64,000 nt of DNA, taken from the NCBI RefSeq assembly GCF_001294575.1, contig NZ_CP012676.1, forward strand, positions 3,610,001-3,674,000. Reading direction: 5' to 3'. Position numbers and translations under genes: made by a program. The DNA comes from Pseudomonas versuta (GTDB lineage: Bacteria > Pseudomonadota > Gammaproteobacteria > Pseudomonadales > Pseudomonadaceae). The notes beneath the pieces were generated by a model that did no database searches, was not told the origin of the DNA, and was given only the letters and a program-made list of their open reading frames with translations. Positions 1 through 64,000 of this stretch are shown here, piece by piece; position 1 is the stretch's first letter; each line of letters starts with the position of its first letter.

Positions 1-1
1 C

Positions 2-655
2 GAAGGCCTGGACCCGCGTATCGCGCAGCTGATCCACACCAGCATCCAGGAGCTCGAAAAGCTGGGCGCCGTGATCAAGCACATCAGCCTGCCTAACATG
101 CAGCACGCGATTCCTGCGTACTACGTGATCGCACCCGCCGAGGCCTCCTCCAACCTGTCGCGTTTTGACGGCGTGCGCTTTGGCCATCGCTGCGAAGACC
201 CGAAAGACCTCACCGACCTGTACAAGCGCTCGCGCGCCGAGGGCTTTGGCCCCGAAGTACAGCGCCGGATCCTGGTAGGTGCCTACGCCCTGTCGGCTGG
301 CTACTACGACGCTTACTACCTGCAAGCGCAAAAAATCCGTCGCCTGATCAAAAACGACTTCATGACCGCATTCAATGAAGTCGACATCATCCTCGGCCCG
401 ACCACACCTAACCCGGCCTGGAAAATCGGCGCTAAAAACAGCGACCCGGTTTCTGCCTATCTGGAAGACGTGTACACCATCACCGCCAACCTCGCGGGCC
501 TGCCGGGCCTCTCGATGCCGGCCGGTTTTGTCGATGGCCTGCCGGTCGGCGTGCAGTTGCTTGCACCCTACTTCCAGGAAGGTCGCTTGCTCAACGTCGC
601 GCATCAGTACCAGTTGAACACTGACTGGCACCTGCGCTCACCTGCCGGCTTCTGA
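2..655 (+). CDS. gatA: Glutamyl-tRNA(Gln) amidotransferase subunit A, C-terminal part
   Basis: The 3' end of gatA; the reading frame is open at the left edge, so the start and the catalytic Ser-cisSer-Lys region lie outside. About 217 residues remain. They show the typical amidase C-terminal half: a substrate-pocket stretch around [12 protein letters not shown], then the [13 protein letters not shown] segment and a final hydrophobic helix. GatA releases ammonia from glutamine for the GatCAB complex, which converts misacylated Glu-tRNA(Gln) (and Asp-tRNA(Asn) where it occurs) to the correct amidated form. The stop lies 10 bases before gatB, as expected for a gatCAB operon. Identity is very secure from the sequence and the neighbour. 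Confidence 0.96.
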
Positions 656-665
656 GGAAACACAC

Positions 666-2111
666 ATGCAATGGGAAGTTGTGATCGGGCTGGAAATTCA
701 CTCCCAGCTCGCCACCCAATCGAAGATTTTCTCCGGTAGTGCCACCACCTTTGGTGCAGAACCGAACACCCAGGCCAGCCTGGTTGACCTGGGCATGCCT
801 GGCGTATTGCCGGTGCTGAACCAGGAAGCCGTGCGCATGGCTGTTATGTTCGGCCTGGCCGTTGATGCTGAAATCGTTCAGCACAACGTGTTTGCCCGCA
901 AAAACTACTTCTACCCCGACCTGCCCAAGGGCTACCAGATCAGCCAGATGGAGTTGCCGATCGTCGGCAAGGGCCACCTGGACATCACTCTGGAAGACGG
1001 CACCGTCAAACGTGTCGGCATCACGCGTGCGCACCTGGAAGAAGATGCCGGCAAAAGCCTGCATGAAGACTTCAGCGGTTCCACCGGCATTGACTTGAAC
1101 CGTGCCGGTACGCCTCTGCTCGAGATCGTTTCCGAGCCGGACATGCGCAGTGCCAAAGAAGCAGTGGCCTACGTCAAGGCGATGCACGCGCTGGTGCGCT
1201 ACCTGGGCATCTGCGACGGCAACATGGCCGAAGGCTCGCTGCGTTGCGACTGCAACGTGTCGATTCGCCCGGTTGGCCAGGCTGAGTTCGGTACCCGCTG
1301 CGAGATCAAGAACGTCAACTCGTTCCGCTTTATTGAAAAAGCGATCAACAGCGAAGTACAGCGCCAGATCGAGCTGATCGAAGATGGCGGCAAGGTTATT
1401 CAGCAAACTCGCCTGTATGACCCGAACAAGGACGAAACCCGCGCCATGCGCAGCAAAGAGGAAGCCAACGACTACCGTTACTTCCCCGATCCGGACCTGC
1501 TGCCGGTGGTGATCGAAGATTCGTTTATCGAAGACGTTCGCGCCACCCTGCCTGAACTGCCACCGCAAAAGCGCGAGCGCTTCCAGTCGCAATTCGGCCT
1601 CTCGGCCTACGACGCCAGCGTCCTCGCTTCGAGCCGTGAACAGGCCGACTACTTCGAGAAAGTGGTCAGCATTGCTGGTGACGCCAAACTGGCGGCCAAC
1701 TGGGTCATGGTCGAGCTGGGCAGCCTGCTCAACAAGCAAAGCCTGGATATCGACCAGTCCCCGGTCAGCGCCGAGCAACTGGGTGGCATGCTGTTGCGCA
1801 TCACCGACAACACTATCTCCGGCAAAATCGCCAAGGTCGTGTTTGAAGCGATGGCCAATGGCGAAGGCAGCGCAGACGAAGTGATCGACAAGCGCGGCCT
1901 CAAGCAAGTGACCGACAGCGGCGCAATTGAAAAGGTGCTGGACGAAGTGCTGGCAGCCAATGCCGAGCAAGTCGAACAATACCGCGCAGCTGATGAAGCC
2001 AAACGCGCCAAGATGTTCGGCTTCTTCGTGGGCCAGGCAATGAAAGCCTCCAAAGGCAAAGCCAATCCGCAACAAGTCAACGAACTGCTGAAAAGCAAAC
2101 TCGAAGGCTAA
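666..2111 (+). CDS. gatB: Glutamyl-tRNA(Gln) amidotransferase subunit B
   Basis: Full-length GatB of 481 residues, starting [20 protein letters not shown], the classic N-terminus of the family. The first 290 residues form the kinase-like cradle that phosphorylates the misacylated tRNA-bound glutamate. It includes the [11 protein letters not shown] and [14 protein letters not shown] signatures and the metal-binding RCDCNVS segment. The last roughly 150 residues are the helical and YqeY-like tail domain that grips the tRNA. An AGGA-like ribosome site (TGAGGAAAC) precedes the ATG. The gene follows gatA by 10 bases and ends before a strong hairpin. A 494-codon open frame on the opposite strand is only a shadow of this GC-rich gene. 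Confidence 0.98.
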
Positions 2112-2118
2112 GCAAGAT

Positions 2119-2157
2119 GCCCGCGGGAGATCTGTTGAACATGGATCTCCCGCGGGC
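2119..2157 (+). terminator. Hairpin after gatB
   Basis: A perfect 14-bp inverted repeat (GCCCGCGGGAGATC and its complement) with an 11-base loop begins 8 bases after the gatB stop. No clear T-run follows, so it could be an mRNA-stabilising hairpin or a weak terminator separating gatAB from the lipoprotein gene. Confidence 0.55.
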
Positions 2158-2195
2158 GCGGGCTAACCACACACTGCAATAAAAGGATTCCCCCC

Positions 2196-2567
2196 ATGAA
2201 GCGGCTACTCGGCGCCTGCGCCCTGCTCAGCTTGCTCGCCGGCTGTGCCAGCCATGACGTAGACCCTCGGGGCTATGACAAAACCGGCATTGCCTCGTAT
2301 TACGGCGCTCGCCACCACGGTAAACGGACTGCCAGCGGCGAACCCTTCAACCAGCATGCCCTCACAGCCGCCCACCCCGGGCTGCCATTCGGCACTCGAG
2401 TGCTGGTCACCAACCTTCGCAACGACGAGTCTGTGGTAGTACGCATCAATGATCGCGGACCGCATACTCGAGGCCGGCTGATCGATCTTTCACGCGAAGC
2501 CGCCAAACAGTTGGATATGCTGGGCAGCGGTACAGCCAAGGTCCGGGTTCAGGGCCTGAGCGACTAA
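2196..2567 (+). CDS. Short RlpA-like lipoprotein (double-psi beta-barrel)
   Basis: A 123-residue protein with a lipoprotein signal peptide: a charged start, a hydrophobic run and the lipobox LLAGC, with Cys at residue 17. The remainder is a single double-psi beta-barrel of the RlpA family, with the markers [27 protein letters not shown] and RINDRGP...RLIDLS. RlpA proteins are outer-membrane lytic transglycosylases acting on peptidoglycan stripped of stem peptides. The usual C-terminal SPOR domain that targets RlpA to the septum is absent, so this is a minimal paralogue and not the septal RlpA itself. Its exact substrate is inference. An AAAGGA ribosome site precedes the ATG. Confidence 0.85.
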
Positions 2568-2574
2568 TCGAGGA

Positions 2575-3657
2575 GTGGTCAACATTTTAGGGTTGAACGC
2601 ATTATCACCATGGAGTCTGCTGCAACTGCTCTGCGGCCTGGTTTTACTGATTGCCGGCGCCGAATTGCTGGTGCGCTGCGCCATGCGTATCGCCGCCAAC
2701 CTGAAGATTCGCCCATTGCTCATCGGCTTGACCGTGGTTGCGCTGGGCAGCAGTGCACCGCAAATGACGGTCAGCCTGCAAGCCGCGTTCAATGGCACCC
2801 CGGACATTGCCGTCGGCAGCGTCATCGGCAGCAATATCTTCAACATTCTGGTCACTCTCGGGCTCTCGGCGCTGATTATTCCGCTGCGCGTGTCACGCCA
2901 ACTGGTGCGCCTGGATATTCCCCTGATGATCCTGGCCAGCGGCCTGGTGTTCGCCCTGGCACTGAACAAACAACTCGACCGCCTCGATGGCGTCATATTG
3001 TTGTGCGGCCTGCTGATCTATTTCGGCCTGCTGCTGCGCCAGTCACGCCACAGCGGCCATCATCACGCCAGCCACGAACTGCCCCCCACTTCAAGCCTGC
3101 ACAATGGCTTACTGATGCTTGCGGCCCTGGCGTTGCTGGGGCTGGCCGGACACTTGCTGCTGGGGGCTGCGGTCAATATCGCCACAGAGCTGGGATTATC
3201 CGAGCGCATCATCGGCCTGACCATCATCGCCGTCAGCACCTCACTGCCACAGCTGGCCACGTCACTGATCGCCGCCTTGCGGGGCCAGCGCGAAATAGCC
3301 GTCGGCAACGTGATTGGCAGTAACGTCTTCAACCTGCTCGGTGTGCTTGGCCTTACGGCCCTTGTGGCACCGCAGCCGCTGTCCGTCTCGCCCAATGCGC
3401 TGACGTTCGACCTGCCGGTAATGCTGGGTGTCGCAGCACTGTGCCTGCCGGTGTTCTATGCCGGGTACCGCGTGACCCGCGGCGAAGGTGTGTTGCTTCT
3501 GGGGCTGTATCTGGCCTACGGCCTGCACGTAGTGTCATTCACTACCGGCATGCCCCTGGCCGCAAAGCTCGAACATCTGATGCTGTTTTATATCTTGCCG
3601 GCGCTGCTGGTGTTTATTCTGTTCAGTACCCTGCGTGCATGGCGTCGGCAACACTGA
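2575..3657 (+). CDS. Calcium/sodium antiporter of the YrbG type
   Basis: Inner-membrane cation/Ca2+ exchanger of 360 residues with the two inverted alpha repeats of the CaCA superfamily. The first repeat is around GLTVVALGSSAPQ...GSVIGSNIFNI and the second around GLTIIAVSTSLPQLATS...GNVIGSNVFNL. About ten hydrophobic segments are visible. The usual acidic residue of the G(S/T)S.PE motif is Q in both repeats (SSAPQ, TSLPQ). That is unusual for ion-coordinating positions and may change ion specificity. The start is uncertain: a GTG at 2575 sits directly on AGGA, and an in-frame TTG at 2593 would be spaced about 17 bases from the same site. The gene begins 7 bases after the RlpA-like gene, so the two are probably co-transcribed. 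Confidence 0.85.
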   Translation: MVNILGLNALSPWSLLQLLCGLVLLIAGAELLVRCAMRIAANLKIRPLLIGLTVVALGSSAPQMTVSLQAAFNGTPDIAVGSVIGSNIFNILVTLGLSALIIPLRVSRQLVRLDIPLMILASGLVFALALNKQLDRLDGVILLCGLLIYFGLLLRQSRHSGHHHASHELPPTSSLHNGLLMLAALALLGLAGHLLLGAAVNIATELGLSERIIGLTIIAVSTSLPQLATSLIAALRGQREIAVGNVIGSNVFNLLGVLGLTALVAPQPLSVSPNALTFDLPVMLGVAALCLPVFYAGYRVTRGEGVLLLGLYLAYGLHVVSFTTGMPLAAKLEHLMLFYILPALLVFILFSTLRAWRRQH

Positions 3658-3679
3658 CGTTCCAGCCACCAGGGACTGG

Positions 3680-4621
3680 CTAAATCCAGCCGCCCCACTG
3701 CAACACAAAAATCCCGATATTGGTCGTGATCGCAGCCATCAGGGTGGTGATCACGATAATGGCTGCTGCCAGCTCATGGTTGCCGTTGGCAGCCCGGGCC
3801 ATGACATAGCTGGCCGCCGCTGTCGGGCTGGCAAAGTACAAAAACAGCGTACCCAGCTCCGGCCCGCGAAAGCCACAAAGCCAGGCGCCCAGGGTCGTCA
3901 GCAGTGGCAGGCTGACCATTTTCACCAGACTCGCGCTCATTGCCAGCTCGCCACTTTTGCGCAAGCTGGCCAACGACAGCGTGCCGCCGATGCAAATCAA
4001 TGCCAGCGGCAAAGTCATCGATGCCAAATATTCGCCCGAGGTTTGCAACCAGTGCGGCAGGCTGAGCTTGAACGCGGCAAACGGGGTCGCCACCAGCACA
4101 CTGATGATCAGCGGGTTCTTGAACACACTTTTGCAGATGCTCCACGGATCGGACTTGATCACCGGGCTGTACACCGCCAGCACGATCGTCGACAACGTGT
4201 TGTAGAGCAGAATCACCAGCGCCGCGAGCACTGCCCCCAGCGAAATGCCGTAATCGCCATACATGCTGGCCGCCAGGGCCAGACCGATGACCGCGTTGTT
4301 GCCGCGAAAAGCACCTTGAGTGTAAATACCGCGCTCAGCCGGCGGGCAGCGCCAGATCGACCAGCCCCAGGCCAGGGCAAAGCTGGCAAGAGTCGCCACG
4401 GTGAAATAACCGAGCACCTTGGGCTGCAAGGCGGCCCTGAGATCGGCATGCAAAATACCCAGAAACAACAACGCCGGCATGGTGACGTTGAACACCAGTG
4501 CCGACGCAGTGTGGATAAAGTTGTCATTGATCCAGCCCACGCGCTTGAGCACTACCCCCAGAAACAGCATGGCAAACACGGGAGCAGTGATCGTAAGCGT
4601 CTGAAGGAAGATAGCCAGCAT
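3680..4621 (-). CDS. AEC-family (auxin-efflux-carrier-like) transporter
   Basis: A membrane protein of 313 residues with about ten hydrophobic segments. It starts with a long helix followed by FAMLFLGVVLKRVGWI, the usual start of bacterial AEC (PIN-fold) permeases. Such proteins export or import small organic anions such as malate or malonate; the substrate here cannot be told from the sequence. It is convergent with the calcium antiporter, with only 22 bases between the stops. No obvious cognate metabolic gene lies beside it, and the next gene upstream on the same strand is a cupin. Confidence 0.85.
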   Translation of the reverse strand: MLAIFLQTLTITAPVFAMLFLGVVLKRVGWINDNFIHTASALVFNVTMPALLFLGILHADLRAALQPKVLGYFTVATLASFALAWGWSIWRCPPAERGIYTQGAFRGNNAVIGLALAASMYGDYGISLGAVLAALVILLYNTLSTIVLAVYSPVIKSDPWSICKSVFKNPLIISVLVATPFAAFKLSLPHWLQTSGEYLASMTLPLALICIGGTLSLASLRKSGELAMSASLVKMVSLPLLTTLGAWLCGFRGPELGTLFLYFASPTAAASYVMARAANGNHELAAAIIVITTLMAAITTNIGIFVLQWGGWI

Positions 4622-4689
4622 GTCGGGTCAGCCTAGTGGCGATCGAAGGGAAGATCGTATGCGCGATCAAACGCGAGAGTAAGCCAGCG

Positions 4690-5175
4690 TCAACCTGCAG
4701 TTTTATCGAACTGGGCACGCATCCAGCGCTGATACTCGGCCACCCCGGGCTCCCCTTCGCGAGGTGCCCACGGCGCCAGTTCGCCATCCCCCACCGGCCG
4801 ATAAGGCCCTGCCTTGCACTCGAACATCAGGCTGTCGGCTTCAAGCACCACCAGGCCATGAAAAACGCCAGGCGGCAAATCAACCCCAAGACTCTCGCCA
4901 GCAGCTTGCAACACACGCTTGTCGAGCACCCGGCCTTGCTCATCAAAGATCAGGACCCCAAGCGTACCCTTGAGTACCAACAGGGTTTCAACCTTGTCAC
5001 TACCCAGGTGCCGGTGCGGCGGAACATAGGTTGAGGGTTGCAACCCCACCACCATGCGATGGCAGGGCTCTTCCATCTGATGCAAGTTGTGATGCTGGCG
5101 ACCACGGGGGTTGCCGGCAGCTTTCTCTGCCAGGTCGTTGAAGAGCGATTGATCGAGAAAGCTGTGGCGGGTCAT
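4690..5175 (-). CDS. WbuC-type cupin-fold metalloprotein
   Basis: A 161-residue protein resembling the WbuC cupin family. The metal site is visible as H.H (PPHRHLGSDK) with downstream E and H residues (VETLLVLKGTLGVLIFDE and PPGVFHG). Two conserved blocks flank the barrel: an N-terminal NLH segment and a C-terminal FECKAGPY...DGELAPWAPREGE segment. WbuC proteins occur beside O-antigen and sugar genes in enteric bacteria, but in Pseudomonas they are usually isolated, and the reaction is not known. A good AAGGACG ribosome site lies before the ATG. The gene is 17 bases downstream of hpt on the same strand, so it may share its transcript. Confidence 0.85.
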   Translation of the reverse strand: MTRHSFLDQSLFNDLAEKAAGNPRGRQHHNLHQMEEPCHRMVVGLQPSTYVPPHRHLGSDKVETLLVLKGTLGVLIFDEQGRVLDKRVLQAAGESLGVDLPPGVFHGLVVLEADSLMFECKAGPYRPVGDGELAPWAPREGEPGVAEYQRWMRAQFDKTAG

Positions 5176-5192
5176 GGTTTCAACGTCCTTTA

Positions 5193-5750
5193 TTACATGC
5201 CTTTAACGGCATAAATCCCGGCGGCATTGCGCCAGTAACCTTTGTAATCCATACCGTAACCGAAGAGGTAGCGGTCAATGCACGGCAGACCAGCGTAGTT
5301 GGCTTTCAGGTCCGGACGCGCCTTGCGGTCGTGGTCCTTGTCGATCAGTACTGCAGTGTGCACCTGACGGGCGCCCGCATGTTTGCAGAAATCGACGATC
5401 GCACTCAGGGTATGACCTTCATCGAGGATGTCATCGATGATCAGCACATGACGGTCAATGAACGACACTTCAGGCTTGGCTTTCCAGAACAGATCGCCGC
5501 CAGTGGTCTCATTGCGATAGCGCGTCGCGTGCAGATAAGACGCTTCAAGCGGGAACTTCAGATGGGTGAGCAGCTTGCCCGCAAAAATCAGGCCGCCGTT
5601 CATCACACAAAATACCACTGGATTGGTCTCGGCCATTTCGGCCGTGATTTGCGCGCCAACGCGGGCAATGGCGGCCTCTACTTCAGCTTCGGTATACAGG
5701 CAGTCAGCCTCTCGCATGATTTGACGGATATGCTCGAGATCAGCAGACAT
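5193..5750 (-). CDS. hpt: Hypoxanthine-guanine phosphoribosyltransferase
   Basis: Purine-salvage enzyme of 185 residues converting hypoxanthine or guanine plus PRPP to IMP or GMP. The PRPP-binding loop is HVLIIDDILDEGHTL, with the acidic pair followed by the small-residue loop, and VMNGGLIFAGKLL is the pyrophosphate loop. The ATG at 5750 was chosen because it has a GGAG site ten bases upstream and gives the usual start (MSADLEHIRQIM); a longer open frame to 5789 is not needed. It is divergent from upp, so purine and pyrimidine salvage genes face each other across a 165-bp intergenic region. Confidence 0.95.
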   Translation of the reverse strand: MSADLEHIRQIMREADCLYTEAEVEAAIARVGAQITAEMAETNPVVFCVMNGGLIFAGKLLTHLKFPLEASYLHATRYRNETTGGDLFWKAKPEVSFIDRHVLIIDDILDEGHTLSAIVDFCKHAGARQVHTAVLIDKDHDRKARPDLKANYAGLPCIDRYLFGYGMDYKGYWRNAAGIYAVKGM

Positions 5751-5867
5751 GACGCTCTCCAGGGGGGGTTGTGCAAGAAAAGCGGGCAAAGGTACGCACC
5801 CGCATGGCTCAGATCAAGCATTTATGGACTAACGTGCAGTAATGTTCTGTAGGACATAGCCCCGGAT

Positions 5868-5879
5868 TAGATTAATCTA
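5868..5879. promoter_or_regulatory. 12-bp palindrome between hpt and upp
   Basis: TAGATTAATCTA is a perfect palindrome 37 bases before the upp start, in the divergent hpt/upp spacer. A T-run (CGCTTTTTTTGCC) follows at once. It could be an operator or part of the promoter; no regulator can be named. Confidence 0.3.
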
Positions 5880-5915
5880 GGCCGCTTTTTTTGCCTGCCC
5901 ACGGAGCCTTTCCCC

Positions 5916-6554
5916 ATGCCCATTCGCGAGATACGCCACCCGCTGATTCGTCACAAGCTCGGCCTTATGCGCCGCGCAGACATTAGCACGAAGAACTTCC
6001 GCGAGCTTGCTCAGGAAGTCGGCGCGTTGCTGACCTATGAAGCCACCAAAGACCTGACCCTCGAAACCTACGAGATTGAAGGCTGGTGCGGCACTGTTCA
6101 AGTTGAAAAAATCGCCGGCAAGAAAATTACCGTCGTGCCGATTCTGCGTGCCGGCATCGGCATGCTTGAAGGCGTACTCAGCCTGATCCCGGGCGCCAAA
6201 GTCAGCGCTGTCGGTGTCGCCCGCAACGAAGAAACCCTTCAGGCCCATACCTACCTGGAAAAACTGGTACCGGAAATCAACGAGCGTCTGGCGATGATTA
6301 TCGACCCGATGCTGGCCACCGGTTCGTCGATGGTTGCCACCATTGATCTGCTGAAGAAAGCCGGCTGCAAGGAAATTCGCGCCATGGTGCTGGTTGCCGC
6401 GCCAGAAGGCATTGCCGCCGTAGAAGCTGCACACCCGGATGTCATCATCTATACCGCTTCCATCGATGAGCGCCTGAACGAGCACGGCTACATCATTCCA
6501 GGCCTGGGCGACGCCGGCGACAAGATCTTCGGCACCAAGCAAAAGGACTCATAA
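5916..6554 (+). CDS. upp: Uracil phosphoribosyltransferase
   Basis: A 212-residue enzyme that makes UMP from uracil and PRPP. The start [19 protein letters not shown] is the family signature. The PRPP-binding loop is [16 protein letters not shown], and the uracil-binding C-terminus contains [24 protein letters not shown]. It has a GGAGCC site before the ATG. The stop is one base before the start of the permease gene, so uptake and conversion of uracil are translated from one transcript. Confidence 0.98.
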
Positions 6555-6555
6555 C

Positions 6556-7833
6556 ATGCAGGACGAGTTCAACGACCCGCTCTGGCGCCAGATCATCTCT
6601 GGCGCGCAGATGCTCTTCGTGGCCTTTGGCGCGTTGGTCCTGATGCCTTTGATTACCGGCCTGGACCCTAACGTTGCGCTGTTCACGGCGGGTCTCGGGA
6701 CTCTGTTGTTCCAGATCGTGACCCGGCGTCAGGTGCCGGTTTTTCTGGCTTCGAGTTTTGCGTTCATTACCCCGATCATTCTCGCCAAAGGCCAGTTCGG
6801 TCTTGCCGCGACCATGGGCGGCGTAATGGCAGCCGGTTTCGTGTACACCTTTCTCGGTTTCGCGGTAAAGCTCAAAGGCACCGGTTTTATTGACCGTCTG
6901 CTGCCGCCCGTAGTCATTGGCCCGGTCATTATCTCGATTGGTCTGGCGATGGCCCCAATTGCAGCGCACATGGCCATGGGCCGCGCTGAAGATGGCACAG
7001 AGTTGATCCACTACCAGACGGCCATGCTGATCTCGATGCCAGCCCTGCTGACTACCCTGATCGTAGCCGTGTTCGGCAAAGGCATTTTCCGCCTGGTACC
7101 GATCATTGCCGGGGTGCTGGTGGGTTTTGCCATGGCGTTTTACTTTGGCGTGGTCGACACGGCCAAGATTGCCGCAGCTCCATGGTTTGCCTTGCCACAC
7201 TTCACTGCCCCCGAGTTCAACTGGCAGGCGATTCTGTTTATCGTCCCCGTGGCCCTGGCCCCGGCCATTGAACACATCGGCGGCGTCATTGCCGTGGGCA
7301 GCGTGACCGGTCGCGACTACCTGAAAAACCCTGGCCTGCATCGCACCCTGTTCGGTGACGGCATTGCCACCACCGCTGCCGGCCTGCTTGGCGGTCCACC
7401 CAACACCACCTACGCCGAAGTGACTGGCGCAGTGATGCTGACCAAGAACTACAACCCGAAAATAATGACCTGGGCGGCGATCTTCGCCATCAGCCTGGCA
7501 TTTATCGGAAAGTTCGGCGCACTGCTGCAGAGCATTCCAGTACCGGTAATGGGCGGAATTCTGTGCCTGTTGTTCGGTTCAATTGCCGCGGTCGGGATGA
7601 ACACCCTGATTCGCCATCAGGTCGACCTGAGCGAAGCCCGCAACCTGGTGATTGTCTCGGTGACCCTGGTATTCGGGATCGGCGGTGTGCTGATCGGCAC
7701 CGGTATGGGCCCGGAAGACTTCGGTCTAAAAGGCATCGCTCTGTGTGCCATCGTCGCCATTGCGCTGAACTTGTTGTTGCCGGGCAATGACAGCTGGAAA
7801 CACAAAAAGAAAGGTGACGAGCCGACTCTCTGA
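6556..7833 (+). CDS. uraA: Uracil permease (NCS2 family)
   Basis: An inner-membrane nucleobase:cation symporter-2 protein of 425 residues with about 12-14 membrane segments. NCS2 features are visible. SSFAFITPI is the TM3 region. IEHIGGVIAVG carries the substrate-binding Glu of TM8. GDGIATTAAGLLGGPPNTTYAE carries the TM10 Glu, and NPKIMT follows. This motif set points to a uracil carrier and not a xanthine carrier. It is directly downstream of upp (one-base gap), which supports the substrate. The C-terminus is charged and cytoplasmic. Transcription probably stops at the large hairpin just after the gene. Confidence 0.95.
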   Translation: MQDEFNDPLWRQIISGAQMLFVAFGALVLMPLITGLDPNVALFTAGLGTLLFQIVTRRQVPVFLASSFAFITPIILAKGQFGLAATMGGVMAAGFVYTFLGFAVKLKGTGFIDRLLPPVVIGPVIISIGLAMAPIAAHMAMGRAEDGTELIHYQTAMLISMPALLTTLIVAVFGKGIFRLVPIIAGVLVGFAMAFYFGVVDTAKIAAAPWFALPHFTAPEFNWQAILFIVPVALAPAIEHIGGVIAVGSVTGRDYLKNPGLHRTLFGDGIATTAAGLLGGPPNTTYAEVTGAVMLTKNYNPKIMTWAAIFAISLAFIGKFGALLQSIPVPVMGGILCLLFGSIAAVGMNTLIRHQVDLSEARNLVIVSVTLVFGIGGVLIGTGMGPEDFGLKGIALCAIVAIALNLLLPGNDSWKHKKKGDEPTL

Positions 7834-7850
7834 ATCGACCCGCCACCCAG

Positions 7851-7886
7851 TCCTGCGGGAGCCTGGCAAGCCAGGCACCCGCAGGA
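7851..7886. terminator. Bidirectional hairpin between uraA and hemH
   Basis: TCCTGCGGG-A-GCCTGGC, loop AA, then GCCAGGC-A-CCCGCAGGA: a 16-bp stem with one A/A mismatch. It lies between the convergent stops of uraA (7833) and hemH (7891), where a two-way terminator is expected. Confidence 0.75.
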
Positions 7887-7890
7887 ATCT

Positions 7891-8916
7891 TTACAGCGCC
7901 AGTGGCGCCCGCTCACACAACGTGTTCAACGCTGCCGCCCACTCAGGGTTGTCATTGAGACACGGCACCAGCACCAACTCCTCGCCCCCCGCCGCAACAA
8001 ACTGCTCGCGACCGCGATCGCCGATTTCTTCCAGGGTTTCAATGCAATCGGCCACAAACGCCGGGCACATGACCAGAATCTTCTTCACCCCGTCTTTGGC
8101 CAGAGCATCCAGCCGCGCCTCGGTATAGGGTTCGATCCATTTGGCCCGGCCCAATCGGGACTGGAACGCCACCGACCACTTGCCCTCAGGCAACCCCATG
8201 CGTTCGGCAAACGCCTGGGCAGTACGCAAGCACTGCGCGCGGTAACAGGTAGCCAACACGGCTGCTGAAGCGTTCTGGCAGCAGTCGGCATTTTTAAAGC
8301 AGTGATTACCGGTCGGATCGAGCTTGTGCAGATGACGCTCGGGCAAACCGTGAAAGCTGAGCAACAAATGATCGTAATCCTGCTCCAGGTGCGGCCTGGC
8401 ACTTGCCACCAATGCGTCAAGGTATTCGGGTTGATCGTAAAACGGCTGCACGATGGAGATTTGAATGGCCAGCTTTGCGGCTTTAACCACGCGCTTGGCT
8501 TCTTCAATCACCGTGGTCACCGTGCTGTCGGCAAACTGGGGATACAACGGCGCCAGCGTGACCTTTTGAATCCCCTGCGCGGCCAGACGCTTGAGTACGG
8601 TTTCAATTGACGGTTCGCCATAGCGCATCGCCAGCTCAACCGGGCCCTTGCTCCACTCTTTGCTCATCGCCTGCTGCAAACGACGGCTGAGGACTACAAG
8701 CGGTGAGCCTTCATCCCACCAGATGGAGGCATAGGCATGCGCCGATTGCTCGGGGCGCTTGATCAGAATCAGCGACACGATCAGACGTCGCAATGGCCAC
8801 GGCACATCGATCACATACGGGTCCATCAGAAACTGGTTCAGGTAACTGCGTACATCCGCTACCGAAGTAGACGCGGGCGACCCCAGGTTAACCAGCAATA
8901 GTGCGTGCTCGGTCAT
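7891..8916 (-). CDS. hemH: Ferrochelatase
   Basis: The last enzyme of haem synthesis, inserting Fe2+ into protoporphyrin IX; 341 residues. The true start is the ATG at 8916 ([14 protein letters not shown]). The frame remains open for another 98 codons upstream, but that part only overlaps the next gene and reads as non-protein. Visible family features are [19 protein letters not shown], the catalytic-His segment [17 protein letters not shown] and [16 protein letters not shown]. There are two Cys-rich stretches ([21 protein letters not shown]), as is common in gammaproteobacterial ferrochelatases. It starts 14 bases after the stop of the epimerase-like gene and is probably in its operon. It lies next to the light-regulated genes, which makes sense because its substrate is a photosensitiser. 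Confidence 0.97.
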
Positions 8917-8929
8917 GCAACATCCTATT

Positions 8930-9832
8930 TCAGAGGCGGGTGGACAGATCATCCAGAGCCGCACGCAAATCGGTGAACTGAAAAGTGAAACCGGCTGCCA
9001 GCAATTTGGCCGGCGCTGCCCGTTGGCCGCCCAGCAATAACTGTGACAGTTCGCCCAGGCCAACGCGCAAGACAAAGGCAGGGACAGGAATAAACGCCGG
9101 ACGGTGCAACACGCGGCCCAGGGTTTTGGCGAACTCGGCATTGCGTACCGGCTGCGGCGCGCAGGCATTATAGGGACCCGACGCGGCATTCTCATGTACA
9201 AGAAAATCAATCAGGGCAATTTGGTCCTTGATATGGACCCATGGCATCCATTGCCGACCATTACCTATCGGCCCGCCCAGCGCCAGCTTGAAAGGCAGCA
9301 CAAGGCGCGACAAAAAGCCGCCTTCGGCCGCCAGCACCAGCCCCGTACGCACCAGCACCACGCGAATGCCCAAGGCTTGTGCGCGTTGCGCGGTTTCCTC
9401 CCAGGCAATACACAAATGGCTGGCGAAATCTTCGCTGACCGGCGGCGACTCTTCGGTCAACTCGCGCTCCCCCCCATCGCCATACCAGCCCACTGCCGAA
9501 CCGGACACCAATACCGACGGTTTTTGCTCACGAGTGCCGAGCCAGGTCACCAGGGTTTCCGTCAGGGTAATCCGGCTGCTCCACAGCAACGCCTTACGCT
9601 TGCGTGTCCACGGCCGTTCGGCAATCGGCGCACCGGCCAGGTTGATCACTGCGTCAATCGGCTCCTGGCCAAGCTCTTCGAGCGTGGCGATCCCTCTTGC
9701 GCCGGCACCGCATAACTCACTCACCCGATCAGGGCGACGACTCCACACACTCAGGCGGTGACCTTGCGCCAGCCAGTGGTGGCAGAGCTGGCGTCCTATC
9801 AAACCTGTACCGCCGGTCAGCAAAATATGCAT
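8930..9832 (-). CDS. TIGR01777/YfcH-type NAD(P)-dependent epimerase-like protein
   Basis: A 300-residue extended short-chain dehydrogenase fold protein. The nucleotide-binding motif GGTGLIG is at residues 7-13, followed by [14 protein letters not shown], the hallmark of the YfcH group, and the active-site-like segment [10 protein letters not shown]. The C-terminus matches the DUF1731 tail ([17 protein letters not shown]...L..AL). Members resemble plant SULA and cell-division-linked proteins, but the reaction is unknown. A GAGG site precedes the ATG. It is divergent from the FAD oxidoreductase gene at 10039; the 206-bp spacer carries a probable LitR box that might serve both directions. Confidence 0.88.
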
Positions 9833-9924
9833 GAGTTGAGCCTCGCTGGGAGTTTTATCGGGTGCACTGGTCTATTTTTAAGGAAAGCCCCCATTTCTTC
9901 GGGCCGTTGACCTTATAAAGAATA

Positions 9925-9937
9925 GGCCAGACTGGCC
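9925..9937. promoter_or_regulatory. GGCCAG-A-CTGGCC dyad
   Basis: A perfect 6-1-6 palindrome in the divergent spacer between the YfcH-like gene and the FAD oxidoreductase gene, 20 bases from the LitR-type direct repeat. It may be an operator; no regulator can be assigned. Confidence 0.3.
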
Positions 9938-9956
9938 CGGCAAGCGCACTAAAACT

Positions 9957-9980
9957 TATACTAATAAATTAATTTGTACA
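9957..9980 (+). promoter_or_regulatory. Probable LitR/PplR-type light box, one mismatch
   Basis: TATACT-N12-TGTACA. The established PplR1 consensus of P. putida is T(G/A)TACA-N12-TGTA(C/A)A, so only the last base of the first half site differs. The N12 is AT-only. It sits 59 bases before the FAD oxidoreductase start in a divergent spacer. The same window encodes the regulator at 12372, and two perfect boxes lie further on. Confidence 0.7.
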
Positions 9981-9999
9981 GGTATTAGCGGCATCGTAG

Positions 10000-11233
<1,234 letters not shown>

Positions 11234-11237
<4 letters not shown>

Positions 11238-11291
11238 GAGCGAGCTTGCTCGCGAGCCGTTTTAAAAGATCGTGAGCAAGCTCGCTCCTGC
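11234..11291. repeat. REP pair (REPIN-like)
   Basis: A forward copy (11234-11257; begins GTAGGAGCGAGCTTGCTCGC) and an inverted copy (11268-11291) with two changes (GTGAGC, CTCCTGC), separated by ten bases. It lies between the Trp-rich gene and the promoter of the photolyase operon and could act as a terminator-like hairpin. Confidence 0.85.
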
Positions 11292-11309
11292 AAAAGCACC
11301 ACAAATACC

Positions 11310-11333
11310 TGTACAAGATAATTGACTTGTACA
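11310..11333 (+). promoter_or_regulatory. LitR/PplR-type light box 1 (perfect)
   Basis: TGTACA-N12-TGTACA, an exact match to the PplR1 consensus of P. putida. The second half site lies between the -35 and -10 elements of the predicted promoter, so a bound regulator would cover the RNA polymerase site. Confidence 0.85.
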
Positions 11334-11349
11334 AGGCAAGGCCTAAGAT
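11322..11349 (+). promoter_or_regulatory. Promoter of the photolyase operon
   Basis: TTGACT (11322-11327), a 16-base spacer, then TAAGAT (11344-11349): a good sigma-70-type promoter. The start point would be near 11356, between light boxes 1 and 2. The leader to the ATG at 11407 is about 50 bases. Confidence 0.65.
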
Positions 11350-11359
11350 GAACTCAAGT

Positions 11360-11383
11360 TGTACATCCAAACAAAGATGTACA
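11360..11383 (+). promoter_or_regulatory. LitR/PplR-type light box 2 (perfect)
   Basis: A second exact TGTACA-N12-TGTACA, starting 50 bases after box 1 and just downstream of the predicted start point. Two boxes flanking the -10 element fit repression in the dark, perhaps with looping or cooperative binding (inference). Confidence 0.82.
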
Positions 11384-11406
11384 AGTAATTCTTGGAGACT
11401 CATCCC

Positions 11407-12375
11407 ATGGCCTGCGACATCTCAGCCCGTCAAAAACCGAAAATCGCCATCAGCGCCTGCTTGCTCGGGGCCGAAGTTCGCTTCAATGGCGGGCACAAAG
11501 AGTCGCGACTGTGCAGCCAGGCCCTGAGTGAACATTTCGACTTCGTCCCGCTGTGCCCCGAAGTCGCCATCGGGCTTGGCATTCCGCGCCAGCCCATCCG
11601 CCTGATCGGCGACCCTGCCCAACCGCAAGCCTTGGGCAGTGTCGACAGCTCTCTGGACGTAACCCGGCCATTACACGATTACGGTGTGGCCATGGCCGCA
11701 GCGCACACAGACATTTGCGGCTACATCTTTATGCAAAAGTCACCGTCTTGCGGACTCGAGCGAGTCAAGGTCTATCAGGACGGTGGACGCCCCGCAGAGC
11801 TGAGCGGACGGGGGATTTACGCACAAGCGTTTTGCGCGGCCCACCCCGATTTGCCTGTGGAAGAGGATGGCCGCCTCAACGACCCGGTATTGCGTGAAAA
11901 CTTTCTGACCCGGGTTTACGCCTATAGCACCTGGCAGCAATTACTCAGAGCCGGCATCACCCGCCGTTCCCTGACCGAATTTCATGCCTGTTACAAATAC
12001 CAGCTCATGGCCCACCACCCCGAGCAGTACAAAATCCTGGGCACCATGCTCGGCAATCTGGGCAAAAATGATCCCCGCGAGATCGCCCCTCAGTACTTCA
12101 GCGAGTTGATGAAAGCCCTGAAAAAATGCGCCACGCGTCGCACTCACACCAATGTGCTGCAACACATCAGCGGCTATCTAAAACAATTCATCAGCCCCGA
12201 AGACAAGCAAGAAGTGCAATACCTGATTGGCCAGTACCTGCACGGCATTGTGCCGCTGATCGTGCCGCTGACACTGCTCAAACATCATTTTCGCCTGCAT
12301 CCGGATCCCTACATATCGCGCCAGGTATACCTGCAACCGCACCCGGAAAACCTCAGCCTGCGCAATGCGATATGA
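11407..12375 (+). CDS. DUF523 and DUF1722 (YbgA-like) protein
   Basis: A 322-residue two-domain protein. The N-terminal DUF523 part has the conserved SACLLG..VR.NGGHK, LCPEV..GLG.PR.PIRL and QKSPSCG segments with their cysteines. The C-terminal DUF1722 part is the helical YbgA domain (YSTWQQLLRAG, FHACYKYQLMAH, YKILGTMLGN). Related genes flank photolyase in many proteobacteria and are light-induced in Pseudomonas; DUF523-type domains have been linked to thiouracil desulfurisation, but the role here is unknown. The ATG at 11407 follows a TTGGAGA ribosome site by about ten bases. It is the first gene after the light-box promoter. Its stop overlaps the regulator start (ATGA). Confidence 0.87.
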   Translation: MACDISARQKPKIAISACLLGAEVRFNGGHKESRLCSQALSEHFDFVPLCPEVAIGLGIPRQPIRLIGDPAQPQALGSVDSSLDVTRPLHDYGVAMAAAHTDICGYIFMQKSPSCGLERVKVYQDGGRPAELSGRGIYAQAFCAAHPDLPVEEDGRLNDPVLRENFLTRVYAYSTWQQLLRAGITRRSLTEFHACYKYQLMAHHPEQYKILGTMLGNLGKNDPREIAPQYFSELMKALKKCATRRTHTNVLQHISGYLKQFISPEDKQEVQYLIGQYLHGIVPLIVPLTLLKHHFRLHPDPYISRQVYLQPHPENLSLRNAI

Positions 12376-13313
12376 ACATGAGCAAAGACCTTTCGGTGAA
12401 CGGCCCTCCTGCCCCTGACTACAACCAGGCCCTGGACGCCGGCTGGCTGCCGATACGCGAAGTAGCCCGTATCACAGGCGTCAATGCCGTGACCCTGCGC
12501 GCCTGGGAACGTCGTTATGGCCTGATCGTCCCGCACCGTACCGCCAAGGGCCATCGCATGTTTTCGGACACGCATATCCAGCGGATCCAGCAGATTCTGA
12601 CCTGGCTTAATCGCGGGGTCTCAGTCAGTCAGGTCATGCCGCTGCTCGACGCAGCCCCCGCCTGGCACGCCCCCGTCGACAACGACTGGCAGGCATGGCG
12701 CCAGACCCTGACGCTGGCGATCACTGAGCTGTCCGAGCGCAGGCTCGATGACAATTTTAATCAAGTCATGTCGCTGTATCCGGCCCACACACTGTGCGAA
12801 CAACTGTTGATCCCGCTTTTAAACGAGCTGGAACAACGCTGGCAGGGCCAGTTCGGGGCACAACTGGAGCGGGTATTTTTCAACTCCTGGCTGCGCAGCA
12901 AACTGGGCGCCCGTATCTATCACAACAACCGCTCGCTCAAGGGCAAGCCCGTGCTGCTGATCAATCATTCGGCCCTGCCTTTTGAGGCACAGCTATGGCT
13001 CACGGCCTGGCTGGTCAGCAGCAGCCATTGCCCGGTTGAAGTATTCGACGGGCCACTGCCCGGCGGTGAACTGGCCCTGGCGGTTGAGCGCCTCAATTGC
13101 CCCGCCGTGGTGCTCTATTCAAGCCAAACCCTCAACCCCCGGCAGTTGCCGAAGCTACTCGGCGGCACCAATTGCCCGGTCCTGATTGCCGGACCGACGG
13201 TATGCATCCATAGCGCCGAGTTGGCCGTAAGTACTACTGAAATCGCAGGATTGTCCCTGGCTGTTGATCCGCTTGAAGCCCATCAACGACTCAGCCAGCT
13301 CGGACTCTTCTAG
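12372..13313 (+). CDS. MerR-family light-response regulator (class II LitR/PplR-like)
   Basis: A 313-residue regulator. Residues 25-90 are a MerR winged helix (LPIREVARITGVNAVTLRAWERRYGL...H.RMFS). The rest is a LitR/CarH-like helical plus Rossmann-like light-sensing region. In B12-binding CarH the helical part carries W-x9-EH, and the cobalamin ligand sits in a D/ExHxxG motif. Here the first motif reads W157...R167-V168, and I see no DxHxxG, so adenosylcobalamin binding is unlikely. That fits the class II LitR of P. putida (PplR), which works with LOV photoreceptors. No LOV gene is in this window. Autoregulation is expected, since the gene lies in the operon whose promoter has two boxes. Confidence 0.88.
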   Translation: MNMSKDLSVNGPPAPDYNQALDAGWLPIREVARITGVNAVTLRAWERRYGLIVPHRTAKGHRMFSDTHIQRIQQILTWLNRGVSVSQVMPLLDAAPAWHAPVDNDWQAWRQTLTLAITELSERRLDDNFNQVMSLYPAHTLCEQLLIPLLNELEQRWQGQFGAQLERVFFNSWLRSKLGARIYHNNRSLKGKPVLLINHSALPFEAQLWLTAWLVSSSHCPVEVFDGPLPGGELALAVERLNCPAVVLYSSQTLNPRQLPKLLGGTNCPVLIAGPTVCIHSAELAVSTTEIAGLSLAVDPLEAHQRLSQLGLF

Positions 13314-13328
13314 CCCCAAGGAATAAAC

Positions 13329-14774
13329 ATGCAACTGATCTGGCTGCGCAGCGATTTGCGCCAAAGCGACAACACTGCCCTGAGCGCCGCCGCTGCACGC
13401 GGCCCCACTGTGGCCGTGTACCTCATAAGCGCCGAGCAATGGCTGGCCCATGATGATGCGCCATGCAAAGTCGACTTTTGGCTGCGTAACCTGAGCGTCC
13501 TGAGCGACAGCCTCGAACAACTGAATATCCCGTTACTGATTCGCAGCGCACCCGCCTGGGACCAGGCCCCCGCGGCGCTTGTTGAGCTGTGCCAACAACT
13601 GGGCATTCAGGATGTTCATGTAAATGATGAATACGGCATCCATGAAACCCGGCGCGATCAGGCCGTCGCCTGCGCACTCGACGCCCAAGGCATCGGCTTT
13701 CATCGCTACCTCGACCAACTGTTGTTTCAGCCCGGCAGCGTGCTGACCAAAACCGGGGGGTACTTTCAGGTCTTCAGCCAGTTCCGCAAGGTTTGCTATG
13801 AGCGCCTGCATACGGGGCTGCCGGGCATCGTGGCCAAACCACAGGCACAGGCGCCGCTGTCGATTGCCCGGGATCGCGTTCCTGAATCTGTTACCGGCTT
13901 TGCCCGGCCCGGCCAATCCTTGCGTGCACTGTGGCCGGCTGGGGAAGAAGAAGCCCGGGAGCGCCTGGCACGCTTCGCCGATGAGCAAATCCACTACTAC
14001 AAAGAAGAACGCGACTTACCCGCAAAACCTGGCACCAGCCAGCTTTCGCCCTACCTGGCAGCAGGCGTTATCTCACCACGCCAATGCCTGCATGCCGCAC
14101 TGCTAAGCAACAACGGCGAGTTTGAAAGCGGCAGTGTCGGTGCCGCGACCTGGATCAGCGAACTGATCTGGCGCGAGTTTTATAAACACATTCTTGTGGG
14201 CTACCCACGGGTTTCCCGGCACCGCGCATTCAGGCCTGCCACCGAGTTCCTGCCCTGGCGTGACGCCCCGCAGGAGCTGGCAGCCTGGAAAGAAGGCCGC
14301 ACCGGCATCCCGATCATAGACGCGGCCATTCGCCAACTGCTCGAAACCGGCTGGATGCATAACCGCCTGCGGATGGTGGTGGCGATGTTTCTGACCAAAA
14401 ACCTGTTGATCGACTGGCGCGAGGGTGAGCGCTTCTTTATGCAGCACTTGATTGATGGTGACCTCGCAGCCAACAACGGTGGCTGGCAGTGGAGTTCATC
14501 CACCGGGACCGACTCGGTTCCCTACTTCAGAATTTTCAACCCGCTGAGCCAGTCCGAGCGCTTCGACCCCGAAGGGCGCTTCATCAAGCACTGGCTGCCA
14601 GAGCTCGCAACGTTGAATAAAAAGGAAATCCACAACCCGGCCAGTGCTGGAGGCCTGTTTGGCGTTGCCGACTACCCGCAGCCGATAGTCGACTTGAAAC
14701 ACAGCCGCGAGCGGGCCCTCAGCGCCTTCAAAAATCTGCCGAGGCATCAGCTCTATGAGGTGTGTGATGACTGA
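13329..14774 (+). CDS. phrB: Deoxyribodipyrimidine photo-lyase
   Basis: A 481-residue class I CPD photolyase of the E. coli PhrB type. Residues 1-130 are the Rossmann-like antenna domain that binds a folate antenna. The helical FAD domain shows WISELIWREFYKHIL, GIPIIDAAIRQLLETGWMHNRLRM and GGWQWSSSTGTDS.PYFRIFNP, which carry the FAD-binding and lesion-recognition residues. It repairs cyclobutane pyrimidine dimers using blue light. It has an AAGGAA site and a 15-base gap after the regulator gene. Its end overlaps the SDR gene start by 8 bases. Induction by light through the regulator upstream would match enzyme level to the presence of its energy source. Confidence 0.97.
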   Translation: MQLIWLRSDLRQSDNTALSAAAARGPTVAVYLISAEQWLAHDDAPCKVDFWLRNLSVLSDSLEQLNIPLLIRSAPAWDQAPAALVELCQQLGIQDVHVNDEYGIHETRRDQAVACALDAQGIGFHRYLDQLLFQPGSVLTKTGGYFQVFSQFRKVCYERLHTGLPGIVAKPQAQAPLSIARDRVPESVTGFARPGQSLRALWPAGEEEARERLARFADEQIHYYKEERDLPAKPGTSQLSPYLAAGVISPRQCLHAALLSNNGEFESGSVGAATWISELIWREFYKHILVGYPRVSRHRAFRPATEFLPWRDAPQELAAWKEGRTGIPIIDAAIRQLLETGWMHNRLRMVVAMFLTKNLLIDWREGERFFMQHLIDGDLAANNGGWQWSSSTGTDSVPYFRIFNPLSQSERFDPEGRFIKHWLPELATLNKKEIHNPASAGGLFGVADYPQPIVDLKHSRERALSAFKNLPRHQLYEVCDD

Positions 14775-15537
14775 GACCCGGCGTATCTGGCTGACCGGAG
14801 CCAGCAGCGGGATTGGCGCCCGCCTGGCTGAAGAACTGCTGAGCAGTGGGGCGCGTGTGGCATTGAGTGCCCGTACCCTGCCCCCTCTGCAGGCTTTATC
14901 CGACCGTTATCCGGGCCAGGTCCTATTGGTGCCTGGTGACTTGACCGACAGCCTGCAAGTGCGCGAAATCGGCAAGCGCATTGCGCAAGCCTGGGGCGCG
15001 CTGGACACCGTGATTCTCAATGCCGGCTCCTGTGAATATGTCGATGTCCGGCACTTTGACGCAGCCTTGGTCGAGCGTGTCGTACGCACCAATCTACTGG
15101 CCAGCAGTTACTGCCTTGAAAGTGCACTGCCTTTGCTGCGTGCAGGTGTACGACCGCATCTGGTAGGAGTGGTCAGTTCCGTGACTTACTGGCCCCTGCC
15201 GCGGGCCGAAGCTTATGGCGCCTCGAAAGCCGGCCTGCGTTACCTGCTGCAGTCGCTGCGCATCGATCTGGCCCATGAGGGAATAGATGTCACCCTGGTC
15301 AGCCCCGGTTTCGTTGATACCCCGCTGACTGAGAAAAACGACTTCCCCATGCCCATGCGCTGGCCGGTACTCAAAGCCGCGCGGCACATTAGCCAGCGTC
15401 TGGAAAAACGCCCGCTGGAAATCGCTTTCCCCTGGCTATTTATCCTCATCCTCAAGCTGATGTCTCGTCTGCCCGGCCGCCTGCAACTGGCCATTGGCAA
15501 GCGTCTGGCGCGCACTTCTGACGAGACTCCGACATGA
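14767..15537 (+). CDS. Short-chain dehydrogenase/reductase
   Basis: A 256-residue classical SDR. The cofactor motif is TGASSGIG near the start, NAG follows at about residue 85, and the catalytic set is S...Y.ASK.G (VVSSVTYWPLPRAEAYGASKAGL). A basic C-terminal hydrophobic tail (LFILILKLMSRLPGRLQ) could bind membrane. The ATG at 14767 has a GAGG site six bases upstream and overlaps the phrB stop; the in-frame start 12 bases earlier is less likely. In related light- and singlet-oxygen-induced clusters this SDR accompanies an amine-oxidase-like flavoprotein, DUF1365 and a fatty-acid methyltransferase, so a lipid substrate is plausible but unproven. Confidence 0.87.
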   Translation: MTETRRIWLTGASSGIGARLAEELLSSGARVALSARTLPPLQALSDRYPGQVLLVPGDLTDSLQVREIGKRIAQAWGALDTVILNAGSCEYVDVRHFDAALVERVVRTNLLASSYCLESALPLLRAGVRPHLVGVVSSVTYWPLPRAEAYGASKAGLRYLLQSLRIDLAHEGIDVTLVSPGFVDTPLTEKNDFPMPMRWPVLKAARHISQRLEKRPLEIAFPWLFILILKLMSRLPGRLQLAIGKRLARTSDETPT

Positions 15538-16781
15538 AAATTGCAATCATCGGCAGCGGTATTTCCGGCCTGACCTGTGGCTATCTATTGCACAAGGAGC
15601 ACGACATCAGCGTGTTCGAGGCCAGTGACTGGGTGGGGGGGCATACCCATACTGTGGATGTCAGCATCAAGGGACGTACCTATGGGATTGATACCGGCTT
15701 CATCGTGTTCAACGACTGGACCTATCCCAACTTCATCAAGCTGATCAATCAACTGGGGGTGCGCTCAAAAGCCACTGAGATGAGTTTCTCGGTGCGCGAT
15801 CCCCAGCGCAATTTCGAATACAACGGCAACACCCTCAACAGTTTGTTTGCCCAGCGCAGCAACCTGTTGTCGCCCGGGTTCTGGGGCATGCTGCGCGATA
15901 TCCTGCGCTTCAATCGCCAGGCCGTTCGCGACCTGCAAGAGCAACGCATTGCCAGCGACACCCGGTTGGGTGACTACCTGCAACAGCACGGTTATGGCAC
16001 CCGGTTCATCGAGCACTACATTGTGCCCATGGGCGCAGCAATCTGGTCCATGCCACTGGCGGACATGCTGGAATTTCCGCTGCAGTCGTTTATCCGCTTC
16101 TTCAAGAACCACGGTTTGCTGAGCATTACCAATCGCCCGCAGTGGCGAGTGATCGAAGGCGGTTCGAGTGCTTATGTACAGCCACTGAGTGCTGGTTTTT
16201 CAGAAAAAATCCGCCTCAACTGTCCGGTTACGGCGGTTGAACGTGACGCGCTCGGCGTACTTATCCACAGCCGTGCAGGCAGTGAGCGTTTCGATAAAGT
16301 TATCTTTGCCTGCCACAGCGATCAGGCATTAAAGCTACTGGCCCGGCCAACCGCCGCAGAACAGCAAATTCTCGGCGCCCTGCCCTACGCCGATAACGAA
16401 GTAGTACTGCATACCGATACCCGACTGTTGCCTGAGCGAAAACTGGCCTGGGCCAGCTGGAACTACCGACTGGGTGATGCCGGACAACGCGGTGCCGCAG
16501 TCACTTACGCCATGAACATCCTGCAGGGGATCGAGAGCGAGACAACGTTTTGCGTCAGTCTTAACCAGACCGCCGCCATTGATCCGCTTAAAGTGCTGGC
16601 CACTTACACCTACTCGCACCCGCAATACAGCCTCGATGCCGTAGCCGCGCAAGCGCGCTGGAAAGAATTGCTGGGCACACAGCACAGCTATTTTTGCGGC
16701 GCTTACTGGGCCAATGGCTTCCACGAGGACGGGGTAGTCAGTGCATTACGTGTCGCATCAGCGTTCGGTCAACACTTATGA
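15534..16781 (+). CDS. FAD-dependent amine-oxidase-like protein
   Basis: A 415-residue flavoprotein with an N-terminal GSGISGL dinucleotide motif, then EASDWVGGHTHTVDV and TYGIDTGFIVFND, as in the phytoene-desaturase/amine-oxidase superfamily. The C-terminal FAD contact is FCGAYWANGFHEDGVVSALRVA. Members of this set occur with cyclopropane-fatty-acid-synthase-like genes. In alphaproteobacteria, related flavoproteins work in furan fatty acid synthesis, so a role in fatty-acyl chain oxidation is possible but is inference. It overlaps the SDR stop and the DUF1365 start by ATGA, indicating tight translational coupling. Confidence 0.86.
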   Translation: MKIAIIGSGISGLTCGYLLHKEHDISVFEASDWVGGHTHTVDVSIKGRTYGIDTGFIVFNDWTYPNFIKLINQLGVRSKATEMSFSVRDPQRNFEYNGNTLNSLFAQRSNLLSPGFWGMLRDILRFNRQAVRDLQEQRIASDTRLGDYLQQHGYGTRFIEHYIVPMGAAIWSMPLADMLEFPLQSFIRFFKNHGLLSITNRPQWRVIEGGSSAYVQPLSAGFSEKIRLNCPVTAVERDALGVLIHSRAGSERFDKVIFACHSDQALKLLARPTAAEQQILGALPYADNEVVLHTDTRLLPERKLAWASWNYRLGDAGQRGAAVTYAMNILQGIESETTFCVSLNQTAAIDPLKVLATYTYSHPQYSLDAVAAQARWKELLGTQHSYFCGAYWANGFHEDGVVSALRVASAFGQHL

Positions 16782-17578
16782 ACAGCGCCCTGTACAGCGG
16801 CTGGATCGCCCACCGGCGCTTTGCTCCCACCAGCCATGCGTTCCGCTATCAGATCGGCTTGATGTATCTGGATCTGGACGAACAGGACGCTGTATTCGGG
16901 CTGTCTCCTCTGGCGGGCAAAAGCCGCTTTGCACCGTTCTCGTTTCGCGAAACCGATTACCTCAAGACCTACACCCGGACCGGCATGCGCCTGATCGATG
17001 CCGTGCGCCAACAAGTCGGCCAGGCCCTCGGACATACCCCGCAAGGGGCCATCTGTTTGCTGACTCAAGCTCGCAGCTGGGGCCTGTCCTTCAACCCGGT
17101 GAGCTTCTTTTATTGCCATGAGCCAGACGGAAAACTGGCCGCCATCTTGTGCGAAGTCAGCAACACCCCATGGCGCGAGCGCTATCACTACGTGCTCCCC
17201 GCCGAGGGCGACAGTCATCAGCACTTCGCGGTGGCCAAGGCCTTTCATGTGTCGCCCTTTCTGCCCCGCGATCTGGAATACCGCATGAGCTTCAGCCCGC
17301 CTGCGGCACGACTCGGCGTGCATATGGCGGACTGGCAGGGTGAACTGAAAATGTTCGATGCCACCCTCAATCTGCAGCGCAGCGCGCTCGATCGTGCCGG
17401 GTTGCATCGCTATTTGAGGCAATTTCCATGGATGACGGCAAAGACTTGCGGGGCCATTTACTGGCAAGCCTTACGCCTGTTTCTCAAACGCATGCCGATA
17501 TTTTCCCATCAGGCCGCCGACGGCGCCTTTCGCATTGCCGCCCTGCAACCCAAGGATAAACGTCATGAAAAGCCCTAG
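16778..17578 (+). CDS. DUF1365 protein
   Basis: A 266-residue protein of unknown function. It begins MNSALYSGWIAHRRFAPTSHAFRY, the DUF1365 signature. Further markers are LLTQARSWGLSFNPVSFFYCH, CEVSNTPWRERYHYVL and KAFHVSPFLPRDLEYRM. The family is almost always beside an amine-oxidase-like flavoprotein and a cyclopropane-fatty-acid-synthase-like gene, as here. Its conserved Arg, His and Trp residues suggest an enzyme, but no reaction can be stated. The ATG overlaps the previous stop, and the 3' end overlaps the next start by 14 bases. Confidence 0.87.
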   Translation: MNSALYSGWIAHRRFAPTSHAFRYQIGLMYLDLDEQDAVFGLSPLAGKSRFAPFSFRETDYLKTYTRTGMRLIDAVRQQVGQALGHTPQGAICLLTQARSWGLSFNPVSFFYCHEPDGKLAAILCEVSNTPWRERYHYVLPAEGDSHQHFAVAKAFHVSPFLPRDLEYRMSFSPPAARLGVHMADWQGELKMFDATLNLQRSALDRAGLHRYLRQFPWMTAKTCGAIYWQALRLFLKRMPIFSHQAADGAFRIAALQPKDKRHEKP

Positions 17579-18836
17579 CCTGGTGAGCAAAACCTCACGT
17601 CTGAGTACTTACAATCTGACCAGCGTACTGCTGCGGCGCGGGGTCATGCGTCAACTCTGCCAGCTGCAACACGGCCAACTGGTGCTGACTGAAAATGGCG
17701 AGCGTCATCAGTTCGGCGACAGCAGCGCTGCGATGATCGGCGAAGTGCACGTCAGCGACCCCAGTGTCTGGGGGATGATCGCCAGCAACGGCTCTATTGG
17801 CGCTGGCGAAGCATTTATCCACGGATACTGGAGCTCGCCCGACCTGACCAAAGTGATCCGGGTACTGGTCAGCAATCTGCAAGTCCTGGACGCCATGGAA
17901 AGTGGCCTTGCCAGCCTCGGACGCCCGTTGATTCGGTGCCTGCACTGGATCAATCGCAATACCCGCAAAGGCTCGCAAAAAAACATTGCGGCTCATTACG
18001 ACCTTGGCAATGAGATGTTCGAGCAGTTCCTCGATCCCACCATGATGTATTCGGCGGCTCAATTCCTCAGCCCTGACGACAGCCTGGAACAGGCTCAGCT
18101 GAATAAACTGCAACGCATTTGCCAGAAACTCGACCTCAAACCCGAAGACCACTTGCTGGAAATCGGCACAGGCTGGGGCAGCATGGCCATTTTTGCCGCG
18201 CAGCATTACCACTGCAAAGTGACCACCACCACACTCTCGAAGGAGCAGTTCGATTACACCCGTGAGCGCATTGATGCATTGGGACTACAGAATCAGGTGA
18301 CCTTGCTGCTTGAGGACTACCGGGATCTGACCGGGCAGTACGACAAACTGGTGTCCATCGAGATGATCGAAGCGGTCGGCCATCATTTTTTACCCAACTA
18401 CTTCAAACAGTGTTCGCACTTGCTCAAGAACCAAGGGTTGATGCTGCTGCAAGCCATCACCATTCGCGACCAGCGTTACGAGCAAGCCAAGAACAGCGTG
18501 GACTTTATCCAGCGCTATATCTTCCCCGGCGGCGCATTGCCCAGCGTGCAGAAAATGCTCGAGATCGTCACCCGCGATACCGATATGAACCTGATGCACA
18601 TGGAGGATTTTGGCCTGCACTACGCCAGGACCTTGCGTCTGTGGCATGAGAACTTTCGCCATGCCCACGGCCGCCTGACAGAGCTGGGCTATGACGAATA
18701 CTTCCTGCGGCTGTGGGAATTTTATCTGTGCTACTGCGAAGGCGGTTTTCTCGAGCGCAGCATAGGCACCGCGCAATTGCTACTGGCCAAGCCCGGTGCC
18801 ATGCCGCAACCCTTGCTCGGTCGCTTTGATGCCTAG
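17565..18836 (+). CDS. Cyclopropane-fatty-acid-synthase-like SAM methyltransferase (UfaM/CfaB type)
   Basis: A 423-residue protein. The N-terminal 120 residues are the lipid-binding domain. The C-terminal part is a SAM-dependent methyltransferase with motif LEIGTGWGSMAIFAA, the entry NIAAHYDLGNEMFEQFLDPTMMYSAAQF, and SIEMIEAVGHHFLPNYF. The C-terminus LWEFYLCYCEGGFLER is typical of the group. Such enzymes add a methyl or methylene group to unsaturated acyl chains of membrane phospholipids. In P. putida the light-induced gene of this type has been called ufaM for furan fatty acids. Which product is formed here cannot be told from sequence. An AAGGATAAACGTC ribosome site precedes the ATG. Confidence 0.88.
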   Translation: MKSPSLVSKTSRLSTYNLTSVLLRRGVMRQLCQLQHGQLVLTENGERHQFGDSSAAMIGEVHVSDPSVWGMIASNGSIGAGEAFIHGYWSSPDLTKVIRVLVSNLQVLDAMESGLASLGRPLIRCLHWINRNTRKGSQKNIAAHYDLGNEMFEQFLDPTMMYSAAQFLSPDDSLEQAQLNKLQRICQKLDLKPEDHLLEIGTGWGSMAIFAAQHYHCKVTTTTLSKEQFDYTRERIDALGLQNQVTLLLEDYRDLTGQYDKLVSIEMIEAVGHHFLPNYFKQCSHLLKNQGLMLLQAITIRDQRYEQAKNSVDFIQRYIFPGGALPSVQKMLEIVTRDTDMNLMHMEDFGLHYARTLRLWHENFRHAHGRLTELGYDEYFLRLWEFYLCYCEGGFLERSIGTAQLLLAKPGAMPQPLLGRFDA

Positions 18837-19359
18837 CCCTGCCCTTAAACGGCAACTGGCCAACGCCGTGCTGTTTCAGCTGGGCTGGTTTGCCTGTGTA
18901 CTGGGCGGCAATAGCCTGTGGTTACTGGTAGCGGCAAGCGCATTGCTGGCAAACGGACTGTGGATAAGTCGATCGTGGGCACAAGCCCGCTTGATCATCT
19001 ATGTCTGCTTGCTCGGTACCCTGGTGGACAGCCTATTGCTCAATGCCGGGGTCTTTGAGTTCCGGCAAGAGGGTATTTTGATCCCGTTCTGGCTGGTGCT
19101 GCTCTGGGCATTACTGGCGACCACGTTGAACCATTGCCTGGCCTGGACCGCACGACCGCTGTGGCGGGCAATGTTGCTTGGCGCGGTTGGCGGGCCAATG
19201 TCGTATTACGCCGGGCAACGACTGGGGGCGGTGCAATTCGGTTTCGGGCTGTGGCCGACCCTGGTATTGCTGGCCGTGATCTGGGCCGGATTGTTTCCGG
19301 CACTGCAATGGCTCGCGGGCAAACAGACACCCCCCCAGCAGGAGCGAGCTTGTCTGTAG
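18829..19359 (+). CDS. DUF2878 membrane protein, end supplied by REP
   Basis: A 176-residue integral membrane protein with about five hydrophobic segments, matching the DUF2878 family that ends many of these light-induced operons. Function unknown. The ATG overlaps the methyltransferase stop (ATGCCTAG). The last residues (QQERACL) are read from a partial REP copy, and the TAG stop is the first TAG of the next, complete REP. The native C-terminus has therefore probably been replaced or extended by repeat insertion. Confidence 0.8.
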   Translation: MPSPALKRQLANAVLFQLGWFACVLGGNSLWLLVAASALLANGLWISRSWAQARLIIYVCLLGTLVDSLLLNAGVFEFRQEGILIPFWLVLLWALLATTLNHCLAWTARPLWRAMLLGAVGGPMSYYAGQRLGAVQFGFGLWPTLVLLAVIWAGLFPALQWLAGKQTPPQQERACL

Positions 19360-19425
19360 GAGCGAGCTTGCTCGCGAGCTTTTTCATCGCAGCAACAAAA
19401 AGCTCGCGAGCAAGCTCGCTCCTAC
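19339..19425. repeat. REP cluster: partial copy plus inverted pair
   Basis: A truncated forward copy (19339-19352), a complete forward copy (19356-19380) and a perfect inverted copy (19401-19425) with 20 bases between the arms. The partial copy lies within the DUF2878 coding frame. The inverted pair would form a strong hairpin ending the light operon. Confidence 0.88.
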
Positions 19426-19492
19426 AAGAGATCGAAGGCGGTTTGTCAGCGGTTTTACACCTGACAGCTGCTCTGCCTTACACTGCGCGCCT

Positions 19493-19798
19493 ATGACCAA
19501 CATCCCCCTGACCGAAATTACCGAACCCGCCGTCACCTGTTCGACGTGCGCGGCATGCTGCTGCCAACTGGAAGTGATGTTGATCACCGACACCGGCGTG
19601 CCCGAGCGCTTTATCGACACCGATGACTGGGGCGGCGAGGTCATGCTGCGCCTTGATGATGGCTGGTGCGCAGCGCTGGATCGCAACACCATGATGTGCA
19701 CCATCTACGAAAAGCGTCCGTTGATTTGCCGCGAGTTCGAAATGGGTGATGTTGAATGCCTGAACGAGCGTCAAGGCATCACGACGGCGTATCGGTAA
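19493..19798 (+). CDS. YkgJ-type cysteine cluster protein
   Basis: A 101-residue protein with the YkgJ/Fe-S-oxidase-like Cys pattern: CSTCAACCCQL near residues 16-24, then C at the ALD.NTMMCTIYEKRPLICREF segment. These 8-9 cysteines probably bind zinc or an iron-sulfur cluster. Function is not established. It stands alone between two REP pairs. Confidence 0.85.
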   Translation: MTNIPLTEITEPAVTCSTCAACCCQLEVMLITDTGVPERFIDTDDWGGEVMLRLDDGWCAALDRNTMMCTIYEKRPLICREFEMGDVECLNERQGITTAYR

Positions 19799-19812
19799 CG
19801 ACTTGATCCCTT

Positions 19813-19880
19813 GTAGGAGCGAGCTTGCTCGCGAGCTGTTTGCGGTATTGGATATCGCGCTGAAAAGCTCGCTCCTACAG
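19813..19880. repeat. REP pair with truncated right arm
   Basis: A complete forward copy (19813-19837) and a shortened inverted copy (19866-19880) lacking about ten inner bases. It lies between the convergent YkgJ-type and PagL-like genes. Confidence 0.82.
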
Positions 19881-19890
19881 GGGGCGCCGG

Positions 19891-20409
19891 TTACAAAGGC
19901 ATCGTGTAATGCAGGGCGTAGCTCTCTACACCGTCATTGGTGGTCGATAGCCCGGCATTGGAGTAATGAGTCGCCCGAATACCCACTTCATGCCCACCGG
20001 CAAAGCGCAGGCCAAAACCCAGGCGATCTTCGAACTGGAAAGCCGTGCCCAGCTTGTTGCCCTCAACTTCGGTACGGGAAAACAGTGCGACCCCGATACC
20101 GGCCTCTACGTAAGGCTTGACCGTTTCGCCGGCAAACTCGTACACAAATACAGGCGAGAACGACAAGCTGTTGCTCGAAGAGGACTTGTCACCGTCCCAA
20201 TAGGTGTAAGCCCCATCCCAATACCCAGTCAGACGACCGACGTCACTCTGCAGCCAGCTTTTGTCCCAGTCGGACTTCAAGCCCAGACGATAGGTCATGG
20301 TCGATTCGCTGGTATGCCCGACCCCAAACTCGATACCGGCCGCTTGTGCCGTGTAGCTGTGCCCCAGAACAGTTGCTGCCAGCGCAGCCAGGCAAAAAAA
20401 TCGCTTCAT
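19891..20409 (-). CDS. pagL: PagL-like lipid A 3-O-deacylase
   Basis: A 172-residue outer-membrane beta-barrel protein with a cleavable signal peptide (MKRFFCLAALAATVLG...AQA). The catalytic residues of PagL are visible in the C-terminal strand region HYSNAG...NDGVESY: His148, Ser150 and Glu162. The spacing is identical to that of P. aeruginosa PagL (149/151/163 by memory). PagL removes the 3-O-linked acyl chain from lipid A at the cell surface, lowering recognition by host immunity. The ATG at 20409 was chosen because it begins the signal peptide; the frame upstream is not protein-like. The ribosome site is weak. Confidence 0.9.
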   Translation of the reverse strand: MKRFFCLAALAATVLGHSYTAQAAGIEFGVGHTSESTMTYRLGLKSDWDKSWLQSDVGRLTGYWDGAYTYWDGDKSSSSNSLSFSPVFVYEFAGETVKPYVEAGIGVALFSRTEVEGNKLGTAFQFEDRLGFGLRFAGGHEVGIRATHYSNAGLSTTNDGVESYALHYTMPL

Positions 20410-20522
20410 AAGAAAATCCCGCTTCCATATCCACAGATCATTGTTGTGTGCCTCACAGGCAAGCGCTAAGAATCCAGTCAACGCCCGAAAGTTCAACCGC
20501 CCTGAACCTTTTCACACTTTTT

Positions 20523-21314
20523 TCACAAGCCGAAGCTTTGCACACTCCCAGATTTATTCCACAACAGCGGCAGGATATTTTCCATGTGCTCTGGGGTAGC
20601 GCTGGTCCAGAACTGTGTTTGCCGGGCTGGGCCCGCTGCCAGCAGGCTTCTTTCACTCAATAACCGCTTGAGCTGACGGGCCACGGCGGCGCCGGTATCG
20701 ATCAGGATGATCGAAGGCGCCAGGATCTGGCTCAGCAAGGGCTTGAGGAAGGGGTAATGGGTGCAGCCCAGAATAATGGTGTCGCAACCTGCCGCCACCA
20801 GCGGCTCAACATAGCTGCGCAATAGCGTTCGCAAGGCATCACTGTGCAAGTCACCGGTTTCAATCAGTTCCACCAGCCCTGGGCATGGCTGGGTGATTAC
20901 CCGTACGTCGTTGGCAAAACGATCAAGCAAGGCGGCAAATTTGGCGCTCTGCAAGGTACCGGTGGTCGCAAGCACCCCTACCACTCCACTGCGGGTGGCC
21001 GCCGCGGCCGGTTTGACCGCCGGCTCCATACCGACGATGGGCCAATCGGGATAACACTGACGCAACTGCGCAACGCCGGCCACGGTGGCCGTGTTACAGG
21101 CCAGCACCAGGGCTTTGGCACCCTGGCGCCGAAAAAAATCAGCCATTACGGCGCAGCGCTGGCGGATAAATTCGGGGCTTTTTTCTCCATAAGGGATGTG
21201 CCCGCAATCTGCGATGTACAGCAGCGACTCATCGGGCAGCAGCGCATGGATTTCTCGCAGTACCGACAAGCCGCCGACACCAGAGTCAAAAACACCAATC
21301 GGTGCTTCACTCAT
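20523..21314 (-). CDS. murI: Glutamate racemase
   Basis: A 263-residue enzyme that makes D-glutamate for peptidoglycan. The two catalytic cysteines lie in LACNTATVA and GCTHYPFL, and the N-terminal [11 protein letters not shown] carries the conserved Asp and Ser. The start [12 protein letters not shown] at 21314 overlaps the moeB stop by 8 bases, so it is the last gene of the hemA-prfA-prmC-moeB-murI operon typical of Pseudomonas. The frame stays open for 24 more codons upstream, but that overlaps moeB and is not needed. Confidence 0.97.
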
Positions 21315-22062
21315 GACCCGTACCGCATACGCTGCACGCCGGGTCACGCTTGACCCGCAACTCACGAAACCGCGTACCCAAGGCATCGATCAAGAGCAGT
21401 CGCCCCACCAGCGGCTCACCAAAACCTGCCAGTAATTTAAGGGCTTCGAGCGCCTGCAGACTGCCCACCAGCCCTACCAGGGGGCCAATGACTCCAGCTT
21501 CGCTGCAGGTCAGTTCATCTTCACTGCCGTGACCATACAAGCAGTGGTAGCAAGGGCTCGCAGGCTGGCGTGAATCAAACACCGACAGCTGCCCTTCCAG
21601 GCGAATTGCCGCGCCACTGACCAGAGGTTTGCGTGCCGCAACGCAGGCGACGTTCACGGCTTCACGCGTACCGAAGTTGTCGCAGCAATCGAGTACCAGA
21701 TCCACCTCAGACACGGCATGGGCCAATGAGTCGGCATCCAGTGCCGAACGGTGTGCAACCAGTTTGATCTGCGGATTGATCGCCGCGAGGCGACTCAGGG
21801 CCGAGTCGACCTTGCTTTGGCCAATACTGGCGGTGTCATGAATGATCTGGCGCTGCAGGTTGGTCAGGTCGACGCTGTCGAAGTCTGCCAGATGCAACTC
21901 GCCAACCCCGGCTGCCGCCAGGTAGAGCGCAACCGGCGAACCCAGCCCGCCCAGACCGATGATCAGCACACGGCTGTTTTTCAGCTTCAGCTGGCCTTCG
22001 ATATCGACCTGTTGCAACAGGATCTGTCGGCTATAGCGCAACAGTTCCTCATCGGTCAGCAC
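21307..22062 (-). CDS. moeB: MoeB/ThiF-type ubiquitin-like adenylyltransferase
   Basis: A 251-residue E1-like enzyme that adenylates the C-terminal Gly-Gly of a sulfur-carrier protein (MoaD or ThiS). Visible are the ATP loop [48 protein letters not shown], and zinc-binding cysteine pairs (CYHCLYG and CSVC near the end). It starts with GTG at 22062, overlapping the prmC stop by 7 bases. By context it is the standard Pseudomonas moeB; whether it serves molybdopterin, thiamine or both is not clear from the sequence. Confidence 0.94.
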
Positions 22063-22886
22063 GGCAGGCGGCCCAACGTGATGCGTTCGTGGGTGCCCAG
22101 GTCCTTGCGGCTTTCTACCTGTTCAAAACCTGCGTCCAGCAATAGCTGGCGAACGGCCGCGGCCTGATCGTAACCGTGCTCAAGCATCAACTGCCCGCCT
22201 GCATTCAGGTGCTGAGGGGCGGCTTGAATAATTTCGCGTATGTCGTCTAGGCCGTCGACACCGGCGACCAGGGCGCTTTCAGGCTCGAAACGCACATCGC
22301 CCTGCCCCAAATGCACGTCGCCCGCAGCAATGTAAGGCGGGTTGCTGATAATCAGGTCAAAGCGCTGACCGTCCAACGCACTGAACCAGTGGCTGGTCAG
22401 TACATGGACGTTGTCGAGCTGCAGGCGCTGACGATTACGCTCAGCCAGCGCTACGGCTTCAAGTACCCGGTCTACCGCCGTGATATGCCACGCCGGGCGC
22501 TCACTGGCCAAGGCCAGGGCAATTGCCCCGCTGCCGGTACCCAAATCAAGCACCCTGGCAGGGCTGGCCCGAAGCAGGTCCAGTGCGGTCTCGACCAGCA
22601 GTTCGGTGTCAGGACGGGGAATCAGCGTGTGGGGCGCGACTTCAAGGTCCAGCTTCCAGAAACCCTGCTGCCCCAGAATGTAGGCCACAGGCTCACCGGC
22701 ACGACGACGCAGCAGGTACTCGGCGAAGGTCAAGGCCGATTCGCTGCTGACAATTTTCTCGGGCCATGTGTGCAGGTAACTGCGCGACTTGCCCAGGGCT
22801 GCGGCCAGTAACAGTTCCGCATCCAGGCGGGCCGAGGGTGAATCCGGGAGTTCTGCGGCACGCAACAAGCTGGCAATAATGGTCAT
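22056..22886 (-). CDS. prmC: Release factor glutamine methyltransferase
   Basis: A 276-residue enzyme that N5-methylates the Gln of the GGQ motif in RF1 and RF2. It shows an N-terminal helical domain, SAM motif I VLDLGTGSGAIALALA, and the substrate-Gln clamp ISNPPYIA. The ATG follows the TAA stop of prfA directly, so the enzyme is made together with its substrate. The C-terminus overlaps moeB. Confidence 0.97.
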   Translation of the reverse strand: MTIIASLLRAAELPDSPSARLDAELLLAAALGKSRSYLHTWPEKIVSSESALTFAEYLLRRRAGEPVAYILGQQGFWKLDLEVAPHTLIPRPDTELLVETALDLLRASPARVLDLGTGSGAIALALASERPAWHITAVDRVLEAVALAERNRQRLQLDNVHVLTSHWFSALDGQRFDLIISNPPYIAAGDVHLGQGDVRFEPESALVAGVDGLDDIREIIQAAPQHLNAGGQLMLEHGYDQAAAVRQLLLDAGFEQVESRKDLGTHERITLGRLPC

Positions 22887-23969
22887 TTACTCACCCAGGG
22901 CTGTCAGTTGGTCAGCCTGAAATTCCGCTAATAACGGCTCAATAACGGCATCGACGCCGCCAGCCAGTACATCATCCAGCGAGTACAAGGTCAGGTTGAC
23001 ACGATGGTCGGTGACCCGCCCTTGTGCAAAATTGTAAGTGCGGATGCGTTCTGAACGATCCCCCGAACCCACCAGCGATTTTCGTTCGCTGGCAATGGCG
23101 CTGGCCGCGGCACTGGTTTGCTGGTCATTCAATTTAGCCGAAAGCCAGGACATCGCCCGCGCCCGGTTTTTATGCTGGGAACGCTCTTCCTGACACTCAA
23201 CCACGATGCCCGATGGCAAGTGAGTGATACGAATGGCCGAGTCGGTCTTGTTAACGTGCTGACCACCGGCGCCCGAAGAGCGATAGGTGTCGACACGCAA
23301 GTCGGACGGGTTGATCTCAATCGCTTCCTGCTCGTCCGGCTCCGGCAATACCGCCACAGTGCACGCGGAAGTGTGGATACGGCCCTGGGATTCTGTCGCC
23401 GGGACCCGCTGTACACGGTGTACGCCCGACTCGAACTTCAGCTTGCCGTAAACATTCTCACCTTCAACCCGGGCGATGACTTCTTTGTAGCCGCCATGCT
23501 CCCCGCTGTTTTCCGACAGGATTTCCAGTTTCCAGCCACGACGCTCGGCGTAACGCGAGTACATGCGAAACAGGTCACCGGCAAAAATTGCCGCTTCATC
23601 ACCGCCGGTTCCGGCGCGAATCTCAAGGAATACGTTGCGCCCGTCATTCGGGTCCTTGGGCAACAGCATGCGCTGCAGGTCTTGCTCCAGCTCGAGCAGC
23701 CGGTCTTTGGCTTCGCGGACTTCTTCAACCGCCATTTCGCGCATGTCAGGGTCGTTATCCTTGAGCAACGCCTGGGCGCCCTCAAGGTCGGCCTGGACTT
23801 TGAGCCACATCCCGTAAGTTGTGACAATGGGCTCTACTTCCGAGTATTCCTTGGAATAGGCACGGAATTTGGTCTGATCAGAGATGACTTCGCCATCGCC
23901 AAGCAACGCGGTCAGTTCTTCAAAACGGTCCTGGAGGATGTCCAGCTTATTCAGCAGTGACGCTTTCAT
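22887..23969 (-). CDS. prfA: Peptide chain release factor 1
   Basis: RF1 of the normal length, 360 residues, which reads UAA and UAG. It contains the anticodon-like tripeptide region [10 protein letters not shown] and the catalytic GGQ in [15 protein letters not shown]. The gene lies between hemA (2-base gap) and prmC (no gap), the order found across gammaproteobacteria. Confidence 0.98.
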
Positions 23970-23971
23970 TA

Positions 23972-25255
23972 CTATTTTTTATCCGCAGAGCTATCCGATG
24001 AGCCCTCACCGAGGGCAAAAAGTTCTTGGGCCATGGCCAGCGCATCGAGGCGGCCTTCGGCGGAAAGCTTTTTCAGCTGCACGCTGGGTGCGTGCAGCAA
24101 TTTATTGGTCAGGCCACGTGCCAGTTGTACCAGCACGTCTTCAGGGTTGCTGCCATTGGCGAGCATCCGCTGGGCTTTTTGCAGTTCTTCATCACGCAGG
24201 CGCTCGCTTTGCTGGCGGTAGGCCTTGAGCACATCCACTGCCGCCAGCTCGCGCAAACGCACCATGAACTCTTCAGCGCCAATGCTGACCAGCTCCTCCG
24301 CCGCCTGGGCTGCGCCCTGACGGCTTTTCAGGTTTTCAGCGACCACTTCGTGCAAGTCATCTACGGTGTAAAGGTAAACGTCGTCGAGCTCGCCGACTTC
24401 TGGTTCGATATCGCGGGGAACGGCGATATCCACCATGAAAATGGGTTTGTGCTTGCGCAGTTTCAAGGCGCTTTCAACCGCACCCTTGCCCAAAATCGGC
24501 AGCTGGCTGGCCGTGGAGCTGATGACGATATCGCTGTGCACCAACTCCTGGGGGATGTCCGACAACAACACCGCGTGCGCCCCGAACTGTGCGGCCAGCG
24601 TGCTGGCGCGCTCCAGCGTACGGTTAGCCACGACGATGCGCTTTACCCCCAGGTCATGCAGGTGACGGGCGACCAGGGTGATGGTCTCGCCCGCGCCAAT
24701 CAGCAAGGCCTGACTGCGCTGCAAGTCGCTGAAAATCTGCTTGGCCAGGCTAACGGCGGCAAAGGCTACCGATACCGGGTTTTCGCCGATAGCGGTGTCG
24801 GTGCGTACTTGCTTGGCCGAATTGAACGTCGCCTGAAACAGCCGCCCCAACAAAGGCCCGACCGTGCCAGCCTCTCGCGCCACGGCATAGGCCGACTTCA
24901 TTTGGCCGAGAATCTGCGGTTCACCCAACACCAGCGAATCCAGACCTGAAGCCACACGCATCATGTGACGAACGGCAGCGTCGTCTTCATGGACATAGGC
25001 ACAAGCGCGCAACTCTTCGAGGCTCAGATTGTGATAGTCGGCCAGCCACTTCAGCACCGAATCTGCCGAGAGGTGGTCTTGTTCTATATATAGCTCGCTG
25101 CGATTGCAGGTGGAGAGGATCGCAGCTTCGCGGCTGTCGGTGTGTCGGCAGAGTTGCTGCAAGGCCTCAACCAACTGCTCGGGAGTAAAAGCCACGCGCT
25201 CGCGGACGTCTACTGAAGCAGTCTTATGGTTAATACCGAGTGCGAGGAAGGCCAT
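23972..25255 (-). CDS. hemA: Glutamyl-tRNA reductase
   Basis: The first committed enzyme of tetrapyrrole synthesis, turning Glu-tRNA into glutamate-1-semialdehyde; 427 residues. The active-site Cys is in [12 protein letters not shown] (about residue 50). The NADPH domain shows [15 protein letters not shown], and the C-terminal dimerisation helix follows. The start [16 protein letters not shown] is characteristic. It is the promoter-proximal gene of an operon with prfA, prmC, moeB and murI, and is divergent from the TPR lipoprotein gene. Confidence 0.98.
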
Positions 25256-25468
25256 TCAAGATCGCTGATGATGACGAGAAGCCGGCAATTGTCCTACTTC
25301 GCCAGATTGAGAACAACCATTGCTGACTATTGTCTCTATAGTTAAGGTCTCTTGAAGCCCAGTTATCTCGCATCAATTGACTCTGATATCGATAGTCGCA
25401 GCTGTTAGGGTTTGCCCTATCGCATGTGTCATGATGCCCAGACCGCAGGTAAGTCGCCCTTCTCCTAT

Positions 25469-27193
25469 ATGAATAGATCCTCCGCGTTGCTCCTCTCTCT
25501 CGTCCTTCTCAGTGGCTGCCAGGCTTTGGCCCCCACGTCACCGGATGATTCATCGCCGGCTGAAGAGGCTACTTCCACTCCGGAAAAACCCACGGTTTAT
25601 GGCTCGTTCAGCGAAGAAACGCTGTACAGCCTGCTGGGCGCGGAGTTGGCCGGCCAACGTAATCGTCTGGATATCGCTCTCGACAACTACGTCACCCAGG
25701 CGATCAATACGCAAGATCCCGGCATTGCCGAGCGCGCCTTGCGGATTGCCGAGTACCTGGGCGCCGATCAGGCCGCTCTCGATACATCGCTGATCTGGGC
25801 TAAAAACGCGCCGGACGATCTTGAGGCCCAACGTGCGGCTGCCATTCAACTGGCGCGCAATGGTCGTTATGACGATGCCATGGTGTACATGGAGAAAGTC
25901 CTGCAGGCCAAAGGCGATACACATTTCGACTTTTTAGCCCTGTCGGCGTCAGAAACAGATGCCGATACCCGTGCAGGCCTGCAGAAAAGCTTTGATCGCC
26001 TGCTGGTCAAGCACCCGGACAATGGCCAGCTGATTTTCGGCAAGGCCTTGCTGATGCAACAGGACGGTGACGCTGAAGGCGCCCTCAAGTTGCTGGAAAA
26101 GAATCCGCCTCAGGATGGTGAAGTTGCCCCGGTATTATTGCGGGCCCGTTTGCTGCAAAGCCTCAATCGCGGTGATGAAGCCCTGCCGCTGCTGAAAAAA
26201 AGCATTCGCCAGTACCCTGATGACAAACGTTTGGGGCTGACCTACGCGCGCACCCTGATCGAACAGAACCGCATGGATGAGGCCAAAGCCCAGTTCACCA
26301 GCCTGGCCGAGCAGTACCCGGAAGACGATGAGCTGCGCTTTTCTCTGGCCTTGATTGCCCTGGAAGGTAAAAAGTGGGACGAAGCCCAAGGCTATCTGGA
26401 AGAGTTGATTGAGCGCGACAGCCATGTCGACTCCGCCCATTTGAATCTGGGCCGCATTGCCGAAGAGCGTAATGACCCTCAGGGGGCACTCGCCGAATAT
26501 GCCCAGGTTGGCCCGGGCAATGACTACTTGCCGGCACAAATGCGCCAGGCCGACATTCTTGTCAGTCACGGCCGCGGGGCTGAAGCCTCGAAAAAACTGG
26601 CCGCGGCCCGTGATGCCCAGCCGGACTACGGCATTCAGCTGTTCTTGATAGAGGCCGAGACCCTGGCTGCGAACAATCAGACTGATCGCGCCTGGAATGT
26701 CCTGCAACAAGCACTCAAACAGTATCCCGACGATCTGAACCTGCTCTATTCACGCGCCATGCTGGCCGAGAAACGTAACGATCTGGAGCAAATGGAGCGC
26801 GATCTGCGCGCAATCATCAAGCGCGAACCGGACAATGCAATGGCATTGAACGCGCTGGGTTATACGCTTTCAGATCGGACCACCCGCTATGCCGAAGCCA
26901 AAGTACTGATCCAGCAAGCTTACGACTTGAACCCGGACGACCCGGCAGTGCTCGACAGCCTGGGCTGGGTGAATTTCCGCCTTGGCAATCTGGATGAAGC
27001 TGAACGATTGCTGCGCCAGGCCCTCGAACGTTTCCCGGACCAGGAAGTGGCTGCGCATCTGGGCGAAGTACTGTGGGCCAATGGCAAACAGCGCGAGGCC
27101 AAGCAGATCTGGGGCAAGTTCCTTAAAGAAAACCCTGAAAGCCCAATCCTGCGCAAAACCGTGTTGCGCCTGACCGGATCGGAGAATCTTTAA
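25469..27193 (+). CDS. TPR-repeat lipoprotein
   Basis: A 574-residue protein beginning with a lipoprotein signal peptide (MNRSSALLLSLVLLSGC; Cys at 17). After it comes an acidic, Ser/Thr-rich linker, then tetratricopeptide repeats over almost the whole length; PDD, LLYSRAML and DSLGWVNFRLGNLDEAERLL segments show the repeat pattern. The ATG at 25469 was preferred to an upstream in-frame ATG because it starts the signal peptide. The gene comes just before lolB in Pseudomonas genomes; it is probably an outer-membrane assembly or secretion helper, but its partner is unknown. Confidence 0.88.
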   Translation: MNRSSALLLSLVLLSGCQALAPTSPDDSSPAEEATSTPEKPTVYGSFSEETLYSLLGAELAGQRNRLDIALDNYVTQAINTQDPGIAERALRIAEYLGADQAALDTSLIWAKNAPDDLEAQRAAAIQLARNGRYDDAMVYMEKVLQAKGDTHFDFLALSASETDADTRAGLQKSFDRLLVKHPDNGQLIFGKALLMQQDGDAEGALKLLEKNPPQDGEVAPVLLRARLLQSLNRGDEALPLLKKSIRQYPDDKRLGLTYARTLIEQNRMDEAKAQFTSLAEQYPEDDELRFSLALIALEGKKWDEAQGYLEELIERDSHVDSAHLNLGRIAEERNDPQGALAEYAQVGPGNDYLPAQMRQADILVSHGRGAEASKKLAAARDAQPDYGIQLFLIEAETLAANNQTDRAWNVLQQALKQYPDDLNLLYSRAMLAEKRNDLEQMERDLRAIIKREPDNAMALNALGYTLSDRTTRYAEAKVLIQQAYDLNPDDPAVLDSLGWVNFRLGNLDEAERLLRQALERFPDQEVAAHLGEVLWANGKQREAKQIWGKFLKENPESPILRKTVLRLTGSENL

Positions 27194-27196
27194 ATC

Positions 27197-27823
27197 ATGT
27201 TTTTTCGTCATCTGCGCCATCTTATTGCCTTTGGCCTGATCGCCCTGCTCGCCGGTTGCGCGGGTTTTGGTGCTCGCGAATCGGTTGAAGGCCATGGCAG
27301 CCCGGCCTTGTGGTCGGAACATAAACAGCAACTGACCCAACTCGACGGCTGGCAAATCAACGGCAAGGTCGGGATTCGCGCACCTAAAGACTCGGGCAGC
27401 GCCACCCTGTTCTGGCTGCAGCGTCAGGATTATTACGACATCCGCCTCTCGGGGCCGCTCGGCCGTGGCGCTGCCCGCCTGACCGGCCGCCCCGGAAAGG
27501 TCAGCCTGGAAGTCGCCAATCAGGGACGTTATGAAGCGCCAACCCCGGAAGAATTACTGGGCGAACAACTGGGCTGGAGCCTGCCAGTGTCGCACCTGGT
27601 CTGGTGGGTACGCGGCCTGCCTGCCCCCGGCAGTAAAAGCCGTGTGACCTTGAATGCCGACAGTCGCCTGGCGAACCTGGAACAGGACGGCTGGAAAATT
27701 GAGTATTTGAGCTACGTCGAGCAGAACGGTTTCTGGCTGCCCGAGCGGGTCAAGCTGCATGGCCCGGAGCTGGACGTCACATTGGTGGTTAAAGATTGGC
27801 AACCCCGTCAGTTAGGTCAATGA
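27197..27823 (+). CDS. lolB: Outer-membrane lipoprotein-sorting protein LolB
   Basis: A 208-residue lipoprotein (lipobox LLAGC, Cys about residue 18) that accepts lipoproteins from periplasmic LolA and inserts them into the outer membrane. Conserved LolB segments include the [22 protein letters not shown] strand pair and [12 protein letters not shown] loop. It is 3 bases after the TPR gene and followed by ispE, the canonical lolB-ispE-tRNA-prs order. Confidence 0.95.
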
Positions 27824-27824
27824 C

Positions 27825-28700
27825 ATGCAAAAAGATGCTCTGGTTTTGCCCTCCCCGGCAAAACTCAATTTGATGCTGCACATTCTCGGCCGTCGTGAAG
27901 ATGGCTATCACGAACTGCAAACGTTGTTTCAATTCCTCGACTACGGCGACGAGATGACGTTTTCGGTACGTGATGATGGGGTTATTTGCCTGCACACCGA
28001 TTTCCCCGGGGTCCCGCACGATGCAAACCTGATCGTGAAGGCGGCAAGAAAACTTCAGGAACAATCCGGCTGCCCCCTGGGGATCGACATCTGGATCAAA
28101 AAAGTTTTGCCCATGGGCGGCGGCATCGGTGGTGGCAGTTCGAATGCAGCCACGACTTTGCTGGGGCTCAACCATCTCTGGCACCTGGACTGGAGTGAAG
28201 ACCGACTCGCCGCACTGGGCTTGGGTTTAGGGGCCGACGTGCCGGTTTTCGTACGGGGCCACGCCGCATTCGCTGAAGGTATTGGCGAAATTCTTACGCC
28301 AGTCGATCCGGAAGAACCCTGGTATTTGGTACTTGTCCCGCAAGTATCTGTAAGTACTGCAGAAATATTTTCAGATCCTTTGTTGACACGTGACTCTTTG
28401 CCCATTAAAGTGCGCCCCGTTCCCAAGGGAAACAGCCGAAACGACTGCGAAGCAGTAGTTAAGGAGCGTTATCCAGAAGTACGTAACGCTTTGAATTTGC
28501 TAGGTAAATATACCGAAGCAAAATTGACTGGAACTGGAAGTTGTATATTTGGGGCCTTCCCAAACGAAGCAGATGCTGATAAAGTGCTGCACCTTCTGAC
28601 AGACACCCTTACAGGGTTTGTAGCAAAAGGAAGCAACGTTTCGATGTTGCATCGCAAGCTACAAGATCTGGCAAAGGAAACGGGTACACGGTACTCGTAG
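27825..28700 (+). CDS. ispE: 4-diphosphocytidyl-2-C-methyl-D-erythritol kinase
   Basis: A GHMP kinase of the MEP isoprenoid pathway, 291 residues. The ATP loop is [17 protein letters not shown], the N-terminal substrate motif is [16 protein letters not shown], and the C-terminal GHMP motif is [13 protein letters not shown]. It begins one base after lolB. The last third, from about base 28340, is clearly richer in A/T and uses codons such as ATA and GGA that are rare elsewhere in the window, although the protein remains normal. Confidence 0.96.
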
Positions 28701-28710
28701 CAACAGATAC

Positions 28711-28785
28711 AGGGGCGTCGCCAAGCGGTAAGGCAGCAGGTTTTGATCCTGCCATGCGTTGGTTCGAATCCAGCCGCCCCTGCCA
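28711..28785 (+). tRNA. tRNA-Gln (TTG)
   Basis: A 75-base cloverleaf with encoded CCA. The acceptor stem AGGGGCG pairs with CGCCCCT, and the discriminator is G. The anticodon stem GCAGG/CCTGC holds loop TTTTGAT, with anticodon TTG; the T-loop is GTTCGAATC. It lies between ispE and prs, the usual place in Pseudomonas. Confidence 0.97.
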
Positions 28786-28830
28786 TTTCTTATACTCATC
28801 CAGGTTACCCTCAGCCTTCAGGTACTGCGC

Positions 28831-29772
28831 GTGTCCAAGATGATGGTCTTTACGGGGAACGCTAACCCCGATCTGGCTCGGCGTGTCGTACGTCAGCTGC
28901 ATATCCCACTCGGTGACATTTCTGTCGGAAAATTTTCTGACGGCGAGATTACCGCTGAGATTAATGAAAATGTCCGCGGTAAAGACGTTTTCATCATTCA
29001 GCCGACTTGTGCTCCGACCAACGATAACCTGATGGAACTCGTCGTGATGGCTGATGCCTTCCGCCGCTCCTCAGCTACTCGTATTACTGCTGTTATTCCT
29101 TACTTTGGTTATGCCCGTCAGGATCGCCGTCCGCGTTCCGCACGTGTGGCTATCAGCGCAAAAGTTGTTGCTGACATGCTTACCGTAGTCGGCATCGATC
29201 GTGTTCTCACGGTTGATTTGCATGCTGACCAGATTCAGGGTTTCTTCGATATTCCTGTAGATAACATCTATGGCTCCCCAGTTTTGGTGGATGACATCGA
29301 AGATCAGCGCTTTGAGAACCTTATGATTGTGTCCCCGGATATCGGCGGCGTCGTGCGTGCACGTGCTGTTGCCAAATCCCTGGGCGTTGATCTGGGTATC
29401 ATCGACAAACGCCGTGAGAAAGCCAATCACTCGGAAGTGATGCATATCATTGGTGATGTCGAAGGGCGTACCTGTATTTTGGTTGATGACATGGTCGATA
29501 CCGCCGGCACTCTGTGCCACGCGGCTAAAGCCTTGAAAGAGCATGGCGCTTCCAAAGTGTTCGCCTACTGCACACACCCTGTGCTGTCGGGTCGGGCAAT
29601 CGAGAATATCGAAAATTCCATGCTGGATGAGCTGGTGGTGACTAACACCATTCCGCTGTCCGCTGCCGCACAAGCCTGTACGCGTATCCGTCAACTGGAT
29701 ATCGCACCGGTTGTGGCTGAAGCGGTTCGCCGCATCAGCAACGAAGAATCGATCAGCGCGATGTTCCGATAA
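28831..29772 (+). CDS. prs: Ribose-phosphate pyrophosphokinase
   Basis: PRPP synthetase, 313 residues, forming PRPP for nucleotide, His and Trp synthesis. The start is GTG at 28831 ([18 protein letters not shown]); the upstream in-frame start would read through the tRNA. Visible are the ATP-binding segment [14 protein letters not shown], the metal-binding [11 protein letters not shown] and the ribose-phosphate loop [12 protein letters not shown]. It ends before a strong terminator. Its product feeds hpt and upp, encoded elsewhere in the window. Confidence 0.98.
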
Positions 29773-29810
29773 GGGCCCTGCCCTTCTCAGATATCCCGCT
29801 GACGAAAAGC

Positions 29811-29847
29811 GCCCCGCCCCAGCAGCCTGTTGGGGCGGGGCTTTTTT
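29811..29847 (+). terminator. Rho-independent terminator after prs
   Basis: GCCCCGCCCCA, a 9-base loop, then TGGGGCGGGGC and six T: an 11-bp GC-rich stem. Upstream AAAAGC also pairs with the T-run, so it may work in both directions. Confidence 0.93.
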
Positions 29848-29912
29848 GCCCATACCGTCCATAGCGCTGGTCGCAAACGCTAGGCCGGATGTGGTTATTT
29901 TGGAGATACAAC

Positions 29913-30503
29913 ATGAACGATTTTACTCTGAATGCTGAAGTGCGTTCCGACCTGGGGAAAGGTGCGAGCCGCCGCCTGCGTCGTCTCGCAAGCCTGGTTC
30001 CAGCTGTAGTTTACGGTGGCGAAAAAGCCCCTGAATCCATCAGCATGCTGGCTAAAGAAGTTGCCAAACTGCTCGAAAACGAAGCTGCTTACAGCCACGT
30101 TATCGAACTGACCGTTGGCGGCGTAAAGCAAAACGTAATCATCAAAGCTCTGCAGCGTCACCCGGCTAAAGGCCACGTGATGCACGCTGACTTCGTACGC
30201 GTTGTTGCTGGTCAGAAACTGACTGCAATCGTACCGGTTCACTTCGTTGGTGAAGCGGCTCCGATCAAGAAAGGCGGCGAGATCTCGCACGTTGTTGCTG
30301 AAATCGAAGTTAGCTGCCTGCCAAAAGACCTGCCTGAATTCATCGAAGTTGACCTGGCTAACGCCGAAGTCGGCTCGATCATTCACCTGTCTGATATCAC
30401 CGCCCCTAAAGGCGTTGAGTTCGTAGCTCTGGCTCACGGTAACGACCTGGCAGTAGCCAACGTTCACGCGCCACGCGTTGCACCAGAAGAAGCAGCTGAG
30501 TAA
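29913..30503 (+). CDS. rplY: 50S ribosomal protein L25/Ctc
   Basis: A long-form L25 of 196 residues: the 5S-rRNA-binding L25 domain ([24 protein letters not shown]...) followed by a Ctc-type C-terminal beta domain. The ATG at 29913 has a TGGAGAT site eight bases upstream; an earlier in-frame start gives a non-typical N-terminus. It is paired with pth, as in most bacteria, though an unusual structured spacer lies between them. Confidence 0.97.
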
Positions 30504-30521
30504 TTCATTACTCTGTGTGCT

Positions 30522-30653
30522 GGAGTTATGAGAAACATCGCGAGCTAACACGCAGCGAGTAAAGCGGACAAGATCGCGAAGTTTACTCATGTAAACCCGC
30601 TTTTTTGTCCGCTTTCGCCGCTAACTGTCAGTGGCGATGTTATCCACAACTCC
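30522..30653. repeat. Nested inverted repeats between rplY and pth
   Basis: Three nested dyads fill the spacer. Outer 20-base arms (30522-30541 and 30634-30653) match at both ends with a 6-base mismatched middle. Middle 11-bp perfect arms AAAGCGGACAA (30561-30571) and TTGTCCGCTTT (30605-30615) enclose an inner GTTTAC-TCAT-GTAAAC. A T-run (30601-30606) follows the inner part. It could be a large transcript hairpin, terminator or attenuator before pth. Confidence 0.7.
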
Positions 30654-30670
30654 ATAGAAGGGCCCTTGTC

Positions 30671-31255
30671 GTGACCGCCATAAAACTGATCGTTGGCCTG
30701 GGAAATCCAGGCACCGAATACGAACAGACCCGGCATAACGCAGGGGCCCTTTTTGTTGAGCGTCTCGCGTCGGCAAACGGGGTCAACCTCGTTGCAGACC
30801 GCAAGTATTTTGGCCTGACCGGGCGTTTCAGCCACCAGGGTCAGGACGTTCGTCTGTTGATTCCCACCACCTATATGAACCGAAGCGGCCAGGCCGTTGC
30901 GGCGCTTGCCGGTTTCTACCGCATTGCGCCGGAATCCATATTGGTAGCCCACGACGAACTCGATCTCCCACCCGGCGTTGCCAAGCTCAAACTGGGCGGC
31001 GGCCACGGAGGTCACAACGGATTGCGCGACATTATTGCGCAACTGGGAAACAACAATAATTTCTACCGTCTGCGGCTCGGCATTGGCCACCCAGGCGTCG
31101 CCAGCATGGTGTCCAATTTTGTTCTGGGTCGTGCGCCTCGCGCCGAACAGGAAAAACTGGACGCCAGCATCGATTTTGCCCTCGGCGTGCTGCCGGATAT
31201 CCTCGCCGGGGAATGGAACCGTGCGATGAAAAACCTGCACAGCCAGAAGGCCTGA
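30671..31255 (+). CDS. pth: Peptidyl-tRNA hydrolase
   Basis: A 194-residue enzyme that recycles peptidyl-tRNA. Family landmarks are [18 protein letters not shown] (catalytic His), [21 protein letters not shown] (catalytic Asp) and [10 protein letters not shown]. The start is GTG at 30671, giving [13 protein letters not shown]; upstream frame runs into the inverted repeats. Next to ychF in the common rplY-pth-ychF order. Confidence 0.97.
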
Positions 31256-31278
31256 CTCTTTATCCGAGGGGAAACACC

Positions 31279-32379
31279 ATGGGATTTAACTGCGGCATCG
31301 TCGGCTTGCCTAACGTCGGCAAGTCCACCCTGTTCAACGCCCTGACCAAGTCTGGTATTGCGGCCGAGAACTTCCCCTTCTGCACGATCGAACCGAACAC
31401 CGGTATCGTGCCGATGCCCGATCCACGCCTGGAAGCACTGGCTGCCATCGTTAAACCCCAGCGTGTATTGCCGACCACCATGGAGTTCGTCGACATCGCA
31501 GGCCTGGTGGCCGGCGCATCGAAAGGCGAAGGCCTGGGCAACAAGTTTTTGGCCAACATCCGCGAGACCGATGCAATCGCTCACGTGGTTCGCTGCTTCG
31601 AAGACGAAAACGTCATCCACGTCTCCAACAGCGTTGACCCTAAGCGCGACATCGAAATCATCGACCTCGAGCTGATCTTCGCCGACCTCGACAGCTGCGA
31701 AAAGCAACTGCAGAAAGTCGCACGTAACGCCAAAGGCGGTGACAAGGACGCAGTCGCTCAAAAAGCCCTGCTGGAGCAGCTGATTGCCCACTTCACTCTG
31801 GGCAAGCCGGCACGCAGCCTGATCAAGAACATGGATGCCGATGAGAAACAAATCATCAAAGGCTTCCACCTCCTGACCACCAAGCCGGTGATGTACATCG
31901 CCAACGTGGCTGAAGACGGCTTCGAAAATAACCCGCTGCTCGACGTAGTGCTGGCCATTGCCGAAGAAGAAGGCGCGATCGTGGTTCCGGTCTGCAACAA
32001 GATCGAAGCCGAGATTGCCGAGCTGGAAGACGGCGAAGAAAAGGACATGTTCCTTGAAGCACTGGGTCTTGAAGAGCCGGGCCTGAACCGCGTGATCCGT
32101 GCCGGTTACGAAATGCTTAACCTGCAAACCTACTTCACTGCCGGCGTACAAGAAGTACGCGCCTGGACCGTGAAAGTGGGCGCTACGGCTCCGCAGGCTG
32201 CCGGCGTGATCCACACCGACTTCGAAAAAGGCTTCATCCGTGCCGAAGTGGTCGCATACGACGACTTCATCAAGTTCAACGGTGAAGCCGGTGCAAAAGA
32301 AGCCGGTAAATGGCGTCTGGAAGGCAAGGAATACATCGTTAAAGACGGCGACGTATTGCACTTCCGCTTCAACGTGTAA
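31279..32379 (+). CDS. ychF: Ribosome-binding ATPase YchF
   Basis: An OLA1/YchF P-loop ATPase of 366 residues that binds ribosomes. G1 is GLPNVGKST, and G3 is DIAGLV. The base-recognition motif is NKIE, not NKxD, the change that makes this Obg-family member prefer ATP. A TGS domain closes the protein ([27 protein letters not shown]). The ATG at 31279 follows a GAGGGGAAACACC ribosome site. It ends at a strong terminator. Confidence 0.97.
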
Positions 32380-32400
32380 AACACCACACGTATAAAAAAA

Positions 32401-32424
32401 CCGCGCCCAGGCGCGGTTTTTTTT
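32401..32424 (+). terminator. Rho-independent terminator after ychF
   Basis: CCGCGCC-CA-GGCGCGG followed by eight T, and preceded by seven A: a compact, strong, possibly bidirectional terminator. Confidence 0.93.
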
Positions 32425-32516
32425 GGTCTTGTACCTGGTAGAAGCTGCATCCAGCACTCTGGTCCGCCGTGAGGGTCTATGGTTAACGCCATCCATTACC
32501 AAGATCGGGAGCATCG

Positions 32517-33590
32517 ATGATCCCCAGCGCCAAATCCCTCAGTGACTTCGCAGACGCCATAACAGACAAAGTCAAAACACGCTGGGCCTCAGGCTGGCGC
32601 GACGCTCTGGCATCAGCCATCGCGGCTGCACTGGCCTGGATTCTCGCCAAATATTTCTTTGGCCATGCCCACCCCGTGTTTGCCGCCATCAGTGCCGTGG
32701 TCTGTCTGGCGCCCGGCCTGCCCAGCCATGGCAAACAGGCTGTAGGCCTGATGCTCGGGGTAGCCACCGGGATTATCGTAGGCGAGGCCGCCTTGTGGCT
32801 GCCGGACTCCTATCCCTTGCTGCGTATCGGCTTTGCAACGTTCTTTGCGATTGCCATTGCAGCCCTTTACGGCCAGGGGGCCGTGGTGCCGATTCAAGCC
32901 GGGGTCTCTGCAGTTCTGATGCTGGCCGTCGGCCCTGAAAGCGCAGGCTTTGTGCGCATGCTGGATGTGGTGGTCGGTGCGTCCGTGGGCTTGATCTTCA
33001 GCCAGATATTGCTTACCCCCAACCCCATCGGAATCATTGATAGCTCGGCAAAAGACTTGCTGGAAAAACTCGCCTCGGGCTTCAGCAAAAGTCTTCAGGC
33101 CCTCGAAGCAAAGGACGCGGCCAGGGCTCAAAGTGCGGTGCAGATTTTCTCTCGCGCTCACGACAGCCTGATTGCCCTTGAAAACGGTATCAGCATGGCG
33201 CGCAACACCGCGCGCTGGACGCTGCGCGGGCGCTTTGTGTCGCGAGAGGTAAAAGACATTGCCGGGCGTTACGAACGCCACGCCGTGCGGTTGTACGCCA
33301 GCTCCTTGCTGTTCGCCGAAGCCTTTGCCGATGCCTTGCGCAAGGAACAAGGGCCACCACCAGCCTCATTGCATGAACGGCTGAGCAACGTCGCCGCAGG
33401 GTGTGCATCCATCGCCAGGGATGATGAGCGACCACAGCTGGTGAAGGTCTCCGGCGATCAGTTGGCCGATGCGGTTTCCGCACCGTGGCAACTGTGTTTA
33501 CAGCACATGAGTACCGTTGAAAGTGCCCTGCTGACGTTTGGCTTTACCACGCAAACAGACGAAAAAAGGGTCACTGAAAAAATCCGGTGA
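32517..33590 (+). CDS. FUSC-family membrane protein
   Basis: A 357-residue protein with about five to six hydrophobic segments in residues 30-170 (ALASAIAAALAWILAKYFF, FAAISAVVCLAPGLPSHGKQ, and so on) and a cytoplasmic helical C-terminal half. This matches the FUSC/aromatic-acid exporter-like family (YeeA/AaeB type). Substrate unknown. The stop codon lies inside a 7-bp hairpin shared with the convergent MFS gene. Confidence 0.8.
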   Translation: MIPSAKSLSDFADAITDKVKTRWASGWRDALASAIAAALAWILAKYFFGHAHPVFAAISAVVCLAPGLPSHGKQAVGLMLGVATGIIVGEAALWLPDSYPLLRIGFATFFAIAIAALYGQGAVVPIQAGVSAVLMLAVGPESAGFVRMLDVVVGASVGLIFSQILLTPNPIGIIDSSAKDLLEKLASGFSKSLQALEAKDAARAQSAVQIFSRAHDSLIALENGISMARNTARWTLRGRFVSREVKDIAGRYERHAVRLYASSLLFAEAFADALRKEQGPPPASLHERLSNVAAGCASIARDDERPQLVKVSGDQLADAVSAPWQLCLQHMSTVESALLTFGFTTQTDEKRVTEKIR

Positions 33591-33593
33591 CCC
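33568..33593. terminator. Hairpin over convergent gene ends
   Basis: GGGTCAC, a 12-base loop with six A, then GTGACCC. It overlaps the FUSC stop codon and lies 9 bases from the MFS stop; a weak bidirectional terminator. Confidence 0.5.
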
Positions 33594-33601
33594 GCGACTC
33601 A

Positions 33602-34819
33602 TCAAACCTTTTTGGTCCGTGGCAGCAGGATCGCCAGCACACCGAATAACGGCAGGTACGAACACAGCTTGTAGACGTATTCGATGCCATGAATGTCAGC
33701 CAGATGACCGAGCAATGCAGCACCAATCCCGCCAAAGCCGAACATCAGGCCGAAGAAAATACCGGCGATCATGCCGACATTGCCCGGCACCAGTTCCTGT
33801 GCGTAGACCACGATAGCTGAAAACGCCGATGCCAGAATAAAGCCGATGACCACGCTCAGGACGCTGGTCCAGAACAGATCGGCATAGGGCAGCAGCAAGG
33901 TAAACGGCGCCACACCCAGAATCGAGAACCAGATCACGGCCTTGCGGCCGATCTTGTCACCAATCGGGCCGCCGAAGAACGTACCCGCGGCAACCGCCCC
34001 GAGGAACAGGAACAAATACATTTGCGAATTGGCGATCGACACGCCGAATTTTTCAATCAGGAAGAAGGTGTAATAGCTGGTCAGACTCGCCATGTAGAAA
34101 TACTTGGAGAACACCAGCAGCCCCAATACCACCAGCGCCCCGATGACGCGCTGCTTTGACAGGCCGTGGGTGGCCTTCTGTCCGGCTTTGAGCTTGAACA
34201 GGTTCAGGTGATTGCGGTACCAGCGGCTGATGACGTACAGCAGCCCTACAGCGAAGAGCGCAAACAGACCGAACCAGGCCACATTGCCCTGGCCAAAAGG
34301 AATGATGATCGCCGCAGCCAGCAACGGACCGAAGGCCGAGCCGGCATTACCGCCCACCTGAAAGGTCGATTGCGCCAGACCGTAGCGTCCGCCTGATGCC
34401 AGTCGCGCGACCCGGGAAGCCTCGGGATGGAAGGTTGACGAGCCGACACCGACCAAAGCCGCCGCGACCAGAATCAGCGGGAAGCTGCCCACCTGGGACA
34501 GCATCAAAATGCCGATCAGGGTACACACCATGCCCGAGGGCAGTAACAGCGGATTGGGATGACGGTCGGTGTAATAGCCGACCCAGGGCTGCAATAGCGA
34601 AGCGGTGAGCTGGAACGTCAGGGTAATCAGACCGATCTGGGTAAATGTCAGGTCATATTTGGCCTTGAGCATCGGGTAGATCGACGGCAGTACCGCCTGG
34701 ATCAGGTCATTGATCAGATGCGCCAGCGCCACGGCGCCGATAATGCGCATGACTAAGGGGCTGGATTGCGGGACTGAGGGGGAATCGGTTGTTTTTGTTT
34801 GAGCGTTGCTAAGGGACAT
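33602..34819 (-). CDS. MFS transporter, fosmidomycin-resistance (Fsr) type
   Basis: A 405-residue major facilitator protein with 12 hydrophobic segments. The first is AHLINDLIQAVLPSIYPMLK, the Fsr-group hallmark, followed by GYYTDRHPNP between TM2 and TM3 and FHPEASRVA. Related proteins export fosmidomycin or other small molecules; the natural substrate here is unknown. The N-terminus is a polar 20-residue tail. The spacer upstream also carries the tRNA-Met promoter on the other strand. Confidence 0.88.
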   Translation of the reverse strand: MSLSNAQTKTTDSPSVPQSSPLVMRIIGAVALAHLINDLIQAVLPSIYPMLKAKYDLTFTQIGLITLTFQLTASLLQPWVGYYTDRHPNPLLLPSGMVCTLIGILMLSQVGSFPLILVAAALVGVGSSTFHPEASRVARLASGGRYGLAQSTFQVGGNAGSAFGPLLAAAIIIPFGQGNVAWFGLFALFAVGLLYVISRWYRNHLNLFKLKAGQKATHGLSKQRVIGALVVLGLLVFSKYFYMASLTSYYTFFLIEKFGVSIANSQMYLFLFLGAVAAGTFFGGPIGDKIGRKAVIWFSILGVAPFTLLLPYADLFWTSVLSVVIGFILASAFSAIVVYAQELVPGNVGMIAGIFFGLMFGFGGIGAALLGHLADIHGIEYVYKLCSYLPLFGVLAILLPRTKKV

Positions 34820-34951
34820 TTTAGTTTCCGGACAACAGGTGAATGTGCACTTGCAGGTGCGTCAATGTGCCATTTTTTTACAGAAGATTTCCATCCCAGG
34901 CATGAAAACCTTAAGCAATTGATAGCACAGAGAAAAATTTCAGATATTTGC

Positions 34952-34980
34952 TTGACACATGTCCAGTACGAGGGAATAAT
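34952..34980 (+). promoter_or_regulatory. Promoter of tRNA-Met
   Basis: TTGACA, 17 bases, AATAAT: nearly consensus sigma-70 elements ending 10 bases before the tRNA. Confidence 0.85.
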
Positions 34981-34990
34981 GCGCGCCATT

Positions 34991-35067
34991 GGCTACATAG
35001 CTCAGTTGGTTAGAGCATAGCATTCATAATGCTGGGGTCCGGGGTTCAAGTCCCTGTGTAGCCACCA
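34991..35067 (+). tRNA. tRNA-Met (CAT), elongator
   Basis: A 77-base cloverleaf with encoded CCA. The acceptor stem GGCTACA pairs with TGTAGCC, the discriminator is A, and the anticodon loop TTCATAA gives CAT. The D-arm is AGCTCAGTTGGTTAGAGC. The paired first acceptor position and similarity to E. coli metT indicate elongator, not initiator, tRNA. Confidence 0.95.
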
Positions 35068-35113
35068 AACACCGGTTCAGGCTCATCGCAAGATGAAATC
35101 GAACCAACAAGAA

Positions 35114-35136
35114 GCCCGCCTAGTGCGGGCTTTCTT
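35114..35136 (+). terminator. Terminator after tRNA-Met
   Basis: GCCCGC-CTAGT-GCGGGC followed by TTTCTT; flanking CAAGAA and TTCTTG extend the pairing. It ends the tRNA transcript. Confidence 0.85.
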
Positions 35137-35249
35137 GTGTCTGGGGTATTAGTTTTGCCCTCGCTCTTCCAGACCGGAAAACGGCACGCCTCCTCCCCTT
35201 TCAGCACACTCATCAACGGCACTGAAGTTGCTGGCCTGACATTCGAGCA

Positions 35250-36662
35250 TCAAGCCTCAGGCAAGACTTTGCCCGGGTTCATCAGCGCAAAAGGGTCCAG
35301 AGCCTGTTTGACCAGACGCATCACACCGACTGCCGCACCGTGCTCCAGGTCCATGTACTTGATCTTCCCCGAACCAATGCCGTGTTCCCCGGTGCACGTG
35401 CCCTCCAATGCAATGGCGCGCTCCACCACACGCTCATTGAGCGCTTCGGCCTCGGCCATTTCTGCCTCGTTATCCGGATCGACCACCAGCGCCAGGTGGA
35501 AGTTGCCATCGCCCACATGCCCCACCACTCCCACGAAAAAAGAAAGCCTGGCGACATCTTCGGCGGTTTCGGTAATGCATTGGGTCAGCGCCGAGATCGG
35601 TACACATACGTCTGTACTCCAGATCCGCGCATTAGGGCGCATGGATTGCATCGCATAGTGCACATTGTGCCGGGCACGCCACAGGCTATTGCGCGCATCG
35701 GCATCCGCTGCTGCCTCAAACCCCAGCGCGCCATTGCTTTGGACAATCTCGCGAGTCAGTTCTACCTGCTCCGCCACACTGGCCGGGGTGCCGGCGAATT
35801 CGAAAAACAGGGTCGGGGTTTCGGCCAGCGCCATCTTCGAAAAGCGGTTGACCGCCTGCACCGTGCGCGCATCCAGCAGCTCAACGCGCGACACCGGGAT
35901 ACCGTACTGAATGATGGAGACCACCGAGCTCACCGCCGCTGCGATCGTGGGGAAGGTACAGACTGCCGCCGAAGTCGTTTCCGGAATGCCGTAAAGGCGC
36001 AGAGTGACTTCAGTGATGATCCCCAGCGTACCTTCTGAACCGACAAACAAGCGGGTGAGGTCGTAGCCTGCCGCAGACTTGCGCGCGCGGCCGCCGGTCT
36101 TGATCACCCGGCCATCGGCGAGCACTACGGTGAGGTTCAATACGTTCTCGCGCATAGTGCCGTAGCGCACGGCATTGGTCCCTGATGCGCGGGTTGCCGC
36201 CATGCCGCCCAGGGTGCTTTCACCTCCGGGGTCGACCGGAAAGAACAGCCCGGTGGTGCGCAGTTCAGCATTGAGCTGCATGCGCGTGACGCCCGCTTCG
36301 ACGGTCACATCCAGATCATCAGGGCGCACGGTAATGATTCGCTGCATGCGGCTCAGGTCTATGCAAACCCCGCCCCGGGTGGCGCCCACATGCCCTTCCA
36401 GAGAAGTACCGCCTCCAAAGGCGATGATCGGCACCCGCTGTGCGGCACAAAGCTTGACGATGGCCGCGACCTCGGCAGTGGTCTGGGCATAACACACCGC
36501 GTCCGGCGCCAAGGTCGGGTGGTAAGACTCACCACGGCCGTGTTGCTCGCACTCGGCACGGCTGGTGCTTAAACGCTCACCGAGCAGCTCGCGCAAGGCA
36601 TCGAGCAAGGTGGGCAAAGAAGATGACTGAAGCGCTTGGGAAGTAGCCATTGAAACGTCCAT
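35250..36662 (-). CDS. FAD-linked oxidase, D-lactate-dehydrogenase (cytochrome) type
   Basis: A 470-residue flavoprotein. The N-terminal FAD-binding PCMH domain is visible in PIIAFGGGTSLEGHVGATRGGVCIDLSRM, TVEAGVTRMQLN and FPVDPGGESTLGGMAATRASG. The C-terminal FAD-linked oxidase domain holds the metal/substrate residues in GVVGHVGDGNFHL and EGTCTGEHGIGSGK. The pattern fits D-2-hydroxyacid dehydrogenases such as D-lactate dehydrogenase; the exact acid is unproven. The start is at 36662, or 12 bases in (MATSQALQ). It is divergent from a GntR/FadR-type regulator, which probably controls it. Confidence 0.87.
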   Translation of the reverse strand: MDVSMATSQALQSSSLPTLLDALRELLGERLSTSRAECEQHGRGESYHPTLAPDAVCYAQTTAEVAAIVKLCAAQRVPIIAFGGGTSLEGHVGATRGGVCIDLSRMQRIITVRPDDLDVTVEAGVTRMQLNAELRTTGLFFPVDPGGESTLGGMAATRASGTNAVRYGTMRENVLNLTVVLADGRVIKTGGRARKSAAGYDLTRLFVGSEGTLGIITEVTLRLYGIPETTSAAVCTFPTIAAAVSSVVSIIQYGIPVSRVELLDARTVQAVNRFSKMALAETPTLFFEFAGTPASVAEQVELTREIVQSNGALGFEAAADADARNSLWRARHNVHYAMQSMRPNARIWSTDVCVPISALTQCITETAEDVARLSFFVGVVGHVGDGNFHLALVVDPDNEAEMAEAEALNERVVERAIALEGTCTGEHGIGSGKIKYMDLEHGAAVGVMRLVKQALDPFALMNPGKVLPEA

Positions 36663-36696
36663 ATTATTGTTGGGGGGACGTATCTAAGGTACAACA

Positions 36697-36710
36697 ACTA
36701 GTATACAAGT
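36697..36710. promoter_or_regulatory. Probable GntR operator
   Basis: ACTAGTATACAAGT, a palindrome ACTNGTATACNAGT with 12 of 14 symmetric bases, in the 125-bp divergent spacer between the flavoprotein and its GntR regulator. Core TNGTNNNACNA resembles operators of FadR-type GntR proteins. Confidence 0.6.
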
Positions 36711-36787
36711 TTAAAGCTGATGTTCCGTTATCATGATGCCCCCACAGCCTTGAGCCATGGCTCGGCGAAAAAAACTGCGTAGATCCG

Positions 36788-37504
36788 ATGAGCAAATCCG
36801 TAGAAAAATCCCTCGCCGTGCGTCTGGCCAATGAGATCCGTGAAGCCATTGTCTCGGCGCGTTTCGACCTGGGCGAGGCGCTGTCCGAAGAAAGTCTGGC
36901 CGCCGCCTTTGAGGTCAGCCGCACGCCGGTCCGTGAAGCTCTGGCACTCTTGCAGACCGAGGGGCTGGTGAACGTGGTGGCCAAATCCGGCAGCTACGTA
37001 TTCAGTCCAACCGAAGACGACATTGTCGAGCTCTGCGAGCACCGTGTGACCCTGGAAGTCGAAGCCTCACGTCGTGCGCTTGAGCGTAACCCCGAGGCCA
37101 CCCTGCAGGCACTGCGCGATGCACTGACGCAGATGATCAGGGCGCTGGAGCAGGATGACAGGCTGGCCTACGGCGCTGCCGACACCGAGTTCCACTTGAG
37201 TTTTTTCAAGTTCAGCGCCAACCGTTATCTGGTGGATGCCTACGAACGTAACCTGGGCCGTGTTGCGGCCTTGCGCACGCATCTGGCCCGGCGCGCCCGG
37301 CATGAGCCGGACCGTTCATTCAACGATCACCGACAGATGATCGAGCTCGCTGAGGCGGGTAAGCATGGCGCGCTGGCGACACTGCTCAGCCGCCATATCC
37401 TGCGAACCCGCGAGAGCTACATTGCCACCCTGCGAGAGCGCCAGGAGCTGCTGGGCCCTAACAGTGACCGGGTGGAAAGAATCCGTCGCAAGCTGCGTTT
37501 GTAG
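36788..37504 (+). CDS. GntR/FadR-family regulator
   Basis: A 238-residue regulator: N-terminal winged helix (LANEIREAIVSARFDLGEALSEESLAAAFEVSRTPVREAL) and C-terminal FCD ligand domain with the metal-binding pattern D....H (AADTEFHLSFFK), R and H (FNDHRQMIEL, LLSRHILRTRESY). These bind carboxylic acids through a metal. It probably senses the hydroxy or keto acid handled by the divergent flavoprotein and binds the palindrome at 36697. Confidence 0.9.
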   Translation: MSKSVEKSLAVRLANEIREAIVSARFDLGEALSEESLAAAFEVSRTPVREALALLQTEGLVNVVAKSGSYVFSPTEDDIVELCEHRVTLEVEASRRALERNPEATLQALRDALTQMIRALEQDDRLAYGAADTEFHLSFFKFSANRYLVDAYERNLGRVAALRTHLARRARHEPDRSFNDHRQMIELAEAGKHGALATLLSRHILRTRESYIATLRERQELLGPNSDRVERIRRKLRL

Positions 37505-37537
37505 CGAGCGGGCCGCACCCGCTCTCAACCTGAATCG

Positions 37538-40500
37538 CTAACCGCCGGGGTACAGCTCCCCTTCAACCATCCTCGCCACCACGCCGTGCAAGCGTTTAAG
37601 CAATGCCTTGATCGCCACAGCTGACTCAGGGTTCAAGGACTCACGCAGCAAGGCGATTTCACACTCATTGCATGCCACCGCCAGGTTGACCGCGCAGACC
37701 GTGGCAAATGAACCATTCATTCGATGCACATAACTGACCAGCTTCGATGTATCGCCTTGCTGCAGCGCCAACCCAGCCTGGGCCAGGTCCTCCTGCATGG
37801 TGCTGATAAACAGGCGATGCATGGCCGGCGAAAGCGTAATCCAGCCTTCAAGGTCGTCTGTGTGTTCAGCCCTGGCGGCGGATTCCAGCCCGGACGCAGG
37901 GGCCTGCGTTGCCTGCGGGCAATAAGCACACAAGGTCTGGCGCAAGGTGCTCAGGCTCAAGGGTTTGACCAGCCACGCATTCATCCCGACTTCCAGACAG
38001 TGCTCACCCTCCTCACGCATGGCATTGGCGGTCACACCGATAATCGGTACAGCCGGATCAAGCTCACGCAAGTGCCGGGTCAACTGATAACCATCGAGCC
38101 TGGGCATGTTCACATCGGTAATCACCAGATCGAACGAGCCCTCGCTCCAGCGCAACAAGGCTTGCTCGCCATCCTCTGCCAATGTCACTCGAACACCCAG
38201 AGCCTCAAGCTGTTCCTTGAGGATCTCGCGGTTGACCGGATTGTCCTCGGCCACCAACACCTTCAACTCCAGACTTGCCTGCGGCTGCGGCACATTGGCA
38301 CTCAGCTGCGGTGCAGTTCCCTGCGCCACCTGCATCAAGGTTCGGGCAATCGCCCGGATGTCATACGCATTGACCTCCCATCCCCGAGCTGTCCTTTGCG
38401 CCTGGCTGCGGCCCGACTCAGTCGCAATGACGCGCTCACCCGGGCCTTGCTGCGATTGCCCGGAACCCGCAACGATGTCCAGCAGGATCGCATCCCGGTC
38501 TTCAACTTCCGAGACCGGCAATAGCTGCGCCCGCGCCCCCCAGGTGCTCAACCAGTCAACCAGGCTCTGGCCGATATCCTTGAGCGGCGCACGGACATGG
38601 ATATTCAGATTGCGCAGATCGATGTCTGCACTGTTGACCAGCGCGCCGGCAATCACGGGCAGAGACATTTGTAATGAGAAGCTGCTGCCAAGCCCCGGCT
38701 CACTGACCACCCGCAAATTGGCGCCCATCATTTCACTCAACCGCGAGCAAATGGACAAACCCAGCCCTGCCCCGCCTGCCCGCTCGCTGCCACCGACCTG
38801 GGAAAAAGTCTTGAACAGACGGGTCAGTTGCTGCTCGCTGATTCCGATACCGGTATCAGACACTTGCCACTGCAGCGACACATGGTCCGGTTCAATGCCG
38901 ATCACTTTGAGCCTGAGAACAACCCGGCCTGAATCGGTGAACTTGATCGCGTTACTCAGCAAGTTATTAATGATTTGCCGGATGCGCACTGCATCCCCGC
39001 ATACCAGTGGCGGCAAGTTCGCGTCCGCACAGGCAAACAGCTTCAACCCTTTATTGCTCGCTGCCGCCGAGTAACTGCGTACGCAATCTTCAAATAAATC
39101 CAGAGGGCAAAAGGGTTGGGCTTGCACCGCCATTTGCCCGGACTCGATCTTGGAGACGTCCAGTACATCGCTGATCAACTGAAACAGCACAGCGGATGAA
39201 CGCTGAATGGTTTTCAGGTACTCGTGCTGGCGCTCATTCAGGGGCGTGAGTTCCAGCAACTCAAGATTGCCCAGCACCCCGTACAGAGGGGTACGGATTT
39301 CATGGCTCATGGTGGCCAGAAACAGGGTCTTGGCCTTGCTGGCTTCATCGGCAGCGAGCCTTGCCTGCTCCATCAGGTTGGCGTCATCCACATGCCGGGT
39401 GATGTCGTTGAAACCGCACAGCACCACGTTTTTGCCCTTGTAACGAGTGGATGCAATACAGGCCTGAAGGTAGCGCCCTGCCACTTCAATCTGCACTTCA
39501 CTCAGCTCGCGCTCAGCGTAATCACGCTTCAATAATGCGATCAGCTCTGGCGTGCCCTGCCACTGCTGAGCCCGCTGGTTCTCCAGCAATATGACCCCGG
39601 TTGCGCGCTCTACCACGCACAGACCAACGGGAGCGCTATCGAGCATGACCCTATTGAACTCTTCACTTTCAGCCAGGGACTGGCTGGAGCGCTGAGCAGG
39701 CTCGATGATCCGCACCCGATACCAGCGGTTGACGCGCCAGCCAATCAGGACGAAGAACACAAACAAGCCGGCCGCGCCCATCAAGGGCCATTTCGCATAG
39801 CCAAAGAAGTTCTGATACGTGATGGCGTACAGACCGATCCAGGGGTCGGCCCCGCCCGAAGTCAATTTGAAGCGCAGACCGTCTCGGGTAAAACTCAGCC
39901 CCGGCGCCAGCTCCTCGACATCCTGAACGTCGCCCAACAGCACGTCGCCAGCAGGGGAAATGAGGGTCAGGCGACTGTTGGTGGGGCGCATCAACAAGCG
40001 TTCAAGGTCACTCACATCGCTGACATCGAGCAGGGCGCTGAGAATCACCGAGCTCCCCTCATTAGCCGCCTGCATAAAGCGATCGGGAAGATCGACATTG
40101 ATAGCGCCCACTATGTATTTGCGCTTTTGAATGAGCTCGAGCGGAGCTTTCATCCACAACACTTGATCACTGCTGAGCACATGACGCCGGGGCAAAAACG
40201 CGTCGTACAAACGCTTGGTCACATCAAAGAAATTGTTCTTGAGCAACAGCGGGTACTGGCGGGTGCCATCAATACCGGGGACGGCAATGGAGAATTGGGC
40301 GGTGGGTGAAAAAACAAACACTTGCGGTGCCGGATAATAAGAGTCGGACCAGTAAGCCGTGAACAGATCGGTCAACTGCACGCCAAACGAATAGACGCCC
40401 TGCATTTCATCCAGGCTGAACTTGTCGCGCTGACTGACGGTAAACGGCAGTGATTTGGCCGTGTCCCGGTTTTGAAATAAAACTTCATCGCCCTGACGCA

Positions 40501-40786
40501 TCAACTCAATGTGCGAGCGCGGCTTGTTGTCCATCGAAAAGTTGCCACTGGCGTGGTCATAACCCTCAGCACCAACGCGTAAAAAGTCTTCGTGCTCATG
40601 AATACTTTCAATCAATCGTGCGAAGTGAAATTCCGTCTTTTCGCGCTCCTCCATCAACAAACGGTTAACTGCCCAATAACTCATGCTCACCAACAACAGG
40701 GCAAGTCCGGTCAGCAGGAGCAACAGCTTGTTCAATCGCAGAGAACTCAGTGCCAGTGCACCGAGACGTACCTTTGCTTGCTTCAT
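37538..40786 (-). CDS. Unorthodox hybrid sensor kinase with HPt (Roc/BvgS type)
   Basis: A 1082-residue inner-membrane kinase. TM1 at about 20-40 and TM2 at about 334-350 flank a periplasmic sensor of about 290 residues that looks Cache-like, not the SBP_bac_3 type of RocS1 or BvgS. Then come a PAS domain (375-465), the dimerisation domain with His495 in ATMSHEIRTP, and an ATPase domain (N box 607-616, DTGIGIS, GGAGLGLSI). Next is a degenerate receiver (about 725-815), followed by a true receiver with Asp891 and a C-terminal HPt with His1021 in YVHRMNGSF. This gives a His-Asp-His relay to a response regulator. It is divergent from the fimbrial operon, with the probable partner regulators at its far end. 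Confidence 0.88.
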   Translation of the reverse strand: MKQAKVRLGALALSSLRLNKLLLLLTGLALLLVSMSYWAVNRLLMEEREKTEFHFARLIESIHEHEDFLRVGAEGYDHASGNFSMDNKPRSHIELMRQGDEVLFQNRDTAKSLPFTVSQRDKFSLDEMQGVYSFGVQLTDLFTAYWSDSYYPAPQVFVFSPTAQFSIAVPGIDGTRQYPLLLKNNFFDVTKRLYDAFLPRRHVLSSDQVLWMKAPLELIQKRKYIVGAINVDLPDRFMQAANEGSSVILSALLDVSDVSDLERLLMRPTNSRLTLISPAGDVLLGDVQDVEELAPGLSFTRDGLRFKLTSGGADPWIGLYAITYQNFFGYAKWPLMGAAGLFVFFVLIGWRVNRWYRVRIIEPAQRSSQSLAESEEFNRVMLDSAPVGLCVVERATGVILLENQRAQQWQGTPELIALLKRDYAERELSEVQIEVAGRYLQACIASTRYKGKNVVLCGFNDITRHVDDANLMEQARLAADEASKAKTLFLATMSHEIRTPLYGVLGNLELLELTPLNERQHEYLKTIQRSSAVLFQLISDVLDVSKIESGQMAVQAQPFCPLDLFEDCVRSYSAAASNKGLKLFACADANLPPLVCGDAVRIRQIINNLLSNAIKFTDSGRVVLRLKVIGIEPDHVSLQWQVSDTGIGISEQQLTRLFKTFSQVGGSERAGGAGLGLSICSRLSEMMGANLRVVSEPGLGSSFSLQMSLPVIAGALVNSADIDLRNLNIHVRAPLKDIGQSLVDWLSTWGARAQLLPVSEVEDRDAILLDIVAGSGQSQQGPGERVIATESGRSQAQRTARGWEVNAYDIRAIARTLMQVAQGTAPQLSANVPQPQASLELKVLVAEDNPVNREILKEQLEALGVRVTLAEDGEQALLRWSEGSFDLVITDVNMPRLDGYQLTRHLRELDPAVPIIGVTANAMREEGEHCLEVGMNAWLVKPLSLSTLRQTLCAYCPQATQAPASGLESAARAEHTDDLEGWITLSPAMHRLFISTMQEDLAQAGLALQQGDTSKLVSYVHRMNGSFATVCAVNLAVACNECEIALLRESLNPESAVAIKALLKRLHGVVARMVEGELYPGG

Positions 40787-40930
40787 TATTCAGCGCCGTC
40801 ATTTAGCTGGGTGGAGCCTGGCAAGCCCACTACCTGCCAAGGTATCTACGCACTTTTAAAGCTCTTTGCGCCCCTGGATCAATCTTGAAGCGACGAACAA
40901 GAATCGTCTGATGGGGTTCCTCCACGTTCA

Positions 40931-40947
40931 GTTGCATCCTGTGCAAC
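40931..40947. promoter_or_regulatory. Dyad upstream of the fimbrial operon
   Basis: GTTGCA-N5-TGCAAC, a perfect dyad of 17 bp. It is 79 bases before the pilin ATG and 35 bases before a -10-like TAAAAT (40982-40987). No good -35 is present, as expected of an activated promoter. Candidate site for one of the LuxR-type regulators. Confidence 0.5.
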
Positions 40948-41025
40948 ACCTGCTGCGGCAAGCCGTTAACAGGCGGACACTTAAAATGAATATCACACTT
41001 CATCTGTTTGTAAAGGACGTCTCTC

Positions 41026-41583
41026 ATGTTTCAAAAAATAGGCAAATACACGGCACTTTGTGGTTCTTCGATGCTGATCGTCATGGCAGCGGCGACTGCT
41101 CAAGCGGCTGATGGCCAGGTTGAATTCACTGGTGTCATCAACGACAACCCATGCACCATCAACAGCGAAAGCGTAAAGAAATCCGTTGATATGGGCCAGG
41201 TTCGTATCGCTGACTTCGCCAGCACTGTTGGCTCAACAGCCGGTTCCACTCCGTTCTCCATCTCTCTGGAGAACTGCAGCGGTCCGACCCTGAAAAACGC
41301 CTCCATCAAGTTCAGCGGCCAACAAGCCGTTACTGATGCAACCGTACTGGGCATGACCGGTGAAAACCAGATCACTGGCGTCGGCATTCAGATCAACGAT
41401 GCACGCACCGGCTCCAAACTGGCACTGAACACCGCCAGCTCTGATTACGTACTGCGCCCTCAAGGCAACACCTTCGATTTCACCGCGTCCTATGTACGTC
41501 TGGCTGCAGACACTGACGAAGTGAGCGGTATCGGCACCGGTAAAGTTAACGCCCTGGCCAGCTTCGACGTTACTTACAAGTAA
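41026..41583 (+). CDS. Major fimbrial subunit (CupA1/B1/C1-like)
   Basis: A 185-residue chaperone-usher pilin. A signal peptide (cleavage after ...TAQAA) is followed by an N-terminal donor strand (GQVEFTGVINDNPC). Two cysteines, in NPCTI and ENCSG, are spaced for the pilin disulfide. The C-terminus LASFDVTYK carries the penultimate Tyr of the chaperone-recognition beta-zipper. It is first in the operon and therefore the likely shaft subunit, and it has a GGACG-type ribosome site. A 73-base spacer to the chaperone gene may lower expression of the later genes. Confidence 0.92.
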   Translation: MFQKIGKYTALCGSSMLIVMAAATAQAADGQVEFTGVINDNPCTINSESVKKSVDMGQVRIADFASTVGSTAGSTPFSISLENCSGPTLKNASIKFSGQQAVTDATVLGMTGENQITGVGIQINDARTGSKLALNTASSDYVLRPQGNTFDFTASYVRLAADTDEVSGIGTGKVNALASFDVTYK

Positions 41584-41656
41584 CCAGTGTTTCTAAACGA
41601 AAGAGCTCGTGTTTTAGCGCGAGCTCATTCGTTACGTTAAACAGAGGACACCCTTC

Positions 41657-42355
41657 ATGCGTTTTAAAATTGCAGCCTTTTTGACACTGGCAGCAGTCTT
41701 TTGGCTGCCCCAGATTCAAGCGGGCGTCAATGTAGGCTCTACGCGGGTTATTTATCAAAGCAAGGACAAGGAAGCCAACCTTTCACTCTCAAACTCCGGT
41801 GACGACGGCGTACCGTATCTGGTGCAATCCTGGGTCAGCACGTTTGACAAACCGGATGAGAGCGCAGATGAATTCATCATCACCCCGCCACTGTTTCGCC
41901 TGGATGCCAATAGCCAGAACATTTTGCGGGTCATTGCGACCAACGCGCAAAACTTGCCCACCGATAAAGAAAGCCTGTTTTTCCTCAACGTAAAAGCCAT
42001 CCCGGCCCTGAGTGAAGAACAACGTAATCAAAACGTGCTGCAAATTGCACTCAAGACCACAATTAAACTCTTCTATCGCCCTGCCGACCTGAAAGGCACG
42101 CTGGTGCAAGCCGTTGATGGACTTCAATGGCGTGTGGAGGGCGGTAACTTAAGTGTGCATAACCCGTCGGGCTATAACGTTGTTGTCAGTGAACTGCTGA
42201 TTAATAACAGCGCCAGCAAGGACATGCCTGAAGTTATCAAGCCCGGTACTACCGTCACGACCAAAATACCGCTGAAAAACAGCGACGCCCTCGAGTTCAG
42301 TTACATCAATGAGTACGGCAGCACCGTTAAAGCAACACCTGTTATAGCTCGCTGA
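41657..42355 (+). CDS. Periplasmic fimbrial chaperone
   Basis: A 232-residue PapD-type chaperone with signal peptide (to ...IQAGV). The N-terminal Ig domain begins VNVGSTRVIYQSKDKEANLSLSN, with the pilin-anchoring Arg in STRVIY. FLNVKAIPALSEE is the FGS/FGL loop region, and IKLFYRP carries the conserved Lys. It folds pilins and delivers them to the usher downstream. The domain-2 segment LSVHNPSGYNVVVSEL is typical. Confidence 0.94.
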   Translation: MRFKIAAFLTLAAVFWLPQIQAGVNVGSTRVIYQSKDKEANLSLSNSGDDGVPYLVQSWVSTFDKPDESADEFIITPPLFRLDANSQNILRVIATNAQNLPTDKESLFFLNVKAIPALSEEQRNQNVLQIALKTTIKLFYRPADLKGTLVQAVDGLQWRVEGGNLSVHNPSGYNVVVSELLINNSASKDMPEVIKPGTTVTTKIPLKNSDALEFSYINEYGSTVKATPVIAR

Positions 42356-42390
42356 ATACTGAACTACACGCCGACTGGAAGAACTATCTC

Positions 42391-45021
42391 ATGCTGCGAT
42401 TGCGCATGTGCGCCTTCGCGCGCCGAATAAACTACTGGGGCCTTCTGTCCCTCAGTGCGATCAGTCTCACCACGACTGCCGTTCGTGCGGACTACAGCTT
42501 CGATTCTTCCTTTCTGGAAATTGGTGGCGGTCACAGTTCGGCCGAAGTAGCCGAGCAAGTAAAAGCCATGAGCCAAAGCCAACTTCCGGGTATTTATCGT
42601 GTCGACCTGTCACTGAGCAATCGTTATGTCGAACAGCGCGACTTGCAGTTCGTGCGCGAAACGCCGAGCCAGACATCGACACCTTCAGGTTTGTTTCCCT
42701 GCTTCAGCCTTCAGGCCCTGACTGATTTCGGCGTTGATCCCGAGCGCCTGAAAAACACTGAGGTCAGTGCTGACAATTGTGTGTACTTCCAGGGCGACCT
42801 GACCGGTATCACCTATGACTACGACTTCAATAAACAGCATCTTGACCTGCAAGTGCCTCAGGCTTATATCGGCAGCATTCCATTCGAAACCCGCCGTAAA
42901 AGCTGGAGCGATGGCGAGCAAGTCGCTTTTGCCAACTATAACTTTTCGGGCAGCAACTACGAGAACCAGTCCGGTAATCGTCAGTCCCAGTTCGGCAGTG
43001 TGCACAGCGGTTTCAATAGCGGGGCCTGGCGCTTTCGCAACTTCTCGACCTGGCAGAAGAGCACCAACGTCGATGGCAACTGGAAGTCCGTGGACACCTA
43101 TGTCCAGCGGGACCTGGGCAACCTGATGGCGATTGCCACTGTCGGTGAAAGCTCAACCGACAGCGATCTGTTTGACACGATTTCCTACCGTGGTGTGGGC
43201 ATTGCTTCTGACCTGGACATGCTGCCGGATGACTCGCGCAACTTCGCGCCTGTAGTTCGTGGCGTGGCCAATGGCCGCTCGCTGGTGACGTTGCGCCAGC
43301 GCGGCTATGTGATCAGCGAACAGTGGGTGCCGTCCGGCCCGTTTGCGCTCAAGGATCTGTACTCGACCTCTGGCAACGGTGATATCGAAGTCACGGTTGA
43401 AGGTCCCAATGGCGAACGCCAGGTATATATCCAGTCGTTCTCGTCCGTACCCTACATGTTGCGTGAAGGCCAGCAAAGTTACGCCGTGACCGCAGGCCAG
43501 TATCGCCCTGCAGACGGTGCCTTGAACCCGCAAAAACCGGGCTTTGTACAAGGCACCTATCGCCGGGGCCTGACTGACGGTACCACGCTGTTCGGTGGCA
43601 CCATCGTCAGTGAGCAGTACCACTCCGTACTTGCGGGCTTTGCCCATGACTTTTCGGGTTTCGGCGCCATTTCGCTGGACGTGACCCATGCCATCAGCGA
43701 CGACATGGGCCCGGACTCCAAAACCCTCTCGGGTCAGTCCTACCGTTTTCGTTATTCCAAGTCGATCGACCTGACAGACACCAGTTTCAGCCTGATTGGC
43801 TACCGCTACTCCACCAGCGGTTATTACAGCTTTAACGAAGCGATCAATGCGCGTGCCAATAACTCGCTCGAACCCTATGTGGACGAAACGCTGACTGAAA
43901 GTGCGATGTATACCCCGTACTTGAGCGGTCATATGAAAAGCAGCTTTACCGCCAACGTATCGCAGCAATTCGGCTCCTACGGCGGTATGTACGCCAACCT
44001 GACCAAAACCGATTACTGGAACCTGGCCAAGAGCAATACCTCGGTGCAACTGGGTTATAGCTTCAGTGTTGGTCGCGCGTCCTACAACGTGGGGGTGGCG
44101 CAGAACAGTGGCGTCGGTGATGACATTCGCAGCGTATCGTTGAGCGTGAGTATTCCCCTGGGCGATCCGGGCAGCAGCAGCCGTCTGGGCCTGAGCAACA
44201 GTCAGGATTCGGGCGGTAATGCCAGCCGCAACGCCACCTTCAGCGGCTCGTATTTCCCGAACGACACCCTGTCTTACAACCTGGGCATCAATCAGCAAGT
44301 CAGTGACGACGAGCGCTTGCTCGGCGGTTCGGTTGCCGCCCGTTACAACGCGGCCAATGCCATCTGGCACGGGTCTTACAACAAGGACCAGAACACCCGC
44401 CAGACGGACTATGGCGTGGAAGGTGCGATCGTCGCCACCCGTGACACCCTGATGTTCACCCAGCCTTTGGGCGAGACCAACATCATCGTGGCCACGCCCG
44501 GTGCCGGGGACGTCGGTGTGCTGACCAAAAGCGGGGTCAAAACCAACAGCAGCGGTTACACGATTATTTCTTCTGCCCAGCCCTACCGCAAAAACAAGGT
44601 AGCGCTCGATACCGACTCGTTATCGGACAACACCGACGTCGAGCAACTGGTGCAGGAAGTGACCCCCAATCGTGGCGCCTTTGTACTGGCCAACTTCGAG
44701 ACCCGTAACGGTCGCCGTCTGTTGATCAGCCTCAGTTCCAAAGATGGCAAGCCGGCACCCTTTGCTGCCGAGGCTCAGGTGTATGGACTGGACGGCACCT
44801 TATTGAGCAACGCCATGGTGGCGGACAAGGGTCGGGTATTTCTGACCGGCGTACCCGAAAAGTCGCGACTGGTGATCAATGTCAGCGGCCGGCAGTGGTG
44901 CGCCACAGATCTTGACCTGAACAATTACACGCTGTCAGAAACGGGCATCGGGCAACTGCAGATCAGTTGCGATACCCCATCGGCCGCACATGCAGACACT
45001 CAAGGTACTCCCGATGCATAA
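42391..45021 (+). CDS. Fimbrial outer-membrane usher
   Basis: An 876-residue FimD/PapC-type usher: signal peptide, N-terminal chaperone-binding domain (FDSSFLEIGG...), 24-strand barrel with plug, and C-terminal domains. Visible are SGFNSGAWRFRNFSTWQ, FAPVVRGVANGRSLVTLRQRGYVI in the plug and barrel start, and the near-C-terminal FETRNGRRLLISL...AEAQV. Plug cysteines are few; the terminal WCATDLD...QLQISC gives the usual Cys pair. It secretes and assembles pilins. Its end overlaps the adhesin start by 8 bases. Confidence 0.95.
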   Translation: MLRLRMCAFARRINYWGLLSLSAISLTTTAVRADYSFDSSFLEIGGGHSSAEVAEQVKAMSQSQLPGIYRVDLSLSNRYVEQRDLQFVRETPSQTSTPSGLFPCFSLQALTDFGVDPERLKNTEVSADNCVYFQGDLTGITYDYDFNKQHLDLQVPQAYIGSIPFETRRKSWSDGEQVAFANYNFSGSNYENQSGNRQSQFGSVHSGFNSGAWRFRNFSTWQKSTNVDGNWKSVDTYVQRDLGNLMAIATVGESSTDSDLFDTISYRGVGIASDLDMLPDDSRNFAPVVRGVANGRSLVTLRQRGYVISEQWVPSGPFALKDLYSTSGNGDIEVTVEGPNGERQVYIQSFSSVPYMLREGQQSYAVTAGQYRPADGALNPQKPGFVQGTYRRGLTDGTTLFGGTIVSEQYHSVLAGFAHDFSGFGAISLDVTHAISDDMGPDSKTLSGQSYRFRYSKSIDLTDTSFSLIGYRYSTSGYYSFNEAINARANNSLEPYVDETLTESAMYTPYLSGHMKSSFTANVSQQFGSYGGMYANLTKTDYWNLAKSNTSVQLGYSFSVGRASYNVGVAQNSGVGDDIRSVSLSVSIPLGDPGSSSRLGLSNSQDSGGNASRNATFSGSYFPNDTLSYNLGINQQVSDDERLLGGSVAARYNAANAIWHGSYNKDQNTRQTDYGVEGAIVATRDTLMFTQPLGETNIIVATPGAGDVGVLTKSGVKTNSSGYTIISSAQPYRKNKVALDTDSLSDNTDVEQLVQEVTPNRGAFVLANFETRNGRRLLISLSSKDGKPAPFAAEAQVYGLDGTLLSNAMVADKGRVFLTGVPEKSRLVINVSGRQWCATDLDLNNYTLSETGIGQLQISCDTPSAAHADTQGTPDA

Positions 45022-45961
45022 CTCAACAAACCTGCTGCCCGGCTCGCGCTGGGTGAAACGCGGCTTGCTGCTGCTTGGCTTGCTGTTCGGCCTTGGTTGC
45101 CAACAGGCCTTTGCACTGATTCAGAACAACCTGGCGTGTACCCCAGCAGGAACCTACGGAGTAGTTGATCTTGGCGATCTGGCACCTGGGGAATATTTTG
45201 AAGTAAGAATGCTAGGCAATTGCCGAGTGACACGGAATTTCCCCTATGGCTCGTCGTTGCAGCAAACCCAAGTCCTGACCCAAGCGCCAGGGCCAGCTTT
45301 GTCGATGATTGCGACGGCTGTAACTGGAGAGGTGGTTCCGGAACAGCCCTGGGGTGTCGCGTCATCCGTTTGCCTGCCAACCGACGGCAGCGGATGTATA
45401 CCGCGGCCCGTTGGTACCTATAACGTCTACAACGTGATGTTTTCTATGCCCAAGGGTAGAGGCCCGACAACGCCAGGCAATTATACGGTAACCCTAAACC
45501 TGACTAGCACCTCTATCAGAGGCTATGAAGGTTATGTCGATATCATTCAAACCCTGACGTTGAAATATCGGATTGTAAATCCGGCCTGCTCCATGAGTTC
45601 GGGCACGGCCCTGAACCTCCCATTCGGCACCCTGAACAGCAATGACTTTGCGACCTCGCAGCAACTGGCCAATGTCACGTTGAACTGCACCCGCGGCACC
45701 CAGGCAACCGCCACGCTGGTGCCCACGCAAAGTGCTGTGAGTGGCAGCCCCGGGGTTTCGGCGACCACCCTGGCCGGCCTGTCGATGGCCGCCACCTGGG
45801 CCGATAACAACTCTGCCGTGACCTTCAACAGTCCGCGCACGCTAAACCTGACTACAGGCGCCAATACCATTCGCCTGGGTTTCCGGCCGCGTCTGAATAC
45901 CAGCGTTTCACCCACTGGAAGTTTCACCAGCCAATACACCCTCAACATCAACTACCTCTGA
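45014..45961 (+). CDS. Two-domain fimbrial tip adhesin
   Basis: A 315-residue protein with a signal peptide (RGLLLLGLLFGLGCQQAFA). An N-terminal domain of about 170 residues has three cysteine positions (NNLACTPAG, GNCRV, SSVC...GCI). A C-terminal pilin-like domain (NPACSMSSGTALNLPFGTLNSNDF ... LNINYL) ends in the penultimate Tyr motif. Pilin domain at the C-terminus with no donor strand at the start is the layout of a tip adhesin. The receptor is unknown. The ATG at 45014 is translationally coupled to the usher stop; an earlier in-frame start is less likely. Confidence 0.82.
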   Translation: MHNSTNLLPGSRWVKRGLLLLGLLFGLGCQQAFALIQNNLACTPAGTYGVVDLGDLAPGEYFEVRMLGNCRVTRNFPYGSSLQQTQVLTQAPGPALSMIATAVTGEVVPEQPWGVASSVCLPTDGSGCIPRPVGTYNVYNVMFSMPKGRGPTTPGNYTVTLNLTSTSIRGYEGYVDIIQTLTLKYRIVNPACSMSSGTALNLPFGTLNSNDFATSQQLANVTLNCTRGTQATATLVPTQSAVSGSPGVSATTLAGLSMAATWADNNSAVTFNSPRTLNLTTGANTIRLGFRPRLNTSVSPTGSFTSQYTLNINYL

Positions 45962-45980
45962 ATGACCACAGGAACCGATC

Positions 45981-46469
45981 ATGAACTTGCGCTTATCAAT
46001 GGCTGCAGCCCTTCTCACTGGTCTGGCGTGCACCTCTGCGTATGCAGACGACACCGTCACCATCAACGTCAGTGGCACCCTGACAAAAGCGCCCTGTTCC
46101 CTGACCAGCAGCAAAACCTTGACCGCCAACTTTGGCAGCATTCGCACCGACCAGATAAGCAGCGCCAGCAGTGTCGATATCCCGGTCACTCTGAACTGCC
46201 CGGCCAACTCGGCACTGAACGTCAGCATCAAGGCTTCGGGCGTCTATTCAGGCTCCACCACTTATGCGACTACCAGCAAGACCAACCTTGTGTATATGTT
46301 GTCGTGGAAAAGTGACAACTCCGTGGCCAATGTCACCGGGACGAAACGCAACCTGACCAATCAAAGCGGCACCGTAAACCTTGGCTTGACCGCCAAGCTG
46401 ATTGCTATCGCCGCACAGACCGAGGGTAGCTTCACCGGTTCTTCGGTCATTACCCTCGAGTACCTGTGA
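45981..46469 (+). CDS. Minor fimbrial subunit
   Basis: A 162-residue pilin-like protein with a signal peptide (to ...SAYAD), the N-terminal donor strand TVTINVSGTLTKAPC, one disulfide pair (APCSL, LNCPA), and an IT-L-E-Y-L end. It is 19 bases after the adhesin gene. Probably an adapter or terminator subunit; the exact place in the fibre is inference. Confidence 0.85.
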   Translation: MNLRLSMAAALLTGLACTSAYADDTVTINVSGTLTKAPCSLTSSKTLTANFGSIRTDQISSASSVDIPVTLNCPANSALNVSIKASGVYSGSTTYATTSKTNLVYMLSWKSDNSVANVTGTKRNLTNQSGTVNLGLTAKLIAIAAQTEGSFTGSSVITLEYL

Positions 46470-46470
46470 G

Positions 46471-46995
46471 ATGTTCATGCAGGCCAGAGTCAGCCTGATT
46501 GCAGCACTGCTTGCGAGCGTAACGCTGTGCTGCGGCACAGCGTATGGCGACGAGGAGGCCAGCCGGCTCGATATTACCGGCACCCTGATAAAACCGCCGT
46601 GCACGGCCAGTTTCCCGACGTCGCAGAGTGTGGATATCCCCAAGGCGAGCCTGAGTGTGTTGAGCGCAGACAGTTCTGAATGGACTGATGTGGACTTGAA
46701 CTTTCAATGCCTCAAAGGCAGCCAAGTGCTGCTGCGCTTTAACGCGGGCAATGGTTCATTTGACAGCAACACGCTGCGCACCACCCTCGACAGAGTGGGC
46801 CTCAAAACCCGCCTGAGTGACATGAGCAGCAGCGGCAAAGCGGTGGATTTGACCCTGGGTGAACAACAAACCTTCACTGTTGAAGACACACTATTAAAGC
46901 TCAAGCTCTCGGTGCGGCCAGTCAGGATCGGCGATCAAATGCCCGCAGTCGGCAGCTACAGCTCAACGCTGCTGATGGAAATGATCTACCAGTAA
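46471..46995 (+). CDS. Minor fimbrial subunit
   Basis: A 174-residue pilin-like protein: signal peptide ending ...GTAYGD, donor-strand-like LDITGTLIKPPC, cysteines in KPPCT and FQCLKG, and the end LLMEMIYQ with penultimate Tyr. The start could be 46471 or 46477. It is one base after the previous gene. Last gene of the operon; its stop faces the LuxR-type regulator gene, only 10 bases away and convergent. Confidence 0.83.
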   Translation: MFMQARVSLIAALLASVTLCCGTAYGDEEASRLDITGTLIKPPCTASFPTSQSVDIPKASLSVLSADSSEWTDVDLNFQCLKGSQVLLRFNAGNGSFDSNTLRTTLDRVGLKTRLSDMSSSGKAVDLTLGEQQTFTVEDTLLKLKLSVRPVRIGDQMPAVGSYSSTLLMEMIYQ

Positions 46996-47005
46996 ACCCG
47001 GCCGA

Positions 47006-47650
47006 TCAGGTGAACAGATTGGCTTTGAGGCACAGGATCAGCAACGCCTGATCATTGTCGACATCAAGCTTGCGCATTGCCGAAATCTTCAGGGTGCTGA
47101 TCGTTTTAATACTGCGGTTCAGGCTTTGCGCAATTTCCCCGACCGCCATGCCAGAAGCAAACAGTCGCAGGACTTCAAATTCCTTGACGGTTAATTGGCT
47201 GAGACTTTTCGCAACATCATCCAGCGCGTCACTCGACGTTTCGTCAGGCATGTCTTGCTGGTAATGCCCCTCACGATAGAACGCATCCAGTGCGACCAGA
47301 ATCTGCTCCAGCCCCGAGCTCTTGGATATGACCCCGCTGATGCCCAATTCATACAGCCAGGTCAAAACCTGCGGATTGGAAATTACTGTCAGAACTATGA
47401 TCCGCGGCTCGGGAAAATGCCGGCGCAGGTATTCCACCAGACGCGAGCCATCGCCGTAATGCTCGTCACCCGGCATGTTGTAGTCCGTGATAATCACGTC
47501 CGGACGCAGTAGTGAAATCTTTTCGATTAATTCGGAAGGACTCAGCGCTTCGCCCACCACTTTGAAACGCGGGTCGCGCTCGATGATTTCACGCACCCCC
47601 ATCAACACAATCGGGTGATCGTCGGCCAATAAGACTTTCATTTGCGGCAT
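47006..47650 (-). CDS. LuxR-type response regulator A (RocA/RcsB-like)
   Basis: A 214-residue NarL-family regulator. The receiver has the acid pair DD near the start, the phospho-acceptor Asp in VIITDYNMPG and a Lys in ISKS. The LuxR HTH is LTVKEFEVLRLFASGMAVGEIAQSLNRSIKTISTLKISAMRKL. It is a paralogue of the regulator at 47754, with strong matches in both domains. It is probably phosphorylated by the HPt of the kinase at 37538 and likely acts on the neighbouring fimbrial promoter; both are inference from family and position. Confidence 0.88.
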   Translation of the reverse strand: MPQMKVLLADDHPIVLMGVREIIERDPRFKVVGEALSPSELIEKISLLRPDVIITDYNMPGDEHYGDGSRLVEYLRRHFPEPRIIVLTVISNPQVLTWLYELGISGVISKSSGLEQILVALDAFYREGHYQQDMPDETSSDALDDVAKSLSQLTVKEFEVLRLFASGMAVGEIAQSLNRSIKTISTLKISAMRKLDVDNDQALLILCLKANLFT

Positions 47651-47753
47651 GGCTTACATAACTCCAACATTCTGTGTAGTCGCTGACCTGCTATGGGACT
47701 GTGATCTGTCAGGTTCTTTCGTCGCCATTCGCAGCCTCGTGCCTGGGCAACGA

Positions 47754-48404
47754 CTACAAGTTCCAGGGGTCAGCCTTGATGCAGTAAGTGAGTAAAGCAT
47801 GGTCATTTAGCACTTCCAGCTTATGCATCGCAGATACTTTATGGGTGCTGACTGTTTTGACGCTTCGATTTAACTGACGGGCGATGTCACCCACACTATT
47901 GCCGGCCACAAATAGCCGCAACACTTCAACTTCGCGGGGTGACAGTGTGGAAAAACGCTCATCAATGACCTTGGGGTTGCTGATCACCGACGTGGCCGGA
48001 GCCGCCGGCCCGGCATAGGGCCGACCATGGGCCAGGGCATTCAGTGCTTTACCTATTTCCTGGTAGATATGATTTTTGGCAATCACACCCGCCACGCCCA
48101 TTTCCAGCAAGCGAGAAATAATCAGCGGATTACTCTCCATGGTCAGCACCAGGATTTTCACCCCCGCAAAATGTTCAATCAGGTACTCGATCAGTTGCAG
48201 CCCATCACCATAGGTCTCATCACCGGGCATGTTGAAATCGGTAATCAACAAGGCTGGTTGATGCACTACCAACTGCTCCACCAGTTGCGACGAATTCAGG
48301 GCTTCGCCGACAAGATTGAAACACTTGTCCCGTTGAATCACTTCCCGAAGCCCCACCAGGACCACCGGGTGATCGTCGGCAATCACAACCTTTAACTCGC
48401 GCAT
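47754..48404 (-). CDS. LuxR-type response regulator B (RocA/RcsB-like)
   Basis: A 216-residue paralogue of the previous gene, 103 bases upstream of it on the same strand. The receiver Asp lies in LLITDFNMPG, and the HTH is LSPREVEVLRLFVAGNSVGDIARQLNRSVKTVSTHKVSAMHKL. The recognition helices of the pair differ mainly by T-L-K versus T-H-K. Two such regulators in tandem suggest separate targets or antagonism. It is cut off from the EAL gene upstream by a REP pair, so it may have its own promoter. Confidence 0.88.
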   Translation of the reverse strand: MRELKVVIADDHPVVLVGLREVIQRDKCFNLVGEALNSSQLVEQLVVHQPALLITDFNMPGDETYGDGLQLIEYLIEHFAGVKILVLTMESNPLIISRLLEMGVAGVIAKNHIYQEIGKALNALAHGRPYAGPAAPATSVISNPKVIDERFSTLSPREVEVLRLFVAGNSVGDIARQLNRSVKTVSTHKVSAMHKLEVLNDHALLTYCIKADPWNL

Positions 48405-48450
48405 TGCCTGACTCCATATTGATGACGCAACTAAAGCGGGAATGCCCCTG

Positions 48451-48522
48451 CAGGAGCGAGCTTGCTCGCGAGCTGTTGATTACAACCTGAATCAAAGGCT
48501 CGAGAGCAAGCTCGCTCTTACA
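48451..48522. repeat. REP pair between regulator B and EAL gene
   Basis: A forward copy (48451-48474, starting CAGGAGCGAGC) and an inverted copy (about 48496-48522) with several changes (GGCTCGAGAGC, CTCTTACAG). Degenerated relative to the perfect pair at 57090. Confidence 0.8.
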
Positions 48523-48528
48523 GGGGGG

Positions 48529-49725
48529 CTAGTTCCTGGATGGCTTGGAGCTGTCTTCAAGCAGCAGGGTTTCGAAATCCGTGCATGAGACGGCGCCGCA
48601 GATCAAAAATCCCTGGGCCTGATCACACTCAATGCTACGCAAGAATGCAAGTTCTGCCTGTGTCTCGACCCCTTCAGCAACGACCGTCAGGCCCAGCTTT
48701 CGGCTCAGCTCCACGAGACTGCGCAGGGCCGACGCCAGATTTTCATTTTCAACACAGCCATGCACCAGCGAACGGTCGATCTTGAGTTCGCTGAAGGGGG
48801 TTGAGACCAGGTTGAAATAGGAACTGAAACCCTTGCCGAAGTCATCCTGAGCCAGGCCAAAACCCATCATGCGCAAGCGGCAGGCGCCAGCATAGTAGTT
48901 ACTGAGTTCCTCTGTGGTTGAGCTTTCCATCAGCTCAAACACGATGCTGCGCGGCTCACCGCCATCAGCCATCACATAATCGCGCAAGCGGTCGGCCAGA
49001 TCGTGGTTGTCCAGCAAGTGGGTCGGCAAATTGATTGAGACCGGGATATCCCAGCCCTGCTCGCGCCACTTTCTTTGTGCCTGCAGCGTTTGCTCCAGCA
49101 TCAGCCACAGCAGTCGCTCCTCCAGCCCCTGGTTGATCAAGAGCGACAGAAAATCCTTGGGCAATAACAACCCGACCTCGGGGTGAGCCCAACGGACCAG
49201 CGCTTCAGCACTGAGAATATTGCCGTTGCGCAGAGACTTCTTGGGCTGAAACCACGCCTGGATCTGGCCGTTGCCCATGGCCATTTCGATACTTTGCGGA
49301 TCGACCTCTATACCCTGTGCAGGGTGCATGTCACCGTTGAGCCGGAAGATCGCCATGCGCTCTTTCAAACGCATGACGGCATTGATTTCCACCGGTTTGG
49401 AAATCAGGCCGACCACTGTAATACCCAGGTTTTTCGCCGCCAGGCCCGCACTGATCAACATTCGCCGTGACGAGGCACTCATCAGCGCCAGCGCCGGTGT
49501 TTTTTTCAGGGCCGCAATCTTCTGGATCAATTGCACGCCATCCATGCCCGGCATCAGCAAATCGCTGAGCAGCAGGTCATAGTCATTACGGGCCAGGCAT
49601 TGCAAGGCACCCGCACCGTCCCAAACGGTGTCAACTGTAAAGCCCCCCACTTCGCTGAATACATTCAGTAAATACTCATGCTGAAAGGGATGATCCTCGA
49701 CGACCAGTACACGATAGGGCTTCAC
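48529..49725 (-). CDS. RocR-like REC-EAL c-di-GMP phosphodiesterase
   Basis: A 398-residue response regulator with receiver (Asp55 in LLLSDLLMPG) and EAL domain. The GTG start at 49725 is set by an AAAGGAGG site six bases upstream; the longer open frame to 49818 overlaps the kinase. Catalytic residues are present: Glu174 of EAL, Asn232, Glu264, Asp294-Asp295 in DDFGKGFSSY, Lys315 and Glu351 in VAEGVE. Each is exactly one less than the RocR numbering I remember. It should cleave c-di-GMP and lower fimbrial output. It begins 11 bases after the kinase at 49737, so the two are co-translated. Confidence 0.9.
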   Translation of the reverse strand: MKPYRVLVVEDHPFQHEYLLNVFSEVGGFTVDTVWDGAGALQCLARNDYDLLLSDLLMPGMDGVQLIQKIAALKKTPALALMSASSRRMLISAGLAAKNLGITVVGLISKPVEINAVMRLKERMAIFRLNGDMHPAQGIEVDPQSIEMAMGNGQIQAWFQPKKSLRNGNILSAEALVRWAHPEVGLLLPKDFLSLLINQGLEERLLWLMLEQTLQAQRKWREQGWDIPVSINLPTHLLDNHDLADRLRDYVMADGGEPRSIVFELMESSTTEELSNYYAGACRLRMMGFGLAQDDFGKGFSSYFNLVSTPFSELKIDRSLVHGCVENENLASALRSLVELSRKLGLTVVAEGVETQAELAFLRSIECDQAQGFLICGAVSCTDFETLLLEDSSKPSRN

Positions 49726-49736
49726 TGGATCCTCCT

Positions 49737-52505
49737 TTAAAAGTGCTGAAGACAGTTGTATAGGGTGTGCAGCGTAAAAGGCTTGATCAGACAGTGATTC
49801 ATCCCGGCGCTCAGGCAACGCTCGGAGTCGTCGGGCATGGCCTTGGCCGTTGCCCCGATGATTGGCTCAGTGATATTCATGGCCCGTAACCTGGCGGCCA
49901 GCTCATAACCGTTCATTCTTGGCATGTTGACGTCGGTCAAAATCAGATCGAATGTCCCTTGCTGCCAGAGCTCGAGAGCCTCCAGACCATCACTGGCCAA
50001 TGTCACTGTGCAGCCCAGCTCCTGGAGCTGGTCACGCAAAATCAGCTGATTGATGACGTTGTCTTCGGCAACCAGGATTCGTAATCCAAGGTTGAGCTCA
50101 GCCCTGGCGGCTGCCGTTTTTAAATGACTGTCTGTGCGCATCCCCTGTGCCTCGCACAGGGCACGGTATACGTCCTGCAAGCTATTGAGGTCGGCGTGCC
50201 AGCAAGGATTTCCAGTCGAGAGCGGCTGCGAACTGTCGCTCGCGGCCACCACCAGCGGCCCCGTCCAATCGGGCTCCAGCAATTGCCGGGCAGAGCCCGG
50301 GTGCAGCTCCAGCAACACCGCATCGTCAAGGGCATCGCCCTGCTTGGGGACTCCCAGATGAGCCCGCGCCCCCCAGCGCCGTAACCAGGCGCAGTAACAT
50401 TCAGCCAGCTCGCGCAGGGGCGAAACCACATAAACAACACTGGAAGACAATTCGCCCAAGGGGCTCAGGCGCGAGGGGGCCTTGACCTGTACCAAGGGCA
50501 AATGCAGGGTAAAACTGCTGCCCAGGCCCGGCTCGCTGACCAACCGCATGGTGCCGTTCATCAAGTGCATGAGGCGCTTGCAAATGGATAGCCCCAGCCC
50601 CGTACCCGCGACCACGTGCTGGGCAGACTCCACTTGATAAAAGGGCTCGAACAAGTGGGCCTGTTCTTCATGGGCGATCCCTTTACCGGTATCCGAGACC
50701 TGCCAGTGCAACATGACCCGTTCATCATCGCGGCTGTCCATTTTCAGGCGCAGCACGACTTTTCCGTAGTCGGTGAATTTCAGAGCGTTGTTGAGCAGGT
50801 TGTTGAGGATCTGGCGGATACGGGTGACATCCCCGCTGAGCCACTCGGGCACCGTCGAATCAATCAGGGCAAACAGCTGCAGGCCCTTGGCCTGGGCAGC
50901 ACCGTTGTATCCCTGAATAACCTCCTCGATCAATTCCATCGGGCTGAAGGTGGTGAGCTCAAGCTGCAGTTGGCCCGCCTCAATGCGCGACACATCCAGT
51001 ACGTCGCAAATCAGTTGCAACAGATTGCCGGAAGAGCGCTCGATGGCTTTTAAATAGTTGTTTTGCTGATCGTTGAGATCGGTGCGCGCCAGCAATTCAA
51101 GGGTGCCTAAAACACCATACAAAGGCGTACGGATTTCATGGCTCATGGTCGCCAGAAACAAGGTCTTGGCCTCATTGGCCCGATCCGCCAGCTGTCGGGC
51201 ACGCTCCAGCGTCACTTCTATCTGTTTGCGCGCACTTATGTCGCTGAACGCACAAATCAGCACGTCTTCACTTTTGTAACGGGTCGGAGCAAACGCGAGG
51301 TTAAGAAGACGACCATCTTCCATCTCAATTTCATCGCTGTTGCTCAGGTCGGGCTCTTCAAAAGCGCGATGAATCCAGCCATGGCACAACTTGCCACGCT
51401 CACTGCTACTGCCTAACCACTGTTGCGACAGCGAGTTTTCCAGTACCACCGTGCCGTCCGTGCGGCGAATGACGCACAAGGCGACCGGCGCGACCTGCAA
51501 TGCAGCTCGACTGAAGGCTTCACTTTCAACCAGCGCCTGGATCCGGTTTTCGCCCGGAGTAATCAGGCGCCGGTCGATGCGCACGATCAAAAAGCGCAGC
51601 CCGATGCAGACGGCAATAAACAGCAGAACACAAGCCGCCAAAGGCCAGCCCAATACTGGCAGCAACGATTTAATGTCCACGGCATAGACGATTTGCCAGC
51701 CTGAATAACCCAGTTTTTTGCGGATCGCCAGGCTGTCGGCGAACCACCCTGAACCAATAAAGCCAAACGAATTTTTGGCTTCCAGGGCGTGCAATGAATC
51801 CACCAGGGTGGACTGCGCAGCATTGGTGAAAATGATCTGCCCCTGCGCGTCCAGCAACATGAAATCGCCAGCGCTGTCACTGCGTAATGCCTCGATAAGG
51901 TCCGGCACTTCAACTTCAATGCCCAACCAGCCGGAAGACAGATTGCGGCTATCAAGGCGTGCGAATAAATAGAACGGGGAGTCCAGTACTTTGTTGTCGG
52001 TCAGCCAGAGGTCATCATCAAAGGAATACGCCCTGTCGCCCTCCTCGGCCAAACGTTGCAACACCACCCGGGGCAAGGATTCCACGCCGGGGGACGCGTC
52101 AAACAGACGTACCACCTCGGGTTGATCGGTTGGCGGGACGTACAGCAGATTGACTTTGCTCTCGTGCAGATAGTCCATCATTCGTCGGGTAAGCCACAGG
52201 CTCCAATGGCCCGCATCGCTGCCCAGACTGATTTTGATCTCTTCTTGCGGATCGACACTGCCAGGCGTTTGAGACTGTGCGATGTCAGGCACCGTTGCCA
52301 GGACCAGACTTTTGAGCAGGGTCTGGCGGCTGACGAAAAAATCCTGAGCGTTGAACACCGCCTCGTTCATGATGCTGCGGCGCTGGGACACTTCTTCGTT
52401 AAAGACTGCCCGCAGGTATACGAACGAGCTCGCGAAAACCGCAACTAAGAGGCCGCAGGCAAAAAGATGGAGAAGTTGTCGGGCGGCTTGGGGAGTGGAT
52501 TTCAT
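49737..52505 (-). CDS. Hybrid sensor kinase without HPt
   Basis: A 922-residue kinase related to the one at 37538. TM1 is at about 10-30 and TM2 at about 284-305, with a periplasmic Cache-like sensor between them. A PAS domain follows (about 325-425), then His456 in ATMSHEIRTP, the ATPase domain (NNLLNNALKF, DTGKGIA, GTGLGLSI), a degenerate receiver and a final receiver with Asp858 in LILTDVNMPRMNGY. It stops after this receiver and has no HPt domain. To reach a regulator it would need the HPt of another protein. The start is uncertain: 52505 (MKSTPQAARQLL) or 24 bases earlier. It leads the operon with the RocR-like gene. Confidence 0.87.
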   Translation of the reverse strand: MKSTPQAARQLLHLFACGLLVAVFASSFVYLRAVFNEEVSQRRSIMNEAVFNAQDFFVSRQTLLKSLVLATVPDIAQSQTPGSVDPQEEIKISLGSDAGHWSLWLTRRMMDYLHESKVNLLYVPPTDQPEVVRLFDASPGVESLPRVVLQRLAEEGDRAYSFDDDLWLTDNKVLDSPFYLFARLDSRNLSSGWLGIEVEVPDLIEALRSDSAGDFMLLDAQGQIIFTNAAQSTLVDSLHALEAKNSFGFIGSGWFADSLAIRKKLGYSGWQIVYAVDIKSLLPVLGWPLAACVLLFIAVCIGLRFLIVRIDRRLITPGENRIQALVESEAFSRAALQVAPVALCVIRRTDGTVVLENSLSQQWLGSSSERGKLCHGWIHRAFEEPDLSNSDEIEMEDGRLLNLAFAPTRYKSEDVLICAFSDISARKQIEVTLERARQLADRANEAKTLFLATMSHEIRTPLYGVLGTLELLARTDLNDQQNNYLKAIERSSGNLLQLICDVLDVSRIEAGQLQLELTTFSPMELIEEVIQGYNGAAQAKGLQLFALIDSTVPEWLSGDVTRIRQILNNLLNNALKFTDYGKVVLRLKMDSRDDERVMLHWQVSDTGKGIAHEEQAHLFEPFYQVESAQHVVAGTGLGLSICKRLMHLMNGTMRLVSEPGLGSSFTLHLPLVQVKAPSRLSPLGELSSSVVYVVSPLRELAECYCAWLRRWGARAHLGVPKQGDALDDAVLLELHPGSARQLLEPDWTGPLVVAASDSSQPLSTGNPCWHADLNSLQDVYRALCEAQGMRTDSHLKTAAARAELNLGLRILVAEDNVINQLILRDQLQELGCTVTLASDGLEALELWQQGTFDLILTDVNMPRMNGYELAARLRAMNITEPIIGATAKAMPDDSERCLSAGMNHCLIKPFTLHTLYNCLQHF

Positions 52506-52568
52506 GCCCCAAGCCTGAGGCCGGGGCATGACAAAAATAATCAGACAATTCCTGAAAGCACTCCCCCC

Positions 52569-52597
52569 GTAGCCGCTGACGAGGAACGAGGCTGCGT
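52569..52597 (-). repeat. Second, unrelated REP-like element
   Basis: A stretch beginning GTAGCCGCTGACGAGGAACG and ending GAGGCTGCGT resembles a repeat seen between genes in Pseudomonas. Only this copy is in the window, so the call rests on memory of the family. Confidence 0.4.
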
Positions 52598-52629
52598 GCG
52601 GCGACGCCTACAAGAAATGCGCTACAGGG

Positions 52630-53514
52630 TTAAGCCGGGCGAACCGCGCTCAAATCCATATGCCCGTCTTTCATCGGCGGGCACCAGTAATAACCGCCGC
52701 TCAATGGCCGGCTATAACGGTAGAGGCCGTCAACAATGCCGTCTTCAAGGCCGCTCATGCGACGCAACTGGACTTCAAAGGCATTCAGGGTCCGGCTGAA
52801 CGAGACAAACATCAGCCCGGACTTGCCGTTTTCCGTCCACGGCATGGAGCGACGCACGGTGAAGGCCTCGGGCGAGAAGCTCTCCTGGGCGGTGCGTTTG
52901 ACGTGGGCCGAAGCCGGTGCGTCTTCAAGCTCTTCGTTATCGCTCAGGCGACGGCCGATGATGTTGTCCTGCTCGGCCTGGGGCAGCGCGGCAAAACCGT
53001 TCAGATCATGCTGCCACTGCTGCACCGCGACAAAACAGCCACCGTCCAGGCCAGGGCCGGCATTGGCGACAATGGCCGCTTCTACCGCGGCTTCGTCCAC
53101 CGGGTTTTCGGTGCCGTCTTCATAGCCGGTCAGGTCTCGGTCGGAGCCGTAGCGGAAACCTTCGGTCACTTGCAGCATGTTGAACGCAGGCGCCAGCGCG
53201 GTCTCGATCTTCTGACTGCGATGCAGCAGTTCGCCGCGGTCATCACCCAACAACCACAACCACAGGGCGTGCTGGGTCGACGGGTTTTCAACCATGGCAT
53301 TGAGTGCCGGGAACACGCGCAGCCCCTGAATTTTCGCGCCCAGGGCCATTACCAGCGGCGACCCGAAGCCTGCCACTACGCTTTTGCCATCCACCCATTG
53401 CGACAAAACGTCGAGCGCTGCCGGCAGTGCTTCTACCGACCTGAGGGCGAAAAACATGTAGCGCCCCTGAGAGGGCACGGGTTTGGCGAGAATGCCGGGC
53501 TGGTAAAGACTCAT
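52630..53514 (-). CDS. Dyp-type haem peroxidase
   Basis: A 294-residue dye-decolorising peroxidase. The distal Asp motif is GYEDGTENP, the proximal haem His lies in ASAHVKRT, and the distal Arg lies near LMFVSFSRTLNAFEVQLRRM. The length and the missing Tat signal place it in the cytoplasmic B-type group. No encapsulin gene is adjacent. It may detoxify peroxides or oxidise aromatic compounds; the natural substrate is unknown. Confidence 0.93.
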   Translation of the reverse strand: MSLYQPGILAKPVPSQGRYMFFALRSVEALPAALDVLSQWVDGKSVVAGFGSPLVMALGAKIQGLRVFPALNAMVENPSTQHALWLWLLGDDRGELLHRSQKIETALAPAFNMLQVTEGFRYGSDRDLTGYEDGTENPVDEAAVEAAIVANAGPGLDGGCFVAVQQWQHDLNGFAALPQAEQDNIIGRRLSDNEELEDAPASAHVKRTAQESFSPEAFTVRRSMPWTENGKSGLMFVSFSRTLNAFEVQLRRMSGLEDGIVDGLYRYSRPLSGGYYWCPPMKDGHMDLSAVRPA

Positions 53515-53750
53515 AGAAACTCCTTCAGAAAAGCCGGGAGTTTACCCTTGCAGCAGCGCCTTTTCGCAGATCGGGGGGTTATTTTTGTTAAGGACTACGC
53601 TAGGTGTGCATAGCGTTTGCCCGCACAGTCAAAAAAACGCTGCTCGCTCGCAACACCCGGGTCGAAGTGCACCTCGACCTTTGTCAATTAAACGGAATTT
53701 TTTGATGGCCACAGACTCACTTACAAACCACAGGGAGGTTTTTTTGAATC

Positions 53751-53975
53751 ATGAATTCGGCAAAGCTTTACGTTATTGAATACACACTGCACGGGACCCC
53801 GAAATCTTTCATCATCCGCCTGGCACGCATGGATAACGCCGTTGCGTGGCATTGGGCAGGGTGTGATGCGGGGGTGGTACGTATCGGCCGCCCAGGTCGT
53901 GAAAACGAGAACAAGTCCAGCCGTCTGGAGGTGGAAAAACACGGTGTTGCGGATGTGAAGTGGCGGGCCACTTGA
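53751..53975 (+). CDS. Small DUF6555-like protein
   Basis: A 74-residue protein with NSAKLYVIEYTLHGTPKSFIIR at the start and AWHWAGCDAGVVRIGR in the middle, a pattern common in small Pseudomonas proteins (DUF6555 from memory). Function unknown. The GGGAGG site is 14 bases before the ATG, rather far. A 24-codon open frame starting at 53705 overlaps the beginning by 29 bases and may be a leader. Confidence 0.7.
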   Translation: MNSAKLYVIEYTLHGTPKSFIIRLARMDNAVAWHWAGCDAGVVRIGRPGRENENKSSRLEVEKHGVADVKWRAT

Positions 53976-53995
53976 GTCGCTCTACGCCAGAGGAA

Positions 53996-54018
53996 TCGCG
54001 CAGTGCAGAACTGCGCGA
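53996..54018. terminator. Hairpin between DUF6555-like and metallothionein genes
   Basis: TCGCGCAGT-GCAGA-ACTGCGCGA, a perfect 9-bp stem with a 5-base loop between two convergent stop codons; probably a two-way terminator although no long T-run is present. Confidence 0.65.
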
Positions 54019-54029
54019 GGTTTAGCTGA

Positions 54030-54194
54030 TTACCCCTTGTCACCACAATGGCAGCCGCTGGAGGTGGCGCACGCCTGCCCTTTAGGGTGATGGTCGGCAC
54101 AGGCCTGGCAGCAGTAGTGCTTGCCATCGCGTTCAATGCCATGGGTGCCTACCTTGCAATTACAGTTCGGACAGTCACATGTGTGCTCTTTCAT
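54030..54194 (-). CDS. Bacterial metallothionein (PmtA-like)
   Basis: A 54-residue protein found by reading the minus strand. It starts MKEHTCDCPNCNCKVG, continues ERDGKHYCCQACADHHPKGQ, and ends CATSSGCHCGDKG. Ten cysteines (6, 8, 11, 13, 28, 29, 32, 42, 48, 50) and several histidines follow the SmtA/PmtA pattern; HYCCQACA...HP.G..C is the family core. It binds Zn2+, Cd2+ or Cu+ in the cytoplasm. The ribosome site GGAG is ten bases before the ATG. No ArsR-type repressor gene lies next to it. It is shorter than P. aeruginosa PmtA, lacking its long C-terminal tail. Confidence 0.92.
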   Translation of the reverse strand: MKEHTCDCPNCNCKVGTHGIERDGKHYCCQACADHHPKGQACATSSGCHCGDKG

Positions 54195-54375
54195 CTTGAA
54201 CTCCAAGTTGTCTGGTCGTCACAAAGCGACAGGCTTGCCGCTTACAGTCAGTGACTCTAGACCCTGCGCGATGGTTCACCCTTTATCCCGTCGGAAATAC
54301 CCTCGAATTGATTTATTGTGCACGCCAGGCTGAAACCGGCCCTTCAATAATCATAAGAACACTGAGGTATTTTCC

Positions 54376-55794
54376 ATGGCCGCTGAGATTGTAGACAGCC
54401 GCTACGCCCGCTTTGCCCTGCACTGCTCGAACTGGGCTGAGCGCTGGTTCCCCGACTCTTGGGTATTTGCCGCCGTCGCCGTCATCACGGTCGCGCTGGC
54501 CACAATGGTGATGGGCGCCAAACCCACCGAGGCCGCTGTGGCCTTCGGTGACGGGTTCTGGAGCCTGATCCCGTTCACCATGCAAATGGCCTTTGTGGTG
54601 ATTGGCGGCTATGTGGTCGCCAGCTCTCCACCCGCCGTAAAACTGATCGACAAGCTGGCAAAGGTCCCGAAAAACGGGCGTCAGGCGGTGTGCTGGGTGG
54701 CACTGATTTCGATGGTGGCCTCCTTACTTAACTGGGGCCTGTCGCTGGTGTTTGGCGGGCTGCTGGTGCGGGCGCTGGCCCGACGTACCAATTTGCGCAT
54801 GGACTATCGCGCCGCCGGTGCCGCCGCCTATTTGGGCCTGGGCGCGGTCTGGGCTTTGGGCCTGTCGTCATCTGCCGCGCAACTGCAGGCCAACCCGGCC
54901 AGCCTGCCACCGTCGATCCTGTCGATTACCGGGGTCATCCCGTTCACCGAAACGATCTTTTTGTGGCAGTCCGGCGTCATGCTGGCGGCGCTGGTGGTGG
55001 TTTCGCTGATCGTTGCCTACGCGACGGCTCCAGGCCCTGACTCGGCACGCGATGCCGCCGCCTGCGGCATTGACCCGACGTTCAGCACCCCCAAACTGCC
55101 ACCGCGCACCCGGCCCGGCGAATGGCTGGAATACAGCCCGCTGCTGACTATTTTGCTGGTACTGCTGGCGGGAGGCTGGCTGCTTCATGAGTTCTCGACC
55201 AAACCCGCGATCAGCGCCATTTCAGGGCTCAACACCTATAACTTCTTGTTCCTGATGCTCGGTGCGCTGCTGCACTGGCGCCCCCGCAGCTTTCTGGATG
55301 CGGTAGCCCGCGCAGTGCCTACGACCACCGGGGTGATGATTCAATTCCCGCTGTATGGCTCGATTGCCGCGCTGATGACAGTGGTCAAAGGCACTGACGG
55401 GCAAACCCTGGCCCATCATATTTCCACGTTCTTCGTGCAAATCGCTTCCCATGACACCTATGCCCTGTTGATGGGGGTGTATTCGGCGATCCTGGGCTTT
55501 TTCATTCCGTCCGGCGGCGGTAAATGGATTATCGAAGCACCCTATGTGATGCAAGTGGCCAATGACCTGGAGTACCACCTGGGCTGGGCGGTGCAGATTT
55601 ATAACGCGGCCGAGGCCTTGCCGAATTTGATCAACCCGTTCTATATGCTGCCGTTGCTGGGCGTGCTGGGGTTAAAGGCGCGGGACTTGATTGGCTTTTC
55701 ATTCGTGCAACTGCTGGCGCATACGCCCCTGGTGCTGTTTTTGCTGTGGGCGCTGGGCACCACGCTGACTTATGTACCGCCAGTGATGCCATAG
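54376..55794 (+). CDS. Short-chain fatty acid transporter (AtoE-like)
   Basis: A 472-residue membrane protein with about 11 hydrophobic segments matching the AtoE/TIGR00366 group. Markers are SNWAERWFPDSWVFAAVAVI near the start, SMVASLLNWGLSLVFGGLL, PFTETIFLWQSG, and the C-terminal FFIPSGGGKWIIEAPYV. Related proteins take up acetoacetate or butyrate. No ato catabolic genes are adjacent, so the substrate is unproven. An AGGTATTTTCC ribosome region precedes the ATG. Confidence 0.88.
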   Translation: MAAEIVDSRYARFALHCSNWAERWFPDSWVFAAVAVITVALATMVMGAKPTEAAVAFGDGFWSLIPFTMQMAFVVIGGYVVASSPPAVKLIDKLAKVPKNGRQAVCWVALISMVASLLNWGLSLVFGGLLVRALARRTNLRMDYRAAGAAAYLGLGAVWALGLSSSAAQLQANPASLPPSILSITGVIPFTETIFLWQSGVMLAALVVVSLIVAYATAPGPDSARDAAACGIDPTFSTPKLPPRTRPGEWLEYSPLLTILLVLLAGGWLLHEFSTKPAISAISGLNTYNFLFLMLGALLHWRPRSFLDAVARAVPTTTGVMIQFPLYGSIAALMTVVKGTDGQTLAHHISTFFVQIASHDTYALLMGVYSAILGFFIPSGGGKWIIEAPYVMQVANDLEYHLGWAVQIYNAAEALPNLINPFYMLPLLGVLGLKARDLIGFSFVQLLAHTPLVLFLLWALGTTLTYVPPVMP

Positions 55795-55806
55795 CAGCAG
55801 AAAACA

Positions 55807-55856
55807 CTTGCTCGCGATGCAAGGGGCGCCATCGCGAGCAAGCTCGCGCCTGCAGG
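55807..55856. repeat. REP-derived hairpin
   Basis: Arms CTTGCTCGCGATG (55807-55819) and CATCGCGAGCAAG (55830-55842) with a 10-base loop, then the rest of an inverted REP. The left copy lacks its outer part. It separates the convergent AtoE-like and can genes and can act as a terminator. Confidence 0.8.
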
Positions 55857-55867
55857 TTACGGGTGTG

Positions 55868-56512
55868 TCAGACCGCACCCAGCGGACGCAAACGGTATTG
55901 CGGCGGCAATTGGTCCAGCCCGCTGATGGTGGTGTTCAGGCTTTTCCAGCGGCCGTCTTTAATCCCGTAGATGCAGCCGTGGACCGACAGCTTCTGCCCG
56001 CGATGCCAGGCGTTCTGCACAATGTTGGTGTGACCCACGTTTGCCACTTGCTGGATCACATTGAGCTCGCACAAACGGTCGACGCGCTCTTCCTCGGTGG
56101 GCAACAGCGCCAGCATTTCGCGGTTCTCGTAATACAGATCGCGTATCGAGCGCAGCCAGCCGTCGATCAAGCCCAGCTGCTGGTCCTTCATCGAAGCCCG
56201 CACCCCGCCACAACCATAATGGCCGGTGACCAGAATGTGTTTGACCTTCAATACGTCAACCGCGTACTGGATGACCGACAGGCAATTAAGGTCGGTATGC
56301 AGCACCACATTGGCCACATTGCGGTGTACGAACAAGTCGCCCGGCAGCATGCCGACGATCTCGTTGGCGGGTACTCGCGCATCCGAACAACCAATCCATA
56401 GGTATTCCGGCGTTTGCTGGCGGGCCAGTTTGGCAAAGAACTCGGGATCTTCCTGCTTGATCGCATCTGCCCAGCGTTCGTTGTTATCAATCAGGTCTTG
56501 TAGTTCGTTCAT
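55868..56512 (-). CDS. can: Beta-carbonic anhydrase
   Basis: A 214-residue beta-class enzyme interconverting CO2 and bicarbonate. The zinc ligands are Cys and Asp in WIGCSDARVP, and His and Cys in TGHYGCGGV. The start MNELQDLIDNNERWADAI at 56512 is the typical one; the longer frame to 56554 has no support. Stand-alone gene. Confidence 0.96.
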   Translation of the reverse strand: MNELQDLIDNNERWADAIKQEDPEFFAKLARQQTPEYLWIGCSDARVPANEIVGMLPGDLFVHRNVANVVLHTDLNCLSVIQYAVDVLKVKHILVTGHYGCGGVRASMKDQQLGLIDGWLRSIRDLYYENREMLALLPTEEERVDRLCELNVIQQVANVGHTNIVQNAWHRGQKLSVHGCIYGIKDGRWKSLNTTISGLDQLPPQYRLRPLGAV

Positions 56513-56633
56513 GCTGTGAAGCCTCAAGAGTTGATGCGCTGCTTTGACAGCCAACCATTGGTCGGGGTCACGTGGAATCTTCAGGGTCGTCTACAGTCCA
56601 CCGTAATAAGGACCCACATTATGAGGAATTACC

Positions 56634-57053
56634 ATGACTGATTCACGTCGTCCGTTTGGAGCAGAAGAACCTGAGGACATCGACGATACAGAAGACCGCA
56701 TGGGCTCGGTTGAACCGCTGGACTTTGACGATCCTGATGACACTCGCGAGTCGCTGGACGACCTGGTGACGGATGAAGAATACAAGCGCCATATCGGTGA
56801 CAATCGCCCCCGCAACCGGGAAGTCAGCGGGGCGGCACTGCCGGGCAGGGATTCGGATCCGGATGACCTGGATGCAGACATGCTGATACCCGAAGACGGT
56901 GCCCGGGATGCCTACGAGGCAGTGGAAGAGCGTGGTGGCGCAGCCGACTGGGATCTTAGCGTGGTCAAGGGCAGTGAAATTGGCGCAGGCCACGGTCTGG
57001 ACGAAGCGGAGCTGGCAGATATAGATCCGGTGGGGCGTAAACAACCTAAGTAA
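56634..57053 (+). CDS. Conserved acidic protein of unknown function
   Basis: A 139-residue, strongly acidic, hydrophilic protein without a signal peptide or membrane segment. Acid clusters (PEDIDDTEDRMG, DFDDPDDTRESLDDL, DPDDLDADMLIPEDG) make it likely to be disordered or to bind a basic partner. Homologues in Pseudomonas have been named 'serine kinase/phosphatase' in databases, but I see no catalytic motif for either and do not adopt that name. It has an AGGAATTACC ribosome site. It is followed by a REP pair. Confidence 0.7.
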   Translation: MTDSRRPFGAEEPEDIDDTEDRMGSVEPLDFDDPDDTRESLDDLVTDEEYKRHIGDNRPRNREVSGAALPGRDSDPDDLDADMLIPEDGARDAYEAVEERGGAADWDLSVVKGSEIGAGHGLDEAELADIDPVGRKQPK

Positions 57054-57089
57054 CTTGCTGAACCTGAGCAGGCCAGCTCTTACAAACCT

Positions 57090-57154
57090 GTAGGAGCGAG
57101 CTTGCTCGCGAGCTTTTCAAGAAAGATACAGCTCGCGAGCAAGCTCGCTCCTAC
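57090..57154. repeat. REP pair with perfect 25-bp arms
   Basis: A forward copy at 57090-57114 and its exact reverse complement at 57130-57154, separated by 15 bases. The cleanest copy in the window. It sits between the acidic-protein and rimI stops, which converge here. Confidence 0.9.
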
Positions 57155-57170
57155 AGGGTGCTGGTGCTGG

Positions 57171-57626
57171 TCAGTCCACCAGGGTGCAGGCCATGACGAC
57201 CGCATCTTCACGACCGCCAACGGCCGGATAGTAATCGCGGCGGCGGCCGATTTCGTTGAAGCCATAACGCTCGTACAACTTGAACGCCGCCGTGTTGCTG
57301 TCGCGCAGCTCAAGGAAACACTCCCGAGCCTTATTTGCGTAGGCAATCGACATCAGGTGTTCGAGCAATTTGAGACCGAGGCCACGGCCCTGGCTTTCCG
57401 GCTTGACGGTAATGTTCAGCAAATGTGCTTCATCGAGGATGATTTGTACCACCCCGTGGCCTACTTGCTGTTCACCTTCAAACATCAGCCAGATCTGGTA
57501 TTTGCCCAGTCCGTCGAGAAAAATACCGCGGGTCCACGGGTGGCTGAAGGCGGCGTATTCAATTTTCAGTACGGCTTCAAGGTCCGCCTCGGTCATCGGG
57601 CGAAAAGTTACAGCGTCACTCATCAT
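57171..57626 (-). CDS. rimI: Ribosomal protein S18 alanine N-acetyltransferase
   Basis: A 151-residue GNAT enzyme. The acetyl-CoA loop is VKPESQGRGLGLKLLEHL; the substrate side shows FSHPWTRGIFLDGL, and FYERYGFNEIGRRRDYYP (as LYERYGFNEIGRRRDYYP) is the RimI C-terminal motif. It acetylates the N-terminal Ala of ribosomal protein S18. The ATG overlaps the end of the upstream gene by 11 bases, as rimI does with holD in E. coli. Confidence 0.95.
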   Translation of the reverse strand: MMSDAVTFRPMTEADLEAVLKIEYAAFSHPWTRGIFLDGLGKYQIWLMFEGEQQVGHGVVQIILDEAHLLNITVKPESQGRGLGLKLLEHLMSIAYANKARECFLELRDSNTAAFKLYERYGFNEIGRRRDYYPAVGGREDAVVMACTLVD

Positions 57627-58392
57627 TTTGTTTCCAGCGCGCCATTAGCCGGCGCATGGCTTGCCACACATGCGCTTTGCGTTGTGGCTCATCCATTAAG
57701 AGTTCCAGACCCGGCAGCGCCCATGCGCAGCCCAGCCCTTCAATTTCGAGTTCACTGTTAAACGCTTCAGCGTCTGCCTCACCGGCAAAACGCACAGCCG
57801 GCAACCCCACCAGCCACAAGCAGGCACACTCGGCGTCTTCGAGACGGGCCATGACAAAGCCCTGTACGAATTCACGTGCCGCTTCCGGCCCCTGATCGAC
57901 ATTGCCGCGGCGCAACAGCGGCCAGCGTACGGGCTCGCCAATGATTTGCGGGCTGTCGGGCAGACCGGCAGCACGCAACATGTCCTTTAACAACAAGTAG
58001 GCCGGGTCACGGCTCTGGAACGCGCTGCCTGTGGGTAACTCCACCAGCACCAGGCAACGCCCGGCCCGCAGCAACTGCAAGGCAAAGCGCGGTGGCGGCA
58101 GTTGCACCACCCTGGCCGTTACCGGCACCGGCTCGGCTTCAACCACAGGTTTGCTGACCGGGCGTACTGTGACCGAAGGCCGAGGCACTTCGATCTTTGG
58201 CCGCTCAGCAGGCACGCTCGCAGCCGCCACTGCCTTGACCTCTGGACGCGCAATCACGGGCTCTGCGGGCGGCTCAGGGAGCACCAGCAGTTCGGGCCGC
58301 GAAGGCGCGGCAAACGGCAATTCGGTGCGCGGTAACCAGCTGACCACCTGCATGGCAGTCATGTAAGCGCGGCGGCGGGACTCGTTCAACAA
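57616..58392 (-). CDS. holD: Cryptic DNA polymerase III psi subunit
   Basis: A protein of up to 258 residues with a Pro/Ala/Val-rich middle, which often leads to a false 'TonB' label. The C-terminal 130 residues look like HolD: a beta-strand core (LVLVELP), a YLLLKDMLRAAGLP helix and a final RKAHVWQAMRRLMARWKQND helix that parallels the HolD end. The gene overlaps rimI exactly as in E. coli holD-rimI. In P. aeruginosa the psi subunit was found in this position by biochemistry (PA4679, from memory). Psi links chi to the clamp loader. The start is unsure: TTG at 58392 or ATG at 58362 or 58353. Confidence 0.78.
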   Translation of the reverse strand: MLNESRRRAYMTAMQVVSWLPRTELPFAAPSRPELLVLPEPPAEPVIARPEVKAVAAASVPAERPKIEVPRPSVTVRPVSKPVVEAEPVPVTARVVQLPPPRFALQLLRAGRCLVLVELPTGSAFQSRDPAYLLLKDMLRAAGLPDSPQIIGEPVRWPLLRRGNVDQGPEAAREFVQGFVMARLEDAECACLWLVGLPAVRFAGEADAEAFNSELEIEGLGCAWALPGLELLMDEPQRKAHVWQAMRRLMARWKQNDE

Positions 58393-58570
58393 GGGGCGGC
58401 CATCTGTGGATAACTAAAGAGGGGCGATTCTACCGCCCTTCTGCCCTTCCCGCCCGCAGTTGATGCCTAAACGGTTGATCGGTCCGTGGCGCCTCTGATC
58501 GCCAAGTGATGACTCGACAGCACGTTGCAGTACAATCGCGACCTTTCATTGCCAATTGACCGGCCCTCCC

Positions 58571-59848
58571 ATGATCGAACCCAAGCGCGTATTACGTGCC
58601 CTCGCCGAGCACTGGGCCCTCCTTGAGCCTTTGTGTGAACACTTCGACCAAGGCACGTTGAGCCTCAGCGAGCTGCGTCTGCAATTGGCTATCCATCAAG
58701 TGGATAGCACGCCGCAGGACATCACTAACGTCCTCGACAGCTGGATCCGGCTGGATATTCTGGTGCCGGTCGCCAAAAGCCCGAACCGCTTTGAGTTGAA
58801 TGCACAAATTCTCGACTTTCTGGCGTACCTGAGGCGCGAACACCGCCTGGGCCTGTGCCTGGAAATCGAAGCCTATCTGCGTCATCTGGAGCGTCTGGCA
58901 GGTTATATCCAGGATGCGTTCGACATCCGTGACGGTCATGATCTGGCGCGCCAGTTGCGTTTGCTCGATATGCGCGTTCGCGATGTGCTGAAAAAACTCG
59001 CCAATGACGAACAGGCCCTGGTCGCGGTGGCCGAACGGGCCAAGACCAGCGACAGGCAGATCCCTCTGCGCCAGCGTTATGCCGAAGTTCTGGCGACCTG
59101 GGACGAATACGTCGAGCCGATGATCCAGCTGGTCAACGCCGACGGTGCTTTCGAGCAAGGCGTGCGCAAGGTTGAAAACGTATTGCTGCGCATGCTCAGC
59201 GAGCAGCAGCGACTCGGCCATCTGGTCGATGACGACATGTTGCTGCGCACCCACGCGCGGATCCTTGAAATGCAAACCAGCGCCCAGCTGACTTTGCGCC
59301 ATGCCCGTGAACTGCTGTTGCCACTGCGTGAAGAAGCGCGCCGTCACAACGCCGTGACCCGTGGCGCGGCACTGGCGCTGGCAGCCATTCGCCGCAAAGG
59401 ACTGGACGCCGTGCCCCAAGCGTCGATGCCGATGTTCACGCGCCCGCAAAGTACTTTTTTGGGCAGCGCCAGCCAGGTTGAAGCCTACGTGTATGCACTG
59501 GCCCGCTTTGAGCCCAAGCCGGCACGCTTCCCCAAGGCGCATAAAGTCCATCGGGGCGAAACGCCCAAAGCGCCGCGTACGGTCAAGGAAATGCTCGATC
59601 GGTGCAGCGCTGCGCTGCCGATGCCGGACTTGATGAGCTGGCTGCTGGCACAAGAGCCCGACGGTGACACCGACGAGTTGCTGTACTGGTTCTCCCGCCT
59701 GTCACGGGAAAAACGCTTCGTGCGCGAACGCCTCGAGCGTCGCGATTATTACACCCACGAACATCTGGTCAGCCTGCGTTCCTTCGCCCTGCTTTCGCGC
59801 AGCGAAGACGCAACCGAGACTACAGCGAGCCCTCTCCATGCATCTTGA
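58571..59848 (+). CDS. mksB: MksB-type condensin kleisin subunit
   Basis: A 425-residue largely helical protein starting MIEPKRVLRALAEHWALLEPL; it matches the first gene of the mksBEF operon of Pseudomonas. Here the gene order is first-second-SMC, and this first product is the kleisin-like partner in that naming (names differ between studies). Winged-helix-like segments occur at both ends and long helices between. It bridges the SMC heads in a chromosome-organising complex. Its 3' end overlaps the next gene by 11 bases. Confidence 0.82.
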   Translation: MIEPKRVLRALAEHWALLEPLCEHFDQGTLSLSELRLQLAIHQVDSTPQDITNVLDSWIRLDILVPVAKSPNRFELNAQILDFLAYLRREHRLGLCLEIEAYLRHLERLAGYIQDAFDIRDGHDLARQLRLLDMRVRDVLKKLANDEQALVAVAERAKTSDRQIPLRQRYAEVLATWDEYVEPMIQLVNADGAFEQGVRKVENVLLRMLSEQQRLGHLVDDDMLLRTHARILEMQTSAQLTLRHARELLLPLREEARRHNAVTRGAALALAAIRRKGLDAVPQASMPMFTRPQSTFLGSASQVEAYVYALARFEPKPARFPKAHKVHRGETPKAPRTVKEMLDRCSAALPMPDLMSWLLAQEPDGDTDELLYWFSRLSREKRFVRERLERRDYYTHEHLVSLRSFALLSRSEDATETTASPLHAS

Positions 59849-60500
59849 TCTGTCAGAACTGCCCCAACTTGCGCCGATCTTTCGTGAGTTGTTCAAGGGT
59901 TACCACGTCAGCCGTCGCGACCCGGAGCTGTACGCGCAACTGTCCAACTTCCAGGATCAATACCGCGCCCTGTTCAAGGCGCTGGGCTTTGAACTGGTGT
60001 GTGATACCCGCGGGTTTTATTACTTCGTGCCCGACACCGCTACCGCGCAAGTGAACAAGACTGCGCAACGCCTGGCGCTGTTCACTTTTATCATCGTCGA
60101 GCATCTGGCCGATCAGGGCCGCGACCCGATTGCCGTACTCGATGGCGGCAGTCTGGGGCGCGATGAGCTGCCCGCGCTGCTGGATAAATACCGGGACCTG
60201 TTTGTACAGGCGGAAGTCACCACCCACGAAGAGCTGGAAGAAAAGATCATGCGCCGCATGACGCAGCTCGGATTTGCCAGCGAAGAGCCCGGTATCTACC
60301 GTTTTCTGCCGCCGATGCACCGCTTCCTCGACGTCTGCCTGTCGGTTCAGCAAGACCGCGATCTGGCCGCCAGCCTGCACAGCATTCTGCCGCTGCCCAC
60401 GCCGGTGTTGATCGACGATGACGCAGAGCCCGCGGATGAAGATGAAGACGCCGCACTGGCTCGCGCCATTGCCGCCGAGCAACAGGAGATGGATGCATGA
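59838..60500 (+). CDS. mksE: MksE condensin subunit
   Basis: A 220-residue KITE-type winged-helix partner of the condensin, beginning MHLDLSELPQLAPIFRELF. The acidic C-terminus (DDDAEPADEDEDAA) is typical. Translation is coupled on both sides: an 11-base overlap with the previous gene and ATGA with the next. It binds the kleisin and regulates the SMC ATPase. Confidence 0.87.
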   Translation: MHLDLSELPQLAPIFRELFKGYHVSRRDPELYAQLSNFQDQYRALFKALGFELVCDTRGFYYFVPDTATAQVNKTAQRLALFTFIIVEHLADQGRDPIAVLDGGSLGRDELPALLDKYRDLFVQAEVTTHEELEEKIMRRMTQLGFASEEPGIYRFLPPMHRFLDVCLSVQQDRDLAASLHSILPLPTPVLIDDDAEPADEDEDAALARAIAAEQQEMDA

Positions 60501-63337
60501 GTCAGGAACGCTACGGAATACGCCGCTTTGCCTTGCTCAATACCGCCGGTTACAGCCTGGGTCTGTTCCCGCTGGAGCATCCGCTGTCGGTGTACGGCGC
60601 CAACAACCTCGGCAAATCAGCCTCGATCAATGCCTTGCAGTTCCCGATTCTGGCGCGCATGTCAGACATGAGCTTCGGCAAGTACAGCCTCGAACAGTCG
60701 CGCCGCTTCTACTTTGCGTCGGACACCAGCTACATCCTAGTGGAAGTCTCCCTGCCCCATGGCCCCCATGTGATCGGCGTGGTGGGCCGCGGCCCGGGCG
60801 GCGGCTTCGGTCATCAGTTTTTCGCCTACGCGGGCGAGCTGGACTTGGCCCATTACCAGAAAGATGACACCTGCCTGCGGCAAAAAGAGTTGTTCACCAA
60901 CCTTGAGCGCAATGGCCTCAAGGCCTACGAGCTCAAGCCTGACGAGCTGCGCCGCTTGCTGGTGGGCGGGCATACCTCGATCCCGCTGGACCTGACGCTG
61001 ATCCCGCTGCGTTCCACCAGCGAACAAAGCATGAAGACGTTCCGCGCGCTGTTTATCAACCTGCTGCACATGCGCGAAATCACCGCGGCCAAGCTCAAGC
61101 AACTGTTCCTCGATGCCTTCGAGCACAGCCTGCGTTCGGGCAGCGTCGATTACATTGCCGCCTGTGAAGAAGCCTTCCGCGACGTGCGACGCATGGAGCA
61201 GGACTACAACGCTCTGGTCGGCGCCGGGCCGCTGGTTGAAGCGCTGGCTGCCGGCGTTCGCCAGCGCGATCTGTTGCGCGGCAAGCTGCATCGCCTGTCG
61301 CCGCTCCTGGATTCGCTGCTCGGCACCTGGCAGGACTACGCCGGGGCACGCAAGGAAGAGTTGCTGATTCAATCCGAGCACTACCGCAACGAACAGGATT
61401 CGCTGCAAAACAATCAACGCAGCAGCACCCAGGAGCTGATGCGCCTGGAGCGGGAAATCAGTGGCATCCAGCGCTGGCTCGGCGAGCTGTCAGTGCTCAA
61501 GCATCGCTTTGCCCTGGTTGACGATGTGAAAGTGCTGGAGCAGCAATTGCTGGCCGCCAAGGATGCCCACGACGAATTGGCAGGCGCCCTGGCGCAATCG
61601 CGGCAGTTCAGCGCCGAGGATCTGGACGAGCGCCTGCGGGATCTGGAAAAACGCCTGAAATCGGTCAAGCAACAGCTCGACCACGCCGACAACAATAGCT
61701 ACGCCCGTCTGCGCGAAGAGTTTTCACAGCAGGATGTGGAGCGCCTGATGCGCCTGTTCAACAGCGCCCTGTTCAGCTTGCCTCTGGGCGAGCACGGGAT
61801 TGCGCTGGATGACAGTGACGCGTGGGTCAAATCCCTGGAGTTGATCCTCGATGGCTTTAAAGGTGAGCGTTTTGAGGCACCCGGGCTTTGCATCGACCTC
61901 AGTCACATTGAGCCGCCTGCCCTGCAAGCGCTGGCCGACCGCGCTGCGTTGCGCGAGCAAAAAGAGCGCCTGGAAAAAGAACTCAAGCAACTGAAAACCC
62001 AGCAGGCCGTGACCTCTGACCGGGCGGCGAGCAAGAGTGAAGCCGAGTCTCTGTATCAACAGGTGCTGGACGCGCAAAAGGCGCTGGAAGACTTCCGCCG
62101 CAGCCAGACGTTGAGTGCCGAGGAAGGCGAAAAACTTGAGCAACTGGCCCAGGCCGAAGGTGCGCAAGACGAATTGAAACGCTCCAGCGATGCATTCACC
62201 GAACGGGTGCAACAACTGTCGGCCAAGCTGCAGCTGGTGGGCCGCCAGATCGGTGACATGGAAGCCAAGCAGCGCACTCTGGATGACAGCTTGCGCCGTC
62301 GTCAGTTGTTGCCGGCCGATCTGCCGTTCGGTACGCCGTTCATGGACCCGGTCGACGACTCGATGGACAACCTGTTGCCGTTGCTCAACGACTATCAGGA
62401 CAGTTGGCAGAGCCTGTTGCGCAGTGACGGTCAAATCGAAGCGCTGTATGCGCAGGTGCGCCTCAAAGGCGTTGCCAAGTTCGACAGCGAAGATGACATG
62501 GAGCGTCGTCTGCAATTGCTGATCAACGCTTATGCGCACCGTACCGAGGAAGCCCTGACTCTGGGCAAGGCCCGTCGTGCAGCCGTGACTGACATCGCCC
62601 GGACCCTGCGCAATATTCGCAGTGACTACGACAGCCTTGAACACCAGCTGGCGCTGTTCAACCGCGAGATCAACAAGCGTCAGGTCTCCAACTTGCAGAG
62701 CTTTCGCATCGTGCTGGCGCCGAACAAGGAGGCGCTCAAGCATATCGATCAGATTATCCACAGCGCCGGTCAGTACGAAGAAGGCGAAACCTTGTCGGTG
62801 TTCGACCTCAGCCAGAGCGCCGAGCAGGACAACAAGAACGAAGAAGCCAAGGAGTATCTGGCGCGGCTGGTAGCGGCAAACCATAACCAGCTGGGGCTCA
62901 AGGATCTGTTTGAGCTGGCGTTCGAGATCACCAAGGTCAATGGACAGCCTGTGATCCACACCGATATCGACGGTGCTGCGTCCAACGGTACGACCATGAC
63001 CATCAAGGCGCTGACCAACATGTATCTGTTGCTGCACTTGATGGATCGCGATCAGGCCGGGCGTATCCGTTTGCCGTACTACCTGGACGAAGCCGCCGAC
63101 ATTGACGAGAAGAACCAGACTGCGCTGCTGGAAACCAGTCTGCAGCTGGGCTTTGTGCCTATTCTGGCCAGTGTCAAACCGCAGGTCTGTGCCCACGTGG
63201 CCATCGACCTTGAAGGTGGCAGCGGCCCGAACGGGATTTACATCGACGAGGATGACTGGAAGTACATCCGCCGCCATGACGAGGTGCAACCTGCGACTGG
63301 CGCACCGGTTCAGCTGCCGGAGCTGGATGAAGTCTGA
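60497..63337 (+). CDS. mksF: MksF SMC-like ATPase
   Basis: A 946-residue SMC-type protein. Walker A is GANNLGKS at residues 34-41; long coiled coils run over about 280-720 with a short hinge between. Walker B is IRLPYYLDEAADIDEKNQ near the C-terminus. It is the motor of the MksBEF condensin, which condenses chromosomes and, when a fourth gene (mksG/jetD) is present, destroys plasmids. Here a terminator and an unrelated gene follow, so no nuclease is encoded with it. Confidence 0.92.
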   Translation: MSQERYGIRRFALLNTAGYSLGLFPLEHPLSVYGANNLGKSASINALQFPILARMSDMSFGKYSLEQSRRFYFASDTSYILVEVSLPHGPHVIGVVGRGPGGGFGHQFFAYAGELDLAHYQKDDTCLRQKELFTNLERNGLKAYELKPDELRRLLVGGHTSIPLDLTLIPLRSTSEQSMKTFRALFINLLHMREITAAKLKQLFLDAFEHSLRSGSVDYIAACEEAFRDVRRMEQDYNALVGAGPLVEALAAGVRQRDLLRGKLHRLSPLLDSLLGTWQDYAGARKEELLIQSEHYRNEQDSLQNNQRSSTQELMRLEREISGIQRWLGELSVLKHRFALVDDVKVLEQQLLAAKDAHDELAGALAQSRQFSAEDLDERLRDLEKRLKSVKQQLDHADNNSYARLREEFSQQDVERLMRLFNSALFSLPLGEHGIALDDSDAWVKSLELILDGFKGERFEAPGLCIDLSHIEPPALQALADRAALREQKERLEKELKQLKTQQAVTSDRAASKSEAESLYQQVLDAQKALEDFRRSQTLSAEEGEKLEQLAQAEGAQDELKRSSDAFTERVQQLSAKLQLVGRQIGDMEAKQRTLDDSLRRRQLLPADLPFGTPFMDPVDDSMDNLLPLLNDYQDSWQSLLRSDGQIEALYAQVRLKGVAKFDSEDDMERRLQLLINAYAHRTEEALTLGKARRAAVTDIARTLRNIRSDYDSLEHQLALFNREINKRQVSNLQSFRIVLAPNKEALKHIDQIIHSAGQYEEGETLSVFDLSQSAEQDNKNEEAKEYLARLVAANHNQLGLKDLFELAFEITKVNGQPVIHTDIDGAASNGTTMTIKALTNMYLLLHLMDRDQAGRIRLPYYLDEAADIDEKNQTALLETSLQLGFVPILASVKPQVCAHVAIDLEGGSGPNGIYIDEDDWKYIRRHDEVQPATGAPVQLPELDEV

Positions 63338-63363
63338 GACCTGATGTGTGCTATAAACCAAAA

Positions 63364-63393
63364 GGCCGCGATCAATGATCGCGGCCTTTTTTT
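63364..63393 (+). terminator. Rho-independent terminator after mksF
   Basis: GGCCGCGATC-AAT-GATCGCGGCC followed by seven T and preceded by AAA; strong and usable from both sides between convergent genes. Confidence 0.94.
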
Positions 63394-63412
63394 GAGCGGT
63401 TACAACTGGCGG

Positions 63413-64000
63413 CTATTTGCCCAGCGGGATTTTCGGTGCCCATTGCAGCCACTCTTCCTCGAACTTGTCGAACAAGGGGAAGGTTTGCTCCGGGCGGGCC
63501 TGATTGCCCATCTTGTCGTCATCCGGCGTGGCAAAGGCAATACCGCCCTGGACCAGGGTTTCCAACGACTCGGTGCGGATGGTGGCGCCTTTGAACAGGC
63601 CAAAATCGACACCAAAACCGCTGCTGTTCCAGAAGCGGCTGCCACTGCGCACTAACGGCGCATAACGCGGCTCGATCAGGATATGCACCAGTACACGGTC
63701 CGCGGTGTTGCCCAGCTCGTATCCGGTGACCTTGCCGACCGTGACTTCACGGTAGGTCACGGGTACGCCTTCCTTGAGCGAGCCACGGCGTGCAGCACTC
63801 AACACCAAGCTTAGCCCGGCTTGCGAGACGGCAGCCTCCGGCGCTTGGTCCAGAGCGACAAAGTTGGTTTGCGGCCCCAGTTGTCGGGCCGCAGGCTGCA
63901 CTTCAAGGTACTGACCGGTTACCAGGGTTTCCAGGTTTGCAGTTTTCATCAGCCCGAGCTCGGGTTTGACCACCCAGAACTGACTGCCCACCCGTGCAAT
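63413..64000 (-). CDS. pqiB: PqiB-like MCE/MlaD-family protein, C-terminal part
   Basis: The last 195 residues of a multi-MCE-domain protein; the frame continues beyond the right edge. Two MCE segments are visible: GSQFWVVKPELGL...LETLVTGQYLEV and GSRFWNSSGFGVDFGL...LETLVQGGIAFATP. PqiB forms a periplasm-spanning tube for lipid transport between the membranes, with PqiA in the inner membrane and PqiC in the outer. It ends LQWAPKIPLGK. pqiA and the start lie outside the window. Confidence 0.88.
   Translation of the reverse strand: MARVGSQFWVVKPELGLMKTANLETLVTGQYLEVQPAARQLGPQTNFVALDQAPEAAVSQAGLSLVLSAARRGSLKEGVPVTYREVTVGKVTGYELGNTADRVLVHILIEPRYAPLVRSGSRFWNSSGFGVDFGLFKGATIRTESLETLVQGGIAFATPDDDKMGNQARPEQTFPLFDKFEEEWLQWAPKIPLGK

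What the first reader, a model, noticed from the sequence alone, without database searches (positions are those of the whole stretch)
37538..52505. Fimbrial operon enclosed by its own two-kinase, two-regulator, c-di-GMP-degrading circuit
A chaperone-usher operon of six genes is bounded by two hybrid kinases, two LuxR-type regulators and a RocR-like REC-EAL enzyme. P. aeruginosa has similar parts in the roc loci (acting on distant cup genes) and in rcsCB/pvrSR beside cupD. Here the sensors are Cache-like, not SBP-like, and the order is different. It looks like a self-contained adhesion switch combining phosphorelay and local c-di-GMP control.
Basis: partly seen in the sequence, partly recalled or inferred. 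Interest (0 to 1): 0.75.

Follow-up and report, generated by a model that had tools for sequence, protein, structure and literature searches.

The report
Rearranged Rcs/Pvr switch for fimbriae
This is a rearranged version of a known Pseudomonas control module (Rcs/Pvr, known beside the CupD fimbriae) wrapped around a set of adhesive fimbriae, with one control gene moved and an extra regulator of different ancestry added; it matters mainly as a natural variant for learning how such switches are rewired.

Summary
The genes are as described: a six-gene chaperone-usher operon between two histidine kinases, two LuxR-type regulators and a REC-EAL enzyme. It is not a new circuit. The EAL protein passes NCBI's equivalog model for PvrR (676.9 bits, cut-off 580). 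One kinase is RcsC-like (with Hpt), the other PvrS-like (no Hpt), and one regulator (LuxR2) is the lineage's RcsB; all have counterparts beside cupD-like genes in a genome of PA7's length. The pvrS-pvrR-rcsC-rcsB set recurs in Pseudomonas next to different fimbrial operons.

What differs: rcsC has moved to the far side of the fimbrial operon, divergent from the pilin gene; a second RcsB-class regulator (LuxR1) is present that is not a recent copy of LuxR2 (p-AU 0.0024). Both changes occur together in one clade.

An RcsB-type box lies before the pilin gene and before pvrS, the only two intergenic matches to its pattern in the 5.15-Mb genome. In the PA7-length genome it lies within one base of where PA14's cupD1 promoter needs GAA. 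In LuxR1-bearing loci its left half has shifted from TAAG to CAGG at both promoters. Function is inferred; nothing was assayed.

The parts
37538..40786 (-). rcsC-like unorthodox histidine kinase (dCache-like sensor, HisKA H495, HATPase, REC D891, Hpt H1021), 1082 aa; relocated upstream of, and divergent from, the pilin gene
   Evidence: Pfam; motifs; PA14 RcsC is 1084 aa with H502/T506/H1029 (PMC2696094, PMC3842833); sensor fold; tree
40787..41025 (.). 239-bp divergent intergenic region shared by rcsC and the fimbrial operon
   Evidence: aligned in the window and 13 rearranged loci
40898..40915 (+). RcsB-type box CAAGAATCGTCTGATGGG, starting 128 bp before the pilin ATG
   Evidence: genome-wide pattern search; half-site table
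40932..40946 (+). second, partly conserved element TTGCATCCTGTGCAA 16 bp behind the box; role unknown
   Evidence: single match to TTGCATNNNRTGCAA in own genome (control 1)
41026..41583 (+). major fimbrial subunit (PF00419)
41657..42355 (+). periplasmic chaperone (PapD_N, PapD_C)
42391..45021 (+). outer-membrane usher
   Evidence: one of two ushers in the genome
44990..45961 (+). two-domain subunit, probable tip adhesin; highest dN/dS of the locus (0.27-0.29)
   Evidence: Pfam (21.9 bits, cut-off 25.6); dN/dS; no PDB sequence relative
45981..46469 (+). minor fimbrial subunit
46402..46995 (+). minor fimbrial subunit; likely start ATG at 46471
47006..47650 (-). LuxR1: REC-HTH regulator of RcsB class, of different descent from LuxR2; recognition helix carries Leu187 where canonical RcsBs have Gln
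   Evidence: Pfam
47754..48404 (-). LuxR2: RcsB of this lineage's module
   Evidence: PDB RcsB E 6e-46; NCBIfam RcsB 183 bits (cut-off 235); trees
48529..49725 (-). PvrR: REC-EAL c-di-GMP phosphodiesterase (open frame reaches 49818; likely GTG start 49725)
   Evidence: NF052596 676.9 bits, cut-off 580; catalytic positions; start
49737..52505 (-). PvrS-like hybrid kinase (dCache sensor, HisKA, HATPase, REC; no Hpt); open frame reaches 52529
   Evidence: PA14 PvrS is 931 aa, H463, D862
52537..52554 (-). RcsB-type box CAGGAATTGTCTGATTAT before pvrS

Best explanation
The locus is a rearranged member of the Rcs/Pvr module that controls cup fimbriae. Proposed working: PvrS senses a periplasmic signal through its dCache domain and autophosphorylates; phosphate passes through the REC and Hpt of RcsC to the RcsB-type regulator LuxR2 (and probably LuxR1); phospho-RcsB binds the box before the pilin gene and the box before pvrS, so it turns on the fimbrial operon and its own control operon, which includes pvrR. 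PvrR degrades c-di-GMP and opposes attachment. RcsC is also the phosphatase that resets the system. In this clade rcsC has left the control operon and shares a 239-bp divergent region, with one box, with the pilin gene, which could tie the relay/phosphatase dose to pilin promoter activity. Shown here: gene identities, residues, boxes, gene-order history. Inferred from PA14 work: kinase, relay, phosphatase and phosphodiesterase roles and the direction of control. Inferred only: any feedback effect of the relocation and any role of LuxR1.
For: PvrR equivalog above cut-off (the PA7-length genome's PvrR 650.4 bits). Identity to the cupD-side proteins of that genome: RcsC 455/1052, PvrS 439/915, PvrR 219/398, RcsB 111/211 (LuxR1) and 103/215 (LuxR2). 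Hpt only in RcsC, as in PA14. RcsC and PvrS trees agree and place this clade next to canonical modules. Box found de novo before the pilin gene in the window and 13 of 13 rearranged loci given (of 17 held); before pvrS in 17 of 17 LuxR1+ loci and, as a unique hit, 81 of 84 LuxR1- loci (2 ambiguous, 1 none); these hold repeats, leaving 16 and 80 distinct. Absent before LuxR1, LuxR2 and PvrR, 0 of 17 each. In the PA7-length genome its GAA starts at -77 of cupD1; PA14 needs the GAA that starts at -78. RcsB overproduction raises pvrS, pvrR, rcsC and rcsB in PA14. Purifying selection on all signalling genes in two comparisons.
Against: No expression, binding or phosphotransfer data for this locus. 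The fimbriae are a different kind from CupD. NCBIfam RcsB and RcsC models are hit below their cut-offs. The consensus promoter scan found fewer sigma-70 sites than shuffles (2 against mean 7.0). In PA14 PvrR activity did not need its phospho-Asp and no partner was found, so PvrR may not be part of the relay. With the weight matrix rather than the blind search, 74 of 84 LuxR1- loci reach the threshold before pvrS.
Confidence: 0.87

Rival explanations
1. LuxR1 and LuxR2 work as a pair (heterodimer, RcsA-RcsB style): LuxR1 reads the altered left half-site CAGG, LuxR2 the unchanged right half GTCTGAT. The fimbriae are then on only when both are present.
For: Left half-site is T at position 1 in 81 of 81 uniquely placed LuxR1- pvrS boxes and 9 of 9 LuxR1- pilin boxes, C in 16 of 17 and 14 of 14 with LuxR1, in a search blind to positions 1-3; the right half is unchanged. 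LuxR1 recognition helix has Leu in 13 of 13 where canonical RcsBs have Gln in 25 of 25. LuxR1 is of other descent and conserved.
Against: One clade, hence one event. LuxR2 itself changed at the position that I align with E. coli base-contacting S184 (Ala in 23 of 25 canonical, Thr in 13 of 13 LuxR2), which could explain the shift alone; but PA7-length RcsB also has Thr there with a TAAG box. An E. coli RcsB half-site is TTAGGAA (PMC5829831), close to CAGGAA, so plain RcsB could read it. One relative (L093/L174) has a stop in LuxR1 with its fimbrial genes present, though it has one in rcsC too.
Confidence: 0.2
2. LuxR1 serves another, unlinked target and merely shares the relay; only LuxR2 drives the fimbriae.
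For: In L173 the fimbrial genes are remnants, the pilin box is gone and LuxR2 is split over two frames, while LuxR1, PvrR, PvrS and RcsC remain without internal stops.
Against: One locus only; LuxR1 sits with rcsC relocation in 9 of 9 genomes that have it, of 398 searched. No further intergenic match to the box pattern in the genome.
Confidence: 0.3
3. A Roc-type system (RocS/RocA/RocR).
For: RocR is the best-scoring solved structure for the EAL protein (E 2.7e-49); PMC2696094 notes the likeness of Rcs/Pvr to Roc.
Against: The PvrR equivalog model fits well above its cut-off; no RocR model is among the 25 of 95 families shown; a plasmid-borne gene annotated rocR in P. aeruginosa is only 31.5% identical; dCache, not SBP, sensors.
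Confidence: 0.03
4. A chance neighbourhood of unrelated signalling genes.
For: Shuffling of order across Pseudomonas shows that linkage is not rigid (L085, L193).
Against: The same four proteins recur side by side in 48 of 57, 66 of 80 and 16 of 25 regions (overlapping sets), with a shared box.
Confidence: 0.01

Closest known systems
rcsCB/pvrSR with cupD, P. aeruginosa PA14 PAPI-1 (PMC2696094, PMC3842833)
   Same: Same four signalling proteins by size, domains and key residues; fimbrial operon next door; box whose GAA, in a PA7-length genome, lies within one base of the essential PA14 cupD1 GAA; RcsC alone carries Hpt; sensors alignable over their length
   Different: rcsC on the other side of the fimbrial operon, divergent from the pilin gene; second RcsB-class regulator; different fimbrial operon (no second chaperone, two extra pilins); box left half CAGG/CAAG instead of TAAG; right-hand neighbour (Dyp peroxidase) shared by 16 of 17 LuxR1+ loci, which speaks for a fixed chromosomal place rather than an island
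Canonical pvrS-pvrR-rcsC-rcsB beside the same type of fimbrial operon (L105, L108, L110-L112, L115, L118, L119, L128, L140 among others)
   Same: Same fimbrial type (usher 52-61% identical) and same four regulators; box before pvrS, and before the pilin gene where tested
   Different: rcsC inside the control operon, no LuxR1, TAAG half-site before the pilin gene
Roc system (RocS1/RocA1/RocR), P. aeruginosa
   Same: Two-kinase logic with an EAL response regulator acting on cup genes
   Different: RocS1 has SBP-type sensors; targets cupB/cupC lie elsewhere; EAL enzyme passes the PvrR model here
Enterobacterial Rcs (RcsC/RcsD/RcsB/RcsA; recalled apart)
   Same: RcsB-class regulator and RcsAB-like box; possible partner regulator
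   Different: Hpt is inside RcsC; output is fimbriae; RcsD and RcsF were not searched for

Membership tests
Rcs/Pvr cup-control module | PvrR: REC-EAL of the PvrR family | tested here: met
   NF052596 676.9 bits, cut-off 580
Rcs/Pvr cup-control module | RcsC: unorthodox kinase with REC and Hpt, like size and phospho-sites | tested here: met
   PA14 values
Rcs/Pvr cup-control module | PvrS: hybrid kinase without Hpt | tested here: met
Rcs/Pvr cup-control module | RcsB: REC (Asp) plus LuxR-type HTH | tested here: met
   LuxR2 by tree and PDB match; LuxR1 is a further member of the class; NCBIfam RcsB model below cut-off for both
Rcs/Pvr cup-control module | Adjacent chaperone-usher operon with an RcsB-type box before the pilin gene | tested here: met
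Rcs/Pvr cup-control module | (usual, not defining) contiguous order pvrS-pvrR-rcsC-rcsB with the cup operon in the opposite orientation | tested here: not met
   rcsC relocated; the roles in PA14 are assigned to proteins, not to order
Rcs/Pvr cup-control module | PvrS kinase to RcsC Hpt to RcsB phosphotransfer; RcsC phosphatase; PvrR hydrolysis of c-di-GMP | not testable with these tools
   residues present only
CupD fimbriae (CupA-like, second chaperone) | pilin, chaperone, usher, adhesin, second chaperone | tested here: not met
   no second chaperone among the six genes; two extra pilins instead
Roc system | SBP-type periplasmic sensors (RocS1) | tested here: not met
   no SBP Pfam domain; dCache-like fold models
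Roc system | RocR as the EAL regulator | tested here: not met
   PvrR equivalog instead; 31.5% to an annotated rocR

The most novel reading that the evidence does not exclude
A fimbrial switch that took in a second RcsB-class regulator from another Pseudomonas lineage and now reads an asymmetric operator: LuxR1 on the shifted left half-site (CAGG), LuxR2 on the ancestral right half (GTCTGAT), at both promoters of the locus, while rcsC (relay and phosphatase) was moved under the same divergent control region as the pilin, so that commitment and reset are coupled. It would be an RcsA-RcsB-like AND gate that arose by recruitment of a foreign RcsB.
Probability: 0.18. Interest if true: 0.62.

Novelty: new variant of a known kind. 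Interest (0 to 1): 0.42.

Why it matters
It shows that the PA14 cupD regulators are not a peculiarity of a pathogenicity island: the module recurs in many Pseudomonas, beside different fimbriae and with a conserved box. The variant here gives a rewiring placed in one clade (one gene moved, one regulator gained, one half-site changed at two promoters) that can be tested in a non-clinical group. I saw no report of this arrangement in the listings of eight searches of the open-licence library; subscription papers are not covered.

Full report
WHAT IS THERE. The window lies at 3610001-3674000 of a 5.15-Mb single-contig genome; its relatives are Pseudomonas. Eleven genes fill 37538-52529. On the plus strand: pilin, chaperone, usher, a two-domain subunit (probable tip adhesin) and two minor pilins. 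On the minus strand: a kinase at the left (HisKA-HATPase-REC-Hpt), and at the right two REC-LuxR regulators (LuxR1 47006-47650, LuxR2 47754-48404), a REC-EAL protein and a second kinase (HisKA-HATPase-REC). The genome has one other usher.

IDENTITY OF THE SIGNALLING GENES. The REC-EAL protein scores 676.9 bits against NCBIfam's PvrR equivalog (cut-off 580). Its likely start is a GTG at 49725 behind AAAGGAGG, giving 398 residues; PA14 PvrR has 399 (PMC2696094, section 5 read). The EAL catalytic positions (residue set recalled, aligned to RocR) are invariant in the 14 aligned rows. The left kinase has 1082 residues with His495, REC Asp891 and Hpt His1021; the right one has His464 and Asp866 in the long frame. 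PA14 RcsC has 1084 residues and His502/His1029, PvrS 931 residues and His463/Asp862. LuxR2's best solved relative is RcsB (E 6e-46). Identities to it: RcsC 455/1052, PvrS 439/915, PvrR 219/398, RcsB 111/211 for LuxR1 and 103/215 for LuxR2.

HOW COMMON, AND IN WHAT ORDER. Of 57 regions taken around the best EAL matches in 199 genomes, own excepted, 48 have pvrS-pvrR-rcsC-rcsB in that order (one, L084, with partial pvrS and pvrR matches), 3 have the order of the window, 1 (L085) another order and 5 no such module. Of the 80 best named loci, 66 have the canonical order, 1 is cut by a contig end after rcsC, 12 have the window's order and 1 (P. fragi D12) has the EAL gene alone. Of 25 further regions, 16 are canonical, 5 are of the window's kind, 1 (L193) is a different permutation and 3 are incomplete. 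These sets overlap: five pairs in the last two have identical pvrS DNA, and the first set shares contigs with the others. LuxR1 (E <= 1e-80) is in 9 of 398 genomes, own included, and all 9 have rcsC on the far side of the (intact or, in L173, remnant) fimbrial operon. In many canonical loci the same regulators sit beside chaperone/usher genes that are only about 31% identical to these, so the control module has been paired with different fimbriae.

HISTORY. RcsC and PvrS trees agree: the rearranged loci form one clade (100/100 in both; 5 rows in the RcsC tree, 7 in the PvrS tree) nearest to canonical modules such as L101 and L103-L106. LuxR2 falls with the RcsBs of its own lineage. LuxR1 falls with a set of 18 RcsBs that holds all 5 taken from the PA7-like genus (g9) and proteins named from Zestomonas, Ectopseudomonas and P. 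schmalbachii (support 100/99), and a LuxR1+LuxR2 clade is rejected, p-AU 0.0024. So the simplest account is one event or a close series: rcsC moved, an RcsB of other descent arrived. All signalling genes are under purifying selection (dN/dS 0.03-0.19 in two comparisons); the adhesin-like gene evolves fastest (0.27-0.29).

THE BOX. Aligning the region before the pilin gene gave a conserved 18-mer, CARGAATCGTCTGATGGG with rare variants, in the window and 13 of 13 rearranged loci given (of 17 held), starting 128-131 bp before the ATG; 9 of 10 same-type loci without LuxR1 (8 canonical and L193) have TAAGA-type versions at about -100, and the tenth (L105) ends just before the pilin gene. A weight matrix trained on these finds only two sites scoring over 8 in the 64-kb window, on both strands: the training site and one before pvrS. 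The pattern ARGRATYGTCTKAT occurs three times in the whole genome, the third inside an open frame; the reversed control occurs 0 times. The box is present before pvrS in 17 of 17 LuxR1+ loci and, located without use of positions 1-3, uniquely in 81 of 84 others (2 ambiguous, 1 none); one of the 17 and four of the 84 are repeats of a contig. With the matrix at threshold 6 the count among the 84 is 74. It is absent before LuxR1, LuxR2 and PvrR (0 of 17 each), as expected if these follow pvrS in one operon. In the PA7-length genome the box before cupD1 has its GAA at -77 to -75; in PA14 the GAA at -78 to -76 is essential for the cupD1 promoter (PMC3842833, section 9 read). E. coli RcsB contacts G and A bases of such half-sites through K180 and S184 (PMC5829831, passages).

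HALF-SITE SHIFT. Position 1 is T in 81 of 81 LuxR1- pvrS boxes and 9 of 9 LuxR1- pilin boxes, but C in 16 of 17 and 14 of 14 where LuxR1 is present; position 3 is A in 79 of 81 and 9 of 9 against G in 17 of 17 and 13 of 14 (the one exception before a pilin gene is the window itself, CAAG). The right half does not move. LuxR1 carries Leu in 13 of 13 at a recognition-helix position that is Gln in 25 of 25 canonical RcsBs (10 Gln, 3 His in LuxR2). This fits a LuxR1-LuxR2 pair on an asymmetric operator. Against it: it is one clade; LuxR2 itself changed at the S184-like position (Thr in 13 of 13 against Ala in 23 of 25); E. coli RcsB has a TTAGGAA half-site; and one relative (L093/L174) has a stop in LuxR1 with its fimbrial genes present, though its rcsC has one too.

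MECHANISM. From PA14 (PMC3842833; abstract, introduction, first results section, sections 6, 7, 9 and part 1 of the discussion read): PvrS is the kinase, RcsC relays and dephosphorylates, RcsB activates cupD and raises pvrS/pvrR/rcsC/rcsB, and PvrR, which did not need its phospho-Asp, lowers cupD expression and is needed for dispersal. I carry this over to the present locus at 0.87. What the relocation of rcsC does is inferred only: rcsC and the pilin gene now diverge from a 239-bp region with a single box, and in L173, where the fimbrial operon is reduced to remnants, that box is gone while the pvrS box stays.

VERDICT. Real, well described, and a variant of a known module. The claim of novelty on sensor type does not hold; the relocation, the second RcsB of other descent and the half-site shift are what is new. 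I saw no report of this arrangement in the searches named under Why it matters; PMC12051241 (outline and passages seen) treats Roc across Pseudomonas and its main text holds no word beginning cupD, Rcs or Pvr.

Noticed in passing
window 37538-40786 and 49737-52529; protein P0007: rcsC and pvrS lie in the same orientation and share 64 of 78 bases (23 identical in a row) around the HisKA histidine. A public protein (P0007; 3 members, 1 contig) is a PvrS front half joined to an RcsC back half at that place: either recombination that would delete the fimbrial operon and the regulators between, or an assembly error.
   Followed up: partly
L173: Relative with the fimbrial operon reduced to remnants, LuxR2 split over two frames and the pilin box gone, but LuxR1, PvrR, PvrS, RcsC and the pvrS box kept.
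   Followed up: partly
L193: A second permutation: fimbrial operon upstream of and divergent from pvrS-pvrR-rcsB-rcsC.
   Followed up: no
L125, L127: P. fragi F1801 and P. psychrophila DSM 17535 carry, besides the rearranged locus, a second canonical pvrS-pvrR-rcsC-rcsB set with no chaperone-usher genes recognised within the stretch held.
   Followed up: no
L099: P. fragi D12 has a PvrR-like EAL gene (76% identical) without the other regulators in the stretch held.
   Followed up: no
window 40932-40946: Partly conserved TTGCATCC element 16 bp behind the box in LuxR1+ loci; the only match to TTGCATNNNRTGCAA in the genome; role unknown.
   Followed up: partly
L093 and L174 (same contig): In-frame stop codons in both LuxR1 and rcsC of one P. 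helleri strain, with the fimbrial genes matched.
   Followed up: no
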